Position numbers and translations under genes: made by a program. A DNA stretch of 64,000 nucleotides from Micrococcaceae bacterium. Lineage in GTDB: Bacteria > Actinomycetota > Actinomycetes > Actinomycetales > Micrococcaceae. Numbering within the stretch: position 1 is the stretch's first letter; each line of letters starts with the position of its first letter. The stretch spans positions 1-64,000 of the forward strand of contig JABXHI010000058.1 of the NCBI GenBank assembly GCA_013393415.1, written 5' to 3'. Shown piece after piece: positions 1 through 64,000 of the stretch. The notes beneath the pieces were generated by a model. The model searched no databases. It was given only the letters and a program-made list of their open reading frames with translations, and was not told the DNA's origin.

Positions 1-212
1 AAGCACTGGAATGTCAGGTGTACCGGAAGGTGCATGGATGAATAGATACGTTCGGGATGGAGAAACGCTGAAAGCATCTAAGCGGGAAGCCGGCTTCGAG
101 ATGAGTTCTCCTTGAGGTTCCCAGTAGATGACTGGGTTGATAGGCCGGATGTGGAAGCACAGACTAACGATGTGTGGAGCTGACCGGTACTAATACACCG
201 ATGACTTATCCT
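1..212 (+). rRNA. 23S ribosomal RNA, 3' end (partial)
   Basis: The window opens inside a 23S rRNA gene. The last part of domain VI is recognisable from the stretch GACCGGTACTAATAC at 182-196, which matches the conserved 3' terminal region of bacterial 23S rRNA (ACCGGTACTAAT). No reading frame here is credible. The exact 3' end cannot be fixed by eye. I place it just before the inverted repeat at 213-237. The 16S gene and most of the 23S gene lie outside the window to the left. Confidence 0.93.
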
Positions 213-517
213 ACACCCCGCCTTTGTTGTGGGGTGTGTGGTCAAGCAGCAAAGGGCTTGACAGTCACAAATTTTGTCGCAGATACTGCGTGACATTCAA
301 AAGCGTCCACTTTTATGAGTTTGTGTGCTCGTGTTCCACTATACGGTTACGACAACACCACCCCCACCCTGCAGCCCTCTAAGGCCCGGGTGGTTGGAGA
401 TGTTGAGTGTATGGAAATTTGATATTGTGTTGATCATCAACAAAAACCTGCGGGTTTTTGCGTGGTCCTAGGTTTACCCGCCAACACTCGGTTTGTGTGT
501 TGGGTCTGGGTGGTAGG
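213..517 (+). other. 23S-5S internal transcribed spacer
   Basis: This spacer of about 305 nt holds no tRNA that I can fold. It begins with a short hairpin, ACACCCC (213-219) pairing with GGGGTGT (231-237), with no T-run. That makes it more likely an rRNA processing element than a terminator. The rest is low in structure, and the open frames across it are not credible genes. Confidence 0.6.
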
Positions 518-635
518 GTTACGGTGGTTATAGCGTGGGGGAAACGCCCGGTCCCATTCCGAACCCGGAAGCTAAGACTCACAGCGCCGATGGTACTGCA
601 ACCGGGAGGTTGTGGGAGAGTAGGTCACCGCCGGA
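518..635 (+). rRNA. rrf: 5S ribosomal RNA
   Basis: The gene is about 118 nt and typical of high-GC Gram-positive bacteria. It starts GTTACGGTGGTTATAGCG and carries the conserved CCCATTCCGAACCCGGAAG block and the GAGAGTAGGTCACCGCC 3' part. The 5' and 3' ends pair (ACGGTGGT with the terminal ACCGCC). It is the last gene of the rrn operon and is followed at once by a strong terminator hairpin. Confidence 0.95.
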
Positions 636-650
636 CAACATTTAGAAGGG

Positions 651-705
651 TATGGCCCCAACCACACACCATGATGGGTGTGCTGGTTGGGGTCATACAC
701 ATTTA
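651..705 (+). terminator. rrn operon terminator
   Basis: A long hairpin directly follows the 5S gene. The left arm is 651-670 (ATGGCCCCAACCACACACC core) and the right arm is about 676-697 (GGTGTGCTGGTTGGGGTCAT), followed by a short AT-rich stretch. The stem is about 19 bp with one bulge. It is well placed to end rRNA transcription. Confidence 0.8.
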
Positions 706-743
706 ACACCCAAACCAATACCTCCGACAGCCGCTATGAGTGA

Positions 744-1130
744 CTAGAATCTAGCGGTTGTGTCCGTCAGAGCATGCGCAATGGCTGGTGGCCGAAGGAC
801 CGTGAGCGTGAGTACGGTGTCTTCCAGAGCGGTAACGGAATGCCTTTCGGGTGGTACTGGTAGCAGCTGCCCCATAATAATGTCCCAAGAACGTCCATTG
901 CCGTTCACTGTGATTTTTCCCTGCAGCACGTGGATGAAGGCCTCCGGGGGACTCTCGTGATCGCTCAATTCAGCATCCTGGAGCAATGCCACCATTGTCT
1001 GCCGTAGTCCGTCGCCGTGGAAGATGGTGCTCCCTGCGCGGCGAGCCGTTGCAGTTCGTGCATTATCCATCAGCTTCTGTTGCTCCAGATCGAAATCGAC
1101 GAGTTGTAATTCTTCAGGGGGATGTGACAC
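744..1130 (-). CDS. small cupin-domain protein
   Basis: This 128-residue protein reads as a single cupin beta-barrel. The core is about residues 45-115, with the ESPPEAFIHVLQGKITV stretch as the first cupin motif (G..EAFIHVLQG) and a PPERHSVTAL stretch as the second, where the histidine could bind metal. The other usual metal ligands are only partly present, so metal binding is uncertain. The start is GTG at 1130 with an AAGGGA ribosome site about 8 nt upstream. It is a lone gene convergent with the rrn operon. Small cupins of this type often act as stress or redox-related binding proteins, but no substrate can be read from the sequence. Confidence 0.7.
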   Translation of the reverse strand: MSHPPEELQLVDFDLEQQKLMDNARTATARRAGSTIFHGDGLRQTMVALLQDAELSDHESPPEAFIHVLQGKITVNGNGRSWDIIMGQLLPVPPERHSVTALEDTVLTLTVLRPPAIAHALTDTTARF

Positions 1131-1577
1131 CAGATCAGTCCCTTCATTTGTGTGCGACGCTAACGTGACCCTATGTGTTTCAAACCACTGTACCGGAGAT
1201 GCCTATCGGCATGGTATGGGTAGCTATTCGTCGTACACGTGACCTAGGTGCCTGATGATTTCTTCAAGCAGCTCCGGGCCTGCGGGGAGTTTTATGCGCA
1301 AATGACTCTGTCCGCCTTACCAGTTTTAGTTCCATTTGTTCATGTGGTGTCCGGTCTGGTGGCGCGGCCATTGAGCCTATGGGAGAAGAAGTTCCACCTC
1401 ATCGATTGGGGTCTCCAAGAGCAGCCAGAACCGATCCCCAGGATTGCCTGATTGCGAGTCACCCAAGCCTCGCCCTCTCCATGCTGGGTCGTGATAATCC
1501 CGAACGCCGTGCAGGCAATCCTGACTGAGTATGTCGGGTATACCCCGGGTGTGGAGTTGAGTTTAGACGGTGGAACT
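1131..1577. other. intergenic region, no recognisable gene
   Basis: About 450 nt lie between the cupin gene and the broken aminotransferase gene. Open frames of 60-70 codons exist but none resembles a protein family, and none has a convincing ribosome site. A perfect 12-nt inverted repeat occurs: CAGGATTGCCTG at 1439-1450 and CAGGCAATCCTG at 1512-1523. It could be a long-looped RNA structure or a decayed element. Promoters for the two flanking genes should lie here but I cannot place them reliably. Confidence 0.5.
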
Positions 1578-2694
1578 ATGACAGAACATTCAGTATTTGA
1601 AAACCCATTTGTAGGTCGTCAGTTATTCGGTCCCGGTCCGTGCATTCCATATCCGGAAGCGCAACTTGCCTTGGGACTTCCGTTACTGGGACACCTTGAA
1701 CCGGCTTTTATCTCCGCGATGGATGCAACAAGCGAAATGCTGCGTCAGGTGTGGGGTACTCAAAATCACCGCACCCTGCCGCTGTCTGCCACCGGATCTG
1801 TCGGGATGGAAGCTGCCTTCGTCAATACAGTGCGCCCAGGAGATGTCGTCGTCGTTGCTGTCAACGGGCGCTTTGGTGAACGTATGGCTGAAGTTGCCTC
1901 TCGTCACGGTGCAGAAGTCGTCACCGTGGAGCATGAGTACGGGACTCCTGTGGATGTCGAACGGGTCATCACCGCCCATCCGAATCCCCAAATGATTGCT
2001 GCTGTTCATGCAGAAACGTCCACTGGCGTGGTGTCAGATATCAAGGCATTGGGCGAGAATAAGGGTGAGGCCTTATTGCTGGCCGACTGCGTGACCTCGA
2101 TCGGTGGTATGGAGATCAAGCTCGACGACTGGGGTGTCGACCTTGCGTATGCTGGTTCTCAGAAGTGCCTTGGGGTGGCACCCGGTCTCGCGCCTTTCAC
2201 CATTTCCGATCGAGCATTCGCGAACGCCGCGTGGAACGGCCGGCGAACTGGTATTTGGATCTGAACCTGCTCGGTGGCTATGCTTCGGGCGAGCCCGGAG
2301 GTCAACGCACGTACCACCATACCGCTCTAAACGGCATGATCATTTCGTTGAAAGCTGGTCTGGAGCGGATCTTTGCAGAGGGTCTCGATAACGTATACGC
2401 ACGCCATGCTGCTGCTGGTCGGGCATTGCAAGATGGCTTAGAAGAAATGGGTCTGACCCTCTTTGCTTAAGAAGGTGCACGGCTAGCGCAGTTGACGACT
2501 GTCGAGGTCCCTGAAGGCGTCGACTCAGCAGCTGTTCGGAACTACTTGATGTCCAATATGGTTTGGAGATCGGTGCTGGCACCGGGGCATATGCTGTAAA
2601 GATTTGGCGCATTGGCATGATGGGTCCCAACGCAACTGAAGCCAATGCGCATTTGATTTTGGCCGCGCTGAAGGACGCGCTCGACAACGTATAA
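1578..2694 (+). pseudogene. broken class-V aminotransferase (alanine-glyoxylate type)
   Basis: Joining three frames gives a nearly complete PLP-dependent class-V aminotransferase of about 370 residues, of the alanine-glyoxylate / serine-pyruvate / purine-catabolism family. The N-terminus is GPGPCIPYP (family: GPGP). The cofactor lysine sits in AGSQKCLG. The C-terminal part ends with the family motif RIGMMG. The frame starting at ATG 1578 runs to a stop at 2262-2264. The coding sense moves to another frame at about 2225-2240 (PANWYLDLNLLGGY). It meets an in-frame TAA at 2468-2470, where a C-to-T change of CAA (Gln) is likely. It shifts again near 2553 (YGLEIGAGTGAYA) and ends at 2694. Two frameshifts plus a stop make decay likelier than one sequencing error. 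A bidirectional hairpin terminator follows. Confidence 0.85.
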
Positions 2695-2715
2695 GTGCGT
2701 CGAACTTGGTATGCA

Positions 2716-2749
2716 AACGCGTGGAACCGGTGATTCGGTTCCACGCGTT
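2716..2749. terminator. bidirectional terminator between the aminotransferase pseudogene and malic enzyme
   Basis: A perfect 14-bp stem (AACGCGTGGAACCG at 2716-2729 with CGGTTCCACGCGTT at 2736-2749) closes a 6-nt loop. It sits between two converging coding regions, so it can stop transcription from both sides. Confidence 0.8.
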
Positions 2750-2772
2750 ACTTCCTGTTGTCGATGCTGTTG

Positions 2773-4206
2773 TTAGAAGTCGATATCGTCTGGTGTCTTG
2801 GAGGCTGGCTCAGTAGCGGTCCCGTTGCGTTTTGCAACGTCAGCTACAGCATCAGCAACCGCGCCAGAGACTTTGTCGTTGAATACCGAGGGGATGACAT
2901 AGCTTGGGTTGAGCTCGTCTTCGGTGATCGTTTCAGCGATCGCATCTGCTGCTGCTACGAGCATGTCTTCGGTAATATCCGCTGCCCCAGCGTCCAACAG
3001 GCCACGGAAGAAGCCAGGGAATGCAAGGACGTTGTTGATCTGGTTGGGGAAATCAGAGCGCCCGGTTGCTACCACAGCTGCGTGTTTCGAAGCATCTGTT
3101 GGCAAAATTTCCGGGTCCGGGTTGGCCATGGCAAAGACTACGGCGTCTGTGTTCATGGAGGCCACGTCGGATTCGTCCAACAGATTCGGAGCTGACACAC
3201 CGATGAAGACATCGGCGTTTACCAGGGCTTCCTTCAGTGAACCAGAGAATCCAGCAGTGTTAGTGTTATCGGCCAACCACTGACGGTGTTCATCACGCTG
3301 CGTGGTATTTGGCTCCAGTACCCCGTCACGTCCTGCTGCAAGAATGTGTTTGGCTCCTGAAGCCTTCAACAGGCGAATGATCGCATGGCCTGCAGCGCCT
3401 ACGCCTGACAGTACAATTCGTACATCCTCGAGCTTTTTTCCAACCACTTTTAGCGCGTTATTCAGCGCTGCTTGGGTCACGATGGCAGTACCGTGCTGGT
3501 CGTCGTGAAATACCGGGATGTCAAGTTCTTCACGAAGGCGTGCTTCAATCTCGAAGCACCGAGGAGCAGAGATGTCTTCTAAATTGATGCCACCGTATGC
3601 CGGAGCAATTGCCTTGACAACCTGAATAATTTCTTCGGTGTCATTGGTATCTAGTGCTACAGGCCATGCATCGACATCAGCGAACTGTTTGAACAGGACT
3701 GCTTTGCCTTCCATGACCGGCATCGAAGCCTCGGGGCCGATATCGCCGAGACCAAGTACAGCGCTGCCGTCCGTTACGACGGCAATCGTATTGCGCTTTA
3801 TGGTCAGCTCACGCGCACGGCTGTTGTCTTTGGCAATCGCCGTGCATACACGGGCCACACCCGGGGTATATGCGCGTGACAAGTCATCACGGTTCCGTAC
3901 GTTGACCTTCGAGATCGTCTGAAGTTTGCCACCCTGGTGCATATGAAACGTGCGGTCAGAAAGGCTGAGCACTTCAAAACCATCGACTGCTTCGATGGCG
4001 TCCTTGACCTGTCGGCTATGCTCTTTGCCTCGGGTGTTACAAGCCAAATTGATAATATTGCTTTCGTGGCTGGCATCAACAATATCCAGCGCTGTAATCG
4101 CTGCACCTGCTTCAGCCACGACTGCGGTGAGATCGCTGGTTGCGGTGAACGTAGCGGGGGCCTGTACTTTGACAATGATCGAATAGCCGGGACTAGGTGT
4201 TGCCAT
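2773..4206 (-). CDS. NAD-dependent malic enzyme with N-terminal ACT domain
   Basis: This 477-residue protein oxidatively decarboxylates malate to pyruvate in the cytoplasm, producing NADH or NADPH. Residues 1-80 form an ACT-like regulatory domain ([10 protein letters not shown] ... DIVDASH). It is followed by the malic N domain with YTPGVARVC and [18 protein letters not shown], the metal-binding FHDDQHGTA motif, and a Rossmann domain ([16 protein letters not shown]). The motifs are intact. I chose the ATG at 4206 because AAGGAG lies 11 nt upstream; the longer frame adds only 15 unlikely residues. ACT fusion is common in actinobacterial malic enzymes and suggests control by a small molecule. 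With pyruvate carboxylase at 24114 it covers both directions of the C3/C4 node. The cofactor preference cannot be decided from the sequence. Confidence 0.93.
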
Positions 4207-4735
4207 GTTTGATTGAACTCCTTGGCAAATATGAACAGAGCCATAGACCATGGCACTGTTTCGTGGTGTTTATACGAGCGGCTCGTGTGCACTACCTGGC
4301 GATCATGGGTAAATGACCACAGCACATGCAGCGGCACTGGCCTGGTAAGGCTCAAAGGCCACATGATTTGAAGTTGTCAGAATACCATGCTGGTGATCTC
4401 GTACTCGGAGAGTTTTGTCGTATTGAGCAGCAATTGTGGCTATTTTGCACAAACGCTAGATATTGCAACGTGACATACGTTACAGTAGTACCTCATCGAT
4501 GTTTCGACGATGCAGCATCGACATCGTCTCTCGAGAAGAATATCGCAGCCCTATGTTGGTATTCCAGGCGGGTGACAGGTGGCGGTCATCGCGATTTACT
4601 CGCGATGCTGCAGAAGAGTTTTCGGCACACAACTCACCGAAGTCTCTTGTTCTGCTTGCCGGTCACCGGCAAGTTCCCACAGACCAACCATCCCTGACGC
4701 ACACTGATGTGCCTGAGGTCTTTGAGGAGATTTTC
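4207..4735. other. long intergenic region upstream of the small ORF
   Basis: About 530 nt separate malic enzyme from the small ORF at 4736. The stretch next to 4206 carries the malic enzyme ribosome site. I found no RNA gene I can name and no credible protein frame. It contains several inverted repeats, including GATGTTTCGACGATGC with GCATCGACATCG around 4498-4530 and the palindrome at 4655-4673. A structured leader RNA is possible but unproven. Confidence 0.4.
4655..4673. promoter_or_regulatory. 19-bp near-perfect palindrome, possible operator
   Basis: CTTGCCGGT and ACCGGCAAG (9 bp each) flank one central base. It lies about 63 nt before the small ORF at 4736. There is no T-run after it, so an operator or a short RNA hairpin is likelier than a terminator. 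No cognate regulator is evident. Confidence 0.4.
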
Positions 4736-4912
4736 ATGACTTCTGTTTCGTATGTTTCGACTGGCTCTTCCGATGTCGCCACGTATCAGCCACATATCCT
4801 CGCGGATTTTCCCGTGGGAGGGTCCGACCCGGATTTTAGTGCGGCTGACTCAAAACGTCCCAAAATTTGTGGGCTGCCCGTCGTTGGGAAAATGCTGCCG
4901 CAGTGTAAGTAG
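4736..4912 (+). CDS. possible 58-residue small protein
   Basis: An ATG at 4736 follows a strong ribosome site (TTTGAGGAGA, GAGGAG about 8 nt upstream) and opens a frame of 58 codons beginning MTSVSYVSTGSSDVATY. It is not hydrophobic and has no signal peptide. The C-terminal third is basic and holds two cysteines (KICGLPVVGKMLPQC). I do not recognise a family. The very good ribosome site is the main reason to list it. It precedes the TPR gene at 5051 on the same strand, so it might be a leader peptide or an independent small protein. The call needs conservation in relatives to be firm. Confidence 0.4.
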   Translation: MTSVSYVSTGSSDVATYQPHILADFPVGGSDPDFSAADSKRPKICGLPVVGKMLPQCK

Positions 4913-5050
4913 GTTCCCGACTTGCTCGGTGAGCGGACGGGGTCAAGATCTCGCGATAGCGATGTTGAACGGTTGTAGGATAGAGACAAAATAGTTATCT
5001 GCCTGCGTACTGTTTTCCAGGCACGACATTGACCCAAGGACACATTCGCT

Positions 5051-6103
5051 TTGACCGATTCCAATATAAACCAACCGAAGAATCGCCACGATTCATCCCG
5101 CTCGGATCGCCGAAGTGGACTGAGCGGGCGGTCCCAGCGAGGATACGACCGCGGTGAGAAGGGCGGTGGTCAGCGTGGTGGAAATCGCGGTGATCAGCGT
5201 GGCCGTGGGGGCCAAGGTGGTCGCGGTCAGGGGTCTTACCGTGATCGTGACGAACAGCGTCGTCATGATGATTTGGAAGGCAAGACTCCTCAACGCAATC
5301 CCGCTGACCTGCGTTCCTCGAATCGTCCTGACAGGGGTAGGTCGCCCAATATTGACGACGACGTCACTGGCCGAGAACTTGATAAGAGCGTCCAACGCGA
5401 ATTGGGCGCACTTGATGAGCAAAACCGTCCTTGGGTCCAAAAACACCTGGTGATGGCACATCGTTTAATGGACGAGGACCCCGAGCTCGCTTTTGACCAC
5501 GCGCTCGCAGCTTCCCGCCGTGGTGGGCGACTTGGGGTCGTCCGCGAGGCGGCCGGTATGACCGCCTACGCGGCTGGCAAATTTTCCGAGGCGTTGCGAG
5601 AGTTTCGCACCTATCGGCGTATATCGGGTGATCACGCCCATCTGCCAGAAATGGTGGACTCTGAACGTGCCCTCGGACGCCGCGAGAAAGCGCTCCAACT
5701 CGTTGATGAGGCACAACTCGATAAACTGCCTGTGACTTCACGAGTTGAACTGGCCATCGTCGTGTCAGGTATTCATCTAGACAGTGACGACCCGAAAGCA
5801 GCAGTGCGGGCTCTGGAAATTCCTGAGCTCAATCCCCGCCGCGGCTTCCCGTACTCTCCGAGATTATTTGGTGCGTACGCCGAAGCGCTGGCTGCGGCCG
5901 GGCGTCAAGAAGAAGCCCGGAAGTGGTCCAACCTTGCGGCTCGTGCCGAGCGAGCTCTGGGCCTGGCAGTCGAACCAGAACCCGAAATTTTGGACCTGGT
6001 GGATGACGAAGAAGAGCAGCCCGCGGCATCAACTCGTGCCCGAGATGTCATACCACCGACAGAAGCTCCCGCTCAGACGCCGCAGAAGGGTGGCGACGAG
6101 TAG
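5051..6103 (+). CDS. tetratricopeptide-like protein with Arg/Gly-rich N-terminus
   Basis: The 350-residue protein has two parts. Residues 1-75 are disordered and extremely rich in Arg and Gly, with many RG/RGG steps as in nucleic-acid-binding RGG tails. Residues 110-300 are alpha-helical with TPR-like repeats (AFDHALAASRRGGRLGVVREAAG, AAGKFSEALREFRTY, EALAAAGRQEEARKW). The tail is acidic. It corresponds in position to mycobacterial Rv1691, directly upstream of the HAD phosphatase and tlyA. Its exact function is unknown; RNA or ribosome association is a guess from the RGG tail and the company of tlyA and rluB. The start is TTG at 5051 with AAGGA 10 nt upstream; it is followed by the HAD gene after 3 nt. 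Confidence 0.8.
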   Translation: MTDSNINQPKNRHDSSRSDRRSGLSGRSQRGYDRGEKGGGQRGGNRGDQRGRGGQGGRGQGSYRDRDEQRRHDDLEGKTPQRNPADLRSSNRPDRGRSPNIDDDVTGRELDKSVQRELGALDEQNRPWVQKHLVMAHRLMDEDPELAFDHALAASRRGGRLGVVREAAGMTAYAAGKFSEALREFRTYRRISGDHAHLPEMVDSERALGRREKALQLVDEAQLDKLPVTSRVELAIVVSGIHLDSDDPKAAVRALEIPELNPRRGFPYSPRLFGAYAEALAAAGRQEEARKWSNLAARAERALGLAVEPEPEILDLVDDEEEQPAASTRARDVIPPTEAPAQTPQKGGDE

Positions 6104-6106
6104 TCC

Positions 6107-6934
6107 GTGGCCACATTTTTTGCAGGATACGATGGTGTTTTATGCGATCTCGATGGGGTCGTCTATGCGGGACCACACACTATCGACACCGCGGTTCTCA
6201 CGCTTAACACTCTCATAGACCAGGGTGTGCCGGTTGCATTCGTAACCAATAACGCCTCGAAATCTGCAACCGAAGTCGCTGATCTTCTACGAGCGATGGG
6301 AATCGCAACGAATCCAGAGCACATCATGACCTCGGCACAAGCGGTTGTGGAACTTCTGCTCGTAAAGTACGAGCCCCAGGCCGGGCCCGTGCTGGTGACC
6401 GGGTCAGAACAACTCGCCGTGCAAATCCAAGCGGCTGGATTCTCGATCACCGCCACCGCAGCTGATAGCCCCCAGGTCGTGGTGCAAGGGTTCAACCCAC
6501 AACTTGGATGGTATGACTTGGCACAGGCCAGTTTCGCTATTGAACAAGGTGCCGGATGGCTGGCTTCGAACCTTGATCTCACGATTCCGCTGAGCGAAGG
6601 GATCGCGCCCGGCAATGGTTCTTTGGTGAACGCTGTGGCACAGGCAACCGGGACCCGTCCAGAAGTTGCTGCGGGCAAACCCGCACCGGTGATGTTCACC
6701 ACGATGGCGCAGAAGTTTTCCATGACTCATCCGCTGGTGGTGGGGGATCGGTTGGACACCGATATTTTGGGTGCAGCCAATGCCGGTTTCGATGGTGCTT
6801 TGGTGGAAACCGGTATTCATCGTAGTGCAGATACCGAAGCATTCCGTGAGCTCGTCACCCCGGACTGGGTGTTGCCGAACCTCGGAGCACTACTTCGCGA
6901 ACCATTAGATGCTTACCGAGGGCGCGATGACTGA
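6107..6934 (+). CDS. HAD-superfamily phosphatase, NagD-like
   Basis: This 275-residue HAD hydrolase carries motif I CDLDGVVY with the nucleophilic aspartate, motif II VTNNASKS, a lysine in the AAGKP stretch and the acidic motif GDRLDTDI. The cap and pattern match the NagD / p-nitrophenylphosphatase group (type IIA), which dephosphorylates small phosphorylated metabolites. The substrate is not readable from the sequence. It is the positional equivalent of Rv1692. The start is GTG at 6107, just after the TPR stop, implying translational coupling. Its 3' end overlaps the following small ORF by 8 nt. Confidence 0.88.
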   Translation: MATFFAGYDGVLCDLDGVVYAGPHTIDTAVLTLNTLIDQGVPVAFVTNNASKSATEVADLLRAMGIATNPEHIMTSAQAVVELLLVKYEPQAGPVLVTGSEQLAVQIQAAGFSITATAADSPQVVVQGFNPQLGWYDLAQASFAIEQGAGWLASNLDLTIPLSEGIAPGNGSLVNAVAQATGTRPEVAAGKPAPVMFTTMAQKFSMTHPLVVGDRLDTDILGAANAGFDGALVETGIHRSADTEAFRELVTPDWVLPNLGALLREPLDAYRGRDD

Positions 6935-7085
6935 TCACACCCACCTGACCGCCGAAATTCTGACAAAAATCGACGGGGTCGATCAGCTGCGCCCTGCCGA
7001 TGAGCTGGCAGCATATGAACAGGTCCTGACCGAACTCACCGAACTGCTCAATGCCCCAGAAACACAAGGTCCAGGAGCTGGCTGA
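6927..7085 (+). CDS. conserved-position small protein between HAD and tlyA
   Basis: A 52-codon frame starts at ATG 6927 (overlapping the HAD stop) and ends at 7085, one base before the tlyA start. The protein is acidic and helical (LTAEILTKIDGVDQ, YEQVLTELTELLN). It sits where mycobacteria have the short gene Rv1693, with the same order HAD - small ORF - tlyA. The tight overlaps on both sides support translation. No domain or function is known to me. Confidence 0.72.
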   Translation: MTDHTHLTAEILTKIDGVDQLRPADELAAYEQVLTELTELLNAPETQGPGAG

Positions 7086-7086
7086 T

Positions 7087-7893
7087 ATGAAACGCTTGGA
7101 CCAAGTGCTTGTGGCACGTCAACTGGCCGCCTCACGCACCGCCGCCGCACGGCATATTCAAGCCGGTGAAGTGCTCGTCGACGGGCAGCAGATCACCAAG
7201 CCGTCCACGAAGGTCGCAGCCGATGCCGTCGTACGGTTGACTATTGCAGGCCCCCAGTATGCTTCCCGTGCCGGACACAAGCTCGCCGGGGCACTCGAGA
7301 CGTTCGGGATGGTCGATGTGACGGATAAGCGGTGCTTGGATGCAGGTGCCTCAACCGGTGGGTTCACAGACGTGTTGCTGCAGCGTGGCGCCAAAGAAGT
7401 CGTGGCCGTGGATGTTGGACACAACCAAATCATCCAGCGACTCCGTGTCGACCCTCGGATTGCTGTGCACGAAGGAATCAACGTTCGATACCTGCAGCGA
7501 GCCGATATCGGTGCACCGGTGGACGTGGTCGTCTCAGATCTGTCCTTTATCTCGTTGAAACTGGTGTTAGATGCTCTCGTCGGTGTCTGTCGGCCGGGCG
7601 CGCAATTGCTGTTGATGATCAAGCCACAATTTGAGACCGGCCGTGAACGACTTCCTAAAACCGGAGTCGTCAGTGACCCTCAACAGCGACGCGAGGCCGT
7701 CACCGGAGTCCTCGAAGCAGCCCTTGACTTCGGCTTGTCCCCCCGGGGGGTTGCTACCAGCCCACTCGCGGGACAGGACGGTAACAAGGAGTTCTTCTTC
7801 TGGGCAACACACGGTAGTGCCAGAGCACACCTCCATGACACCATCGACGCCGCCCAATGGTTGGCTACCCAAAACGTCGATTGGGCAGATTGA
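7087..7893 (+). CDS. tlyA: 16S/23S rRNA 2'-O-methyltransferase TlyA
   Basis: TlyA (268 residues) methylates ribose 2'-OH groups of 16S C1409 and 23S C1920 (E. coli numbering). Its loss gives capreomycin resistance in mycobacteria. Residues 1-60 are an S4 RNA-binding domain (MKRLDQVLVARQLAASRT). The rest is an FtsJ-type methyltransferase with the SAM loop LDAGASTGGFTDVLLQRGA and the catalytic-lysine region LLMIKPQFE. The first methionine before MKRLDQ is discarded: ATG 7087 has GGAG about 9 nt upstream and directly follows the small ORF stop. It ends the TPR-HAD-small ORF-tlyA unit; a 98-nt gap to nadK follows. Confidence 0.93.
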   Translation: MKRLDQVLVARQLAASRTAAARHIQAGEVLVDGQQITKPSTKVAADAVVRLTIAGPQYASRAGHKLAGALETFGMVDVTDKRCLDAGASTGGFTDVLLQRGAKEVVAVDVGHNQIIQRLRVDPRIAVHEGINVRYLQRADIGAPVDVVVSDLSFISLKLVLDALVGVCRPGAQLLLMIKPQFETGRERLPKTGVVSDPQQRREAVTGVLEAALDFGLSPRGVATSPLAGQDGNKEFFFWATHGSARAHLHDTIDAAQWLATQNVDWAD

Positions 7894-7991
7894 CTACCAA
7901 CAGGTTGTCCACAGCGGGCCTGGCGGGATAAAAAAATCGCAGAGACCGACTAGATTGGTGTGTTAGGCAGACGTACAAGCAAAGGAGATCC

Positions 7992-9161
7992 ATGAGCCGA
8001 CGAATCTTGATTTTGGCTCACACAGGACGTCAAGAGGCCATGCAATCAGCACTGCAGGCCATTGAATTGCTGCGTGAAGCCGGTTTGACTCCGGTCATGA
8101 TGCCGCACGATGCGACCGTTGTGCACGAGGCAATTCACAATGGGGTCCTGTCGGCAGATGGACTGACCGTTGAGAGTCTCAACACCGAATCGACCCTGCA
8201 TGACGTTGAGTTGGGCATGGTGTTAGGTGGTGACGGATCTGTGTTGCGGGCCGCAGAGATGGTCCGCGAATCAGATCTGCCGTTGATGGCGGTCAATTTG
8301 GGGCATGTGGGGTTTTTAGCTGAAGCAGAACAGGCCGACTTGGACCGTGCCGTCGCTGCCGTCGTCAACAGGGACTATCTTGTTGAAGAACGCATGGCCA
8401 TTGATGTCAAAGTCTTGGTCGGGACACACCTGGTTGCCCATACGTGGGCGCTCAATGAAGCGTCGGTGGAAAAATCGAACCGTGAGCGCATGCTAGAAGT
8501 CGTGGTGGGCGTTGACGACCGGCCCATTTCTTCATTCGGTTGCGACGGTGTGGTCATGGCGACGCCTACTGGTTCGACCGCCTACGCGTTCTCCGGTGGC
8601 GGCCCCATTGTGTGGCCCGAAGTGCAAGCCATGTTGATGGTGCCGCTGTCAGCACATGCCCTCTTTGCACGGCCGCTGGTGGTATCACCGGAATCCGTGA
8701 TTTCGGTGGATGTCCTGCAACGCACGAATGAATCTGGCGTGTTGTGGTGCGATGGACGACGGACCGTGGACCTGCCCGCAGGTGCGCGCATCGAAGTGAC
8801 CCGATCGACCAGTCCGGTTAAACTGGCGCGTGTTTCAATGACGCCATTTTCCGAGCGTCTCGTGCGCAAGTTTGATTTGCCGACTGAAGGCTGGCGCGGC
8901 ACGATCACTGAATCGGACCGTGCAGCAATCGAAGCTCGTGAACGCACACGCCGCGACCAAGATAATTGGCATCAAACGCTGGCAAATTCCCAGGGTATCC
9001 GCATCGTCGAACCCCACCACATGGCACCGCGGCCAGAGGTGGTGCCCCCGGTGACAACACCGATCCCTGTGGTGACGAAAGCCGACGAAGAAGAGATTGT
9101 GCAAGTTCGTAGGCCTGGAGCGGATGAACACGACCGTGAGAAGGAACCGAGGGACGACTAA
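7992..9161 (+). CDS. nadK: NAD kinase
   Basis: This enzyme phosphorylates NAD to NADP. The 389-residue protein shows the signature GGDGS (residues 79-83), the LNEASV segment and the glycine-rich GVVMATPTGSTAYAFS loop. The catalytic part ends near residue 300. A charged C-terminal extension of about 85 residues, ending in acidic and basic runs, is longer than in most NadK proteins and looks disordered. The start is ATG 7992 with AAGGAG 5 nt upstream. Its stop is immediately followed by the recN ATG (no gap). The position corresponds to Rv1695. Confidence 0.94.
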   Translation: MSRRILILAHTGRQEAMQSALQAIELLREAGLTPVMMPHDATVVHEAIHNGVLSADGLTVESLNTESTLHDVELGMVLGGDGSVLRAAEMVRESDLPLMAVNLGHVGFLAEAEQADLDRAVAAVVNRDYLVEERMAIDVKVLVGTHLVAHTWALNEASVEKSNRERMLEVVVGVDDRPISSFGCDGVVMATPTGSTAYAFSGGGPIVWPEVQAMLMVPLSAHALFARPLVVSPESVISVDVLQRTNESGVLWCDGRRTVDLPAGARIEVTRSTSPVKLARVSMTPFSERLVRKFDLPTEGWRGTITESDRAAIEARERTRRDQDNWHQTLANSQGIRIVEPHHMAPRPEVVPPVTTPIPVVTKADEEEIVQVRRPGADEHDREKEPRDD

Positions 9162-10880
9162 ATGTTAGAACACCTGTCGATCAACTCCTTGGGCGTGATA
9201 GAAGAAACCACCGTCGAACTCGACCCCGGTTTCACCGTCGTGACCGGTGAGACCGGTGCAGGCAAAACAATGGTTGTCACCGCACTGAACTTATTGCTTG
9301 GAGCACGAGCAGATGCCGGCGCAATTCGTGCAGGCGATACAAAGGCCACCGTTGAAGCAGGCTTTCTGTTGCCACCGGGCCATGCATCTGTCGTCGCCGC
9401 GGAGGATGCCGGGGCAGTGGTCGATGAGGATGCCGACGCGCAACACTTGGTCGTGAGCCGCTCGATCACGGCTTCTGGCTCAGGCACGCGCTCGCGGGCC
9501 ACGGCCGGTGGTCGGGGAGTACCAGTGGCATTGCTGTCAGAAATCGGTGAACACGCAGTAGCGATTCACGGCCAATCGGAGCAACTGCGACTCAAATCCA
9601 CCACCGCGCAGCGTCGTACACTTGATGCATTCGGTGGGACCCCCCTGGCCAAGAGCCTCAAGCAGTACCGCGACACATATGCCAAGTTGCAAGACGTCTC
9701 AAAGCAGCTCCAGGAGCTCGTCACGCAAGCTCAAGAGCGAGCGTTAGAAGCAGAAAATCTGCAGCGTAGCCTCGAAGAAATCGACGATGCGAACATCGTC
9801 GAGCACGAAGATGAAGACATTCAGGCGCAGATCAAACGGTTGGAATCCGCTGAAGAGTTCCGTACTGCTGCGCGTCTGTCCACGACCGCGCTTTCTGGAG
9901 ACGACAACGACTTAGATGCCCCAAGCGCTGAATCGCTCGTGGAAGCAGCTCGGCAGGTCATCGCTCAGACACCGGGTGAGCTCGAAGAACTCAACGACAT
10001 TAAGACCCGCCTGGATTCCGTGGGCATCGAAATAGCGGACATCACCGCCGAAATTTCACGCTTCACGGCAAGTCTTGAAGAAGATGGCCCCATGGCGTTG
10101 AACCAGGCCCAATCCCGGCTCGCCGAGCTGAATCGGTTAAAGAAACTCTACGGCCCAGATCTGACCGATGTTGTCAGCTGGGCAGAAGAACAGCGGCCGC
10201 GTCTCGATGAGCTACACGGGGACACCGACCGCATCGGATATCTCACCGAACAAGAGCAAGAGCTCACGGAGCGGCTCAAGCAACAGGGCGCAGAGTTGAC
10301 TGCGTTGCGTCAAAAAGCAGGGGGCACGCTGGGTGAGCAAGTGACCAAAGAACTCCACGGCCTGCTGATGCCCACCGCGCAGTTCTCCGTCGCTGTCCTC
10401 CCGGCTGAAACAGCTGGGCCACATGGATTCGACGAGATTGCTTTGCTGTTGCAACCCCACCCCGGTTCAGATCCGCGTCCGCTTGGTAAAGGCGCTTCCG
10501 GTGGCGAGCTGTCACGCATCATGTTGGCCCTAGAAGTTGTGCTCGCGGACACCGATCCGGTACCAACGTTTATTTTCGACGAGATCGATGCGGGTGTGGG
10601 TGGCGAAGCCGCCGTCCAGATCGGGAAACGACTCGCCCGATTGGCCCAGCGTGTCCAAGTCATCGTCGTCACCCACTTGCCACAGGTTGCCGCCTATGCC
10701 AATAAACACCTGAGGGTCAATAAGGCTCCGGACGTCGAAGCGGGCTTTACCACTTCAGATGTGACCGAGTTGACCGGCGACGAGCTCGTTTCGGAACTCG
10801 CGCGCATGCTGGCAGGACACGCAGACTCAGCCTCGGCACGTGAACACGCACGCGAACTGTTGGAGACCTCGCAGTCATGA
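9162..10880 (+). CDS. recN: DNA repair protein RecN
   Basis: RecN (572 residues) is an SMC-like ATPase that acts early in double-strand-break repair, holding DNA ends together. The Walker A motif is GETGAGKT (residues 29-36). Long coiled-coil stretches occupy about 160-370 (for example LEAENLQRSLEEIDD). The ABC signature ASGGELSRIML and Walker B TFIFDEIDAGVGG are near 450-485. The gene starts directly at the nadK stop and overlaps the Nudix gene by 4 nt (ATGA). In mycobacteria recN is followed by steA, steB and pyrG, all of which are absent here. Confidence 0.95.
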   Translation: MLEHLSINSLGVIEETTVELDPGFTVVTGETGAGKTMVVTALNLLLGARADAGAIRAGDTKATVEAGFLLPPGHASVVAAEDAGAVVDEDADAQHLVVSRSITASGSGTRSRATAGGRGVPVALLSEIGEHAVAIHGQSEQLRLKSTTAQRRTLDAFGGTPLAKSLKQYRDTYAKLQDVSKQLQELVTQAQERALEAENLQRSLEEIDDANIVEHEDEDIQAQIKRLESAEEFRTAARLSTTALSGDDNDLDAPSAESLVEAARQVIAQTPGELEELNDIKTRLDSVGIEIADITAEISRFTASLEEDGPMALNQAQSRLAELNRLKKLYGPDLTDVVSWAEEQRPRLDELHGDTDRIGYLTEQEQELTERLKQQGAELTALRQKAGGTLGEQVTKELHGLLMPTAQFSVAVLPAETAGPHGFDEIALLLQPHPGSDPRPLGKGASGGELSRIMLALEVVLADTDPVPTFIFDEIDAGVGGEAAVQIGKRLARLAQRVQVIVVTHLPQVAAYANKHLRVNKAPDVEAGFTTSDVTELTGDELVSELARMLAGHADSASAREHARELLETSQS

Positions 10881-11503
10881 CACAAAAACGCATCATGGAC
10901 ACCGACCGTAGGGTAGTCATCCAGGATCAGGAGACGGCATTTGCCGGCGCGATTTGGGATATTCAACGAGACACCTTCACTATCGACGACGCCGATACTC
11001 CCATGACCAGAGAGTACATTGAGCATCCCGGAGCGGTGGCCATCGTGGCGATTGACGAGCACGACCGCCTCGCCATGATCAACCAATACCGGCATCCGGT
11101 ACGACAAGATTGCTGGGAGATCCCTGCCGGGCTAATGGATGTCGAGGGCGAGAGCCTGCTGCGCACTGCACAACGTGAACTGACCGAGGAAGCCGACGTG
11201 ACCGCACACGACTGGTCCGTCCTCATTGATCACTACCCATCCGCAGGTTCTTCGGCCGAAGCCATCCGAATCTTTCTCGCCCAGGATATTGAATCGGTAC
11301 CCCAAGCAGACCGTCACACCCGCGACGACGAAGAGGCCCACCTGATGATCCGGTGGGTTCCACTTGATGAAGCGTTCGAAGCGGTCATGTCTGGGGCCGT
11401 CAAAAACGTCAACGCCGTCGTCGGCATCATGGCAACACACCTGGTGCGAACAACCGGGCGAAACACCAGACCCTTCGACGCCGCCTTCTCAAACCAATCA
11501 TGA
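10877..11503 (+). CDS. Nudix hydrolase, ADP-ribose pyrophosphatase-like
   Basis: The 208-residue Nudix protein probably hydrolyses ADP-ribose or another nucleoside diphosphate derivative. The Nudix box reads GLMDVEGE ... RELTEEADV. The glycine-to-glutamate spacing is one residue longer than the textbook box and Ala-Asp replaces the usual final Gly. I believe this is common in the actinobacterial Rv1700-like group. The catalytic RELTEE core is intact. It overlaps recN and xerD by 4 nt each, so the three genes are translationally coupled. Confidence 0.85.
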   Translation: MTQKRIMDTDRRVVIQDQETAFAGAIWDIQRDTFTIDDADTPMTREYIEHPGAVAIVAIDEHDRLAMINQYRHPVRQDCWEIPAGLMDVEGESLLRTAQRELTEEADVTAHDWSVLIDHYPSAGSSAEAIRIFLAQDIESVPQADRHTRDDEEAHLMIRWVPLDEAFEAVMSGAVKNVNAVVGIMATHLVRTTGRNTRPFDAAFSNQS

Positions 11504-12459
11504 GCTCCCACGACCTCCGAATTCCTGAGCAACTCAGCGTCCAGGTGCAAGCGTATCTCAACCATTTGATGATCGAACGCGGTCTCTCAGATAACACCAT
11601 GGACGCATATAGGCGTGATCTCAAACGCTATCTGCTCTACCTGGCCCAAGAGAACGTCAGTAACGTTAACACGATTAGCGTGCACCATGTCAGTGGATTT
11701 CTTCAGGCCCTCAGTTCAGGAAGCCACCACATGGGTCAACTCGCGGCATCATCGGTCAACCGCGTACTCGTGGCCGCCCGCGGTTGGCACCGGTTCATGT
11801 TCCTAGAAAACATCACCCCCACAAACCCCGCAGCAGACATCGCACCCCCGAAAACCGGACAACACCTACCCGATGGACTCACGATCGACCAAGTAGAGCG
11901 ACTACTCGATACCCCATCGCCAGAGACAGCCTCAGGGCTACGCGATCGTGCGCTCATGGAGTTGTTATATGCCGCCGGTGCTCGCATCACCGAAGCCATA
12001 GCGCTTGACGTCGACGACCTCATCACCATCGACGAGATAGATGAAACCATCGTGGTGCGTCTCTTCGGGAAGGGCTCCAAAGAGCGGATCGTGCCACTGG
12101 GTTCTTACGCGGTCGACGCCATCAACGCCTACCTGATTCGAGGCAGGCCACAGCTCGCAGCCGGAGGAAAAGGTTCAGCCGCCCTGTTCCTGAACCGTTT
12201 CGGAGGACGAATTACACGCCAAACCGGGTGGAACGTCATCAAACAGGCGGCAAGAGATGCTGAGATCACCGATGACATCTCCCCGCACACCCTGAGACAT
12301 TCCTTTGCCACACACTTGTTACAAGGCGGGGCCGACGTCAGAGTTGTGCAAGAATTGCTGGGCCACGCCTCGGTGACGACTACGCAGATCTACACGCATG
12401 TCACCGCAGATACCCTTCGCGAAGTTTTTGCCTACGCGCATCCTCGCGCCGCACGGTAA
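11500..12459 (+). CDS. xerD: tyrosine recombinase XerD
   Basis: XerD (319 residues) with XerC resolves chromosome dimers at dif. The N-terminal SAM-like core-binding domain (YLNHLMIERGLSDNTMDAYRRDL region, residues 12-35 onward) is followed by the catalytic domain. Active-site residues seen are Arg in AAGARITEA, Lys in GKGSKERIV, His-Arg in HTLRHSFATH, the second His in LLGHAS and the nucleophilic Tyr in TQIYTHV. The arrangement next to the scp operon, not in a phage-like setting, supports XerD rather than an integrase. A 174-nt gap, probably with the parA promoter, follows. Confidence 0.92.
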   Translation: MSSHDLRIPEQLSVQVQAYLNHLMIERGLSDNTMDAYRRDLKRYLLYLAQENVSNVNTISVHHVSGFLQALSSGSHHMGQLAASSVNRVLVAARGWHRFMFLENITPTNPAADIAPPKTGQHLPDGLTIDQVERLLDTPSPETASGLRDRALMELLYAAGARITEAIALDVDDLITIDEIDETIVVRLFGKGSKERIVPLGSYAVDAINAYLIRGRPQLAAGGKGSAALFLNRFGGRITRQTGWNVIKQAARDAEITDDISPHTLRHSFATHLLQGGADVRVVQELLGHASVTTTQIYTHVTADTLREVFAYAHPRAAR

Positions 12460-12633
12460 CGTGACCTTCATCTTTGACTTTAAACTTTAAGGCTCGCCGA
12501 GAAAATACTCCATTTGACGCGGCATTCGACACACGCACAATACAGTAGAGTCAGAACCGAGTTAACGTTTATTTTCTAACCCATAAGAGGATTGCGCACA
12601 CAACTTTCGTAGCGGTCAGGAGTTTCAAACATC

Positions 12634-13527
12634 GTGAATGACGCCAGCCAACAACCACGCCCCGTGATGATGATTACCGGTGATCCGGTGATCGGACCAA
12701 CCGGACGGCCAAAACACGAATTCCCCGTACCCGAAGCATTGGACTCTCACGGGCCCGCTCGCGTCATTGCATTGGTTAACCAAAAGGGTGGCGTCGGCAA
12801 AACAACCTCCTCGGTGAACCTTGGTGCTGCGCTCGCAGACTACGGGCGCAAAGTCTTGATGGTGGACTTCGACCCCCAGGGCGCATTGTCTGCTGGTTTC
12901 GGGACGAACCCACACGAGATGGACCTCACGGTGTACAACGTACTCATGGAGCGTGACGTCCACGTCACTGAGGCCATCATGAAGACCGAAGACGCCAATG
13001 TCGACTTACTGCCCGCCAATATTGATCTCTCGGCCGCGGAAGTTCAATTGGTCAACGAAGTTGCACGTGAACAGGTGCTGGCCCGTGCGCTGCGACCAGT
13101 AATGAACGATTACGACGTCATCATTATCGATTGCCAGCCCTCCCTGGGTCTTCTGACCGTGAATGCTCTGGCAGCATCGCATGGGGTCATCATCCCGCTG
13201 ACCGCTGAGTTCTTTGCCCTACGCGCCGTGGCTCTGCTGGTTGAGACCATTGAAAAAGTCCAAGATCGTATTAACCCTGACCTGGTGGTGGACGGTGTCC
13301 TGGCCACCATGGTGGATGCACGGACCTTGCATTCTAAAGAAGTGATCGGTCGTCTCGTCGAAGCCTTTGACGACAAAGTCTTTGAAACGGTCATTAACCG
13401 ATCCATCAAGTTCGCCGATGCCACGGTGGCTGCGGAACCGATTACAGCGTTTGCGCCGAACCACGCCGGCGCTAAAAACTACCGCCAACTGGCCCGTGAG
13501 CTCATCAGCCGCGGGGGAGCGCCGTGA
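12634..13527 (+). CDS. ParA/Soj-family ATPase
   Basis: The 297-residue protein has the deviant Walker A motif KGGVGKTT (51-58), a switch region VDFDPQGAL and Walker B region DYDVIIIDCQPSLG. About 45 residues precede the ATPase core. It is the equivalent of Rv1708, next to scpA and scpB, and lacks a partner parB nearby, so it is not the chromosomal oriC ParA. A role in chromosome organisation with ScpAB is an inference from the operon. The start is GTG 12634 with CAGGAG about 12 nt upstream. The gene overlaps scpA by 4 nt. Confidence 0.88.
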   Translation: MNDASQQPRPVMMITGDPVIGPTGRPKHEFPVPEALDSHGPARVIALVNQKGGVGKTTSSVNLGAALADYGRKVLMVDFDPQGALSAGFGTNPHEMDLTVYNVLMERDVHVTEAIMKTEDANVDLLPANIDLSAAEVQLVNEVAREQVLARALRPVMNDYDVIIIDCQPSLGLLTVNALAASHGVIIPLTAEFFALRAVALLVETIEKVQDRINPDLVVDGVLATMVDARTLHSKEVIGRLVEAFDDKVFETVINRSIKFADATVAAEPITAFAPNHAGAKNYRQLARELISRGGAP

Positions 13528-14318
13528 GCCACACAGCAATTCCAACGTTCGAGGAGGAACACTCCGAAGAACACGTTGGTTTTGAACTCGCGCTCACGAA
13601 CTTCTCCGGGCCATTCGACCTGCTGCTGTCGTTGATCGCTCGACGTCGAATGGATGTCACAGAGGTCGCTTTGGCAGAGGTCACGGACGAGTTCCTGGCC
13701 TACGTGGCAACTCTGGACACCACTGAAGCAGTCTTAGAGCACTCCACATCCTTCATGGTGGTTGCGGCAACGCTGTTAGAGCTGAAAACCGCGCGTTTGC
13801 TGCCCGCCGGCATCAGCGATGCGCACGAAGAAATGGCACTGTTGGAAGAGCGCGACCTACTCTTCGCGCGCTTATTACAATACCGGGCGTTCAACCATGC
13901 GGCCGACCTGATCAGAGAACGTATCGCCGCCCAAACCGCTATGGTACCGCGCCAAGCAGGGCCCGAACCACAGCACGCAAACCTGCTGCCGGAGCTCATT
14001 TTTGATCTCTCAGCACATGATTTTGCTGAGTTAGCCCAGGATGTATTCGCAAAATTCACCGAAGAACCTGACGAAGTCGGAACTCAGCACCTCCATGCCC
14101 CGGTCGTGTCCGTGACCGAGCAGGTTGCCATCTTGACGCGTCGTATCCAAGAAGCCGGCACGCTGACTTTCAGTCACCTCGTGTCCGATGCCTCGAACAC
14201 CATGGTCGTAGTAGTTCGGTTGTTAGCATTGCTGACCATGTATCGCGATCGACTCATCGATTGGCACCAGGACGCGCCATTGGCTGAAATTACGGTGTAT
14301 TGGCAAGAGGTAGTATGA
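13524..14318 (+). CDS. scpA: segregation and condensation protein ScpA
   Basis: ScpA (264 residues) is the kleisin that bridges the SMC heads. The N-terminal kleisin helix motif NFSGPFDLLLSLI is typical (family: F.GPLDLLL.LI). A central helical linker with many Glu follows. The C-terminal winged helix lies in about 190-264 (VTEQVAILTRRIQEAGTLTF). The start is GTG 13524, overlapping parA (GTGA). It overlaps scpB by 4 nt, so ScpA and ScpB are probably made in a fixed ratio. Confidence 0.94.
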   Translation: MSHTAIPTFEEEHSEEHVGFELALTNFSGPFDLLLSLIARRRMDVTEVALAEVTDEFLAYVATLDTTEAVLEHSTSFMVVAATLLELKTARLLPAGISDAHEEMALLEERDLLFARLLQYRAFNHAADLIRERIAAQTAMVPRQAGPEPQHANLLPELIFDLSAHDFAELAQDVFAKFTEEPDEVGTQHLHAPVVSVTEQVAILTRRIQEAGTLTFSHLVSDASNTMVVVVRLLALLTMYRDRLIDWHQDAPLAEITVYWQEVV

Positions 14319-14896
14319 CCCAACAGCGCTATCAGTCAGCATTATTTGCACAGCTGGAAGCCATCCTCATGGTTTCGGATGAACCAATCACACTCGAGCA
14401 ATTGGTGAAAGCCACTGATGCACCGCACGACGACATCGCGGCCACCCTGCATGCGATTCAGCGGGATTATGATGGCGAGCATGGCGGTATAACCCGCGGA
14501 TTTCAATTGCGTCACGTGGCCGGCGGATGGCGTCTGTACACTCGGGCTGAGCATGTCGATGTGATCGCAGCATTCATGATTCAAGGGGCCACTCAGAAAC
14601 TGAGCCAAGCAGGTTTAGAAGCCTTGGCTGTCATCGCGTACCTGCAGCCCGCGACGCGTTCTCGAGTCGCTCAGATACGGGGCGTCAATTCAGATTCTGT
14701 TGTGCGCACGTTGCTGACCAGAGGGCTCATAGCTGAAGATGGCGTCGAAGAACTCACGGGTGCCGTACGCTATACAACGACAGATTATTTTTTAGAACTT
14801 CTTGGACTAAACTCAGTAGAAGAGTTACCAAAAATTTCCCCGCTCCTACCGGGGGTCGACGAAGCCAGTGAACTGGCAGAAAGTCAGGAACAGTAA
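14315..14896 (+). CDS. scpB: segregation and condensation protein ScpB
   Basis: ScpB (193 residues) dimerises and binds the ScpA linker in the SMC-ScpAB condensin complex. Two winged-helix domains are visible: FAQLEAILMVSDEPITLEQL at the N-terminus and SQAGLEALAVIAYLQPATRS, which contains the family motif LEALAVIAY.QP. The ATG at 14315 overlaps the scpA stop (ATGA); a start 15 nt earlier would add five residues and is less likely. The stop overlaps the rluB ATG (TAATG). Confidence 0.94.
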   Translation: MTQQRYQSALFAQLEAILMVSDEPITLEQLVKATDAPHDDIAATLHAIQRDYDGEHGGITRGFQLRHVAGGWRLYTRAEHVDVIAAFMIQGATQKLSQAGLEALAVIAYLQPATRSRVAQIRGVNSDSVVRTLLTRGLIAEDGVEELTGAVRYTTTDYFLELLGLNSVEELPKISPLLPGVDEASELAESQEQ

Positions 14897-15795
14897 TGAC
14901 TTCCCGCAAGCCGAGAGGCTCCGGACGCCGTAACCGGACACCAAAAACAGGGCGTCGCGGTGGCCCATTCTCCGGTGCTGATTATGATCGTAATTTAGGT
15001 CCAATTGATCGCAGTCAATACCGTCGAAAAGGAAAAGGCCAAGGCAAAACATCTCGTCAGCACGTCCCTGAAGGGGAACGGCTGCAAAAAGTCATTGCGT
15101 CGGCAGGTATAGCCTCACGCCGTGTGGCAGAAGACCTCATCGAGGAAGGCCGGGTCGAAGTCAACGAGGAAATCGTGACTGCTCTTGGCACGCGTGTCGA
15201 CCCGGATACGGACGTGATTTTCGTTGACGGTATCCGAGTCAACACCAAGCCTGAAGCGGTCTACTACGCTTTCAACAAGCCGCGCGGCGTCATTTCCACC
15301 ATGTCAGATCCCAAGGGTCGTCCGTCGATTTCGGACTACGTGGACACCACAGACGCCCGACTCTTCCATATCGGACGACTCGATAATGAAACAGAAGGTC
15401 TTTTGCTCCTCACCAACGACGGAGACTTGGCGAACCGACTGTCCCACCCGAGCTTCGAAGTACCGAAAACATATTTGGTACAGGTCCAAGGCCCCATGCG
15501 TCGCGGCGTCGGTGACGAATTGCGTGCCGGCATTGAACTCGAAGAAGACGGCTTGGTCTCGGTTGATTCGTTCCGCGTCGTCGACTCCACGCCCGGTAAA
15601 TTGCTGTGTGAAGTTGTAATACACACCGGTCAAAACCGAGTGGTTCGACGGCTTATGAAGGCCGTCGGCTACCCGGTGCATCGTCTCGTGCGCATCGCCC
15701 ATGGCCCCATCACCCTGGGCAACCAGCGACAAGGCTCAATCCGTCAGTTGAACTCCCAAGAAGTTGGCCATCTCATGGCAACGGTGGGACTATGA
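14896..15795 (+). CDS. rluB: 23S rRNA pseudouridine synthase, RluB-like
   Basis: This 299-residue RsuA/RluB-family enzyme isomerises a uridine in 23S rRNA (position 2605 for E. coli RluB). The first 55 residues are basic and disordered. An S4 domain follows (RLQKVIASAGIASRRVAEDLI). The catalytic domain has GRLDNETEGLLLLTNDG, with the catalytic aspartate. The NRVVRRLMKAVGYPV stretch also fits the family. The equivalent of Rv1711, it lies in the same scpA-scpB-rluB order as in many Gram-positives. It overlaps tyrA by 4 nt. Confidence 0.92.
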   Translation: MTSRKPRGSGRRNRTPKTGRRGGPFSGADYDRNLGPIDRSQYRRKGKGQGKTSRQHVPEGERLQKVIASAGIASRRVAEDLIEEGRVEVNEEIVTALGTRVDPDTDVIFVDGIRVNTKPEAVYYAFNKPRGVISTMSDPKGRPSISDYVDTTDARLFHIGRLDNETEGLLLLTNDGDLANRLSHPSFEVPKTYLVQVQGPMRRGVGDELRAGIELEEDGLVSVDSFRVVDSTPGKLLCEVVIHTGQNRVVRRLMKAVGYPVHRLVRIAHGPITLGNQRQGSIRQLNSQEVGHLMATVGL

Positions 15796-16967
15796 CGACA
15801 CCTCGGTTCTCACGCACCGAAATTGTGGACACCGCATCGCTCGCGGCAGCTACCGAAACAATCTCGAAACACCACTCCATACAGCAACCTGCGCTCATCG
15901 TCGGGACCGGACTGTTAGGAACGTCGATCGGGCTGGGACTTCGTGCCGCCGGGATTGACGTGCTCCTCACGGACCCCTCACCGTCAGCCCAGGCAGTTGC
16001 CGAAGATATCGGTGCCGGACGCGGTCTGCGCGACACCGACGAGCCGGGTACCGTCGTGATCGCAGCCCCACCGGACGTCACCGGGGCAGAAGTTATCAAA
16101 GCGCTGTTGCGTTGGCCTCAGGCCATAGTACTCGATATCGCTTCGGTGAAAGTCTCCATCGCAACCGAAATACAGCGAGCCGTCGACCACGGGCAACTCA
16201 GCGCCGACGATGCCTTGCGCTATATCGGCACGCACCCGATGTCTGGTCGGGAACGTTCCGGACCCGTCGCTGCCCGTGGGGAACTTTTTACTGCAGCACC
16301 CTGGGTACTCTGCCCAGCTGACTCGACGCCGCAGTGTGTTGTCGATACGGCCTCTGATGTGGCGCGGCTACTCGGTGCAACGATCTATCAGATGAGCGCT
16401 GCCGAGCACGATGCTGCCGTGGCACAAATTAGCCACCTGCCACAAATCGCGGCTTCCCTGTTGGCCTCTCGTCTGCAAGATACTTCAGTTCAGGCACTGC
16501 AGCTAGCAGGCAACGGACTGCGTGACACCACGCGTATTGCTGCATCGGATGCGAGCCTCTGGGTCCAAATCCTCTCGGCAAATGCGGAGAAAATTTTACC
16601 TGAATTGCACGGTATGAAAGCTGATTTGGATCGGCTGATCAATACTCTCCAAGCACCCTACGAGTCGGGTTCGAGATTGGATGTTGCCCAATTGATCGAC
16701 GAGGGCAACCGGGGCCAAGCACGCATTCCAGGAAAACATGGAGGACCAGCACAAGCCTTTGCTCTGGTCACGGTCCTCGTTGACGATACGCCCGGCGCCA
16801 TCGTGGCCGCGTTGCAAGCCGTAGCCGATGCCGGGGTCAACGTGGAAGACTTAGGGATGGAACACTCCTCCGGTTACCAGGTTGGTATGTTGGAGATTTC
16901 AGTGGTCCCTGGCCACAAACAGCACCTGGTCGACTCGTTGACCGATCTTGGATGGAAGGTACTCTAA
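15792..16967 (+). CDS. tyrA: prephenate dehydrogenase with ACT domain
   Basis: TyrA (391 residues) converts prephenate to 4-hydroxyphenylpyruvate for tyrosine synthesis. The Rossmann loop is GTGLLGTSIGLGLR (residues about 38-51). The THPMSGRERSG segment carries the catalytic histidine region. The C-terminal 75 residues form an ACT domain (ALVTVLVDDTPGAIVAALQAV), implying feedback control, probably by tyrosine. It sits between rluB and cmk with overlaps on both sides. In mycobacteria tyrA is elsewhere, so this insertion into the rluB-cmk pair is a local feature seen in some related actinobacteria. With the DAHP synthase at 32455 it is one of two aromatic-pathway genes here. Confidence 0.92.
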   Translation: MTTPRFSRTEIVDTASLAAATETISKHHSIQQPALIVGTGLLGTSIGLGLRAAGIDVLLTDPSPSAQAVAEDIGAGRGLRDTDEPGTVVIAAPPDVTGAEVIKALLRWPQAIVLDIASVKVSIATEIQRAVDHGQLSADDALRYIGTHPMSGRERSGPVAARGELFTAAPWVLCPADSTPQCVVDTASDVARLLGATIYQMSAAEHDAAVAQISHLPQIAASLLASRLQDTSVQALQLAGNGLRDTTRIAASDASLWVQILSANAEKILPELHGMKADLDRLINTLQAPYESGSRLDVAQLIDEGNRGQARIPGKHGGPAQAFALVTVLVDDTPGAIVAALQAVADAGVNVEDLGMEHSSGYQVGMLEISVVPGHKQHLVDSLTDLGWKVL

Positions 16968-17668
16968 TGTCGTCACAACCTCGTCTGGTCATCGCCATCG
17001 ATGGGCCATCAGGCACTGGAAAATCCACGATCGCACGCTGGATCGCTCAAGAACTCGGTCTCAGTTACCTGGACACCGGGGCCAACTATCGTGCCGCCAC
17101 ATTGTGGTGCATGAAAAATGGACTCGATTTTGACAATCCAGACGCGGTGGACACCCAGCAAATCACTGAACTGATTCAGACAATGCCACTTGCACAGGAT
17201 CTGAACCCGAACAACTTCACGCTCGCGTTAGACGGTGAAGACATCACCGAGGCCATTCGCTCTGATGAAGTGACAGCTCACGTTTCGGTGCTTTCGACCC
17301 GCGCCCAGGTGCGCGAGCATCTGGTCCAGTTACAACGCCAAGCCATCGACGCCCGCCCTCGCATTGTGGTTGAAGGTCGCGACATCACTACCGTAGTCGC
17401 GCCCGACGCCGATGCACGGATACTGTTGACTGCATCTCCTGAAGTTCGGATGGCCCGGCGAGGCCAACAGCTTCGCGAAACTGACCAAAACCCATCCAAC
17501 GTTCAAAACGATGTCATTGGTCGCGACCAGAAAGACTCCGCTCTGGTTGATTTCATGTCCCCGGCAGATGGCGTCGCTGAGATAGACTCCACAGAACTTT
17601 CCCTTGAAGACACCGTGACCGTCGTCCTTGCTGAAATTCAACGCCAGCAACACGCCAATGGTTCCTAA
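16967..17668 (+). CDS. cmk: cytidylate kinase
   Basis: Cmk (233 residues) phosphorylates CMP and dCMP. The P-loop is AIDGPSGTGKST near the N-terminus; YLDTGANYRA is the substrate-binding region, and ARIVVEGRDITTVVAPDA and RRGQQLRE further on match the family. ATG 16967 overlaps the tyrA stop (TAATG) and places the P-loop correctly; the upstream in-frame ATG at 16952 lies in tyrA. The der gene follows 9 nt downstream, the usual cmk-der pair. Confidence 0.94.
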   Translation: MSSQPRLVIAIDGPSGTGKSTIARWIAQELGLSYLDTGANYRAATLWCMKNGLDFDNPDAVDTQQITELIQTMPLAQDLNPNNFTLALDGEDITEAIRSDEVTAHVSVLSTRAQVREHLVQLQRQAIDARPRIVVEGRDITTVVAPDADARILLTASPEVRMARRGQQLRETDQNPSNVQNDVIGRDQKDSALVDFMSPADGVAEIDSTELSLEDTVTVVLAEIQRQQHANGS

Positions 17669-17677
17669 GAAAGCATT

Positions 17678-19186
17678 ATGACTGAAGAAGAATACATCCC
17701 GTCCAGTACAGACACGGTCGATGACGACCTGGCACACATGACCGATGAAGACCACAACGCTCGCACCGAAGCGTACCTTGCTGGGCTGCAACAGTACGAC
17801 CTTGAAGAAGATGACCACCAGATCTTAGCCGGCTTCGAAGACGAAGAAGCTGTCGAAGAAGTCAGCTTCGTGCCACCCGTCGTGGCAATCGTCGGTCGCC
17901 CAAATGTTGGGAAATCCACACTCGTCAATCGTATTATCGGTCGACGCCAAGCAGTTGTCGAAGACGTCTCAGGGGTGACCCGAGACCGCGTGTTCTACGA
18001 CGCGGAATGGAACGGTAAGCCCTTCACCGTCGCGGATACCGGTGGTTGGGAATACGGCGTGAAAGGCCTAGACGCCAAAGTCGCCGACCAAGCCGAACGT
18101 GCCGTAGATGTGGCCGATGCGGTTGTGTTTGTCGTCGATGCAACCGTTGGTATTACCGCGACTGATGAAGCGATCGTCACCATGCTGCGCAAAGCCCGTA
18201 AACCCATTATTTTGGCAGCAAATAAAGTAGATGGTCAGTCTCAGGAAGCCGACGCAGCAGGGCTCTGGGGGCTTGGGTTTGGCTACCCATATCCCGTGTC
18301 TGGTTTGCACGGCCGAGGTGCAGCAGATCTACTAGATTCTCTGGTTGATGAGTTGCCAGAGGAGTCAGCCTATAAGGACGTCCTCACCGCCCAAGGGCCT
18401 CGTCGAGTAGCTATCGTGGGCCGGCCGAATGTCGGGAAGTCTTCACTGCTTAATAATCTGGCAGGTGCTAACCGTGCAGTGGTCGATGAACTCGCTGGCA
18501 CGACACGTGATCCTGTCGACGAGCTCGTCGACGTTGATGGTCAGATATGGGAGTTTATTGACACGGCAGGTATACGACGTCGTCAGCATATGGCCTCAGG
18601 ATCCGACTATTATGCTTCACTGCGAACCCGTGCTGCCCTGGATCGTGCAGAAGTTGCCGTCGTGCTCTTGGAAGCATCGCAACCTTTGAGCGAGCAAGAT
18701 GTACGTATCATCCAAATGGTGCTGGACTCTGGACGGGCCATGGTACTTGCGTTCAATAAGTGGGACCTTCTCCATGAAGATCGCCGAGATGATCTAGAAC
18801 GTGAGATTGATCTAGATTTTCAGCACGTTGCTTGGGCTCCACGCATTAATATTTCCGCTAAAACCGGTTGGCACAAAAACCGCCTCGTTCCCGCACTCGA
18901 AACCGCGCTTGACTCATGGGAAACCCGAATTCCAACGGGTCAGCTCAACTCGTTTATCGGAGAATTGGTCGCAGCGCATCCGCACCCCGTTCGTGGCGGT
19001 AAACAACCACGTATCCTTTTCGCGACGCAATCGTCGACTCGTCCGCCGAAATTTATCCTCTTTACGACCGGCTTCCTAGAACCCGGCTATCGACGCTTCA
19101 TCACGAATAGACTGCGCCAATACTTTGGATTTCAGGGCAGCCCCATTGAAATTACTATGCGAGTGCGCGAACGGCGTCGTCGCTAA
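17678..19186 (+). CDS. der: ribosome assembly GTPase Der (EngA)
   Basis: Der (502 residues) has two tandem GTPase domains and a C-terminal KH-like domain, and helps mature the 50S subunit. G1 motifs are GRPNVGKS at 73-80 and again in the second domain; both domains have DTGG/DTAG switch motifs and NKVD/NKWD specificity motifs. The first 65 residues are an acidic extension found in actinobacterial Der proteins. The start ATG 17678 lies 9 nt after cmk. This is the last gene of the forward run that began at recN. Confidence 0.95.
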
Positions 19187-19218
19187 GAAGCACCACGGCG
19201 TCACGCATGTGCCACAGG

Positions 19219-19752
19219 CTATAAGCTAAACAGCGCCTTCGTCTCTTGCACTACTGTTCTACCTCCGAGGCCTTGGAGCTCCATCACAACTCCAATGCTG
19301 GCGAGCTCCGCGCCCGCCAAACGCATTAACTCGGCACCGGCCTTCAGCGTGCCACCCGTGGCGAGGATGTCGTCGATCAGTAGAACTCGCATCCCGGCTT
19401 CGAGCTCGGGTGAGACCTCCAGCGCGTCATGGCCGTATTCTTTGTCGTAGGCGAGCCGATGCGCTGGCATCGGAAGTTTTCCTTGCTTGCGGATCGGCAC
19501 CATGCCTCTTCCACATACGGCAGCCGCGGCGCCGGCAAAAATAAAACCACGCGCTTCAACCCCGGCCACCACGTCGAATTCAGAGTTGGCCTGTGAGATT
19601 AATGCTTCCGCTACGGTTTGCATAGCCTGCCCATCTGCCAGCAGAGGCGTAATGTCTCGAAACTGGACACCGGGCTTCGGGTAGTCCGCAATAGTGCGAA
19701 TGAGTGAGCGGGCGTACGCGATACTATCGGCATCAGACGGAAAAGTAATCAT
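19219..19752 (-). CDS. apt: adenine phosphoribosyltransferase
   Basis: Apt (177 residues) salvages adenine to AMP using PRPP. The PRPP-binding motif is VLLIDDILATGGTL. The GVQFRDITPLLAD N-terminal stretch and the ARGFIF segment are typical. I use the internal ATG at 19752 (MITFPSDAD), which gives the normal family length; the longer frame starting at 19791 adds 13 unlikely residues. The gene is convergent with der and divergent from tRNA-Pro. It is not beside relA, its usual partner in many bacteria. Confidence 0.9.
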   Translation of the reverse strand: MITFPSDADSIAYARSLIRTIADYPKPGVQFRDITPLLADGQAMQTVAEALISQANSEFDVVAGVEARGFIFAGAAAAVCGRGMVPIRKQGKLPMPAHRLAYDKEYGHDALEVSPELEAGMRVLLIDDILATGGTLKAGAELMRLAGAELASIGVVMELQGLGGRTVVQETKALFSL

Positions 19753-19873
19753 GAGTTTCAGTCTAAGAACCCTTGGCCTGACGCTCGACATTCGACGAAC
19801 ATGGAAATTCGGTGTTTATGGGTCCATGGTGTAAAGTGTCCTAAGTATCCGAGCGCTCATTCGAGTGCTAGAT

Positions 19874-19947
19874 CGGGCTGTGGCGCAGCTTGGTAGCGCA
19901 CATCTCTGGGGGAGATGGGGTCGCAGGTTCAAATCCTGTCAGCCCGA
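19874..19947 (+). tRNA. tRNA-Pro (anticodon GGG)
   Basis: The 74-nt sequence folds as a standard tRNA: acceptor CGGGCTG/CAGCCCG, D-stem GCGC/GCGC, anticodon stem CATCT/AGATG with loop CTGGGGG (anticodon GGG), T-stem GCAGG/CCTGT around TTCAAAT, and discriminator A. The CCA end is not encoded. The 5' C of tRNA-Pro fits. Confidence 0.96.
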
Positions 19948-19953
19948 CGAATA

Positions 19954-19994
19954 CATCCTTGGTTCTACACCTGAACCAAGGATGTTTTGTTTTT
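19954..19994 (+). terminator. intrinsic terminator after tRNA-Pro
   Basis: A perfect 12-bp stem CATCCTTGGTTC / GAACCAAGGATG with a 7-nt loop is followed by TTTTGTTTTT. This is a classic Rho-independent terminator 6 nt after the tRNA. Confidence 0.92.
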
Positions 19995-20248
19995 GGTAGC
20001 GATCTGAAACGTCATGTCAGCACAGCTTTATCTTGGGAAAATTTCAGCGAACCCGATGATATTGCCCCTAGGATTTTTACTGCAAGCATATTATGTTCGA
20101 AAAACCAAGCCGACAAGCTGATTAAGGAAGAACGAGCCTGCTTCAAGCAGTGAATTCGCCGCGTTGATCAGCTAAACTAGGTGAGCCAAGGTGACTCAGA
20201 GATACGAGTCGCCAGCTTTTTATTCTGTACAACAAGGAGCGCTCAAGC
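19995..20248. other. intergenic region upstream of the garA operon
   Basis: About 250 nt between the tRNA terminator and the FHA gene. No coding frame is credible. It ends with the FHA gene's ribosome site (AAGGAG about 10 nt before ATG). It should hold the promoter of the garA-ftsR module, but I cannot place -35 and -10 boxes with confidence. Confidence 0.45.
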
Positions 20249-20701
20249 ATGACAACAGATAACCCCGTTCCTGGTAATTCAGAAGACGATTCTGATATTG
20301 AGCCAACAACCGTCGGGTTGCCCAAGCTTGAACCTCTCAAAGATTTGGATCTTAAAGCTGAAGAGCGTGCAGCACTCGAGGCGTTACCTGTTGGTTCTGG
20401 ACTCCTGGTTGCTCACGAAGGGCCCAATCGGGGTGCGCGCTTCCTCCTGGACCAGGACAAAGTGACCGTGGGGCGTCATCCTGAAGCTGACATATTTTTG
20501 GATGATGTCACCGTCTCTCGCCACCACGCCACGTTCGAACGTGATCACAGCGGTTTCCGTGTTGTGGATACTGGCTCATTGAACGGCACATATATCAATA
20601 ACGACCGGGTTGACTCGATTCTGCTGCAGACCGGAATGGAATTGCAGATAGGAAAATTCCGTCTCTCGTATTATGCAGGTACACAGCAAACCAGTAATTA
20701 G
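20249..20701 (+). CDS. garA: FHA-domain regulator, GarA/OdhI-like
   Basis: The 150-residue protein is a GarA/OdhI homologue. In mycobacteria and corynebacteria this protein inhibits 2-oxoglutarate dehydrogenase and steers glutamate metabolism, and is switched by Ser/Thr kinases. The FHA domain covers about residues 45-145: VGRHPEADIFLDD, SRHHATF and GSLNGTYIN are the phosphopeptide-binding loops. The N-terminal tail carries a Thr pair in EPTTVGLP, where GarA and OdhI have ETTS. That makes the pair the probable phosphorylation site, by inference. The following genes (ftsR, bifunctional nuclease, merR) match the Rv1827-Rv1830 order. Confidence 0.9.
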   Translation: MTTDNPVPGNSEDDSDIEPTTVGLPKLEPLKDLDLKAEERAALEALPVGSGLLVAHEGPNRGARFLLDQDKVTVGRHPEADIFLDDVTVSRHHATFERDHSGFRVVDTGSLNGTYINNDRVDSILLQTGMELQIGKFRLSYYAGTQQTSN

Positions 20702-20781
20702 TGCTGTCCCTGTCTAGTCGTCGGTAGCGATACCGGTGATTCGTTGTATTCGGTCCGCTTTGTTGAAAAGGTTTGAGTCAA

Positions 20782-21531
20782 GTGTCCGCCAGCCCAAAAC
20801 CCCACGCAGTCTCGTCAGCGACGGGCTCTCGTGGCCAATCGCTCATGACCATCGGCGAAGTTTTAGAACATATCAACGTTGAGTTTCCTGACGTGAGAGC
20901 TTCGAAAGTTCGATTTTTAGAAGAGCGTGGGCTCGTCACGCCTGCTCGTACTGCAGCAGGTTATAGGAAATATACGCAGGTAGATGTGGGCCGTCTGCGT
21001 TTCATTTTAGCGTTGCAACGCGACCAATTTCTTCCTCTTAAAGTCATCAAAGACTATCTAGATGCCATTGATGCTGGGAAGCGACCAGACTCGCTTCCCG
21101 GCGGGCTCCGATTGGAACCGAAGTCCGTCTCGCAACAGCTTGCACAAGAACTGAGCGGGCATATTCGTCCAATGTCACGTGCTGAACTCCAGGGAATGTC
21201 AGGCGCTTCTGACGAGCTCATGCACACGTTGGAGTCCTACCGTCTGATTTGGCCCGATGAAACTGGCCGATATGATGACCACAGCCTGAAAGTTGCTAGG
21301 GCAGCGGTCACGCTGTCGGGTTTTGGCTTCGAATCCCGACATCTGCGCCCGTTTCGAATAGCTGCGGATCGAGAACTGGGAATGGTTGAACAAGCTACCG
21401 CGGGACTCGGTGAGAATAGCGGTGTAGTTTCCAAGGAACGAGTCACCGAGGCTGCCCGAGAAATTACTCAGGCATGTTTAAGCTTGCATGCAGGAGTGGT
21501 GAGTGCTGAAATTGCAGACATGGGCGACTAA
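20782..21531 (+). CDS. ftsR: MerR-family regulator FtsR
   Basis: The 249-residue protein has a MerR-type winged helix in residues 20-95 (LMTIGEVLEHI, KVRFLEERGLVTPART, GYRKYTQVDVGRLRFIL). Its homologue in Corynebacterium glutamicum (Cg1631, FtsR) activates ftsZ, and Rv1828 is the mycobacterial equivalent. It lacks the cysteines of metal-sensing MerR proteins. I prefer GTG 20782: AAAGG lies about 11 nt upstream, while the TTG at 20773 is only 2 nt from it. It is in the conserved garA-ftsR-nuclease-merR order. A link to the ftsZ gene of this window is plausible from family knowledge only. Confidence 0.86.
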   Translation: MSASPKPHAVSSATGSRGQSLMTIGEVLEHINVEFPDVRASKVRFLEERGLVTPARTAAGYRKYTQVDVGRLRFILALQRDQFLPLKVIKDYLDAIDAGKRPDSLPGGLRLEPKSVSQQLAQELSGHIRPMSRAELQGMSGASDELMHTLESYRLIWPDETGRYDDHSLKVARAAVTLSGFGFESRHLRPFRIAADRELGMVEQATAGLGENSGVVSKERVTEAAREITQACLSLHAGVVSAEIADMGD

Positions 21532-21575
21532 CCTCGCACGAGCTGTACTAGCTACTACGTTAAAGGAGCTTCGCC

Positions 21576-22193
21576 ATGACCGACATCGTATTGAAGGTCC
21601 TTGAAATTCGAATAGTGCTGCCTGGGAACCAACCTATCCTATTGCTTCTGCATCAAGACTCGCAGCGTCTGCTGCGTTTATGGATCGGACCTTCAGAAGG
21701 CACGGCGATAGGGGTGGCACAGCAGGGCGTTGATACTCCACGGCCGACGACCCACCAACTCCTGGTTGAAGCTTTAGTGCAAGCGGGAGACCCTCTAGAG
21801 GCCGTTCGTATCTCCAAAGTGGATGACGAGGTATTCTATGCTGAGTTGATCCTGGCTTCCGGAAACACTGTCGATTCTCGAGCATCTGATGCGGTCGCGG
21901 CAGCACTCTTTGCTGACGTTCCAGTGTTCACGACTGAAGGTGTCCTCGAATCAGCTGGTATTGATCTAAACGACGGAGATATCGCTGCTGAACTGCATAT
22001 CAATCAACCCGAAATCGAACCAGAAGTTACCGAAGAAAGTGTCGATGAGTTCCGCGAATTCTTGAAGGACCTCAACCCAGAGGATTTTCTGTCCTCTACT
22101 GAGATGTCCGAGGATGACACATCAACCACCCTCTTCGAACACGACGAGCTGGATCCGGACACTGATAATGAACCCGACGATTTCGAAAAATAG
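21576..22193 (+). CDS. bifunctional nuclease family protein (DUF151)
   Basis: A DUF151/BFN domain occupies residues 1-135 (DIVLKVLEIRIVLPGNQPILLLL, RLLRLWIGPSEGTAI, VDSRASDAVAAALFADVPVF). The rest is an acidic disordered tail rich in Glu and Asp. The family was named for DNase and RNase activity of one plant protein; the bacterial role is poorly known. The start ATG 21576 has AAAGGAG 7 nt upstream. It corresponds to Rv1829 and lies between two MerR genes. Confidence 0.85.
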   Translation: MTDIVLKVLEIRIVLPGNQPILLLLHQDSQRLLRLWIGPSEGTAIGVAQQGVDTPRPTTHQLLVEALVQAGDPLEAVRISKVDDEVFYAELILASGNTVDSRASDAVAAALFADVPVFTTEGVLESAGIDLNDGDIAAELHINQPEIEPEVTEESVDEFREFLKDLNPEDFLSSTEMSEDDTSTTLFEHDELDPDTDNEPDDFEK

Positions 22194-22378
22194 TTCCGAC
22201 ACGAACCTATTTTTCAGGCGGGGTCTTTGACCCTACTCATTTCTCAGAATAGCGTAGGAGACTATAAGTTCCATGGCATATGTGAGATCATGATTTAGTA
22301 GCCGCGACGCTTTTCGGTTATGGGTGATGTGCTTACAAAACTTCCCCGCATGGAACAGATCAGCAGGAGGAACCCCTA

Positions 22379-22966
22379 GTGTCTCACACAAGTGATTCAG
22401 GGCATGGCCAGAGTCTCGACGCTGGCAACCAGGGCGTATTATTCAAAGACGACGCACCGTGGCTAGACAACGACCGAGGCTTTCGTGGCCCAACCGCTTC
22501 GAAGGCAGCGGGCATCACCTATCGCCAACTTGATTACTGGGCTCGCACCGGGCTGGTAGTACCATCACTACGTGGCGCTGAAGGTTCTGGAACGCACCGG
22601 TTATATTCATTCCGTGACGTCCTTGTACTCAAAGTCGTCAAACGACTACTTGACACAGGTGTCTCACTTCAACAAATTCGTGCTGCAGTCGAGCATTTGC
22701 GGGAGCGCGGTGTCGAAGATCTGGCGCAGATCACGCTGATGTCTGATGGCGCCTCCGTGTACGAATGTACTTCTGCAGACGAGGTTATAGACCTAGTCCA
22801 GGGGGGCCAAGGTGTCTATGGAATCGCCGTGGGCCGCGTATGGCGTGAAGTGGAAGGCACGCTGTCGGAACTTCCGGGGGAACGCCTTGCGGATGGCCAG
22901 ACGGACGCTGACTTCCCAGATGATGAGTTGGCGGCACGTAGAGAAGCTCGAAAGACAGCCTCCTAG
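22379..22966 (+). CDS. MerR-family transcriptional regulator (Rv1830-like)
   Basis: A 195-residue single-domain MerR regulator. The winged helix is at about 35-100 (GITYRQLDYWARTGLVVPS, HRLYSFRDVLVLKVVKRL), followed by a dimerisation helix (SLQQIRAAVEHLRERG). The N-terminal 30 residues are disordered. There are no metal-binding cysteines in a MerR arrangement. The start is GTG 22379, after AGGAGG about 9 nt upstream. The position matches Rv1830, the fourth gene of the garA module. A 185-nt gap precedes it, so it may have its own promoter. Confidence 0.85.
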   Translation: MSHTSDSGHGQSLDAGNQGVLFKDDAPWLDNDRGFRGPTASKAAGITYRQLDYWARTGLVVPSLRGAEGSGTHRLYSFRDVLVLKVVKRLLDTGVSLQQIRAAVEHLRERGVEDLAQITLMSDGASVYECTSADEVIDLVQGGQGVYGIAVGRVWREVEGTLSELPGERLADGQTDADFPDDELAARREARKTAS

Positions 22967-22996
22967 GACGCTATCGTCAAGACTCGTTTCTTATGA

Positions 22997-23028
22997 AAAA
23001 CCCGGTTATGTATACATAACCGGGTTTT
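22997..23028. terminator. bidirectional terminator (32-bp perfect palindrome)
   Basis: The 32-bp sequence is a perfect palindrome: AAAACCCGGTTATG and its complement around TATA. It starts with an A-run and ends with a T-run, so it can terminate both merR (forward) and the convergent parA-like gene. Confidence 0.9.
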
Positions 23029-23065
23029 GTTATCTAGCGGACTGTTGCTGTGCGGCTTGCGAACA

Positions 23066-23890
23066 TCAGGTGCGGCGGGCTCGCCGTGGTGGTTGCTTCA
23101 CGTCATAGAGACCTTCAAGGAGCTGATCGAAGATCTTGCCAGCTGTCGTTGCTGTCTCTCCCGGCCATGCATGTACAGGCCATGCGGCTCCCTGAATCTG
23201 CTGCCAATTCGATGTCTCAGGTACCTGGATGCTCAGAAGTCGATTGCCAAACATACGACGCATTTCTGACACGCGGTACTTATGTTCCGTCGATGCAGCA
23301 CGGACGCGATTGACCACGACCGCAGAATTTTTCAGATTCGGGGCATATTCGCGTTGAAATAGGTCTAACGCGCGGAAGGTACGCTCTGTGCCGGCAACTG
23401 AGAACAAACTCGGCTCAGCAACTAACAGCACGTCGGTTGATGCGGCCCAAGCCATCCGGGTGATGCCATTGAGTGCAGGGGGGCAATCCACGAGCACGAG
23501 ATCGTACTGGTCAACGTGATCTAGCAGCGTGGCCAAACGGTTCAAATCCCGACGACGCGTTGAGATTTTCTCGAACATCGATGTCTTCGCGGATCCCTTG
23601 GCCACATGCAGCGTCCCGGGGCGTTGCCCATCGGGCTGATTCGCGTCACTCCAGCCAGCAGCCACGACATGTTCGCTTATATGATGCTGCTTTGGTTTGC
23701 GCAACATAGTGCCGATGTCGCGACCAGATTCATCGTGCTTTATTCCCAGGCCGGTGGTCGTGTCAGCGTGCGGATCGAGATCGATGACCAGGGTAGAAAT
23801 GCCAGCCGCCCAAGCAGCAGAAGCCAAACCCAGGGTTATGGAAGTCTTGCCAACGCCGCCCTTGAGGCTGGATATAGAGATAACCTGCAC
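23066..23890 (-). CDS. orphan ParA-family ATPase
   Basis: A 274-residue ParA/MinD-type ATPase with deviant Walker A SLKGGVGKTS (residues 8-17), DLDPHADTT switch and VLVDCPPALN Walker B. It has no N-terminal extension and no parB-like neighbour. It is divergent from pyruvate carboxylase, an arrangement I believe is frequent in Micrococcaceae. The C-terminus is basic (PPRRARR). It starts at GTG 23890 with AAGGTG 8 nt upstream. A role in positioning a large cargo or plasmid-like partner cannot be told from sequence. Confidence 0.85.
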   Translation of the reverse strand: MQVISISSLKGGVGKTSITLGLASAAWAAGISTLVIDLDPHADTTTGLGIKHDESGRDIGTMLRKPKQHHISEHVVAAGWSDANQPDGQRPGTLHVAKGSAKTSMFEKISTRRRDLNRLATLLDHVDQYDLVLVDCPPALNGITRMAWAASTDVLLVAEPSLFSVAGTERTFRALDLFQREYAPNLKNSAVVVNRVRAASTEHKYRVSEMRRMFGNRLLSIQVPETSNWQQIQGAAWPVHAWPGETATTAGKIFDQLLEGLYDVKQPPRRARRT

Positions 23891-24113
23891 TACGATTGCA
23901 CCTTATTTATGGAATAGAAGTTTTGGTCGATAACACATTCTAACAAGCTAAAACGGAACTTCGGTGATACTGGGACTGGAGTACATATTTTTTGCAATGA
24001 ACCTGAAGGTGGGTAGTATCACATATGTTCTTTGTATACACTACGGGTATCTTGGGACTTACCTGAGCGTCTGTCGACAATCGAGACAGCAGCACAAACA
24101 CCATGGAGGTACC

Positions 24114-27100
24114 TTGGCTGAAAATCAAGATAACTCGGCCCCGCGCCACGGCGGTGAACCAATGTTTAGCAAAGTATTGGTAGCAAACCGTGGCGAGATC
24201 GCCGTCCGAGCATTCCGCGCGTGCCACGAACTCGACGCGAAGACCGTAGGCGTCTTTCCTTATGAAGACCGTAACTCGATTCACCGTCAAAAAGCAGATG
24301 AGGCCTACCGCATTGGCGAAGAGGGCCACCCGGTGCGGGCTTATCTCGATGTCGACAGCATTATTAACACTGCTTTGGAGGCCGGTGCCGATGCTATTTA
24401 CCCCGGCTACGGTTTTCTGTCTGAGAATGCCGAATTAGCCCGTAAGGCAGAAACCAACGGTCTGACATTTGTGGGGCCTCCTGCCGATGTGCTTGAGCAA
24501 ACTGGTAACAAGGTTGCCTCCATTCGGGCAGCAGAGCGAGCCGGTGTGCCAGTATTGAAATCTACTGAGCCCTCTGCTGATGCAGATGAACTCATTGGAC
24601 AAGCAGATGACATAGGCTTCCCACTGTTTGTTAAAGCAGTCGCTGGCGGTGGCGGTCGCGGAATGCGTCGAGTTGAACAGAGCAGCGATCTGGCAGAAGC
24701 TCTTAAATCGGCGATGCATGAGGCAGAGACGGCATTCGGTGACCCCACCGCGTTCCTCGAGCAAGCAGTCTTGCGCCCACGACACATTGAAGTTCAGGTC
24801 CTCGCAGATCATCATGGCAATGTTGTTCACCTGTTTGAACGTGATTGCTCGATGCAACGTCGTCACCAGAAAGTCATCGAAATTGCTCCGGCACCAAACC
24901 TCGACGACGAATTGCGCGAACGTCTGTATGCCGACGCCGTGAAGTTTGCCAAAGCGATGGATTATCGGAACGCGGGTACTGTCGAATTTCTGGTCGACAC
25001 CGAAGGGGAGCGCGCCGGGCAACATGTGTTTATCGAAATGAACCCCCGCATCCAGGTCGAACACACGATCACCGAAGAAATTACTGATGTAGATCTTGTC
25101 GCGACGCAGCTACGCATCGCAGCTGGGGCTTCTCTCGACGAGCTGGATATCCGCCAAGACGAGCTGTATGTTCGCGGTTCAGCAATTCAATGTCGCATTA
25201 CCACGGAAGACCCCACCAACGATTTCCGTCCGGATACCGGAAAAATCACGGCGTATCGTTCAGCCGGTGGTTCTGGCATCCGGCTTGATGGCGGCACAAT
25301 TTACACGGGTGCGGAAATTTCGCCGCACTTCGATTCTATGCTGGTCAAAATGTCTGCTCGCGGACGCGACTTCAAAACTGCCCAGCGACGAGCGCGTCGT
25401 GCCCTGGCTGAGTTCCGCGTTCGTGGGGTAGCAACGAACATCCCGTTCTTGTTGAATGTCTTCGATAATCAGCAGTTCATCGAAGGGGATGTCGCCACCG
25501 ATTTTATCGACAAGAACCCATATCTCACGCAAATTAGTCGTTCTCAAGACCGTGGCTCACGGGCTTTGTCGTATCTTGCAGATGTGACGGTCAATCAACC
25601 ATACGGTCCACGGATCGAAGGTATGGACCCACGAAAGAAGCTCCCGCGTTTCCCCGGGGATAAATCTGATGAGCCAGATCGTAGCCCATTTGACGGGCCC
25701 TCCAAGGTGGACCCTCCGACGGGCTGGCGAGACACCCTTTTGAAAAAGGGACCCGAAGGCTTCGCCCAAGCGCTCCGTGATTACGATGGCCTAGCGGTCA
25801 CGGACACTACTTTCCGTGACGCCCATCAGTCGCTGTTGGCAACACGTATTCGTACCCGAGACATGTTGGCTGCCGCACCTGCGGTATCGCATCTCATGCC
25901 GAACCTCGTCTCCGCAGAAGTCTGGGGTGGTGCCACATACGATGTTGCCCTACGGTTCCTCTCGGAAGACCCGTGGGAGAGGTTGGCGCGCTTCAGAGAA
26001 GAGATGCCGAACATTCCACTGCAAATGCTCTTGCGAGGCCGCAATACGGTTGGCTACACACCGTATCCTCAGCGCGTAACGGAGGCCTTCGTGGAAGAAG
26101 CCGCCGAAACCGGAGTCGACATTTTCCGCATCTTTGATGCGCTGAATGATGTCAACCAGATCATTCCAGCGATTCGTGCTGTCCGCGACAACACAGCGTC
26201 TGTTGCTGAAGCAGCACTGTGCTATACCGGCAACTTGTTGGATCCACATGAGAAGCTCTACACGCTGGACTACTACCTGGGACTCGCGGAAGACATGGTG
26301 AATGCGGGCGCCCACGTGTTAGCGATCAAGGACATGGCAGGCTTGCTGCGTCCAGCTGCAGCAACCAAGCTGGTCAGCGCTCTGCGTGAGAACTTCGATC
26401 TGCCGGTACATTTGCACACGCACGACACTTCAGGTGGCCAGTTGGCTACATTGATGGCAGCTTCCGAGGCTGGTGTGGATGCCGTTGACACGGCGATAGC
26501 TGCTATGGCGGGCACCACCTCGCAAGTCTCCATGTCGGCGCTGGTTGCAGCAACTGACAATACGTCACGCGAAACCGGACTGAGCTTAGAACACGTTTCT
26601 GGAATGGAGCCCTACTGGGAGTCAGTCCGTGAAATCTATGCGCCATTCGAATCCGGATTGCCTTCCCCAACAGGGCGTATTTACGCTCACGAAATTCCTG
26701 GCGGACAACTTTCGAATCTGCGTCAGCAGGCAATCGCCCTCGGACTGGGGGAGCGCTTCGAATCCATTGAAAACATGTACGAGGCAGCAAATAACATCCT
26801 AGGTGACATCGTGAAAGTCACCCCCTCATCGAAGGTGGTTGGGGACCTGGCGCTGGCATTGGTTTCTGCAAATGCGGACCCGGTTGATTTTGAAGAGAAT
26901 CCACGCAACTATGACATTCCAGATTCCGTCATAGCTTTCCTGTCCGGTCAGCTGGGAGATCCTCCGGGTGGCTGGCCAGAACCATTCCGCACCAAAGCCC
27001 TTGAAGGGCGCAAAGCGACCGGGGTGGAGATCGAGGAGATCTCGAATGAAGACGCAGAAAAATTGTCCGAGTCAGGGCAAGTTCGTCGCACCACGCTGAA

Positions 27101-27614
27101 CCGTTTGCTCTTCCCCGGACCAACGGCAGAATACGAAGAGCATGTGAGGTTATACGGTGACACGTCTGTCTTGCATACTCGAGACTTCCTGTACGGCATG
27201 GTCGAAGGTCAAGAACACGTCATTTCATTGGGTAAGGGCGTACGGCTCTTGACCACCTTGCAAGCCGTTTCTGAAGCCGATGATAAAGGTGTCCGGACCG
27301 TGATGGTTACCCTCAATGGTCAGCAACGCCAAGTCGATGTTCGAGACCGTTCCGTCGAATCTAGTGTTCGTGAAGCCGAGAAAGCCGATACCGCTAACCA
27401 AGGTCATGTACCGGCACCCTTCTCAGGCACCGTCACCGTGTCCGTCGATGAGGGAACCAAGATTGAAGTCGGCGACACGGTTGCCACGATCGAGGCAATG
27501 AAGATGGAAGCAGGTATCACCGCACCGGTAGCCGGAACCATCTCTCGAGTAGTGCTACCCGAGGCAACACCGGTTGCCGGCAATGACCTCATTTTGGTCA
27601 TAGATCCAGCATGA
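24114..27614 (+). CDS. pyc: pyruvate carboxylase
   Basis: Pyc (about 1166 residues) carboxylates pyruvate to oxaloacetate, the anaplerotic step of the citrate cycle. In order: a biotin carboxylase domain (SKVLVANRGEIAVRAFRA, the glycine-rich GGGGRGMRRV loop, EMNPRIQVEHT), a carboxyltransferase domain (DTTFRDAHQSLLATRIRT, HTHDTSGGQ) and a C-terminal biotin carrier (AMKMEA, with the biotinylated lysine). I take TTG 24114, which follows GGAGGT at 4 nt; ATG 24162 (MFSKVLVAN) is a fair alternative. A start upstream at 23964 has no support. The gene is divergent from the ParA-like gene. Usual length is about 1130-1150. Confidence 0.95.
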   Translation: MAENQDNSAPRHGGEPMFSKVLVANRGEIAVRAFRACHELDAKTVGVFPYEDRNSIHRQKADEAYRIGEEGHPVRAYLDVDSIINTALEAGADAIYPGYGFLSENAELARKAETNGLTFVGPPADVLEQTGNKVASIRAAERAGVPVLKSTEPSADADELIGQADDIGFPLFVKAVAGGGGRGMRRVEQSSDLAEALKSAMHEAETAFGDPTAFLEQAVLRPRHIEVQVLADHHGNVVHLFERDCSMQRRHQKVIEIAPAPNLDDELRERLYADAVKFAKAMDYRNAGTVEFLVDTEGERAGQHVFIEMNPRIQVEHTITEEITDVDLVATQLRIAAGASLDELDIRQDELYVRGSAIQCRITTEDPTNDFRPDTGKITAYRSAGGSGIRLDGGTIYTGAEISPHFDSMLVKMSARGRDFKTAQRRARRALAEFRVRGVATNIPFLLNVFDNQQFIEGDVATDFIDKNPYLTQISRSQDRGSRALSYLADVTVNQPYGPRIEGMDPRKKLPRFPGDKSDEPDRSPFDGPSKVDPPTGWRDTLLKKGPEGFAQALRDYDGLAVTDTTFRDAHQSLLATRIRTRDMLAAAPAVSHLMPNLVSAEVWGGATYDVALRFLSEDPWERLARFREEMPNIPLQMLLRGRNTVGYTPYPQRVTEAFVEEAAETGVDIFRIFDALNDVNQIIPAIRAVRDNTASVAEAALCYTGNLLDPHEKLYTLDYYLGLAEDMVNAGAHVLAIKDMAGLLRPAAATKLVSALRENFDLPVHLHTHDTSGGQLATLMAASEAGVDAVDTAIAAMAGTTSQVSMSALVAATDNTSRETGLSLEHVSGMEPYWESVREIYAPFESGLPSPTGRIYAHEIPGGQLSNLRQQAIALGLGERFESIENMYEAANNILGDIVKVTPSSKVVGDLALALVSANADPVDFEENPRNYDIPDSVIAFLSGQLGDPPGGWPEPFRTKALEGRKATGVEIEEISNEDAEKLSESGQVRRTTLNRLLFPGPTAEYEEHVRLYGDTSVLHTRDFLYGMVEGQEHVISLGKGVRLLTTLQAVSEADDKGVRTVMVTLNGQQRQVDVRDRSVESSVREAEKADTANQGHVPAPFSGTVTVSVDEGTKIEVGDTVATIEAMKMEAGITAPVAGTISRVVLPEATPVAGNDLILVIDPA

Positions 27615-27657
27615 CGCTCGATGTGAACTCGTAGCTCACTACCGGATTCGGAACCGA

Positions 27658-27663
27658 TACACT
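27658..27663 (+). promoter_or_regulatory. -10 box for a leaderless mtr mRNA
   Basis: TACACT ends 6 nt before the mtr ATG (27670). No ribosome site is present between. The distance puts the expected transcription start at or next to the start codon. A -35 box is not clear. Confidence 0.45.
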
Positions 27664-27669
27664 GTTGGC

Positions 27670-29097
27670 ATGAACATCGAAAAGTACGATCTTGCCATCA
27701 TCGGTTCCGGATCCGGTAACTCTCTTATCACCCCGTATTGGGACGACAGAAAAGTCGCCATCATTGATGCTGGAATCTTTGGTGGCACATGCCTCAACGC
27801 TGGCTGCATTCCCACAAAAATGTTTGCCTACCCGGCGCAGTTAGCCTCGACTCCTCAGCAGGTCGCTCCGCTTGGCATCGACATGGCATTCGAATCTGCA
27901 GATTGGCCTGAGATTCGTGACCGTATTTTCTCGCGTATCGATGCAATCTCGGCAGGCGGTAAGAGGTATCGCGACGTCGAACTTGAGCACACCACATTGA
28001 TCACAGAAGAAGTACATTTTTCCGGACCCAAACAGTTGACAAGTCAAACCGGTCGCGTGCTCGAAGCCGACCAGATTGTGATCGCGGCAGGTTCACGACC
28101 AAGCTTTCCGTCCGTCCCTGGTGTCCACCTGCCAGGAGTGCATACTTCCGAAACTGTGATGCGCCTCCCCGAGCTACCGAAGCGCATCATCATCGTCGGT
28201 GGAAAATATATTGGTTCAGAATTCGCGGCCATTTTTGCCGGCTTGGGCGCAGAAGTTATCCAGGTGAACCGTTCCGGTCGACTCTTGTCCAGCCACGATC
28301 ACACCATCTCGGATGAGTTCACTCGTGTAGCCAGTGGCCATTGGCAACTTGAAATGAACCAAACGCTGCACTCCATTGAACAAGAAGGCCACCAGTTGCG
28401 TGTAAACGTCAGTGAAACCGGCGGGAACTTGAACGAGATTAGTGGGACATACACTTCGGACGTGGTGTTGCTGGCAACCGGTCGCGTACCAAATACGGAT
28501 CGCATGAATCTTGAGGCCGCCGGGATAGACACCTTCAACGATTTTATCGCCCGCGATGAATACCTCCGGGTGCTGTCGAATGATGAACCGGTGGAAGGTG
28601 TCTGGGCGATCGGTGACATCGCAAATGATCAGATGCTGAAACACGTGGCCAATCATGAGCAGCGCGTCGTATCGCACAATATGGAACATCCAGACAATAT
28701 GAAACCCGATACGTTGGATGCCATCCCTGCAGGAGTGTTTACCCGACCGCAGATTGCAACCGTCGGGCTAACCGAAGACCAGGCAAAGATCCAATACGGA
28801 AGCGAAGCGATCACTACAAAGATCCAGGCCTATGGCGATACAGCCTATGGCTGGGCTATGGAAGACTCTGACGGATTTGTGAAACTCATTGCCAACACAT
28901 CTACCGGGAAGCTACTCGGGGCTCACATCATGGGACCAGAAGCCACAAATCTGCTTCAACCCGTGATTATGGCCATGTCGTTTGGGATAACAGCTCACCA
29001 GATGGCGCGGGGACAGTACTGGATTCATCCAGCGATGGCAGAAGTCGTCGAGAACGCGCTCCTCGGCTTAGATGTTCCCGAGTCCGGTCTGCTCTAA
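27670..29097 (+). CDS. mtr: mycothione reductase
   Basis: The 475-residue flavoprotein reduces oxidised mycothiol (mycothione) with NADPH, keeping the cytoplasm reduced. The FAD loop is AIIGSGSGN, and the redox pair is C41 and C46 in FGGTCLNAGCIPTK. The C-terminal HPAMAEVVENALLGL carries the active-site His-Glu. The active-site spacing and the SGSGN loop fit mycothione reductases better than glutathione reductase or lipoamide dehydrogenase. Its presence implies mycothiol and thus an actinobacterial host. It lies 55 nt after pyc, apparently with its own promoter, and ends before a hairpin terminator. Confidence 0.9.
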   Translation: MNIEKYDLAIIGSGSGNSLITPYWDDRKVAIIDAGIFGGTCLNAGCIPTKMFAYPAQLASTPQQVAPLGIDMAFESADWPEIRDRIFSRIDAISAGGKRYRDVELEHTTLITEEVHFSGPKQLTSQTGRVLEADQIVIAAGSRPSFPSVPGVHLPGVHTSETVMRLPELPKRIIIVGGKYIGSEFAAIFAGLGAEVIQVNRSGRLLSSHDHTISDEFTRVASGHWQLEMNQTLHSIEQEGHQLRVNVSETGGNLNEISGTYTSDVVLLATGRVPNTDRMNLEAAGIDTFNDFIARDEYLRVLSNDEPVEGVWAIGDIANDQMLKHVANHEQRVVSHNMEHPDNMKPDTLDAIPAGVFTRPQIATVGLTEDQAKIQYGSEAITTKIQAYGDTAYGWAMEDSDGFVKLIANTSTGKLLGAHIMGPEATNLLQPVIMAMSFGITAHQMARGQYWIHPAMAEVVENALLGLDVPESGLL

Positions 29098-29114
29098 TCT
29101 CCCTGATATGTGTA

Positions 29115-29153
29115 AAACGGCCCGGTCCTTCGTATTGAAGGGCCGGGCCGTTT
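29115..29153. terminator. bidirectional terminator between mtr and the acyl-CoA ligase
   Basis: The arms AAACGGCCCGGTCCTTC and GAAGGGCCGGGCCGTTT (17 bp, one G-T pair) enclose a 5-nt loop. The stem sits between two convergent genes and starts and ends with A/T runs. Confidence 0.9.
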
Positions 29154-29164
29154 CGTGAGATCAA

Positions 29165-30976
29165 TTACTGATTTGCCGTCTGATAAATGTCGTCAATCAA
29201 GTCCGTGTAGTCACGCATGATGGCTTCACGACGAATCTTTAGTGACGGCGTCATTTGTCCGGCTTCGATCGTGAAGTCTTCCGCAGAGATACGGAACTCA
29301 CGAATCGATTCGGCCCGTGAGACCGATTCATTTGCCTGATCAATGAGCCCCTGGACATGTTCGGCAACTGCTGGATGTTTCGACATCTCCACCATGCTCA
29401 TGTCCTGGTCCAAGTCGTGCTGTTTCAACCAGGAAGGGGCGGTTTCTTCATCGAGGGTGATAATGGCCGCTACGAACTTCTGATTATCGCCGACGACGAC
29501 GACCTGCGAGATGAGACTGTCTGCTCGAATTTGGTCCTCGAGTTGGGCTGGGGCAACGTTCTTCCCACTGGCGGTGACGAGGATTTCTTTTTTACGACCG
29601 GTGATTGTTAAATATCCCTGCTCGTCTAACCGGCCGACGTCCCCGGTAGCAAACCAGCCATCCACCATTTCTTCGGCGGTCTTATCTGGCAGATTGCGAT
29701 AGCCCTTGAAGACGCACACACCAGAGGCCAGGATTTCACCATCATCGGCAATTCGAATACCACAACCTGGAACGGGTAACCCAACGCTGCCCACGCGGGT
29801 CTTTCCGGGACGATTGACCGTCACCGGAGCCGTCGTTTCGGTCAGTCCATAGCCTTGTTTAATATTTACACCGACGCCCCGGAAGAAATGGCTCAGATAG
29901 GCACCGAGCGGCCCACCGCCCGAGATCGCATCCTTCACATTGCCACCCATCGCTGCACGAATCTTGGTGTAGAGGAGCTTGTCGAAGACCCAGTGTTTTA
30001 TGCGCAGCCCGACCGGGACATGGCCGGCTTCTGTCGCCTTGGAATAGTCGACTGCGACCTCAGCACCGCGTTCAAAAATCTTCCCTTTGCCGCCTTCTTG
30101 AGCATTGAGCAGTGCAGAGTTGTAGACCTTTTCGAATACCCGGGGTACAGCGAGCAAGAAATCGGGCTGATACGACTTCAAATCGGGTACAAGTTGCTTC
30201 ACATCTGGTGTGTGTCCGACTTTGGCACCGGCGGCTAAAGCTTGGAAAGAAATGAACCGGGCAAAAATGTGCGCTAACGGGATAAACAGGACGGTCTTGC
30301 TGTCACGCGTCAATACAGTGCTCATCTCCGAGCGCAACACATTCATTGATAAGTTGACAAGGTTTCCGTGGGTGATCATGCACCCCTTGGGCTTACCCGT
30401 CGTACCGGAGGTATAGACGATGGTCGCCACATCATCCAGGTTGGCTTTGGAACGACGCTGTTCCATTTCATTCGCGTCCGGTCCTGAATCTGCATGTGCC
30501 CGGAGGTCATCGAGCCCTGCTTCCATGACCCATATGCCATTGAGGTCGGGCAGCCCCTCGCGTTTGATAGCGGCATGAACGGCTCGCGCATGTTCTTGCT
30601 TCTCGACGATGGCAGCTTTGACCATAGAGTCTTCTAAGATCCACGCGATCTGAGATGGCGAGGACGTCTCGTAGATTGGTACCGTCACCGCGCCCGCGTA
30701 CATAATCGCAAGATCAAGGAGTGTCCACTCATAGCGAGTAGGGCTCATAATGGCTACTGAGTCCCCAGCTTTAATGCCTTTTGCAGCCAGAGCACGGGCA
30801 ATCGTTTGGACATCTGCGCGGAACTCTTCGGCGCTGACATCGGTCCATTCCCCAGCCTGGTGTTGGCGCGCGAATAAAGCGTGGTTCGGGTCTTGGTTGT
30901 ATTGATCCTCGACGAGATCGGTCGCGTTTGAATCGTGTGGTGTCTCTGCAACCGGTGGAATGATGATTTCTTGCAA
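29165..30976 (-). CDS. long-chain fatty-acid CoA ligase (AMP-forming)
   Basis: The 603-residue enzyme activates fatty acids as acyl-AMP and then acyl-CoA. The AMP-binding motif is IVYTSGTTGKPKGCMIT; GYGLTETTAPVTVN is the A5 motif; FATGDVGRLDEQGYLTITGRKKE has the catalytic Asp and hinge; the final basic stretch LKIRREAIMRDY is typical of FadD15-like ligases. The chosen start is TTG 30976 (MQEIIIPPVAET), with AAGGAG 5 nt upstream; the ORF can be extended to ATG 31018, but that start has no ribosome site. It is a single gene on the minus strand, convergent with mtr. Confidence 0.92.
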   Translation of the reverse strand: MQEIIIPPVAETPHDSNATDLVEDQYNQDPNHALFARQHQAGEWTDVSAEEFRADVQTIARALAAKGIKAGDSVAIMSPTRYEWTLLDLAIMYAGAVTVPIYETSSPSQIAWILEDSMVKAAIVEKQEHARAVHAAIKREGLPDLNGIWVMEAGLDDLRAHADSGPDANEMEQRRSKANLDDVATIVYTSGTTGKPKGCMITHGNLVNLSMNVLRSEMSTVLTRDSKTVLFIPLAHIFARFISFQALAAGAKVGHTPDVKQLVPDLKSYQPDFLLAVPRVFEKVYNSALLNAQEGGKGKIFERGAEVAVDYSKATEAGHVPVGLRIKHWVFDKLLYTKIRAAMGGNVKDAISGGGPLGAYLSHFFRGVGVNIKQGYGLTETTAPVTVNRPGKTRVGSVGLPVPGCGIRIADDGEILASGVCVFKGYRNLPDKTAEEMVDGWFATGDVGRLDEQGYLTITGRKKEILVTASGKNVAPAQLEDQIRADSLISQVVVVGDNQKFVAAIITLDEETAPSWLKQHDLDQDMSMVEMSKHPAVAEHVQGLIDQANESVSRAESIREFRISAEDFTIEAGQMTPSLKIRREAIMRDYTDLIDDIYQTANQ

Positions 30977-31083
30977 CGTTGCTCCTTCTGCGTGGTAGTG
31001 GCGTGAGATATGTGTCACATTCTACTGGCTGGTAGCTTTAATGACGAGTTGCCAGGCGTAGTTCTCGTCGTCAAAAACCACTG

Positions 31084-31533
31084 TCAAACTTTCGCACCGT
31101 TTCCGTAGTCGTCGTCATCAGACGGACCTCGATGTGCCCACGTCTTTGGCAATAAGAAGAATAAACTCAGACCACCTCCAAAAAAGCCCACCAGGGTAAT
31201 GGCCGACAGCCACCACGGTAGCTGCCAGCCGCCGAGAGCAGCTAGGATCCATAGGAACGCACTGCCAATCACAACGCTCCACGACAAGATAGTTCTGGGG
31301 TTGCCTGTGGCAAACGGGCTTGGCTCGGGTGGCTGAAAGTCTTCGATCTCTTCGTCGGCCAGAGTGTAATCTCGAGGACCGGCCTGGGGCAGCGACTGGG
31401 ATACGAAACCCTCTGAGGGCTGCGGTTCGTTATCTTCGCTGGCGGGTTTTGATTGCGCTTGTTGTTCGGTGCCGCCGAGACGGCGAACTATATCTTCCCA
31501 CTCTTCGTCATGGTTCATGTCGTCACGAGTCAT
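31084..31533 (-). CDS. small two-helix membrane protein
   Basis: A 149-residue protein of no family known to me. The first 85 residues are hydrophilic and acidic (EEWEDIVRRLGGTEQQ). Two transmembrane helices follow (ILSWSVVIGSAFLWILAAL, then WWLSAITLVGFFGGGLSLFFLL, separated by GGWQLP). The tail is short and acidic. The ATG at 31533 has a GGAG about 7 nt upstream. It overlaps the end of the hydrolase gene by 11 nt, so the two are likely co-transcribed. The region upstream of the ATG in the longer frame is not supported. Confidence 0.65.
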   Translation of the reverse strand: MTRDDMNHDEEWEDIVRRLGGTEQQAQSKPASEDNEPQPSEGFVSQSLPQAGPRDYTLADEEIEDFQPPEPSPFATGNPRTILSWSVVIGSAFLWILAALGGWQLPWWLSAITLVGFFGGGLSLFFLLPKTWAHRGPSDDDDYGNGAKV

Positions 31534-32314
31534 CTGATGCTCCCGAAAGCTGCATAAGTGTCGCCACGCTGTGCTCGTGGATGACCTCGGCGTCAAAGTC
31601 CAGTGTTGCCACGTGGTAACTGCGGTCAAGAACGACCTTTTGAAACAGCCCTGAACTCGTGTTGTTTTCGAGAGTTTTTGCCGAGGAAGCCGGTACGATG
31701 TGGTCTTGTGTGGACCAGTAGAGCTTCACTGGTGCGCTAATGCGAGATAAGCGACGCCTTGCCGTGGAAAAAAGCCTCGCGAGTTGGTGGACCGCCGCCG
31801 TGGGAGTACGATCATAGGCTTGTTCGGATACGCCCGGTTTCTTGATATCGCCGGCGAGGGGGCCAACTGTTGGTACCAGACGGTGGATGAATGACGAGGC
31901 GATTGCACCGACACAGTCGAGTGGTTTAAAGCTGAGTGCCGGATTGACCACGAAGGTGACATCAACGGGTCGGTTTGCGGCCGCGTCGAGAGCGAGTGTG
32001 CCTCCCATGGAAAGTCCTCCCACCGCGATGTGGTCAAAACCCTGACGAAAGAGCCCATCCAGTGCTTGCTGGACATCAATGCGCCATTGCCGTGCTGTGG
32101 TGCACGACAAGTCGACGACGCTGGTGCCGTGTCCGGACAACAGCGGGATGTGAACCGTTGCTCCTGCGGCCGCCAGCGCGTGTCCCCATGGCAGCACCGC
32201 CGACGGTACAGACGTGAAACCGTGCAGTAAGAGCACAGCCCAACGAGCCCCTTGCTTGGCTAGAGGACCGGTAGGCTGCGGTGCGAGAAAAACAGAAGAC
32301 TGCTGCGTATTCAT
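31523..32314 (-). CDS. alpha/beta hydrolase, carboxylesterase-like
   Basis: A 263-residue serine hydrolase, similar to Est30-type carboxylesterases. The nucleophile elbow is GLSMGG. The oxyanion LLLHGFTSVP motif precedes it. The acid and His of the triad are probably Asp in TQDHIVPASS and His in SYHVATLDFD. The start is uncertain: ATG 32314 (MNTQQSSVF) gives a normal length and leaves a promoter region. Longer starts at 32326 or 32413 are possible; none has a strong ribosome site. The substrate is unknown. The gene is divergent from the DAHP synthase. Confidence 0.82.
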   Translation of the reverse strand: MNTQQSSVFLAPQPTGPLAKQGARWAVLLLHGFTSVPSAVLPWGHALAAAGATVHIPLLSGHGTSVVDLSCTTARQWRIDVQQALDGLFRQGFDHIAVGGLSMGGTLALDAAANRPVDVTFVVNPALSFKPLDCVGAIASSFIHRLVPTVGPLAGDIKKPGVSEQAYDRTPTAAVHQLARLFSTARRRLSRISAPVKLYWSTQDHIVPASSAKTLENNTSSGLFQKVVLDRSYHVATLDFDAEVIHEHSVATLMQLSGASDDS

Positions 32315-32441
32315 TACCACCAGCATAGTTGGCTGATTCCCACCGATGAACAGTGGGGATGCATCGCCTTGTTTTTCTGCTAGCAACAGGGGATTTTGGG
32401 CTTTCAGCGTCATGAACTATCGGACACAAGTGGTTGCGCCG

Positions 32442-32447
32442 TATGCT
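32442..32447 (+). promoter_or_regulatory. -10 box for a leaderless DAHP synthase mRNA
   Basis: TATGCT lies 7 nt before the ATG at 32455, with no ribosome site between. The -35 is weak. It fits transcription from or very near the start codon. Confidence 0.45.
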
Positions 32448-32454
32448 GGTCTGC

Positions 32455-33852
32455 ATGATGTTTGACACTGCGGAAAACTTTCAGGCTATTGAGCCTTTCG
32501 GTACCAATCTCTCCCAGGGTGCCGCGGATTATCCTGGCTTGGATGAATGGCGGAATTTTGATGTGCAACAAGCGCCGCAGTGGTATGACGAAACGGTCCT
32601 CGAAGACAGCCTGAGTGAACTGTCCCACGTGCCCCCGCTTGTTTTTGCTGGCGAGGTTGACGTGCTGCGTGAGCGTTTGGCTCAGGCGGCGGCCGGTAAA
32701 GCATTCGTCTTACAAGGTGGCGATTGCGCTGAGACGTTTGCCGGCGCGACCGCGAATAAGATTTCTTCCCGTGTGCGAACCATTCTCCAAATGGCTGCCG
32801 TGTTGACCTACGGTGCTTCGATGCCCGTCGTCAAAATGGGTCGCATGGCTGGCCAGTTCGCAAAGCCACGGTCATCCAATATGGAAACTCGTGGGGATAT
32901 CACCCTGCCATCATTCCGTGGAGAAATCGTAAACGGCTTCGACTTCACCGAAGAGTCTCGCCGTCATGATCCACGGCGTATGGTGCAGGCATACCATACC
33001 GCTGCTTCCACATTGAACCTCATCCGGGCATTCACGACCGGTGGCTTCGCTGACTTACGTACCGTGCATTCTTGGAACAAGGGCTTTATGTCGAACCCTG
33101 CATATGCGCGTTTCGATGAACTTGCAGCAGAAATTGATCGCGCCGTGCGTTTTATGGAAGCAGCTGGCGCGGATTTCGACGCGTTGAAAACCGTCGAATT
33201 CTTTTCCGCACACGAAGCACTGCTGCTTGACTACGAACGTGCGCTGACTCGACTGGATTCACGCACCGGACTGCCCTACATTACGTCATCACACTTTGTG
33301 TGGATTGGGGAACGTACACGCCAGGTTGATGGAGCGCATGTCGACTATCTCTCACGAATTCGTAACCCAATTGGTGTAAAGCTTGGCCCAACGACGACGG
33401 TTGACCAAGCCATGGCACTCATTGAAAAGCTTGATCCAAACCGTGAACCAGGTCGTTTGACGTTCATCGCTCGGATGGGGGCCGACACCATTCGGGAGAA
33501 CCTTCCGGCCATTATGGAAGGCGTTAAAGCTCAAGGAGCACAACCACTGTGGATTACTGACCCCATGCACGGTAATACCATTACTGCCGCGAATGGATAT
33601 AAAACCCGCCGTCTCGAAGACATCATGAGCGAAGTCCGTGGTTTCTTCGAAGTAGCTCAGGCCACGGGTACTCATCCGGGCGGTTTGCACATTGAACTGA
33701 CCGGTGACGATGTCGCTGAATGCCTTGGTGGATCTGTTGCTGTAGACGAGTCGGCGTTCGATGAACGCTACGAGACTCTGGTGGATCCTCGTTTGAACCA
33801 TCAGCAATCACTTGAACTCGCGTTCCTCGTGGCGGAATCACTGGCACGCTAA
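32455..33852 (+). CDS. aroG: class II 3-deoxy-7-phosphoheptulonate (DAHP) synthase
   Basis: This 465-residue enzyme joins phosphoenolpyruvate and erythrose-4-phosphate, the first step of aromatic amino-acid synthesis. It is the class II (mycobacterial/plant) type, unlike AroF/G/H of E. coli. VLQGGDCAETF, KMGRMAGQFAKPRSS and WIGERTRQVDGAH are class II signatures; MHGNTI is the metal/substrate region. Two adjacent ATG codons (32455 and 32458) open the frame; the further upstream start at 32434 lacks a ribosome site. It sits divergent to the esterase and next to an inverted regulator and transporter. The enzyme is usually feedback-inhibited by aromatic amino acids. Confidence 0.93.
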   Translation: MMFDTAENFQAIEPFGTNLSQGAADYPGLDEWRNFDVQQAPQWYDETVLEDSLSELSHVPPLVFAGEVDVLRERLAQAAAGKAFVLQGGDCAETFAGATANKISSRVRTILQMAAVLTYGASMPVVKMGRMAGQFAKPRSSNMETRGDITLPSFRGEIVNGFDFTEESRRHDPRRMVQAYHTAASTLNLIRAFTTGGFADLRTVHSWNKGFMSNPAYARFDELAAEIDRAVRFMEAAGADFDALKTVEFFSAHEALLLDYERALTRLDSRTGLPYITSSHFVWIGERTRQVDGAHVDYLSRIRNPIGVKLGPTTTVDQAMALIEKLDPNREPGRLTFIARMGADTIRENLPAIMEGVKAQGAQPLWITDPMHGNTITAANGYKTRRLEDIMSEVRGFFEVAQATGTHPGGLHIELTGDDVAECLGGSVAVDESAFDERYETLVDPRLNHQQSLELAFLVAESLAR

Positions 33853-33880
33853 CCGCCGAAACGGTGCGGGGCTTGACGGG

Positions 33881-34738
33881 CTAGGGGATCAGCCCGTACT
33901 TGCGCGCCATCACAACAGCTTCGTGTCTATTGTGTACATGGAGCTTGCTCAGGATGGTGCGCATGTAGCCTTTCACAGTCACGGGCTTGAGCGATAGCCG
34001 GTTTGCGACTTCCGCGTAGCTGCACCCCATCGCGACTTGAGATAAGACTTCGAGTTCGCGTGCCGTCAAATCCGGGGCGGGCTGAGATCGCTCTCTGCCT
34101 CGCTCCAGCTGACCTGCGATAGCACGTATGGTCGCCGCAGTTTCCTGATCAACAGTCGAATTTGCCAACCCGATGAGCTCAGCATAGGCGGTTCGAACAG
34201 CATCAACCATGCCCTGATAGTCGGGTTCACTGACATGTTGAGCCTGATCTAGCAGCTCAGTGCGACGATCAACTTCATCACGGATTTTGATCTCGTGACC
34301 GATCTGGTTGGCAAGTGTTGCGGTTTCTTTCACAATGCGTTCCCCAAGAGCATTGCCATCACGGGTTGAAGTGTAAATCATCCCGCGAGGCTTCAGGTCC
34401 ACCATGACAGGTATCGCATAGATCGACATGATGGCTTCGCGACGCACGACTCCATCAAACTCATGCGTGATGTGATTGGATCGAACATAGTTGCCTGCCC
34501 CAATCGGGCGGCCTTCCAGTGCAGCCCGGCCACCGATGCCCTGACCAATCGGCACCGTGACATTATTCAGAGCACGTGTCCGTCCCCCAAAGACCTCACT
34601 AATGGCCAGGTCATCACCATGGAAGATCCCGCCAAAAGTAACTGCGCTGCTTCTTGACGAATGAATATTGCGCAGGCTGGATTTGACCAAGTTGAGATCA
34701 CTGGGACGATACAGGGCTTGGCTTCGAGAGACGGACAT
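33881..34738 (-). CDS. GAF-LuxR transcriptional regulator
   Basis: A 285-residue regulator. Residues 20-145 resemble a GAF-type ligand-binding domain (VPIGQGIGGRAALEGRPIGAGNYV, similar to the GAF domain of actinobacterial sigma-factor-like activators). The C-terminus is a LuxR/GerE helix-turn-helix (LTARELEVLSQVAMGCSYAEVANRLSLKPVTVKGYMRTILSKL), with the LTAREXEVL signature. This architecture resembles regulators of catabolic genes. ATG 34738 has AAGGAG 7 nt upstream. It lies 88 nt upstream of the MHS transporter gene in the other sense of the pair: both are on the minus strand, with the regulator last. A joint role in transporter control is likely but unproven. Confidence 0.82.
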   Translation of the reverse strand: MSVSRSQALYRPSDLNLVKSSLRNIHSSRSSAVTFGGIFHGDDLAISEVFGGRTRALNNVTVPIGQGIGGRAALEGRPIGAGNYVRSNHITHEFDGVVRREAIMSIYAIPVMVDLKPRGMIYTSTRDGNALGERIVKETATLANQIGHEIKIRDEVDRRTELLDQAQHVSEPDYQGMVDAVRTAYAELIGLANSTVDQETAATIRAIAGQLERGRERSQPAPDLTARELEVLSQVAMGCSYAEVANRLSLKPVTVKGYMRTILSKLHVHNRHEAVVMARKYGLIP

Positions 34739-34826
34739 GGCACTCCTTCTATGTGACGACTGCCACTAGGATCTCTAGTATGTTACGTCAGTACATATTG
34801 ATTGCAAAAGGCGTGGTCACGCGTTC

Positions 34827-36278
34827 TTAGTTAACAGGCTGTGCTGACGTCACGGTGACGTTGGTGTCATCGGGGACTGTTTCGTCCATAGCCCCACCTT
34901 TGGTCTCACGGAGTGTGAAGAGCACCAAAGCCGAGATGAGGGCAACCAAGGTCAACATCAGTCCTACAGCACCCTCGCCAAAGGCTGCGATCAGGCTCGC
35001 GGCAAGCAGGGGAGGAATAGCACCACCAAATACGCCTGCGAAGCCGTAAGCTGTTCCTGCGCCGGTGTAGCGGTATTTGGTTTCAAAAAGCTCTGGTAGG
35101 AAGGAGCCTGCGGTTCCGAAGCTGAGACCGGCGACGCCGAGCGTCATGCCGACCCCGAGGGTAAACCAGAAGATGCTACCTGTGCCATCGTCGCTGGTGC
35201 CAATATTCATGACCGGGAACATGACTGCAGACCAGATGACCCCGCCAATCGCGGCGATGACGAGTGTCCTTTTCCGGCCGATACGGTCCGAGATGAAGCC
35301 AGAAATGACGGTGGTGAAGGCGAAGAAAAATGATGCAACGATATCTGCTATGAGTACTTCATTACGACCCAGTGAGAGATTGGTGGTGCCGTAACTGGTG
35401 AGGAAAGAGGTTCCGATGTAGAAGAACGCGAAGAGCGCGGCAAACGCAAGTCCGCCACCAAAAATTTCTTTCCATTGTTTGCGGAACGCATCACCCAACG
35501 GTAGGGCTTCCTTGGCAGGTACCATGTTGTTTTCCGCCGCCTGTGCTTCAGCTGCCTTCTTCTTCGCTTGTTGCTCGCGAAAGACGGGTGTCTCATCGAG
35601 ACTCATGCGTATCCACAGGCCGATGATGACCAGCACTGCTGAAAGGACAAAGGGGATGCGCCAGCCGTAGGTTAAGAATGCTTCTGATTCTTCCCCGAGG
35701 GTGATGTTCGTGATGAGGAACGTTGTTGACGAGAGACCGAAAGCAATCGAGGGACCCAGCATCGGTAATGATGCGAAAAAGCCACGCAATTTCGGAGGTG
35801 CGTATTCCGCAGCCATTAGTGCTGCGCCTGCCCACTCGCCGCCCACGGCAAACCCTTGGAAGAATCGCATCGCCACGAGCAGGGTCGGTGCGAGCCAACC
35901 AAATGTTCCGAGCATTTCAGGCGTCGGGAGCAGACCGATGCCGACCGTGGCGACACCCATGATGATCAGGGTCGCCACGAGTGCTCTTTTACGGCCGAGT
36001 CGATCGCCGTAGTGTCCAAAGACCATTGCACCGACCGGACGCGCAAAGAAGGCCACAGCGAATGTGGCGAATGACGCGGTCAGGCCTGCAGCGGCTCCCA
36101 GGGCTGGGAAGAACACCACGGGAAAAACGAGTGCAGCGGCAGTGCCGTAGACGAAGAAGTCGTAGTACTCAATCGTCGTCCCGATGGTGGTAGCCGTTGC
36201 CACTTTGGCCATCGAAGGTTTTGTGTTTTCCGGTGTGTGTTGCGCCGTGTTGGCAACTTGGGAAGAGATCTGGCCCAC
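34827..36278 (-). CDS. MHS-family major facilitator transporter
   Basis: A 483-residue transporter with about 12 transmembrane helices, of the metabolite:proton symporter family that includes ShiA (shikimate), KgtP (2-oxoglutarate) and ProP. The family motif IGTTIEYYDFFVYGTAAALV is at the N-terminus, and GRLGRKRALVATL, in the first inter-half loop, is the MFS motif A. The substrate cannot be told from sequence; shikimate or a related carboxylate is possible given the nearby DAHP synthase. GTG 36278 is chosen because AGGAGG lies 4 nt upstream; the track frame extends upstream without support. The gene follows the kinase gene by 184 nt. Confidence 0.88.
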   Translation of the reverse strand: MGQISSQVANTAQHTPENTKPSMAKVATATTIGTTIEYYDFFVYGTAAALVFPVVFFPALGAAAGLTASFATFAVAFFARPVGAMVFGHYGDRLGRKRALVATLIIMGVATVGIGLLPTPEMLGTFGWLAPTLLVAMRFFQGFAVGGEWAGAALMAAEYAPPKLRGFFASLPMLGPSIAFGLSSTTFLITNITLGEESEAFLTYGWRIPFVLSAVLVIIGLWIRMSLDETPVFREQQAKKKAAEAQAAENNMVPAKEALPLGDAFRKQWKEIFGGGLAFAALFAFFYIGTSFLTSYGTTNLSLGRNEVLIADIVASFFFAFTTVISGFISDRIGRKRTLVIAAIGGVIWSAVMFPVMNIGTSDDGTGSIFWFTLGVGMTLGVAGLSFGTAGSFLPELFETKYRYTGAGTAYGFAGVFGGAIPPLLAASLIAAFGEGAVGLMLTLVALISALVLFTLRETKGGAMDETVPDDTNVTVTSAQPVN

Positions 36279-36462
36279 GGGCCCTCCTAAGGTCCGTAAA
36301 ACTGAACTATGACGTGAGTCACAATACAGTTGTCCAGTAGCTGCTAGTACCTCCCGAAGGAGGTGTTCGGTGTGTGAGCTTGGAAAACACCCTGATGACA
36401 TACCTATTTAGTGTCTACTGCACAGGACTAGTGCCACACATACTTGGTGCTCGGAGGCGTGA

Positions 36463-37755
36463 TTAGCCGAATAACCAACTCATAATGGCGGACCCAGCCC
36501 ACCGTCCGAATAAGACCATTGCGGCGGCTGCCATAATGATGAGCAATGCTTTGATGCCTGCTGCGGTCGTGTTGATCGGTGAAAATTCACGTACAGGCTC
36601 GTGTGGTTTCTTATTGCCGAAGTCCCGGGGTTGTGGAGTGACAGCTTGGTGGTCTCGGGCTACCGGTGGCTGGTAATGGCCGGTCTCACCAGGTGGCTCC
36701 GTTTGCGCGGTGACTGCTGGTGGTAGGACGGTGACATTGGGTTGGGGTGGTGGCGGAGGTTGGTCGGTCCGTTCGGATGGGGGTAGATCCTCGCCATAAG
36801 GGGTGGTGACGCCGGGGTCGTAGGCATGCGTCGCAATGTCGGTGAAGGCTTCGGTCGCGCCTTCATCCGGGCTATTGTGCTCCGCCATTTGCTCGGCGGC
36901 GTCCGGATTGTCCAAAAGGTGCTGAATAAGGATAAGTACTTCGGTGGCGTCAGCAGGGCGGTCCTCAGGTGATGGCTCCGTCATGTGCAGGACAAGGTCA
37001 TCAACGGCCGCGCCGACGCCAGAGACCACGGTGGAGGGGGCTGGCACACGCGAGTTGGTATGTTGTACCGCGATGGCGACAGCTGAATCGCCAGTATACG
37101 GGCGGCTGCCGGTGAGCATTTCGAAAATGAGGATGCCCAGCGCATACACATCGGAACGTTCATCTGCTTGTTCGCCGGTGACTAGCTCTGGCGACATATA
37201 ACTGACGGTGCCCATGAGCGCCATGCCCGTGCCGGTGTGATTGGACGCGGCGCGGGCTAATCCGAAATCGGCAACTTTGATGTCGCCATCATTGGAGACT
37301 AGGACGTTCTCGGGTTTGATGTCTCGGTGGATGAGGCCAACACGGTGTGCGGCTGCAACGCCTCGGATGACCGGGAGCGCGATTTTCCACATTGCATCAA
37401 CGGTCATATCGCCGGCGGCTCGCATGACTTCGCGCAGTGTGTGGCCTTCAATGAATTCCATTGCGAGGAAAGCGACGTTGCTGTCACCCGCGGGTGTGAC
37501 ACCCTGGTCATATACGTTGATGACGTGCGGGTGGTTTATCTTGGCTGTGTTCTTTGCCTCGGCTTTGAATTTTTCAATAACCGCGGGGTCATCGGCCATA
37601 TTCGGGCGAAGTATTTTCAGCGCGACTTCGCGATCGAGCCGGGTGTCTACGGCACGATACACCGTAGCCATCCCACCGTGGGCTAACCGCTGCGTGATGC
37701 CGTAGCGGTTGTCGACAGTGGTGCCAACGAGCGAGGGTCCTGCTGGGGTGTTCAC
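36463..37755 (-). CDS. pknL: serine/threonine protein kinase, PknL-like, without PASTA domains
   Basis: A 430-residue receptor-type kinase. The kinase domain covers about residues 15-285: glycine loop LAHGGMATVYRA, Lys in VALKIL, HRDIKPENVL, DFGLA and GTVSYMSPE (activation loop). A proline-rich juxtamembrane stretch (with PPPPPQPN) leads to one transmembrane helix at about 405-425 (ALLIIMAAAAMVLFGRWAG), and the protein ends 5 residues later. Most PknB-like and many PknL-like kinases carry extracellular PASTA repeats; this one has none. The neighbours Rv2175c-like gene and polyprenyl synthase fit PknL of mycobacteria. GTG 37755 is used; no ribosome site precedes it. Confidence 0.9.
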   Translation of the reverse strand: MNTPAGPSLVGTTVDNRYGITQRLAHGGMATVYRAVDTRLDREVALKILRPNMADDPAVIEKFKAEAKNTAKINHPHVINVYDQGVTPAGDSNVAFLAMEFIEGHTLREVMRAAGDMTVDAMWKIALPVIRGVAAAHRVGLIHRDIKPENVLVSNDGDIKVADFGLARAASNHTGTGMALMGTVSYMSPELVTGEQADERSDVYALGILIFEMLTGSRPYTGDSAVAIAVQHTNSRVPAPSTVVSGVGAAVDDLVLHMTEPSPEDRPADATEVLILIQHLLDNPDAAEQMAEHNSPDEGATEAFTDIATHAYDPGVTTPYGEDLPPSERTDQPPPPPQPNVTVLPPAVTAQTEPPGETGHYQPPVARDHQAVTPQPRDFGNKKPHEPVREFSPINTTAAGIKALLIIMAAAAMVLFGRWAGSAIMSWLFG

Positions 37756-37762
37756 ATAAAAT

Positions 37763-37768
37763 AGAATA
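37763..37768 (-). promoter_or_regulatory. -10 box for a leaderless kinase mRNA
   Basis: On the minus strand TATTCT ends 7 nt before the kinase GTG (37755). No ribosome site is present. It overlaps the end of the terminator hairpin upstream, so the -35 region would lie in the hairpin and is not recognisable. Confidence 0.35.
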
Positions 37769-37793
37769 CCCGGTCAGCGGTGCTGACCGGGTA
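37767..37793 (-). terminator. hairpin between the LysM gene and the kinase gene
   Basis: TACCCGGTCAGC and GCTGACCGGGTA (12 bp) close a 3-nt loop. On the minus strand it follows the LysM gene stop (37819) and precedes TTCTATTTTAT. It fits an intrinsic terminator that would separate the LysM gene from the kinase, although the T-run is broken. Confidence 0.7.
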
Positions 37794-37818
37794 CAGATTT
37801 CCTATCAGAGGATTCGGG

Positions 37819-39765
37819 TTAGTAGCGCTTCTTAGCGTCGTTGATTTTTTTCACGTAGTCCTTGGTGTCGTCGTACATGCCGTATTTGGCCACGCCGCCT
37901 TCACCTTGGTAGTACCCGGCGATGCCAGTGTCACCGGGGTTGCGGTTTTGCAGGTGGCGAATAATTGCCACGCCGGCCGTGATGTTGTCTTGCGGGTCCA
38001 TGATGTTCAGCTCGCGTCCCACCAGCTGCGAAGCCCACTCACCGGAGGACGGGATGACTTGCATGGTGCCGATCGCGTTCGCGGGGGAGACGGCAGTCGC
38101 ATCAAAGCCCGACTCGATTTGTGCGTGCGCTAAAGCCAGAGCGGGATCTACGCCCATTGAACTTGCGGTCTGACTGACAAGCTGACGGATCTCGCTTCGG
38201 GAAGGCATTGAAGAGTCTAGCAATGCGCGTTTGTTCGCATTGGCGTCAGCAACAACCTCGTCGGGGTAGGTACGGTCTAGGAACGTGTTCCCTACAAGCT
38301 GTTCATCGTTCGATGAGGCAGTCGATGCCGAGCCAGAACCGCTGAGCTGCAGGGTCTGACCAGCTTTGATGATCGTGGTTGATGACATGTCATTCGCATC
38401 CAACAGAGCTTGCAAGCTCACACCATTGCGGGAGGCAATGCCAGACAGCGTATCCCCGGATTTCACTGTGTAGGTGGATGAAGTATTCGAGCTGGCGCTT
38501 GAAGACGTGCTCCCGCCAGAGCTACTAGTGCTCGAGGATGATGAGCCCGAAAGTTTCAAGGTGTCGCCCGGATAGATGGCACTGGTGCTTTTCAACCCAT
38601 TGGCGTCGAGCAGCGTCGACAGGCTTATATCTTGACGAGCCGCGATGCCAGACAGGGTGTCACCGGATTTCACCGTGTAGCTGCCACCGGAGGTAGCACT
38701 CGACGATGAAGTGCTGCCCGAACTCGCAGTCGAGACCGTTGAATCTGATGAGTTATCCGAGGTGCTACCGGACAATTTGATGGTCTGGCCAGGGAAAATT
38801 GTCGACGAAAGAGACAATCCGTTGGCTTTTAGCAGGCTGGACAGGCTGACATCGTTGCGGGCGGCAATCCCGGAAAGGGTGTCACCGGACCTCACTGTGT
38901 GGCTGTTTGCCGACGAACTACTCGACGAAGAATCACTCGATGAAGACGACGTCGTGGAAGAAGAATTTCCTGAGAGCTTGAGTTGCTGCCCCGGATAGAT
39001 GATCGAGGAGGCAGACAAGCCGTTCGCGTTGAGCAGGGTGGAGAGGCTGACGTTCTGCTGGGCTGCGATACCAGACAAGGTGTCACCGGACTGTACTTTG
39101 TAGGTACCACTCGTTGTCGAAGTACTGGATGCTGTCGATGCCGTTGTCGAGGCTTTGGACGGGGTGCTCCCGGAGAGTTTCAGCGTTTGCCCCGGGTAGA
39201 TGATGGAAGACATCGAAAGCCCGTTGGCGTTGAGCAGCGTTGAGAGGCTGACGTTTTGTTTCGCGGCAATACCTGAGAGTGTATCGCCGGTTCGTACAGT
39301 ATAAGAGCTTGACGAGGAACTTGCCGTTGACGCCGAGCTTGAGGAGCCTGAAGAGCCAAGGTTCAACACGTCACCGGGAAAGAGGGTCGTAGACGCTTTC
39401 AGGTCATTCCATTTCAGAAGATCCGACAGTGAGACCTCTTGCTTGAGCGCAATGTGGCCCAGTGTGTCACCGGACTGCACCGTATAGGTTGCGGGGGTCG
39501 TGGGAGCTGCCCGGAAATTGTTCTGTGTAAAGCGTGCAGGCAGCTGCACCGCGAGTTCGCTTGCTGGCTTCAGTGCGATTTGGAGTTGTTGCTGTGCGGC
39601 AGCAACGTTTGCGTCTGTGGCCGATTTAGGTGTCAGCGCTGTACGTGGTGCATCAGCTGCCGCAGGGGTTGCCGCGGCTGCGGATCCTATTGCTATTAAC
39701 GGCAGAGCCGATGTGGCAACAGCTGATTTGTAAAACCGGGAAGCGCCGGATGTACGGTCTGTCAT
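37819..39765 (-). CDS. secreted lytic transglycosylase with six LysM domains
   Basis: The 648-residue protein starts with a signal peptide-like segment (SAVATSALPLIAIGSAAAATPAAADA). Six LysM domains follow at about 90-510, each with a core such as YTVQSGDTLSGIA ... NGLSxSSIIYPGQTLKLSG, separated by Ser-rich linkers. The C-terminal 130 residues are an SLT-type lytic transglycosylase fold: ALAHAQIESGFDATAVSP carries the catalytic Glu, and GTMQVIPSSGEW and AGYYQGEGGVAKYG match the family. LysM repeats bind peptidoglycan GlcNAc, so this is a cell-wall hydrolase, probably extracellular. The start ATG has AGAGG upstream. The nearby kinase lacks PASTA sensing repeats; a functional pair is an interesting but unproven idea. 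Confidence 0.93.
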   Translation of the reverse strand: MTDRTSGASRFYKSAVATSALPLIAIGSAAAATPAAADAPRTALTPKSATDANVAAAQQQLQIALKPASELAVQLPARFTQNNFRAAPTTPATYTVQSGDTLGHIALKQEVSLSDLLKWNDLKASTTLFPGDVLNLGSSGSSSSASTASSSSSSYTVRTGDTLSGIAAKQNVSLSTLLNANGLSMSSIIYPGQTLKLSGSTPSKASTTASTASSTSTTSGTYKVQSGDTLSGIAAQQNVSLSTLLNANGLSASSIIYPGQQLKLSGNSSSTTSSSSSDSSSSSSSANSHTVRSGDTLSGIAARNDVSLSSLLKANGLSLSSTIFPGQTIKLSGSTSDNSSDSTVSTASSGSTSSSSATSGGSYTVKSGDTLSGIAARQDISLSTLLDANGLKSTSAIYPGDTLKLSGSSSSSTSSSGGSTSSSASSNTSSTYTVKSGDTLSGIASRNGVSLQALLDANDMSSTTIIKAGQTLQLSGSGSASTASSNDEQLVGNTFLDRTYPDEVVADANANKRALLDSSMPSRSEIRQLVSQTASSMGVDPALALAHAQIESGFDATAVSPANAIGTMQVIPSSGEWASQLVGRELNIMDPQDNITAGVAIIRHLQNRNPGDTGIAGYYQGEGGVAKYGMYDDTKDYVKKINDAKKRY

Positions 39766-39983
39766 TAAACGTATCCTCTTGCGTCAGGCACCCGAGCTAG
39801 GGGAAGTTCTGATGTGCACTGTGTGACAAAAGTAGCGTCGAGGTGTACGTGATGAAAATGTTACATATGTGAATATACATGACTGGCAAGACAAATGTTA
39901 AGAGGAGGGGAAAATTTACTTCCTGGCCAGGGAAATCGATGTAATTGACTCGGATACAAACGCAAAATGTTGAAAATCTGCGA

Positions 39984-39989
39984 TACGGT
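39984..39989 (+). promoter_or_regulatory. -10 box for a leaderless Rv2175c-like mRNA
   Basis: TACGGT lies 6 nt before GTG 39996, with no ribosome site. A clear -35 is not seen. This supports choosing the GTG and a leaderless transcript. Confidence 0.4.
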
Positions 39990-39995
39990 AGAGGC

Positions 39996-40358
39996 GTGGA
40001 GCAAAGAGACGATGTAGAAGCACTTGTTGGAAGCTGGCTGACGCTACCGGACGTCGCAGAGCAGCTTGATGTAATTGTGACCCGAGTGCACAATTTGATT
40101 AAGGAACGGCAACTCATCGACGTGCGGCTCGGGGAGGAGCAGATCCGCTATGTACCCGCGGAGTTCCTCACGGATCAAGGTGTGCTGAAGTCCTTACGCG
40201 GGACGATTATGGTGCTTCAGGATGCTGGTTTTGACGATGTCGAAATCATTCGGTGGCTCTTCACCGAAGATGATTCACTGCCTGGTCGACCTATTGATGC
40301 GTTGCGTGCCGGACGAAAAACTGAAATCCGTCGACGTGCACAGGCAATGGGTTGGTAA
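39996..40358 (+). CDS. Rv2175c-like DNA-binding protein
   Basis: The 120-residue protein resembles mycobacterial Rv2175c, a winged-helix-like DNA-binding protein that PknL phosphorylates. A helix-turn-helix lies in about 15-45 (WLTLPDVAEQLDVIVTRVHNLIKERQLID), and the C-terminal helices (GTIMVLQDAGFDDVEIIRWLF) match the family. The frame is open upstream to 39945, but GTG 39996 fits a nearby -10 box. With this start the protein lacks the N-terminal threonine used in the mycobacterial protein, so kinase control is doubtful here. Its stop is 4 nt from the convergent polyprenyl synthase stop. Confidence 0.8.
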   Translation: MEQRDDVEALVGSWLTLPDVAEQLDVIVTRVHNLIKERQLIDVRLGEEQIRYVPAEFLTDQGVLKSLRGTIMVLQDAGFDDVEIIRWLFTEDDSLPGRPIDALRAGRKTEIRRRAQAMGW

Positions 40359-40362
40359 ACCG

Positions 40363-41439
40363 TTAGTTTTGGCGACCAATTAATCCCGAGACAAGCTGCT
40401 CTAAACCGGCTTTGACGTGTGGAACAACACCGAGGTGATTTAGTGCCATCCGCGTTTGGTTGCCAAGCCGCTCTATTTCAGCTTCGACGGTCGCACGTGC
40501 CCCGGACGATTCCAAGAGTGTCTGGATTTGGCTGACTGAGGCCGCACTTGTACTCGGATGCATCAAGAATGTGTTGAGAGCTTCCGCGTCATCTCGATCG
40601 AGTGCGGTCAAAGCGTGGGCAATGAGTTCGGTGCGTTTACCTTCGAGCAGATCGTCGCCAGCAGGCTTCCCGGTGCGCTCTGGATCCCCGAACACTCCCA
40701 AAAGGTCGTCGCCTAATTGGAAAGCCATACCGAGTGGCAGTGAAAAATCGCGATAGGATCTGAGCGTCGTCTCGTCTGCACCGGCCAGGATCCCACCAAG
40801 TTCGAACGGCCATACTGCCGAATAGTGCGCTGATTTATATTGCAAGACGGTGCGAGCTTGTTCTAAGGCAACAGAGGGATCATCGGGGATGTTCGCTTCT
40901 GCCAGGATGTCCAAATATTGACCAGTCATGACTTCGAAACGCATCGCATGGAATGCATCCCTGGCTGGTGCCGCAAACGCCGTAGCATCTGCCGTCGTCG
41001 AGAAGACTTCCTCACTCAATCCGAGGGCGAGATCGCCGGCTAAGATCCCCGCTGAGACGCCAAAGTGGGCACCATCTTGCACCCAGCGATTCGAATCATG
41101 GAGGTGTTCAAAGCCCTTGTGTACTGACGACTGACCACGTCGAGTATCGGAGCGGTCCAAGATGTCGTCGTGGATCAGCGCTGCCGCTTGGAACAGTTCC
41201 AATGCAACACCTGCATCAATGATCCGCGGATCATCCGCTGCACCTCCGGCACCCTGCCAACCCCACCACGCAAGTAATGCGCGCAACCGTTTGCCGCCCT
41301 CTACCAAGGTGGCAATGGACGTGACCAGGGTTTCAGAGGGTGAAGCGATTCGGCTAGCACGGTGCCGGTAATCCGACAGCAGCTGTTGCATTCGTTCCTC
41401 TACATTGGTTTGGAACCACGCTGCATCCATACTTGTCAC
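40363..41439 (-). CDS. polyprenyl diphosphate synthase (IdsA-like)
   Basis: The 358-residue enzyme condenses isoprenyl units. The first aspartate-rich motif is DDILDRSD and the second is QLGDDLLGVFGDP. KRLRALLAWW and the GGKRLR region bind the allylic substrate. The size and position (next to Rv2175c-like and DUF3040 genes) match mycobacterial IdsA2. Product chain length is unclear; geranylgeranyl diphosphate for menaquinone, carotenoids or carrier lipids is the usual product of this group. GTG 41439 is used, with AGGAG about 11 nt upstream. The promoter region is shared with dinB. Confidence 0.88.
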   Translation of the reverse strand: MTSMDAAWFQTNVEERMQQLLSDYRHRASRIASPSETLVTSIATLVEGGKRLRALLAWWGWQGAGGAADDPRIIDAGVALELFQAAALIHDDILDRSDTRRGQSSVHKGFEHLHDSNRWVQDGAHFGVSAGILAGDLALGLSEEVFSTTADATAFAAPARDAFHAMRFEVMTGQYLDILAEANIPDDPSVALEQARTVLQYKSAHYSAVWPFELGGILAGADETTLRSYRDFSLPLGMAFQLGDDLLGVFGDPERTGKPAGDDLLEGKRTELIAHALTALDRDDAEALNTFLMHPSTSAASVSQIQTLLESSGARATVEAEIERLGNQTRMALNHLGVVPHVKAGLEQLVSGLIGRQN

Positions 41440-41514
41440 GGTCTCGATTCTCCTGCCTGCTGAAACGATTCAGCCAAAAATCCGATTCCCTTCAACCCTA
41501 CCGGGATCAACGCG

Positions 41515-41520
41515 TAGAAT
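41515..41520 (+). promoter_or_regulatory. -10 box for a leaderless dinB mRNA
   Basis: TAGAAT ends 6 nt before ATG 41527. TTCAAC at 41491-41496 is a plausible -35 with an 18-nt spacer. No ribosome site is present. I see no LexA-type operator (TCGAAC-N4-GTTCGA pattern) here. Confidence 0.55.
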
Positions 41521-41526
41521 TGATTT

Positions 41527-42801
41527 ATGGTCTCAGCGGGTCAAACCTCAGCGTCACGGCCCCAGTGGGCCGACGAATCATGGGACTCCACCGTGCTCCA
41601 TATAGATATGGACGCGTTTTTCCTCTCGGTTGAGTTGCTTGATCAGCCGGAGTTGGCGGGGAAGCCGGCGGTTGTCGGGGGAAAGTCTGGGCGGTCGGTT
41701 GTGACATCTGCGTCATATGAAGCACGGCGGTATGGCATCCGGTCTGCGATGCCGATGTCGCAGGCGGTGGCCTTGTATCCGCGGCTGATCGTGATCGAGC
41801 CCAGCCGTGAGAAATACACTCGTGCCTCTCAACAAGTGATGTCGGTCTTGCATGAGATCACGCCGTGGGTGGAACAGCTATCGATCGACGAAGCCTTTAT
41901 GGATGTTGCAGGTGCTCGCCGGAGACTTGGGACCCCGGCGCAGATTGCCGTGGTCATTAAGGACAGGGTTCGGGCCGCGACGGCACTGCCGTCTACCGTG
42001 GGGGTCGCGGCAAATAAATCTGTTGCGAAAATCGCATCTGACCATTCAAAACCCGATGGTATTGGGGTAGTTCCTGCGGAGCAGACACGTCAGTACCTCG
42101 CGCCGCTCCCGGTGAACGTCATCTGGGGCGTTGGGCCGAAGTTGGTTCAGCGATTGAATAATGCAAACATCCACACTGTGGGTGATCTCGCAATGCAAGA
42201 CACGCGCCGGATGCAACGCTGGTTGGGCGCTGTGGGCCCGCATATTGTGGGGCTTGCGCGCGGTGATGACCTCCGCATTGTGGAGCCACATCACGACACG
42301 AAATCAGTTTCAGTCGAGCACACCTTCGAACAAGACATCACCAACGCCCACGAGCTGGAGAAATATCTTCTAGATCTGTCGTACGAGTGTTCAAGGAGAA
42401 TGCGTCATGATGGCTTCGTCGCTTGGGGCCTGAGTGTCAAGGTAAAAGACGTGGATCTTTCGACCCGGACAAAATCCATGAGTCTCCAAACTGCAGCCTC
42501 TTCTGGTGCGGTATTTTTCAACCACACCAAGCCGTTGGTGGAAGAACTCATGAGGAATCGCTGGCACCCTGTACGGTTACTCGGGGTCCGGGCGGATCGG
42601 GTTGCAGAACCGGTCGAACAGCAGGAATCCCAAGAGTCGCTGTTTGACGTTGATGAAACACCAACACAAACGCACGCCAATCAGGACTGGTATTCTACGG
42701 ACCAAATTTTAGATGATGTAGCCAAGAAGTTTCCGAGTGCGGCAATAAAACCGGCAAGACTGTTGCAACACGAACGACAACAGCGCATGTCAGATGGGTA
42801 G
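41527..42801 (+). CDS. dinB: DNA polymerase IV
   Basis: DinB (424 residues) is a Y-family translesion polymerase. The N-terminal DMDAFFLSVELLDQP and SIDEAFMD motifs hold the catalytic acidic residues. VVTSASYEARRYGIRSAMP is the fingers region. The C-terminal QESLFD is a beta-clamp binding motif. A further 55 residues follow, rich in polar residues. The gene is preceded by a leaderless-type promoter and divergent from the polyprenyl synthase. Confidence 0.94.
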   Translation: MVSAGQTSASRPQWADESWDSTVLHIDMDAFFLSVELLDQPELAGKPAVVGGKSGRSVVTSASYEARRYGIRSAMPMSQAVALYPRLIVIEPSREKYTRASQQVMSVLHEITPWVEQLSIDEAFMDVAGARRRLGTPAQIAVVIKDRVRAATALPSTVGVAANKSVAKIASDHSKPDGIGVVPAEQTRQYLAPLPVNVIWGVGPKLVQRLNNANIHTVGDLAMQDTRRMQRWLGAVGPHIVGLARGDDLRIVEPHHDTKSVSVEHTFEQDITNAHELEKYLLDLSYECSRRMRHDGFVAWGLSVKVKDVDLSTRTKSMSLQTAASSGAVFFNHTKPLVEELMRNRWHPVRLLGVRADRVAEPVEQQESQESLFDVDETPTQTHANQDWYSTDQILDDVAKKFPSAAIKPARLLQHERQQRMSDG

Positions 42802-42920
42802 CAGCGAATGTCACTTCACCATATGACAATCTCAGCAAATAGTCAGACAAAAACTTTAGAATAGAACCAAACTCAACCGGAGATTCACACGAGTTTTCGG
42901 CAGGACATGTGGAGGCAACC

Positions 42921-43301
42921 ATGGGTTTATCAGATAGAGAGCAAGAGGCTTTTGCTGAGATCGAATCTCAGCTGATTTCCGAAGACCCCAAATTCGCATC
43001 GCAAATGCAATTGGGGAAGGAAGAATCGGCTCGCCGATTCTCCACCCGAAACATAGTGCTTGGCGTACTGACAGCCACCGTTGGTATCGTCGTGCTGCTC
43101 ACCGGCGTGACGATTGACGCGATCTGGCTGGGCATTATCGGTTTCGTGGTTATGGGCGGCGGCATTTACCTGGCCTCGAAACAAACTACAACACCGCCAA
43201 GTAAATCAGGCGGCCGTGGTGGGTCAGGTCAGCAGTCGAAGTCAAACCAAGGTTTTATGGAAGGGCTTGAATCACGCTGGGACGAGCGCCGTCGCCAGTA
43301 G
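42921..43301 (+). CDS. DUF3040 membrane protein
   Basis: A 126-residue protein of the actinobacterial DUF3040 family (equivalent of Rv2169c). The N-terminus LSDREQEAFAEIESQL is the family hallmark. Two transmembrane helices follow (IVLGVLTATVGIVVLLTGV and DAIWLGIIGFVVMGGGIYLA). The tail is Gly/Ser/Arg-rich. ATG 42921 has GGAGG 5 nt upstream; the frame's first possible start, 42909, overlaps that site and is rejected. The family is close to mraZ in many actinobacteria, but its role is unknown. Confidence 0.88.
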   Translation: MGLSDREQEAFAEIESQLISEDPKFASQMQLGKEESARRFSTRNIVLGVLTATVGIVVLLTGVTIDAIWLGIIGFVVMGGGIYLASKQTTTPPSKSGGRGGSGQQSKSNQGFMEGLESRWDERRRQ

Positions 43302-43338
43302 TAGGTTTTGCCAACCCTGGCACCTGCCCTTCACGCAG

Positions 43339-43368
43339 AACCCGCAGCATACTATGCTGCGGGTTTTT
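43339..43368. terminator. bidirectional terminator between DUF3040 and lppM
   Basis: AACCCGCAGCAT and ATGCTGCGGGTT form a 12-bp stem with a 3-nt loop followed by a T-run, between convergent genes. Confidence 0.92.
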
Positions 43369-43386
43369 GCATGTGCACAGCGGCGT

Positions 43387-45444
43387 CTACGTATCCTCAC
43401 CATCGCGGTGGCCTGGCTCCTTGGTAGGGCGTTTGTCATCTTTGGCAGGCTCTGATGATTCGTCAGTCATCTTCGTGTCGTCATCACGATCCAGCTGTGC
43501 CTCGGGAGCTTGGTAGTCCTGTGCTGATGGCAAAGGCAGGTCGGGAAACGGTCCGGTATGGTCGACCCGGGTGGCCTGAGGCCCGGGATCCGTTGGCATA
43601 GCAGAGGTAGGCAACTGCGGTCCCCCTTCGGCGCCTGGCGCTAACGGTGAACGAAATATTTGTGATTCGGTCAGATCATCATTGGGGCCCTGTACGTTGT
43701 ACGGCTTGTCCTCCTGAGCGGTGTTTGCAGTCATGATGGGGCTGGTATTTGCAGTTCTTCTCCGCCACATCAGCAAGGCTAAGCCCGCGAGGAGTAGCAC
43801 CAGAATGGCTATGGCCACCCATATTGTGGTCGTAGTAGGACCGCTTGCGCTGACATGCAGCGTGCCTGACGAATCCGCCATGACAACGGTGCCACCCGAG
43901 CTTGTCGCGGATTCGCTTTCCCCCGAATGCATTGGGGGAAGTTCTACTTGGAATGTCGCAGTGTCTTTGACCCCACCTGTCGCGAGTTCCCAGATCGGCG
44001 ACAGATCGATGTGTAGATCGTACTGGGGCCATATGCCGTTCAAAGAGTCATGGCTAACAGACACACTGTCGGTAATACCTTTGTCCTCCAAGTATGCGTT
44101 CAGTTTGCTTGCTAAATCTTGAGCATTGGCGCCCTGGATGGTCGTGGTGAAGACTGTCGTCTCATCACGAACGGTTGTTTCAATGCTGCCGACGCCCTCG
44201 GGCGGTGCAAAGAGTTCAACGATTGTATCCTCGTGACCATCCAACGTTTCTTGGGCCACTACAAACTCGAAGGTTTGTGCCATACTGCCCGAAAAGTTGA
44301 GCTGGGACGTAGAAGTCAAAGAATCCAGAGGCATGCCTCGATTAAGTTCCAAGTAGATCTCACCATTGCCCCGGCGTTGGTCCACCATCTGCCAGTGGTC
44401 TGGATAGAGGGTCTCACCGTCTAACTGCCGGACATTTTCAGGAACACAAATTGCATCACAGGACCAGTTTGTCCCAATGTATTCTGTGATGACATCGGGT
44501 GACCCCTCGTCTCGGACGTCATTGACCTCGAACGTAGCCTGATCATTGGCCAGCAGAACCTGCATGCCCTGTTCGACGGCATCGGCTGACGAGAAGGTCG
44601 CCGAAACGGCTCTCGGCTCTGGGGCATCGCCGTCATGATTCTCTACGGCGCCCGAATCCTCGACCGCACCTTCTACCCCGGACACCTCGTTCAGCGCCTC
44701 CACCCGTTCAGCAATGAATTCGTTGTGACTGGTCGCATTTTTCGGTGATACAAGATAGGTCAAGGCGATATCGATATTGCCGGACTCCAGAATTTCCACG
44801 TCCATGCCGAGTTCTTCGAAGCGGCGGTCATCCGTGAGCTCGAGGTTGATGCGGGGGAGTGAAGTGGAGTTCGTGACTTCGTCGCCGTCAAAGATCACCG
44901 ACGCGGTGCCGCTAGAAGTTAACACGCTGCTATTGCCCGAAACGATGTCTTCTTCAATGAGGGCGGTTGAAGCCCAACCCATCAAGTCGTCGTTATAGAA
45001 AGCCTCTTCAAAAACAATATCCGTCACCAACTGTTCTTCGTTGACCTGGATATTCATCCCGCGATCGGATTCAGCGACTTCGGACGCGTCGAGGAGCGTC
45101 GTGATTTTCTGCCGATAGTCCTCCACGTCGTCGAAGGTTAGCGTGAACGTCGCGCTATAGCCTTCGTTTTCTTGTTCGACGCCGTTAAAGCTCAGCACAT
45201 CGGGCACATGATTTTCCAGTGCCTGCGTTGCTGCCTCGATGCCACCGGACAACGTCTCCACATCACTATCAGCCATAGTCAGTACGAACTGGCGTTGCCC
45301 CGAATAGTCGTTCTGGAGGGTGAGTTGTGTGTTGACGTTGGCACCACAAGCCGTCAGGACAAGGGCAGCAAAAATCACGAACAGTGTCGCGATGCGCGTC
45401 CGGGAACCCCGCGGTTTCGTGGGTTGGGTCTGGCTGTGGTTCAT
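43387..45444 (-). CDS. lppM: large LppM-like lipoprotein with C-terminal transmembrane helix
   Basis: The 685-residue protein has a lipoprotein signal peptide with lipobox ALVLTAC (lipidated Cys33), consistent with a membrane-anchored protein. The first 250 residues match DUF3153/LppM (Rv2171), including NVNTQLTLQNDYSGQRQFVLTM and LTFDDVEDYRQK. Residues 250-560 form an extracytoplasmic stretch with several further beta-rich segments, perhaps LppM-like repeats. A transmembrane helix follows at about 568-590 (IWVAIAILVLLLAGLALLMW), then a Pro/Asp-rich cytoplasmic tail. It is about three times longer than mycobacterial LppM. Its neighbours (DUF3040, mraZ) match the mycobacterial order. Function is unclear. 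Confidence 0.82.
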   Translation of the reverse strand: MNHSQTQPTKPRGSRTRIATLFVIFAALVLTACGANVNTQLTLQNDYSGQRQFVLTMADSDVETLSGGIEAATQALENHVPDVLSFNGVEQENEGYSATFTLTFDDVEDYRQKITTLLDASEVAESDRGMNIQVNEEQLVTDIVFEEAFYNDDLMGWASTALIEEDIVSGNSSVLTSSGTASVIFDGDEVTNSTSLPRINLELTDDRRFEELGMDVEILESGNIDIALTYLVSPKNATSHNEFIAERVEALNEVSGVEGAVEDSGAVENHDGDAPEPRAVSATFSSADAVEQGMQVLLANDQATFEVNDVRDEGSPDVITEYIGTNWSCDAICVPENVRQLDGETLYPDHWQMVDQRRGNGEIYLELNRGMPLDSLTSTSQLNFSGSMAQTFEFVVAQETLDGHEDTIVELFAPPEGVGSIETTVRDETTVFTTTIQGANAQDLASKLNAYLEDKGITDSVSVSHDSLNGIWPQYDLHIDLSPIWELATGGVKDTATFQVELPPMHSGESESATSSGGTVVMADSSGTLHVSASGPTTTTIWVAIAILVLLLAGLALLMWRRRTANTSPIMTANTAQEDKPYNVQGPNDDLTESQIFRSPLAPGAEGGPQLPTSAMPTDPGPQATRVDHTGPFPDLPLPSAQDYQAPEAQLDRDDDTKMTDESSEPAKDDKRPTKEPGHRDGEDT

Positions 45445-45623
45445 GTTCTTTGCACTCTAAACTTTCATTCGGCGCGCACCCGAGTCATGCCGTGGTGGAT
45501 GGTGCTCTGCTCCATCGTAGCGAGCGAAGTTCGACAAAGTGACCGAGACACCGCAGAATTCGCTCTGGGTGCGACACGACGTTGCGGCCATTTCGTGGTG
45601 GCTTCGATGCATGAAAGCCCATA

Positions 45624-45638
45624 CCCCACTTTGCTCCA
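45624..45638 (-). promoter_or_regulatory. MraZ-box-like array, distal, facing lppM
   Basis: On the minus strand, TGGAG (45638-45634) and TGGGG (45628-45624) are exactly 10 bp apart. They sit within a 14-mer, GGAGCAAAGTGGGG, which recurs at 45782-45769. In other bacteria MraZ binds TGGGN direct repeats with 5-nt spacers. It is about 180 nt upstream of the lppM start, in the same sense. Confidence 0.5.
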
Positions 45639-45758
45639 CACGGTCGCTGGGTGCTGCAGTGGTGCAGTTTTCGGGGTCGAGAACTTGGCGATGCCCCAGG
45701 AAATTTCGAACTTTTGTCACATTGTTCACACTTTGGAAAATGCGTCCTCCACCACCCT

Positions 45759-45783
45759 CCCCAATACGCCCCACTTTGCTCCT
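45759..45783 (-). promoter_or_regulatory. MraZ-box-like array, proximal, facing lppM
   Basis: On the minus strand, AGGAG (45783-45779), TGGGG (45773-45769) and TGGGG (45763-45759) are spaced at exactly 10 bp. The AAAGTGGGG core is identical to the forward array. It lies about 315-340 nt upstream of lppM. Confidence 0.5.
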
Positions 45784-45890
45784 AGGAACAGTGAATCGGC
45801 GTCATACCGCCCAAGTAAGCGGGATGGTTTTCTGGCGTGCGGGTAGATAATTCTTGGGAAATCCCTGAGAATAGTGTAGAAGATCTTGAA

Positions 45891-45917
45891 TGTGGGGGAA
45901 AGTGGGGTAAAGTGGAG
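45891..45917 (+). promoter_or_regulatory. MraZ operator: three 10-bp direct repeats
   Basis: TGTGGGGGAA, AGTGGGGTAA and AGTGGAGCTC follow each other with a 10-bp period (TGGGG at 45893 and 45903, TGGAG at 45913), about 70 nt before the mraZ ATG. Such arrays are the binding site of the autoregulator MraZ in other bacteria. Confidence 0.75.
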
Positions 45918-45984
45918 CTCGAAAGAGGACGGTGATCGTAGAGCTTGAGCAATCGGGATCAGACAACGGTGGAGGTAGTGCCAA

Positions 45985-46416
45985 ATGTTCTTGGGTACTT
46001 ACACTCCACGCTTGGATGAAAAGTCTCGCTTGATCTTGCCAGCGAAGTTCAGAGATGAGCTATCTGACGGTCTGGTACTTACCAGGGGTCAGGAGCGCTG
46101 TGTGTATGTGTTCTCGATGGAGGAATTTCAGCGAGTCCACGAGCAGATGCGAGAAGCCCCACTCTCTTCACGCCAGGCCAGGGATTACATACGTGTGTTT
46201 CTCTCCGGGGCTTCAGATGAAAAACCGGATAAACAAGGCAGGATTACCATTCCGGCCCCGCTGCGTGACTACGCGGGATTGGATCGGGACGTTGCTGTTA
46301 TTGGCGCTGGCACACGTGCAGAAATCTGGGACCAGAACTCCTGGAACGAATACTTGAACCAGCAGGAATCGGCTTTCTCCGAAACTGACGAAGAGGTTAT
46401 TCCGGGGTTGTTCTAA
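45985..46416 (+). CDS. mraZ: transcriptional regulator MraZ
   Basis: MraZ (143 residues) is a dimerised AbrB-like DNA-binding protein that controls the dcw cluster. Two copies of the fold are present: [24 protein letters not shown] and [21 protein letters not shown]. The DxK(S/Q)R.xxP motif is found in both. The start ATG 45985 has GGAGG upstream. It is the first gene of the dcw cluster; three MraZ-box repeats precede it, implying autoregulation. A 167-nt gap separates it from rsmH. Confidence 0.95.
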
Positions 46417-46583
46417 GTCATGGATATCGCACAGCACACAACTCAATTACGACTGGGACTCTTATTTCAGACCTCTATCCGGACAGCTGGCCTGTCTTCC
46501 CCTGGGCCAGGTGCACGGATGGGGATCTGGAGTAAGAGCCATCATTTTTACCGGACAGTGACGGCATAAACCGAAGGAGCGCA

Positions 46584-47609
46584 ATGGCAGCCTTTGACCA
46601 AGACGGTCAGGAACATGGCCAAGAGGCTCCAAGCGCTGCGCAACGTCATGTTCCAGTGATGGCCGATCGAGTCGTTGACGTCATCGCCCCCGGCATTGAG
46701 GTTGCTCGAACGCACGGCAGAACCCCTGTGATTGTAGATGCGACGCTGGGTATGGGTGGTCACACCGAACTGATGCTCAACCGTTTCGAAGATGCCACCG
46801 TCATCGGCATCGATCGCGATACACAAGCCCTAGAGCTAGCAGGCCAGCGGCTGGCTTCCTTCGGTGAACGATTCGTAGCTTTCCACGGAACCTATGACGA
46901 GATCCCCGGTGCACTGGCTTCTGCCTCAGTCGGGGCAGCGGACGGCTACCTTTATGATCTCGGTGTTTCTTCATTCCAGCTGGATGAACGCGACCGCGGT
47001 TTCGCCTATTCATACGATGCACCATTGGACATGCGGATGGATCCGACCGCACGGTTTAGTGCTGCGGATCTTGTCAATAACTACGACCAGCGCGAGCTGG
47101 AACAGCTCATTCGACGATTTGGGGAAGAGAAATTCGCTCGCCGTATTGCAACCGCGATCGTCGAGCGTCGCCGTAACCAACCATTTGCTCGTACCGGTGA
47201 TCTGGTCGAGGTGATTCGCGAGGCCGTGCCGGTATTTGCAGGACGTCCAGGTGGTCACCCGGCAAAACGTACTTTCCAGGCGCTGCGTATTGAAGTCAAC
47301 GAGGAACTTAATATTTTGCGTCAGGCACTACCTGCCGCGATAGATGGGTTGCAGATCGGTGGGCGAATGGTGGTCATGAGCTACCACTCGCTAGAAGACC
47401 GAATTACGAAAAAAGCATTCCAAAAGGAAGCGACAAGCCTGACACCACCGGATTTCCCGGTCGAATTAGAAGAGCATGCTCCAGTGGTCACGGTCCTCAC
47501 ACGAGGGGCTGAAAAGCCCACCGAAGACGAAATCGCCGAGAACCCCCGGGCTGCTTCAGCCAAAGTACGCGCTATAGAAAAGATTCGACCAACTAGGAGC
47601 AACGGATGA
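46584..47609 (+). CDS. rsmH: 16S rRNA (cytosine-1402-N4)-methyltransferase RsmH
   Basis: RsmH (341 residues) methylates N4 of 16S rRNA C1402. The SAM-binding motif is [25 protein letters not shown] follows. [13 protein letters not shown] and the GPLDMRMD-like DMRMDP motif are typical. [14 protein letters not shown] and [14 protein letters not shown] are hallmark C-terminal motifs. The start ATG has AAGGAG upstream (5 nt). It overlaps ftsL by 4 nt. Confidence 0.95.
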
Positions 47610-48373
47610 CAACTTCCCCCTCAAACATCCGCGTATTGCACCCCTACTCAACCGATTCGACTGCTGAACCTTTAGAAGAGGAGCAGCTCCAAAACGTTGA
47701 GACCCAACCCGGCTATACCCCCGGTGAAGGTGATACCGACGCGAAAACACGCCGTGACCAATTCAAGGTCATCTCTGGCCAGCTCAAACGTGCGCCCATT
47801 GGGTATAGCATCTTCGTGCTCTCCATCCCGGTCATAGCGCTGCTCATCGTACTCGTCGTCAATATTGTGCTCTCTAACCGTCAGTACGACATGGTCGAGC
47901 TCGACAGTCAGCTCACCAATATCACCCAGTCGAACGAAGCATTGGCACAGGAACTATCTCAAAAGTCGGCTCCACAGTCAGTGGCTCAGCAGGCCGCAGA
48001 TCTCGGTATGGTCCTGCCTGGTACGTCGGCCTCGATTGACTTGGCTTCCGGTGAGGTGATCGGCACCGCAACCGCTGCAGAAGCAGATAACACCCCCACA
48101 AGTTTCGTATCCGAGCCCACCGTCCGCTCAAGTACCGGCATTCCGTCCGAAGTCGAAGCACCGGTAGAAAATGACTCTGAACCAGTAACAGTCAACAATG
48201 AGCGCGTCGCTGGACCCGAATCCAATACCGTGGCAATCGATGCCCCACAAATCTCTGTGCCCGACTCAAATGTGACAAATTCACCAGCTGAAGATGGCGT
48301 GGCAAGCGGTGGCGACGCATCCTCCATGGGTAGTCTTCAAGGACCCCAGGTAAGTCTTCCGTCCGGCAACTAG
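47606..48373 (+). CDS. ftsL: FtsL-like division protein with long extracytoplasmic tail
   Basis: A 255-residue bitopic membrane protein in the ftsL position between rsmH and ftsI. It has a cytoplasmic N-terminus of about 70 residues, one transmembrane helix at about 70-92 ([20 protein letters not shown]), and a short heptad-like coiled coil ([26 protein letters not shown]). A disordered Ser/Thr/Val/Glu-rich tail of about 110 residues follows, which is longer than in most FtsL proteins. FtsL works with FtsQ and FtsB and activates FtsWI; the assignment rests on order and topology, as FtsL sequences are poorly conserved. Confidence 0.8.
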
Positions 48374-48416
48374 TCCCGGCCTTGCGGGTTGGCTATGTTG
48401 AAGGTAGGTGAGTTGT

Positions 48417-50201
48417 GTGCCCCAAGCACCTGTTGCTGGAACGCAAAAGTCCAGACTCAAAGTAACCATGACGTTGCTTATGGTCTGCCTCATGGTGTTA
48501 GGCGGCCGGCTCCTCTTCATTCAAGGCATCGATGCTGAAGACCAAGCCCAAAAGGCCATGGATCGACGAACACGGCCCGTAACGCTCGCGCCGGAGCGGG
48601 GCGCCATCCTCGATCGCGACGAAGACGTCCTCGCCGAGTCTGTGCAACGCTATGACCTTGTAGTTGACCAGCGGCTCGTGCAAGATTCCAGAGTGTGGGA
48701 TCCAGAAACATCTGGCTACGTTGAGCTGGATATCGATGAGCAACTCGCGGAGCTTTCCGAGCTGCTAGAAATCAACCTGCCAGAACTGCGGGAACTGATG
48801 GTCGGGGACCGTCCATACAGAATTGTTTCCCGGCGTGTCACACCAGAAGTCAAAGAAGCAGCCCTCGACATTAATATTCCAGGACTGCTGTCCGAACCGG
48901 TTGCCGACCGGGTGTACCCCAACGGAGCGGTAGCTGGATCCGTGCTGGGCTTTACAGGCCAAGATGGTCAAGGCCTAGAAGGTATCGAACGTGCACAGAA
49001 CGAACGGCTCAACGGGCAAACCGGTGAACGAATCTTCGAAATTTCAGCCGACGGGGTGCGCATCCCAAACGCCTCATTTTCCGAAACCCCAGCGATCAAT
49101 GGCAATGACATTCGACTCACAATAGACCAGGACGTCTCATGGTTCGCCCAGGAGGCGATTGCCGACAAAGTCGATGAGTATAACGCTGAATGGGGCAATA
49201 TCGTCGTCATGGACGCAAAAACTGGTGAATTACTTGCGCTGGCAGACTCAGAGACCGTTGATCCCGCAGATCCCACCGAAACCGATCCACTATTTTGGCG
49301 ACCCACCGCACTCACCCAGGCATATGAACCGGGTTCGACCGGCAAAGCAGTGACCTTTGCGAGCGCATTCGATGCAGGTGTCGTCACACCCGAGGAAGAG
49401 TGGACCGTGCCGAGCACACAAACGTTCAATAACGAGGAAATCCATGACTCGTTGCCCCACGACACCTACGACATGAGGACCGCGGGAATCTTTGCGCGTT
49501 CGTATAATACGGGGACAGTTCAGGTTGCCCAACAGCTCTCGTCGGAGGAGCGATGGCAGTACATGACCGACTTCGGCATCGGTCAACCAATTGACATCGG
49601 TCTCAACGCGGTGAATCAAGGGCTTTTTGCCTCCTGGGAGGACTGGGACCGCCGTCAACACTTCACGACGACATTCGGACAGGCCTACTCACTCACGGCA
49701 CTGCACACGACACAAATATTCCAGGCACTGGCCAACGAGGGGCAAATGATGCCACCTCGAATCATCGATTCCTATATAGATGAAGAAGGAATCGAGACCG
49801 AATGGGAAGCACCGACCGAGCCAAAACAAGTGGTATCAGCCGAAGCTTCCGAAGAAATGCTCAAACTCCTGGAAGGCGTCGTTGAAGAAGGCTCTGCACA
49901 AGCAGCTCAAGTCGATGGCTACCGGGTGGGCGGCAAAACGGGTACCGGGCAGGCCGCGGGTGAAGGTGGCTACGATGGCTACACCACCTCGTTTACCGGC
50001 GTCGTCCCGCTAGATGACCCCCAATTTATTGTCTCCGTGGCAGTGCATCGACCCCAGGGAGATTGGGAAACATGGCAAGTCACCGACACCTCGGCAGACG
50101 TCATGGAATATCTGCTGAGCAAATACTCCGTGCCTCCATCCGAAACAGGGCCACAGCACTATGATGTATTTACAGAAGATCCACAGGAAAGGCCGTGGTG
50201 A
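48417..50201 (+). CDS. ftsI: septal peptidoglycan transpeptidase FtsI (PBP3/PbpB)
   Basis: FtsI (about 594 residues) is the class B penicillin-binding protein that cross-links septal peptidoglycan, in complex with FtsW. An N-terminal transmembrane helix (VTMTLLMVCLMVLGGRLLFI) is followed by a dimerisation domain and the transpeptidase. Catalytic motifs are S-x-x-K in EPGSTGKAV, SxN in ARSYNTGT and KTG in VGGKTGTGQ. There are no PASTA domains. GTG 48417 is chosen because a GGTAGG-like site lies about 8 nt upstream; GTG 48408 is the alternative (three residues longer). It overlaps murE by 4 nt. Confidence 0.93.
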   Translation: MPQAPVAGTQKSRLKVTMTLLMVCLMVLGGRLLFIQGIDAEDQAQKAMDRRTRPVTLAPERGAILDRDEDVLAESVQRYDLVVDQRLVQDSRVWDPETSGYVELDIDEQLAELSELLEINLPELRELMVGDRPYRIVSRRVTPEVKEAALDINIPGLLSEPVADRVYPNGAVAGSVLGFTGQDGQGLEGIERAQNERLNGQTGERIFEISADGVRIPNASFSETPAINGNDIRLTIDQDVSWFAQEAIADKVDEYNAEWGNIVVMDAKTGELLALADSETVDPADPTETDPLFWRPTALTQAYEPGSTGKAVTFASAFDAGVVTPEEEWTVPSTQTFNNEEIHDSLPHDTYDMRTAGIFARSYNTGTVQVAQQLSSEERWQYMTDFGIGQPIDIGLNAVNQGLFASWEDWDRRQHFTTTFGQAYSLTALHTTQIFQALANEGQMMPPRIIDSYIDEEGIETEWEAPTEPKQVVSAEASEEMLKLLEGVVEEGSAQAAQVDGYRVGGKTGTGQAAGEGGYDGYTTSFTGVVPLDDPQFIVSVAVHRPQGDWETWQVTDTSADVMEYLLSKYSVPPSETGPQHYDVFTEDPQERPW

Positions 50202-51862
50202 CCCGTCACCACGGGAAGGCCACAACGATCATGCTGCGAACACAAAATACATTTCATACAAAGCTCAAAGCAATCCTCAAATACTTAGCAAGTCATCACC
50301 CAACATCGACGGGGGATACCCAGACCACCGTCGCTGGTATCTCGCTGAATTCAAAGACCGTTGGACCAGGCGAGTTATATGCTGCGCTGGCTGGAGCCCA
50401 ACATCACGGCGCTGACTACATTAACCAAGCGCTTGATGCCGGTGCCGTGGCGGTACTGACTGATGCCAGCGGCGCGACACGCGTTCCAGAACACGTGCCA
50501 GCCATCGTCGTCGACAACGTACGGGGCGCACTTGCTGACGCTGCGGCACTGATCTACGGCAACGTCGAATCTCAGACCCCCCGCGTATACGGTGTCACCG
50601 GCACAAACGGAAAAACAACCACAACGTATTTTCTGAACGCCCTGCTAGCGGAGCTGGGACAAACCACCGGACTCATCGGCACTATCGAGACCAGAATCGC
50701 AGGCGTCTCAGTGCCGTCGCAATTTACCACCCCCGAAGCCCCAGACCTCCACCGTCTCATTGCACGTATGCGTGAAGCGGGCGTTGAATCTGCGGCGATG
50801 GAAGTCTCCTCACATGCCATGGCATATAAACGGACATTCGGACTGCGCTATGCGGTGGCAGGATTTACCAACCTGACCCAAGATCACCTCGACTTGCATG
50901 GCAGTATGGACGAATACTTCGCAGCAAAAGCGCTGCTCTTTGCGCAGGAGCATTCCCTCGAGCATGTGATCACACTCAACGGGGGAGCTGAGCCACATTG
51001 GGGCCGACAGCTGGCCGCACAGGTTCCCGGTGCGACAACACTGGACTTAGGACCAGCCGCCCCGATAGCGGAGGCGGCCCCGGCGGAGGCGACCTGGCAA
51101 ATCCAGGAGCTCGAGCCAGCGGGTCTGGGCCATCAGTTCACCCTGCGTCATGCGTCCGGTTTTACCGCGACGACCACCGTTGGTATGCCCGGTAAATTTA
51201 ATGTGGCCAATGCCGCCTTGGCTGCAGTGATGGTATTTACCGGCCATGCTCCAGAGGATTGGGATAGCATCCGCGAAGCCCTCAGTGCCACGAAACCTGC
51301 TCCGTTCGCCTCGGCGGTGCCGGGCCGAATGGAAGTCATTGGCAGCCAACCGACCGTGGTCGTGGATTTCGCTCACAATCCTGATGGTCTCACGCAAGCC
51401 CTGCAAGCAATTAACCGTTCACGGGTGCAGCATCATGGAGCCGAGGGGCGTACGATCATGGTTTTTGGTGCAACCGGTCAACGTGATACCGCCAAACGAC
51501 CACTCATGGGACGAATCGCGGCGGAATTTGCCGATGTGGTGATTGTCACCGATGACGATCCCCACCATGAGGATCCGGCTCAGATTCGACAACCCGTCTT
51601 CGAAGCGGCTGTTGCTCATGCGGCAGCCCTTGGCGATGGAACCGAGGTCGTCGAAATCGCACCACGGGCCGATGCGCTGGCCTACGCTGTGGAAATTGCG
51701 ACAGCACAGGACACCATCTTGGCCGCAGGACGCGGCCACGAAACGCATCAAGACATTGCTGGTGAACCTTTCGCCATCGACGATCGCGTCGTGTTACGTG
51801 AGGCTCTTGTTGATTACGGATTTATTACAAACGGCCCAGCATCACCCCGAGCCTCGGACTGA
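50198..51862 (+). CDS. murE: UDP-MurNAc-tripeptide synthetase MurE, lysine-type
   Basis: MurE (554 residues) adds the third amino acid to UDP-MurNAc-dipeptide. The ATP-binding GVTGTNGKTTTTYFL loop, TTPEAPDLH and EVSSHAMAYKR are typical. The residue-selecting motif at about residue 452-460 reads DDDPHHEDP; mDAP-adding enzymes have DNPR here, so the arginine is lacking and L-lysine (or ornithine) is the likely substrate. GTG 50198 overlaps the ftsI stop (GTGA) and has AGGAAAGG upstream; ATG 50231 is a possible shorter start. The following murF is 21 nt downstream. Confidence 0.93.
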   Translation: MTRHHGKATTIMLRTQNTFHTKLKAILKYLASHHPTSTGDTQTTVAGISLNSKTVGPGELYAALAGAQHHGADYINQALDAGAVAVLTDASGATRVPEHVPAIVVDNVRGALADAAALIYGNVESQTPRVYGVTGTNGKTTTTYFLNALLAELGQTTGLIGTIETRIAGVSVPSQFTTPEAPDLHRLIARMREAGVESAAMEVSSHAMAYKRTFGLRYAVAGFTNLTQDHLDLHGSMDEYFAAKALLFAQEHSLEHVITLNGGAEPHWGRQLAAQVPGATTLDLGPAAPIAEAAPAEATWQIQELEPAGLGHQFTLRHASGFTATTTVGMPGKFNVANAALAAVMVFTGHAPEDWDSIREALSATKPAPFASAVPGRMEVIGSQPTVVVDFAHNPDGLTQALQAINRSRVQHHGAEGRTIMVFGATGQRDTAKRPLMGRIAAEFADVVIVTDDDPHHEDPAQIRQPVFEAAVAHAAALGDGTEVVEIAPRADALAYAVEIATAQDTILAAGRGHETHQDIAGEPFAIDDRVVLREALVDYGFITNGPASPRASD

Positions 51863-51883
51863 AACGGTAAGGTCAAACACGAC

Positions 51884-53365
51884 ATGATTGAACTGAATGC
51901 GAACCAGATTGCTCAAGCCACTGGCGGTCGTCTGACATCCACCGTAGATGAGATGCTGACCGTGACCTCGGCGGACACCGATTCCCGGAACATTATCCAG
52001 GACTCCCTTTTTATCGCTCGGCGTGGTGAAACCACCGACGGTCACAACTTTATTGGCTCAGCCAGACAAGCCGGCGCGGCACTTATCCTCGCGGAGCGTG
52101 AAACCACCGACGTGGATGGCAACATCGATCCCGCGGTGATCGTTGAAGACTCCACAACAGCCATGGGAGATCTCGCCCGATATATCGTGGAACAGATCAG
52201 GCAGCATTCTGAGACCACGGTCATTGGTATCACCGGTTCCGTTGGCAAGACATCCACCAAAGATGCCCTGGCGACACTGCTGGCAACGCAAGGCCCAACC
52301 GTCGCACCGCAAGGGTCCTATAACGGTGAAGTGGGTATGCCACTGACCATTTTTACAGCCGCACTCGACACTCGATACCTCATCGTGGAGATGGGGGCGG
52401 ATCGCGTTGGTAACATCGCTGACCTCACCAATATTGTGCGACCAGATATTTCGGTGGTACTGACTGTCGGGACAGCGCACGCCGCATCCTTCGGTTCCGC
52501 AGAAAATATCGCTCAAACCAAAGGTGAAATTGTAGAGGCACTGCCCCCGGGTGGCATTGCAGTGCTCAACGCTGACGACATCCAAGTGGCAAAAATGGTC
52601 AACAGAGTCCCCACCGGGGCTTCAACTATCTGGTTCTCAGCAGCTTCCACTGCCCCCGAACGCGGGCGAGTCGTCTATGCGGCCGGTGCGACCACCACGG
52701 AAAATGAAAACCCATACTTCACGCTTCAGTACCGTGCTGAAGATGCCACCGAAGCCGAACAACGTGGTGTTGGCGTCACAGCCCTACTGATCGGCGAACA
52801 CCACACCACCAACGTCTTGGCTGCCGCCACCGCGGCTCTCGCCGCCGGCCTTGAGCTGGAGACCATCGCCAGCATCATGCCCACGGTTGGGGCATCGTCG
52901 GCACATCGCATGGCAAGAACCGATCGGTCAGACGGCATCACCATTATTGACGACGCCTATAACGCTAACCCGGAATCCATGCGAGCAGGCTTGAAAACGC
53001 TCACCATGCTCGGTCGCAACACCGGTCGTCGTACATGGGCAGTCCTTGGTCCGATGCTCGAACTGGGCGCTCAACACGCTCAAGAACACATCCAACTGGG
53101 TGAGGTCGTCGTACGGTTAAATATTGACCAACTCGTCGTAGTGGGAGCCGAAGCTCGAGCGCTGTATACCGGTGCCATCAACGAAGGTTCCTGGGGCGAC
53201 GAAGTAGACCACGTATTATCCAATGATGAAGCATTCGACCTGCTCGCCGAACGGGCAAGACCAGGCGATATCATTTTCGTCAAAGGTTCCAACGGCACAC
53301 GACTGTGGGAACTCGCCGACAAACTGACCAGCCAAGACCTGGTGGGCCACAAGGAGATGCCGTAA
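51884..53365 (+). CDS. murF: UDP-MurNAc-tripeptide-D-Ala-D-Ala ligase MurF
   Basis: MurF (493 residues) adds D-Ala-D-Ala to complete the stem pentapeptide. The P-loop is GITGSVGKTSTKDAL. VEMGADRVGNIADLT, VLNADD and IIDDAYNANPESMRAGL are family hallmarks. The N-terminus (DTDSRNIIQDSLFIARRGETTDGHNF) is the substrate-binding domain. It directly precedes mraY (stop TAA at 53363-53365, GTG at 53366). Confidence 0.95.
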   Translation: MIELNANQIAQATGGRLTSTVDEMLTVTSADTDSRNIIQDSLFIARRGETTDGHNFIGSARQAGAALILAERETTDVDGNIDPAVIVEDSTTAMGDLARYIVEQIRQHSETTVIGITGSVGKTSTKDALATLLATQGPTVAPQGSYNGEVGMPLTIFTAALDTRYLIVEMGADRVGNIADLTNIVRPDISVVLTVGTAHAASFGSAENIAQTKGEIVEALPPGGIAVLNADDIQVAKMVNRVPTGASTIWFSAASTAPERGRVVYAAGATTTENENPYFTLQYRAEDATEAEQRGVGVTALLIGEHHTTNVLAAATAALAAGLELETIASIMPTVGASSAHRMARTDRSDGITIIDDAYNANPESMRAGLKTLTMLGRNTGRRTWAVLGPMLELGAQHAQEHIQLGEVVVRLNIDQLVVVGAEARALYTGAINEGSWGDEVDHVLSNDEAFDLLAERARPGDIIFVKGSNGTRLWELADKLTSQDLVGHKEMP

Positions 53366-54469
53366 GTGATTGGACTACTTTTAGGCGCTGTACTCGGCGT
53401 CGTCTTCACGGTTGTGGGAACGCCGCTGTTTATCCGGCTGCTACACAAACGCGGCTACGGTCAGATCGTCCGAGACGATGGCCCAACGACACACGCAACA
53501 AAACGCGGCACCCCCACCATGGGCGGAGTCGTCCTTGTGCTGAACTTTGTGGTGGTCTATTTTCTCACCCACTGGATCATGACGCTGCTCGAACTGGAAA
53601 ATTCCGGGGTGACCGTCTCAGCACTCCTGTTGCTGTTTCTCACGGCAGGTATGGGACTCATCGGGTTCTTGGACGACTACATCAAGATCTCGAATCAACG
53701 ATCCTTAGGGCTCACACCAGCGGGCAAAATCATTGGCCAAGGAGCCATTGGCATCGCATTTGCTGTACTGGCGCTGAACTTCCCCAATAGCCAAGGAGTC
53801 ACGCCGGCTTCGACGGCAATCTCGGTATTCCGCGACACATCATGGGATCTGGCGTTTATGGGCACCACAGTTGGCGCAATTCTCTTCGTGGTGTGGTCCA
53901 ACCTCATTAGCACTGCGACCACGAACGCGGTGAATCTGACGGACGGTCTCGACGGGCTGGCCACCGGTGCGGTGGCCATGGTGGCCGTGGGTTATGTGCT
54001 GATCACCCTGTTCCAAAGCAACCAAGCTTGTGATGGTCCTACGAACGCCGGAGGCTGCTACGAAGTCCGTGACCCGATGGACCTGGCACTGCTCGGATCT
54101 ATCCTGGCCGGAGTCCTGCTGGGCTTTTTGTGGTGGAACACCGCGCCGGCGAAAATCTTTATGGGCGATACCGGTTCGCTCGCACTCGGCGGGGCACTTG
54201 CCGGTTTCGCCATCTTTTCAAAAACCCAAGTGCTATTGGTCGTGCTCGCTGGACTCATGGTCGTCATCGCCGCGTCCGTCATCATCCAGGTGGGATACTT
54301 CAAACTGTCCGGCGGCAAGCGCGTCTTTTTGATGGCCCCACTACAGCACCACTTTGAACTCAAAGGGTGGGCAGAAGTCACCGTCGTGGTGCGCTTCTGG
54401 CTCATCGGGCTGGGCTTCGTAATTGCCGCCCTTGCACTGTTCTACGGCGAATGGGTGATCCTGAGATGA
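53366..54469 (+). CDS. mraY: phospho-MurNAc-pentapeptide translocase MraY
   Basis: MraY (367 residues) transfers phospho-MurNAc-pentapeptide to undecaprenyl phosphate, giving lipid I. It is an integral membrane protein with about ten helices. PTMGGVV, the DDYIK catalytic acidic pair, NLTDGLDGLA and GDTGSLALGGAL are all intact. GTG 53366 directly follows murF, with AAGGAG 9 nt upstream. It overlaps murD by 4 nt. Confidence 0.95.
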   Translation: MIGLLLGAVLGVVFTVVGTPLFIRLLHKRGYGQIVRDDGPTTHATKRGTPTMGGVVLVLNFVVVYFLTHWIMTLLELENSGVTVSALLLLFLTAGMGLIGFLDDYIKISNQRSLGLTPAGKIIGQGAIGIAFAVLALNFPNSQGVTPASTAISVFRDTSWDLAFMGTTVGAILFVVWSNLISTATTNAVNLTDGLDGLATGAVAMVAVGYVLITLFQSNQACDGPTNAGGCYEVRDPMDLALLGSILAGVLLGFLWWNTAPAKIFMGDTGSLALGGALAGFAIFSKTQVLLVVLAGLMVVIAASVIIQVGYFKLSGGKRVFLMAPLQHHFELKGWAEVTVVVRFWLIGLGFVIAALALFYGEWVILR

Positions 54470-55986
54470 ATGTGAACCTAGAAGAACTGACCACCTGGGA
54501 CGCCGACTGGTCCCAACTCTCCGTTGTAGTCACCGGTATCGGTGTCACGGGATTCGCAATAGCGGACACGCTGGCTGAACTCGGCGCTTCAGTGCTGGTC
54601 ATTGACGGCCTGGAGAACGACCACAACCGTCAAGCAGCAGACACACTCAAAATTGTCGGGGTCAAAGACGTGCTACTTGGCGACGAGTTTGTCACCGCAC
54701 TCCCAGATGCAGCCGCCATCGACAACAAAATTGACCTCGTCATCACCTCGCCAGGCTGGCGTCCCGATCACCCGGTCCTGCAAGCAGCGCAATCAGCAAA
54801 CATTCCAATATGGGGCGATATCGAATTTGCGTGGCGAGTTCGTCAACGCGAGGGAAAACGCACCGCCAAGTGGGTCGTGCTGACCGGCACCAATGGAAAA
54901 ACCACGGTGGCCACTATGGCCGAGTCTATGGCCCGCGCTCAGGGACTCAACGCCGTGGCGGTAGGCAACGTCGGCACACCGATATTGGACGCCATCCGGT
55001 ATCCCGATGGGTTTGATCTGCTCATCGTGGAACTATCCTCCTTTCAGCTGCATTGGATCCACAGGATTGAGCCAGAAGCCTCCGTCGTGCTCAATCTTGC
55101 AGAAGATCACCTGGATTGGCACGGGGGCTTCGAGAACTACGCAGCCGATAAAGCAAAAATTTACGAAAACACCCGTATCGCGGCCATCTACAATGATGAC
55201 GAACCACGAACGATGCGAATGGTTGAAGAGGCCGACGTCATCGAAGGATGCCGCGCAATCGGCGTGACCACCGACTCGCCACAACGATCAATGGTAGGTG
55301 TCGTCGACGACCTGCTCGTGGACAGGGCATTCCACGACCAGCGTGGAACCCAGGCGCTCGAACTCGCCCAATTCGCCGATATCGGGTCACCGACACCAAA
55401 ACACACGGTGTTCAATGCTCTGGCAGCAGCCGCCCTGGTGCGCGCCGTCGGAGTGGAACCGGCGGCAGTACAAGCCGGACTGCGAACATATGAACCCGAG
55501 CCGCATCGTATTCAATCCGTTGCACATTTTCACGATGTGCTGTGGGTGGATGACTCCAAGGGTACCAACCCGCACGCGACCGATGCTGCACTGGCGACCT
55601 ATGATCCGATTATTTGGATTGTCGGTGGACTGACCAAAGGCGCTTCCTATGAAGAGCTGGTGAAAACCCATAAAGATCACTTGAAATCGGTGATCCTCAT
55701 CGGCACAGATCAAGCCCCGATCGCCATCGCGCTGCAGCGACACGCACCTGATGTGCCTGTCCACCGTGACTACCTCCAAGACACTACAGTGGAGGTTGCG
55801 AACGGTCCGGCGGTCATGCAATACGTCGTCCGCCTCGCCCATCAGCTCGCTGATGCAGGAGACACCGTACTGTTATCCCCGGCAGCGGCATCCATGGACC
55901 AGTTTTCGAACTACAACGCCCGCGGCGATGCCTTTACCGAAGCCATTGCCGCACTGCTAACAGACATCAACTACCCGGGACACTAA
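54466..55986 (+). CDS. murD: UDP-MurNAc-L-Ala-D-Glu ligase MurD
   Basis: MurD (506 residues) adds D-glutamate to UDP-MurNAc-L-Ala. VTGIGVTGFAIADTL is the N-terminal UDP-binding part, VLTGTNGKTTVATM the P-loop, and SSFQLHWI, NLAEDHLDWHG and DDSKGTNPHAT are typical. ATG 54466 is chosen: it overlaps the mraY stop (ATGA); the extra 33 upstream codons lie in mraY. FtsW follows 29 nt downstream. Confidence 0.95.
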   Translation: MNVNLEELTTWDADWSQLSVVVTGIGVTGFAIADTLAELGASVLVIDGLENDHNRQAADTLKIVGVKDVLLGDEFVTALPDAAAIDNKIDLVITSPGWRPDHPVLQAAQSANIPIWGDIEFAWRVRQREGKRTAKWVVLTGTNGKTTVATMAESMARAQGLNAVAVGNVGTPILDAIRYPDGFDLLIVELSSFQLHWIHRIEPEASVVLNLAEDHLDWHGGFENYAADKAKIYENTRIAAIYNDDEPRTMRMVEEADVIEGCRAIGVTTDSPQRSMVGVVDDLLVDRAFHDQRGTQALELAQFADIGSPTPKHTVFNALAAAALVRAVGVEPAAVQAGLRTYEPEPHRIQSVAHFHDVLWVDDSKGTNPHATDAALATYDPIIWIVGGLTKGASYEELVKTHKDHLKSVILIGTDQAPIAIALQRHAPDVPVHRDYLQDTTVEVANGPAVMQYVVRLAHQLADAGDTVLLSPAAASMDQFSNYNARGDAFTEAIAALLTDINYPGH

Positions 55987-56015
55987 TAACCACCAACGAA
56001 CACCAGGAGCACGAC

Positions 56016-57233
56016 ATGACCAACGGTCCAACACCGCGTGTAGCTCGTGCCTGGGATTGGTTGACCGGGGTCCACTCCACCAAGTCGGCGTACTGGCTCA
56101 TTCTGGGCCCCACCATCGCACTGACGTTTATCGGCGTCGTCATGGTACTGTCTGCATCATCCGTAGAGTTCATCGGCGGGGCCGGCTCATTTGCTTCCTT
56201 GAGCTCTCAGGGTCTCTACGCCATCGTCGGACTCGGGCTATTATTTTGGATGGGCAAATGGCGGCGAGAAACCTACCACAAACTCGCTGTGATCATGTTG
56301 TTGATCTCCATCGTTCTGCTATGTTTAGTCTTCACCCCGCTGGGGGTCGAAGTGAATGGCAACCGAAACTGGATTCGCCTCGGCGGGTTTTCCTTCCAGC
56401 CAGCTGAGGCAGCCAAACTCGCGTTTAGCGTCTGGGCAGCCTACGCACTGAGTCAAAAACTCAAGACCACCGCATTTGGCAAAAACCTACTCGTGCCCGT
56501 GGTTTTCCCATTTGGTCTGCTCGTGGTAGGACTCATCATGGGCGGTCGAGACCTCGGCACCGTCTTGATCATGCTGATGATCATCGCAACCATCCTCTAT
56601 TTGGGTGGTATGCGAACCATCTACCTCGTCGGCACCGCGGTCGTCGGCCTCGTGGCCGTGGCGGTAGTGACGATGCAATCCGATAACCGCATGATGCGCA
56701 TCGACGCCTGGATGGGCAACTGCAACCATCCAGCAGATCCGTGCTACCAGTATGAGCAAGGCATGTTCGCACTGGCCTCCGGTGGCTGGTTCGGAGTGGG
56801 GCTGGGACAATCCCGCCAAAAATGGTCATATATCCCTGAGGCGGGCAACGACTTTATCTTTACCGTACTGGGCGAAGAACTGGGCCTGCTAGGCGCACTG
56901 CTGGTGATTGGCCTATTCGTGACTCTGGGAATCGGCATGTTCCGAGTTGCCTACAACAGCACAGACAACTTTGTTCGGATCTCCACGGGAGCGATCATGA
57001 CCTGGCTGCTCGGTCAAGCGTTCATGAACATCGCCATGGTCACCGGCATCCTACCGGTCATCGGTGTTCCGCTGCCGTTCATCTCCGCCGGCGGTTCGGC
57101 GCTACTCATGGCGATCCTTGCCGTCGGGGTGGTGCTGTCCTTTGCGCGACATCAAGCCCAAGAAATACACGAGAAAAGTCACGCCTCTGGACCACCGACT
57201 GCTAGGAAAGAAAGCGTAGAATCAACACAATGA
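56016..57233 (+). CDS. ftsW: peptidoglycan glycosyltransferase FtsW
   Basis: FtsW (405 residues) is the SEDS polymerase that assembles septal glycan strands from lipid II with FtsI. It is a polytopic protein with about ten helices. The GVEVNGNRNWIRLGGFSFQPAE motif, QPAEAAKLAF, QSRQKWSYIPEAGNDFIFTVLGEELG and the ISAGGSAL segment are diagnostic for the FtsW/RodA family. The start ATG 56016 has CAGGAG about 8 nt upstream. It overlaps murG by 4 nt. Confidence 0.94.
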   Translation: MTNGPTPRVARAWDWLTGVHSTKSAYWLILGPTIALTFIGVVMVLSASSVEFIGGAGSFASLSSQGLYAIVGLGLLFWMGKWRRETYHKLAVIMLLISIVLLCLVFTPLGVEVNGNRNWIRLGGFSFQPAEAAKLAFSVWAAYALSQKLKTTAFGKNLLVPVVFPFGLLVVGLIMGGRDLGTVLIMLMIIATILYLGGMRTIYLVGTAVVGLVAVAVVTMQSDNRMMRIDAWMGNCNHPADPCYQYEQGMFALASGGWFGVGLGQSRQKWSYIPEAGNDFIFTVLGEELGLLGALLVIGLFVTLGIGMFRVAYNSTDNFVRISTGAIMTWLLGQAFMNIAMVTGILPVIGVPLPFISAGGSALLMAILAVGVVLSFARHQAQEIHEKSHASGPPTARKESVESTQ

Positions 57234-58345
57234 ACACCAGTATGAACGTTGTATTTACCGGTGGAGGGACAGCCGGTCACGTCTCACCAATGCTTGCAAT
57301 GGCCGACGCGCTGACGAAACAGTACCGTGACACCGACATCGACGCGGACATCTTGATGATTGGTACCAATGAAGGCATGGAAGCCGAACTCATCCCAGAT
57401 GCCGGATACAGCTTTGCCACGGTGCCCAAAGTTCCGATGCCCCGCAGTCTGTCCAAAGATCTATTCTCAGTCCCTTTCCGACTGAGGAAAGCCATCAAAC
57501 GGGCCCGCCAACTCTTGCGTGAACACCAAACCCAGGTTGTCGTTGGCGTAGGCGGTTACGCTGCGACCCCGGTGTACTTGGCGGCGCGAGCTGAAAAAAT
57601 ACCGGTCATCGTTCATGAAGGCAACGTCCGCCCCGGCCTAGCTAATAGGCTTGCTGCACGTTTTGCCGTTGTCGTAGCCTGCGCATTTGAGGGCACCGTT
57701 TTGCCCGGTGCCATCCACGTGGGGATGCCGATGCGTAGCGACATTACCGAGCTGCCTGTTGGGCCGACCATGAAGTCCGAAGCACGGCTTTCGCTTGGAT
57801 TAGCTCCGGATAAAACGACGCTGGTGGTGACAGGTGGGTCCTCTGGCGCCCTGAACCTCAATAACGCAATCGCTGGCTCACTCGATGAGTTACTGGAAAC
57901 CGGTGCCCAAATTCTCCATCTGACAGGTCGAGAAAAGACCGTCACCGACCACCAAGGCAACCGGATAGACAAGCCGGGCTATACCCAGGTCGAATACATC
58001 GACGGACTGGCCCGCGTCTACCAAACCGCTGACCTCATTGTCGCCCGTTCGGGCGCCGGCACTGTTCACGAAATTGCTGCCATCGGTCTCCCGTCGGTAT
58101 TAGTACCGCTTCCCATCGGCAACGGTGAGCAAGAATATAACGCGGCAGGGCTGAAAGAAGCCGGCGCCGCAGTGGTGATCCTCGATGACGACTTTACGCC
58201 GCAGTGGGTTGCCTCCCGACTACCCGAGTTACTTAGGGATCAGCCGCGCTTGGAATACATGGCCCAAACCGCGAAAAACTTGGGTATCGATGATGCCGCA
58301 GAAACCATGGCCACCATCATTACCGAAACGAAAGTCGCCAGATGA
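57230..58345 (+). CDS. murG: UDP-GlcNAc transferase MurG
   Basis: MurG (371 residues) adds GlcNAc to lipid I, giving lipid II, at the cytoplasmic membrane face. The first glycine loop GGGTAGHVSPMLAMADAL, the second GGSSGALNLN, the ARSGAGTVHE region and the C-terminal G.GEQEYNA acceptor region are all present. The gene overlaps ftsW and murC by 4 nt each. Confidence 0.95.
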   Translation: MNTSMNVVFTGGGTAGHVSPMLAMADALTKQYRDTDIDADILMIGTNEGMEAELIPDAGYSFATVPKVPMPRSLSKDLFSVPFRLRKAIKRARQLLREHQTQVVVGVGGYAATPVYLAARAEKIPVIVHEGNVRPGLANRLAARFAVVVACAFEGTVLPGAIHVGMPMRSDITELPVGPTMKSEARLSLGLAPDKTTLVVTGGSSGALNLNNAIAGSLDELLETGAQILHLTGREKTVTDHQGNRIDKPGYTQVEYIDGLARVYQTADLIVARSGAGTVHEIAAIGLPSVLVPLPIGNGEQEYNAAGLKEAGAAVVILDDDFTPQWVASRLPELLRDQPRLEYMAQTAKNLGIDDAAETMATIITETKVAR

Positions 58346-59847
58346 GCAACGACACAGCAATTCCTGCACTCAAAGACATTCGCCATGCGCACTTTCTGGG
58401 TATCGGCGGCGTAGGTGTCTCAGGCATCGCACGCATCATGGCGGCACGCGGTATTACCGTCACCGGCACCGACGCCAAAGACTTACCCGTCATGGAACAA
58501 CTGAGGACCGCCGGAGCGACCGTCTACGTTGGCTACGCGGCAGACAATATCGCCCGCGCAACAGCAGACACCGGCCAGCTGATCGACGTGGTCATTGCTT
58601 CCACGGTCGCCGGTCCCGACAACCCGGAACGACAAGCAGCCGAGGCTCAGGGCATCCCCGTCTACCACCGATCTCAAGGGTTGGCAGCCGCTATGGACGG
58701 CAAAAAAGTGCTCACGGTGGCGGGCACACATGGCAAGACCACGACTTCATCGATGGCAGCGGTCACATTCGACCATGCAGGTTTCCAACCCTCCTATGCC
58801 GTGGGAGCCGCGATCGCCAACTTGGGGACGAACGCCGATCACGGGGCAGGGGAGTGGTTCATTGCCGAAGCCGATGAATCCGACGGTTCGTTGCTGAACT
58901 ACACCCCTGACATCTCGATTGTCACCAACATAGAGGCCGATCACTTAGATTATTACGGTACAGAAGCTGCCGTACACCAGGTCTTTACTGACTACGCGGC
59001 CCAAATTCGTCCCGGTGGCGCCCTGATCATCTGCGCCGACGATAGCGGTGCAGATGCCTTAGGGGAACGCTACCGGGACGCTGCAAGCGATGTTGGGCCG
59101 AGTATCTACACATATGGTTTGGCCAACAGCCTGCAACCTGCCCACGTCGCCACAACGCATCAGCACCACCTCGATGTGATGATCACCGACATCCAACCAG
59201 ATACCACCGGTGCAGGACAGCAGGTCACCTACAAGTTCGCAGACGGTAGCTATCAGGTAGTGTCGCTGAAAACTCCCGGCGCACACAATGCCCTCAACGC
59301 GGCAGGTGTGCTGTTAGCCGCCGTGATCGCGGGGATCCCGAGCGAAGATGCCGCACGCGGGCTCGGAGCCTTTACAGGCTCGGCACGACGTTTCGAGTAT
59401 CACGGGATGCATGACGACATCCGCGTTTATGACGATTACGCGCATCACCCGACTGAAGTCCACGCAGCGATTGACGCGGCGCACACCATGGCCGCTGGCC
59501 ATAAGGTGCACGTTATTTTTCAGCCGCACCTATACTCGCGGACCAGAGACTTCGCTGGTGAATTCGCGGCCGCGTTATCCGAAGCCTCTACGGTTCGAGT
59601 GCTTGAAATCTATCGCGCAAGAGAGATCCCAATAGAGGGCGTGACAGCCGAATTGATCACCACCCAACTGTCAGATGCACTAACCGGGCGATACCCGCAC
59701 GCGTCACAGGTTGCCTCCCGGGACGAGGCCGTAGCCTCTGTGGTGCAGGCGGCGACCCCGGGCGACATCATCTTGACCCTTGGGGCGGGTGACGTCAACC
59801 AGCTCATCGACGACGTCCTGACCGGACTGACACAACACAACGACTAG
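58342..59847 (+). CDS. murC: UDP-MurNAc-L-alanine ligase MurC
   Basis: MurC (501 residues) adds L-alanine to UDP-MurNAc. FLGIGGVGVSGIARIMAARG is the N-terminal Rossmann loop; TVAGTHGKTTTSSM the P-loop; ADESDGSLL, NIEADHLDYYG and DDYAHHPTEV are hallmark motifs. It overlaps murG by 4 nt (ATGA). murB and ddl, found beside murC in some bacteria, are not present here. Confidence 0.95.
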   Translation: MSNDTAIPALKDIRHAHFLGIGGVGVSGIARIMAARGITVTGTDAKDLPVMEQLRTAGATVYVGYAADNIARATADTGQLIDVVIASTVAGPDNPERQAAEAQGIPVYHRSQGLAAAMDGKKVLTVAGTHGKTTTSSMAAVTFDHAGFQPSYAVGAAIANLGTNADHGAGEWFIAEADESDGSLLNYTPDISIVTNIEADHLDYYGTEAAVHQVFTDYAAQIRPGGALIICADDSGADALGERYRDAASDVGPSIYTYGLANSLQPAHVATTHQHHLDVMITDIQPDTTGAGQQVTYKFADGSYQVVSLKTPGAHNALNAAGVLLAAVIAGIPSEDAARGLGAFTGSARRFEYHGMHDDIRVYDDYAHHPTEVHAAIDAAHTMAAGHKVHVIFQPHLYSRTRDFAGEFAAALSEASTVRVLEIYRAREIPIEGVTAELITTQLSDALTGRYPHASQVASRDEAVASVVQAATPGDIILTLGAGDVNQLIDDVLTGLTQHND

Positions 59848-59852
59848 CGCCT

Positions 59853-60878
59853 ATGCCCACAAACACGCCGGATGACCACGATAATCAAGACAAGGTCGCC
59901 AAAAAATTCCCCGGTCTTGCGGAAAAGAAGCCGGTGAAGTCCATTTCGGTCGAGCGCCCTGTCGACTCTGACGAAAAAACCGTCACCGAAACCAACCTGG
60001 ACGCGGACTCTAACAGCGGTGAGACGTCGTTGGCTGCAGAATTGAGGACGAAAAGCAAGCCGGTAGCGCCGTCCAAACACCAACCGAACAAAGCGGCCAA
60101 AGCGTCTGACGCACCAACCCAAGAGCGCACCGAACCTGACGACACGGTCTTGGAACTGCCACCGAGTCCAGAGCAGCGCAAAGCCAAACGTCGACGAACA
60201 ATCTGGATCAGCATCGTCTCGGCGGCCGTGTTGGTAATCGGTGGCTGGGCGCTACTGTTCTTTTCGCCTATTCTGGCCATCGACGAAATCCAGCACGAAG
60301 GACTCGACCTCGTGACTCAAACTGAGGCGGAAGAGCGAACGGCCGAACTCGAGGGACGACCGCTGCCACAGGTAGGGGAAGGCACCGTGACCGAACTGTT
60401 CGAAAGCAATCCGGCTGTCGATGATGTGACTCTGCGAGCCGAACCACCAAGCGGTTTGGTAGTCATCGTCAACGAGTACACCCCAATTGCCATGAGTCCA
60501 CGAGAAAAAGGATACGTGGTCTTCTCGGAAGATGGTACCGAGCTGGCAGAAATCACATCGCAGAAGGCTCAGGAATTTGAGCTACCGGTTGTGGCCTCTG
60601 CTGCGGATGTTGCCGACGAGGAAGTCTTTAATACGATCACAGAAGTGTTGGGGTCATTGCCTGAAGACTTACGTGACCAAGTGCGCGCAGCGTCCGGGTC
60701 ATCAATCGATTCAATCGAATTGGAACTCACTTCTGGGCGTACCGTCATGTGGGGAAATAGCGAAGAAGCTGAACAGAAGGTCAATGTGCTGCAGGCATTG
60801 TTGGGACTCGACGACGAGCAGTCTGCCGAAATCTCAGAATATGATGTTTCTGCCCCGGATTTCCCCGTCACACGTTGA
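59853..60878 (+). CDS. ftsQ: cell division protein FtsQ (DivIB)
   Basis: FtsQ (341 residues) is a bitopic protein that links FtsL/FtsB to the divisome. The first 110 residues are charged and disordered. A single transmembrane helix follows at about 115-135 (IWISIVSAAVLVIGGWALLFF). The POTRA domain begins at AIDEIQHEGLDLVTQTEAEER, and the rest is the beta domain. The ATG is 5 nt after the murC stop; no strong ribosome site is seen, suggesting coupling. The 148-nt gap that follows holds an imperfect hairpin (CACACT at 60911 with AGTGTG at 60941) and probably the ftsZ promoter. Confidence 0.88.
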   Translation: MPTNTPDDHDNQDKVAKKFPGLAEKKPVKSISVERPVDSDEKTVTETNLDADSNSGETSLAAELRTKSKPVAPSKHQPNKAAKASDAPTQERTEPDDTVLELPPSPEQRKAKRRRTIWISIVSAAVLVIGGWALLFFSPILAIDEIQHEGLDLVTQTEAEERTAELEGRPLPQVGEGTVTELFESNPAVDDVTLRAEPPSGLVVIVNEYTPIAMSPREKGYVVFSEDGTELAEITSQKAQEFELPVVASAADVADEEVFNTITEVLGSLPEDLRDQVRAASGSSIDSIELELTSGRTVMWGNSEEAEQKVNVLQALLGLDDEQSAEISEYDVSAPDFPVTR

Positions 60879-61026
60879 TTCCGGGCAGTATTTTCAAGGT
60901 ATCGGGCCGACACACTGCTTGGGGTCATTGCCCAGTGGTGAGTGTGGGCATATCGTGTGCTAATGAAGGAAACTTGGACGCAGCTGGAACTTCGTCCCAC
61001 CACGAACGCAGAATAGGGATCATATC

Positions 61027-62205
61027 GTGAGCTCACCCCAGAACTACCTGGCCGTCATCAAAGTTGTTGGTGTCGGCGGCGGCGGCGTGAACGCTGTCAA
61101 CCGAATGATCGATGTCGGATTGCGCGGCGTTGAATTTATTGCCATCAACACCGACGCCCAAGCCCTGCTGATGTCATCTGCTGAAGTCAAACTTGACGTC
61201 GGTCGCGATTTGACCCGTGGTCTCGGCGCAGGTGCCGATCCGGAAGTCGGCCGCCAAGCCGCAGAAGATCACGTCGAAGAAATCGAGGCCGCGCTCAAAG
61301 GCGCCGACATGGTCTTCGTGACCGCAGGGGAAGGCGGCGGAACCGGAACCGGCGCTGCACCCGTTGTGGCTCGCGTTGCACGCTCCCTCGGAGCATTGAC
61401 TATCGGTGTCGTGACCCGTCCGTTCACATTCGAAGGTCGTCGTCGTGCGACAAACGCCGAAACCGGTATCGAATCGTTGCGCGATGAAGTCGATACGCTG
61501 ATCGTCATCCCGAATGATCGCCTGCTGTCGATTTCGGATCGCACCATTTCCATTATGGAAGCGTTCGAAGAGGCCGACAAAGTCTTACTGTCGGGTGTGC
61601 AAGGTATCACCGACCTCATCACCACTGCCGGACTGATTAACCTGGACTTCGCGGACGTGAAGTCTGTCATGCAGGGAGCTGGCTCCGCGCTCATGGGGCT
61701 CGGTGCCGCACAGGGCGAAAACCGTGCCGTCGAAGCTACTGAAGCCGCTATTGCTTCACCACTGCTGGAAGCCTCCATCGACGGCGCACACGGCGTACTG
61801 CTCTCTATTCAGGGCGGGACAGATATGGGACTCTTCGAAATAAACGAAGCAGCCCGGATGGTCCAAGAAGTCGCGCACCCAGAAGCCAACATCATCTTCG
61901 GTGCGGTCATCTCTGACAATCTTGGTGACGAAGTTCGCGTCACTGTGATCGCTGCAGGCTTCGACGACCCAGTCAACGGCGGGCAGAACGGTTCTGCCAC
62001 CCAGGTTGCCGCACCAGTTGCACCGGTTGCTTCGATTAGCCCCGTGAGTGCCCCAGAAGAGTCAGAGGACATACCAGCCTCAGTAGACTCAGCTGACAGC
62101 CCCAAAGATGACGAGGACCGCCAAAACGTGGAGCCCCTCCCAACAGTTGTCGAATCCACCAAAAAGGGCAACGACGACCTCGATGTGCCAGACTTCCTCA
62201 AATAA
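61027..62205 (+). CDS. ftsZ: cell division GTPase FtsZ
   Basis: FtsZ (392 residues) polymerises into the Z-ring. [15 protein letters not shown] is the N-terminal nucleotide-binding part, [16 protein letters not shown] the tubulin signature, and [15 protein letters not shown] the T7 loop. A linker of about 60 residues ([12 protein letters not shown] and acidic stretches) leads to the C-terminal DVPDFLK tail that binds SepF. The GTG at 61027 has AGGGA upstream. It overlaps pgeF by about 23 nt. It has its own upstream gap, so FtsR or another regulator may act there. Confidence 0.96.
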
Positions 62206-62956
62206 GTCCCTGGCATATCAGCATGCCACCGACACCGGTCACAACGTGGGTTTCAGCTCCGTTGCGGCCGGAAATATGTCGATGACCGTGCTGCAGCAGA
62301 ATCAAACCGCCGAAGATACTGCGATCAATCGGCGGAACCTTGAAGAACTGCTCGGCATTACGCCCGGCACCACGCGCTTCGTTTCTCAGACGCACTCAGC
62401 GCGTGTGGTCGCAGCAGGACCCAGTGGCTGGGCAACGCTCGCCACGCAGGGTGAAGCCGACGCAATCGTCTCACAGGATGGAAACGATCCCATTGCCATT
62501 CTGGTCGCAGACTGCCTGCCCGTCGCCTTCACAACTGACTACGGTCCTACCGCTGTCGCTCACGCTGGTCGTGTAGGTCTGTTGGACGGGGTGTTAGAAA
62601 ATACCGTCGAAGAGCTTCGAACACTGGATGCCGACGACGACGGCAAAATCTATGCCACGATTGGCCCGAGTATTTGTGGACGATGCTATGAAGTTCCTGA
62701 GTCCATGCGCGACGAAGTCTCAGTTCAGCATCCAGCCCTCTATTCGGAAACATCATGGGGGACACCGGCGCTCGATCTCCCCGCGGCAGCTGAAGCCATT
62801 CTGCGGCACGCCGGTGTAGTGGTGCAGCGCGTTGAAGAATGCACACGTGAAAATCACCAGTTGTATTCACACCGTCGGCAGCCAGGCGCCGGACGTCTCA
62901 CCGGTATTGTTTGGAAACCAGCAATATCGACCAATGCTGTACGACACACCACATAA
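62183..62956 (+). CDS. PgeF-like (YfiH, DUF152) peptidoglycan-editing factor
   Basis: A 257-residue protein of the YfiH/PgeF family (polyphenol oxidoreductase, laccase-domain). [13 protein letters not shown], the DAIVSQ...[14 protein letters not shown] stretch with the metal cysteine, [21 protein letters not shown] and [13 protein letters not shown] are present. The AHAGWRG motif of most members is changed to AHAGRVG, and the first TTRxGGVS motif is weak ([10 protein letters not shown]). The likely start is ATG 62183, inside the ftsZ end; the start is uncertain. In other bacteria PgeF hydrolyses wrongly built UDP-MurNAc-L-Ser or acts on purine nucleosides. It sits in the usual ftsZ-pgeF order. 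Confidence 0.82.
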
Positions 62957-63037
62957 TCCCCCGGATTTCCCGGGAAACAGCCGGTTTGTCTACTAAGGTC
63001 AAGAGTGTCCTAGAACCATCAAGGATTTGAGGTGCGC

Positions 63038-63595
63038 ATGGTCAGCGGATTAAGAAAAGCCATGATCCGAATGGGTCTGGCTGATAGCGATGAAGCCTAT
63101 GAACAAGAGCTTCTAGAAGAAGAGCGTAAAGCGAGCTCGGCGCCGGCCGACGTCGCCCCGAAGCCTGCAGTTTCGGAAGCAACGCCAGAACCCGTCACGC
63201 CGGTCGAATCGAAACCAGCTGGTCCACGCGCTGTACCAGATGTGGAAGACGAATACCGTGCGCCGGTCACGCCAATCAAACGTGTGGTCCAGTCCCGAGA
63301 GGAAAGCGCTGAAGTGCACAAACTCCGTACGATCCATCCGCGATCATATAATGACGCCAAACTTATCGGTGAAGCAATTCGATCCGGTATTCCCGTCATT
63401 ATTAATGTCACCGACATGTCGGAGTCAGAAGCGAAACGACTGGTAGATTTCTCTGCGGGACTCGCATTTGGTCTTCACGGATCAATCGAGCGTGTGACCA
63501 ACAAGGTATTCCTATTGACACCTACAAATGTGGAAAATGTCGTCGATGGACATTCACAGTCTGTGCCGGACGAAGACTTCTTCGACCAAGCGTAG
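63038..63595 (+). CDS. sepF: cell division protein SepF
   Basis: SepF (185 residues) tethers FtsZ to the membrane and, in actinobacteria, is essential for division. The N-terminal amphipathic helix is [19 protein letters not shown] Pro/Glu-rich linker leads to the core ([60 protein letters not shown]). The ATG 63038 is preferred for its fit to the family start; GTG 63032 is two residues longer and has AAGGA 6 nt upstream, so it is possible. It follows pgeF after 81 nt; yggS is not between them. Confidence 0.93.
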
Positions 63596-63642
63596 AGACT
63601 GTAGGCCACCCGACACACCACAACGAAAGATACTGAGGACTC

Positions 63643-63933
63643 GTGCAAATTCTTTGGACAACGCTGTATTTGGTGGCGACCATTTACTTCTTTATCCTCC
63701 TTGTGCGTATCCTCTACTCGCTCGTCAACGCTTTCGCACGAGACTGGAGGCCGCGGGGAATCAACCTCATCATCGCTGAAATAGTGATGACTCTAACTGA
63801 TCCGCCACTGCGCTTCTTCCGTCGGTTTATTCCACCTCTTCGGTTGGGTTCGGTCTCGCTCGATTTGTCGTTTATCGTGGTGTTTTTCATTGTGATGATC
63901 ATTCGGTTTGTCGCCCTGCAAGCGGCAGTCTGA
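63643..63933 (+). CDS. YggT-family membrane protein
   Basis: A 96-residue membrane protein with the YggT fold, two transmembrane hairpins around the ILYSLVNAFARDWRP and DPPLRFFRRFIPPLRLG loops. The family is next to sepF and before divIVA (wag31) in actinobacteria; divIVA would be expected beyond the right edge. The start is GTG 63643 with GAGG about 7 nt upstream. Function is not clear; a role in division or osmotic control has been proposed. Confidence 0.9.
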   Translation: MQILWTTLYLVATIYFFILLVRILYSLVNAFARDWRPRGINLIIAEIVMTLTDPPLRFFRRFIPPLRLGSVSLDLSFIVVFFIVMIIRFVALQAAV

Positions 63934-64000
63934 TAAGAAGAATAAAGCAATAGTGTTGAATAAATAGGATTATTTCGCAGAATCGCCGTGCAGACTACTC

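Follow-up and report, generated by a model that had tools for sequence, protein, structure and literature searches.

Inverted G-rich box arrays phased to the mraZ promoter as putative distal MraZ operators in actinobacteria

In the window analysed here, a stretch of 64,000 nucleotides of contig JABXHI010000058.1 from a Micrococcaceae bacterium, the mraZ promoter is overlapped by a plus-strand array of G-rich boxes, and two further arrays of such boxes lie upstream of it on the minus strand. We propose that the two minus-strand arrays are auxiliary inverted MraZ operators of the same promoter, placed 12 and 24 helical turns upstream, and that they work with the promoter array via a DNA loop. 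As judged from sequence comparison, this reading has a probability of about 0.6. That the minus arrays are occupied by MraZ appears highly probable. Conserved distant minus arrays carry the same box and the same spacing as the promoter array, which makes them candidate second operators for the same protein, and across genomes their distances from it follow a period of 11.2 bp, as might be expected if they acted through a loop.

The mraZ locus and its box arrays

The source genome belongs to the Yaniella/Enteractinococcus group. Among the best 80 of 524 relatives, the nearest named MraZ proteins are those of Candidatus Yaniella excrementigallinarum (97% identity), Yaniella halotolerans, and Enteractinococcus helveticum (94% each). 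The genes and the sequence elements that concern us are as follows.

42909-43301: DUF3040 gene, one gene beyond the lppM-like gene as seen from mraZ
43387-45444, minus strand: gene for a 685-aa lipoprotein-like protein, named lppM in a first-pass annotation, divergent from mraZ
45514-45519, minus strand: candidate -10 of the lppM-like gene, TACGAT, picked by eye in the genus alignment
45624-45638, minus strand: distal inverted array, TGGAGCAAAGTGGGG
45712-45730, unstranded: TGTCACA...CAC island between the two inverted arrays, possibly an operator
45747-45783, minus strand: middle inverted array, (AGGAG, degenerate)-10-TGGGG-10-TGGGG-12-TGGAG
45886-45891, plus strand: -35-like TTGAAT of the mraZ promoter
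45893-45917, plus strand: proximal array that overlaps the mraZ promoter; three boxes spaced by 10 bp
45908-45913, plus strand: -10-like TAAAGT, right after box 2 and running into box 3
45985-46416, plus strand: mraZ (Pfam PF02381, 4.6e-36; TIGR00242 above cut-off)
46584-47609: rsmH (mraW), PF01795 match

The cluster begins with mraZ, followed by rsmH, and the mraZ promoter carries at least three G-rich boxes at 10-bp spacing, as expected of an MraZ-regulated mraZ/dcw promoter. An mraW RNA (RF01746) lies between the two genes at 46453-46548, with a score of 50.6 against a gathering threshold of 50; at gathering thresholds, it is the sole Rfam match between positions 40000 and 52000. The AlphaFold model of the window's MraZ has a mean pLDDT of 77, with four other models at 40-43, and aligns with the PDB chains 9r4j and 9sz7 with Z scores of 16.3 and 17.9, respectively. 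On the other side of the promoter, the 685-aa lppM-like protein gave no Pfam match (E 0.001), no NCBIfam match over cut-off, and no match to PDB sequences (E 1), so that the name lppM is neither backed nor contradicted. Its homologues at E 1e-10 occur in four of the 32 genera of the family sample, own genus included.

The promoter of mraZ reads TTGAAT-16-TAAAGT (45886-45913) and is overlapped by the plus array. No other segment of equal length in the genus alignment is as well conserved as 45891-45917 (rank 1 of 513), and the arrangement recurs among the 152 loci compared in this study. The strict proximal pair is found in 138 of them, and TANNNT comes directly after a box in 142; 104 of these 142 also have a TTG at 15-18 nt before the -10. 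The mraZ promoter is not listed by the promoter scanner, as TTGAAT and TAAAGT probably fall under its threshold. The plus array fits a putative MraZ operator of the known kind on the mraZ/dcw promoter and is consistent with autoregulation.

The first-pass annotation had listed the boxes of all three arrays, and its list was correct on re-reading except for the minus box placed at 45783, where positions 45779-45783 read AGGAG. The plus boxes are TGGGG at 45893, TGGGG at 45903, and TGGAG at 45913. The minus boxes are TGGGG at 45773-45769 and 45763-45759 in the middle array, and TGGAG at 45638-45634 and TGGGG at 45628-45624 in the distal array. A further minus box absent from that list, TGGAG at 45751-45747, is located 12 bp past 45763. 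The 14-mer said to be shared by the minus arrays, GGAGCAAAGTGGGG, indeed occurs twice in the window, both times on the minus strand (45624-45637 and 45769-45782; chance 0.01). The pattern TGGGG-N5-TGGGG is likewise found twice in the window against 0.13 expected, both times at the mraZ upstream region. The 3.14-Mb assembly (92 contigs) contains a single copy of the three-box pattern and three copies of TGGRGNNAAGTGGRG, the latter all upstream of this mraZ. The looser pattern TGGRGN5TGGRG has 18 matches genome-wide versus 20 for the reversed control. Because it shows no enrichment, a lone two-box match is weak evidence, and the case for the arrays is carried by the comparative data. Pattern searches of the 3.14-Mb assembly gave no further MraZ targets elsewhere.

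Within the genus, the distal array (45624-45639) has a mean column identity of 0.95 (rank 9 of 524), and the conservation of the middle array is moderate (0.76, rank 84 of 503). The 10-10-12 layout of the middle array was also called in five other loci (L042, L049, L078, L082, and L083). The TGTCACA...CAC island between the two arrays is conserved at 0.84 (rank 79 of 521) and mostly confined to the genus. It is possibly the site of a second regulator, for which MtrA is a lead only. The MtrA motif described for S. coelicolor consists of direct repeats of 5-6 nt that are five nucleotides apart (PMC5650626), whereas the island has a period of 9 bp; it is no close fit to the published spacing, and we set aside an MtrA box at this place as unproven. 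A loose MtrA-like repeat pattern has eight matches upstream of mraZ, five of which are in the own genus, against a background of four.

Conservation and helical phasing of the inverted arrays

The 152 loci comprise 82 named loci (the best 80 of 524 relatives, the window, and L005) and a class set of 70 loci drawn from the 135 genomes with an MraZ match among 148 searched. The class set is made up of the 30 best-scoring loci and 40 loci picked by hand to spread over families. None of the 152 loci share an identical 200-bp upstream sequence, and two pairs are more than 90% identical. Twelve of the 13 class-sample genomes in which the MraZ match is absent belong to one genus (g24, 6-10 Mb). We searched the region from -500 to the promoter array for strict pairs, defined as TGGRG-N5-TGGRG.

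The minus arrays are conserved in relatives, as the first-pass annotation had asked to be checked. All eight genus loci with enough sequence have minus pairs, 13 in total against a shuffle mean of 0.04. Among the 74 other named loci, which include a truncated contig of the same genus (L016) with 220 bp of upstream sequence and no pair, 59 minus pairs are found in 43 loci (shuffle mean 0.52, maximum 3). Class-wide, 38 minus pairs are found in 24 of the 70 loci (shuffle mean 0.26, maximum 2). The plus strand has no pair in either named set and four pairs class-wide (shuffle mean 0.20); the reversed pattern gives three and one class-wide, a slight excess over the shuffle values of 0.38 and 0.30. 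Strict minus pairs are missing in 31 of the 74 other named loci and 46 of the 70 class loci, and the distal arrays are therefore not essential to MraZ control.

The pairs are confined in position as well. Three 100-bp bins from -400 to -101 relative to mraZ hold 109 minus pairs, compared with six minus and one plus pairs in 708 kb beyond -800 or downstream of the mraZ start. An unbiased count of 7-mers between -450 and -110 has the box complements among the most enriched, with CTCCACT, CCACTTC, and TCCACTT present in 36, 35, and 31 of 83 genus labels versus 3, 3, and 2 in the background. The spacings between minus-strand boxes peak at 10, and the next most frequent value is 12. In total, 101 minus arrays were called in 75 loci; each has two to six boxes, and 66 have two. 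Two Citricoccus loci (L020 and L021) carry two and three tandem copies of a minus pair, spaced by a period of 23 bp, at about -260 to -310 relative to mraZ. Two Nesterenkonia loci (L038 and L040) have a degenerate minus TGGTG-10-TGGAG, which by eye seems to be flanked by the stop codon of DUF3040 and a terminator-like hairpin.

The phasing tests covered the 142 of 152 loci in which TANNNT comes right after a box; 75 of these have called minus arrays. In each of the 75, we measured how far the first box of the nearest minus array lies from the box that precedes the -10. The distances gather at 78, 89-90, 100, 109-111, 119-123, 132-135, 153-157, 189-192, 201-203, and 222-226 bp, and in-between values such as 95, 126, 149, and 160 also occur. 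With one locus per genus (37 genera, which are not independent of each other, from 75 loci), the best period is 11.2 bp with an nR2 of 16.5. Jittered distances gave a mean maximum nR2 of 3.0 and reached the observed value in none of 2000 sets. In a family-level block-shift null (15 groups, 300 null sets), the fraction reaching the observed value was 0.003 with nearest arrays and 0.010 when any array was allowed; one phasing run excluded arrays at least 330 bp away. The groups were taken from record names or labels, and some families known by label only may coincide with named ones. The phase is alike in Micrococcaceae (0.6 bp, 13 genera) and in the others (-0.3 bp, 24 genera). Multiples of 11.2 bp are matched to within 2 bp by 51 of the 75 nearest arrays versus 26.8 expected, and 24 are further off; the same 75 arrays show no phasing to the mraZ start codon. 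As the period of 11.2 bp was chosen on the same data, the value at a fixed period of 11.0 bp is to be read beside it and is weaker, with an nR2 of 8.2 in the 37 genera, 7.4 in the 24 non-Micrococcaceae genera, and 2.4 in the 13 Micrococcaceae genera (null fraction 0.096). In the window, the first consensus box of the middle array is 134 bp from promoter box 45903, which is about 12 × 11.2, and the first box of the distal array is 269 bp from it, about 24 × 11.2.

The upstream gene and alternative readings

The gene upstream of the arrays differs between the window and most relatives. In 36 of the 43 non-genus loci with minus arrays, a tblastn search of the 1000 bp upstream gives DUF3040, transcribed in the same direction as mraZ, as the closest gene recognised, with 287-718 bp between the end of its match and mraZ; the other seven loci are without a recognised upstream gene, and small genes in the gap are possible. 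Since DUF3040 is the usual neighbour and the lppM-like gene intervenes here, mraZ appears to be the gene that the arrays go with, and they seem older than their present neighbour.

With DUF3040 co-directional, the arrays mostly sit between its end and the mraZ promoter, where bound MraZ could act locally, by blocking transcription that reads through from DUF3040, or be titrated, and would not contact the promoter. This local role is unlikely: it gives no reason to expect phasing to the promoter box, and the arrays are also kept in the own genus, in which the upstream gene is divergent.

The strand-specific orientation of the minus arrays could instead mark a promoter under MraZ control from which an antisense or small RNA is transcribed away from mraZ, and the degenerate pairs seen by eye in some Nesterenkonia loci, close to the stop codon and terminator of DUF3040, would suit such a transcript. 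We consider this explanation quite improbable. A TANNNT directly after either box is found in none of the 110 minus pairs, compared with 142 of 152 loci for the promoter box, and a divergent promoter at the minus arrays was rejected on this ground. Moreover, the one RNA found by Rfam between 40000 and 52000 is the mraW RNA, downstream of mraZ.

The first-pass annotation had suggested that MraZ also controls the lppM side, and the minus arrays do face the lppM-like gene, upstream of it, in all eight genus loci with enough sequence. As operators of that gene, the arrays would be expected only or mainly where it is divergent from mraZ, and the suggestion fails on several counts. Arrays recur beside co-directional DUF3040 in the 36 of 43 loci described above. 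The two-box pairs are absent around the lppM-like genes of other genera in all eight loci inspected (L186-L193, five genomes), for which identity is 25-30% and orthology uncertain. The absence of a -10 after all 110 minus pairs speaks against it likewise, and the phasing to the mraZ promoter holds outside Micrococcaceae as well. The only candidate -10 found for the lppM-like gene is some 105 bp from the nearer minus array; it reads TANGAT in all eight genus loci, and the 11 columns around it are ordinary (0.82, rank 106 of 529). Regulation of the lppM-like gene through the arrays has thus a small chance of being right, and the gene is most likely a bystander beside mraZ operators older than itself, outside the proposed circuit.

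Factors other than MraZ are known at mraZ promoters. MtrA on the mraZ promoter of Dietzia (PMC9602371) is a different protein and another input to an actinobacterial mraZ promoter, and some regulator with a similar G-rich motif might bind the minus boxes. Such a regulator is very improbable here, as the minus boxes share both their sequence and their dominant 10-bp spacing with the promoter array and the motif described for MtrA is a direct repeat of another kind (PMC5650626). Chance in G-rich intergenic DNA is close to negligible as a source of the arrays, although two-box matches are not enriched genome-wide in the assembly, because shuffles, reversed-pattern controls, plus-strand counts, and the position profile all stay far under the minus-strand counts.

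A putative MraZ loop and its relation to known systems

The preferred reading is that of distal inverted MraZ operators cooperating with the promoter array. MraZ bound to the plus array would exclude RNA polymerase, because the boxes fill the spacer and the -10. MraZ oligomers at the distal and proximal arrays may then touch each other, or share one ring, and thereby form a DNA loop, which would tighten the autorepression of mraZ and the dcw operon and make it cooperative. The first-pass annotation had raised the possibility of a loop formed by MraZ at the three arrays. In indirect support of this, the minus arrays have proved to be conserved well beyond the genus and helically phased to the promoter array; that the contact is a loop, and that its sign is repression, we infer. 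A contact of distal MraZ with RNA polymerase, or other contacts with the promoter complex, would lead to similar phasing.

MraZ operators described elsewhere are also repeated G-rich boxes at the mraZ promoter. Boxes of this kind are described for E. coli, and direct repeats of AAAGTG[T/G] at the mraZ promoter for Mollicutes including Mycoplasma (PMC8475190). The account of Burkholderia cenocepacia gives four repeats of 7 nt with 3-nt spacers, equal to a 10-bp period, and states that the Mollicutes MraZ is an octameric ring (PMC7761207). The repeats in B. cenocepacia follow the -10 according to that account, whereas the boxes here fill the spacer and the -10. As far as these accounts describe them, the operators consist of one promoter array; the window has extra inverted arrays about 80-280 bp upstream. 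Cryo-EM entries of the M. genitalium MraZ-promoter complex released in 2026 (PDB 9sz7, with a four-box DNA, and 9r4j) contain a protein to which the model of the window's MraZ is predicted to be alike in fold (Z 17.9 and 16.3), and the titles of these entries name no second inverted array.

The closest likeness in phasing is with the lac repressor, whose auxiliary operators are distal and act in a manner dependent on helical phase, at about 11 bp per turn (PMC8501960, PMC1762422). For the loops that it forms in vivo, one study reports a repeat of about 11 bp and places the optima close to 133 and 144 bp (PMC8501960), and another reports a repeat of 11.08 or 11.60 bp, and 10.95 bp without HU (PMC1762422). 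The 11.2-bp phasing found here resembles this in vivo helical repeat (about 11-11.6 bp). The lac repressor is a different protein, and its looping was measured, while looping by MraZ is deduced from evolutionary spacing.

Neither distal or inverted MraZ arrays nor looping by MraZ came up in the open-access literature searched. Within that literature, the promoter array is of a known kind and the inverted distal arrays are apparently new. A broader proposal, which we hold tentatively and at a little under even odds, is that much of the actinobacteria may share an ancient switch in which MraZ represses the dcw operon by looping between the promoter and inverted, helix-phased distal operators, and that the spacing of these operators may record the in vivo helical repeat of actinobacterial DNA (about 11.2 bp). 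Such a switch would have no close counterpart among the MraZ systems surveyed in the literature.

The regulator MraZ is widespread among bacteria, and its gene stands first in the division and cell-wall cluster. The MraZ of C. glutamicum has reportedly been the subject of earlier published work. With the conserved and phased inverted distal arrays as operators, the MraZ oligomer would gain an obvious second binding partner. The phasing, if true, would allow the helical repeat of DNA in living actinobacteria to be estimated from sequence alone.
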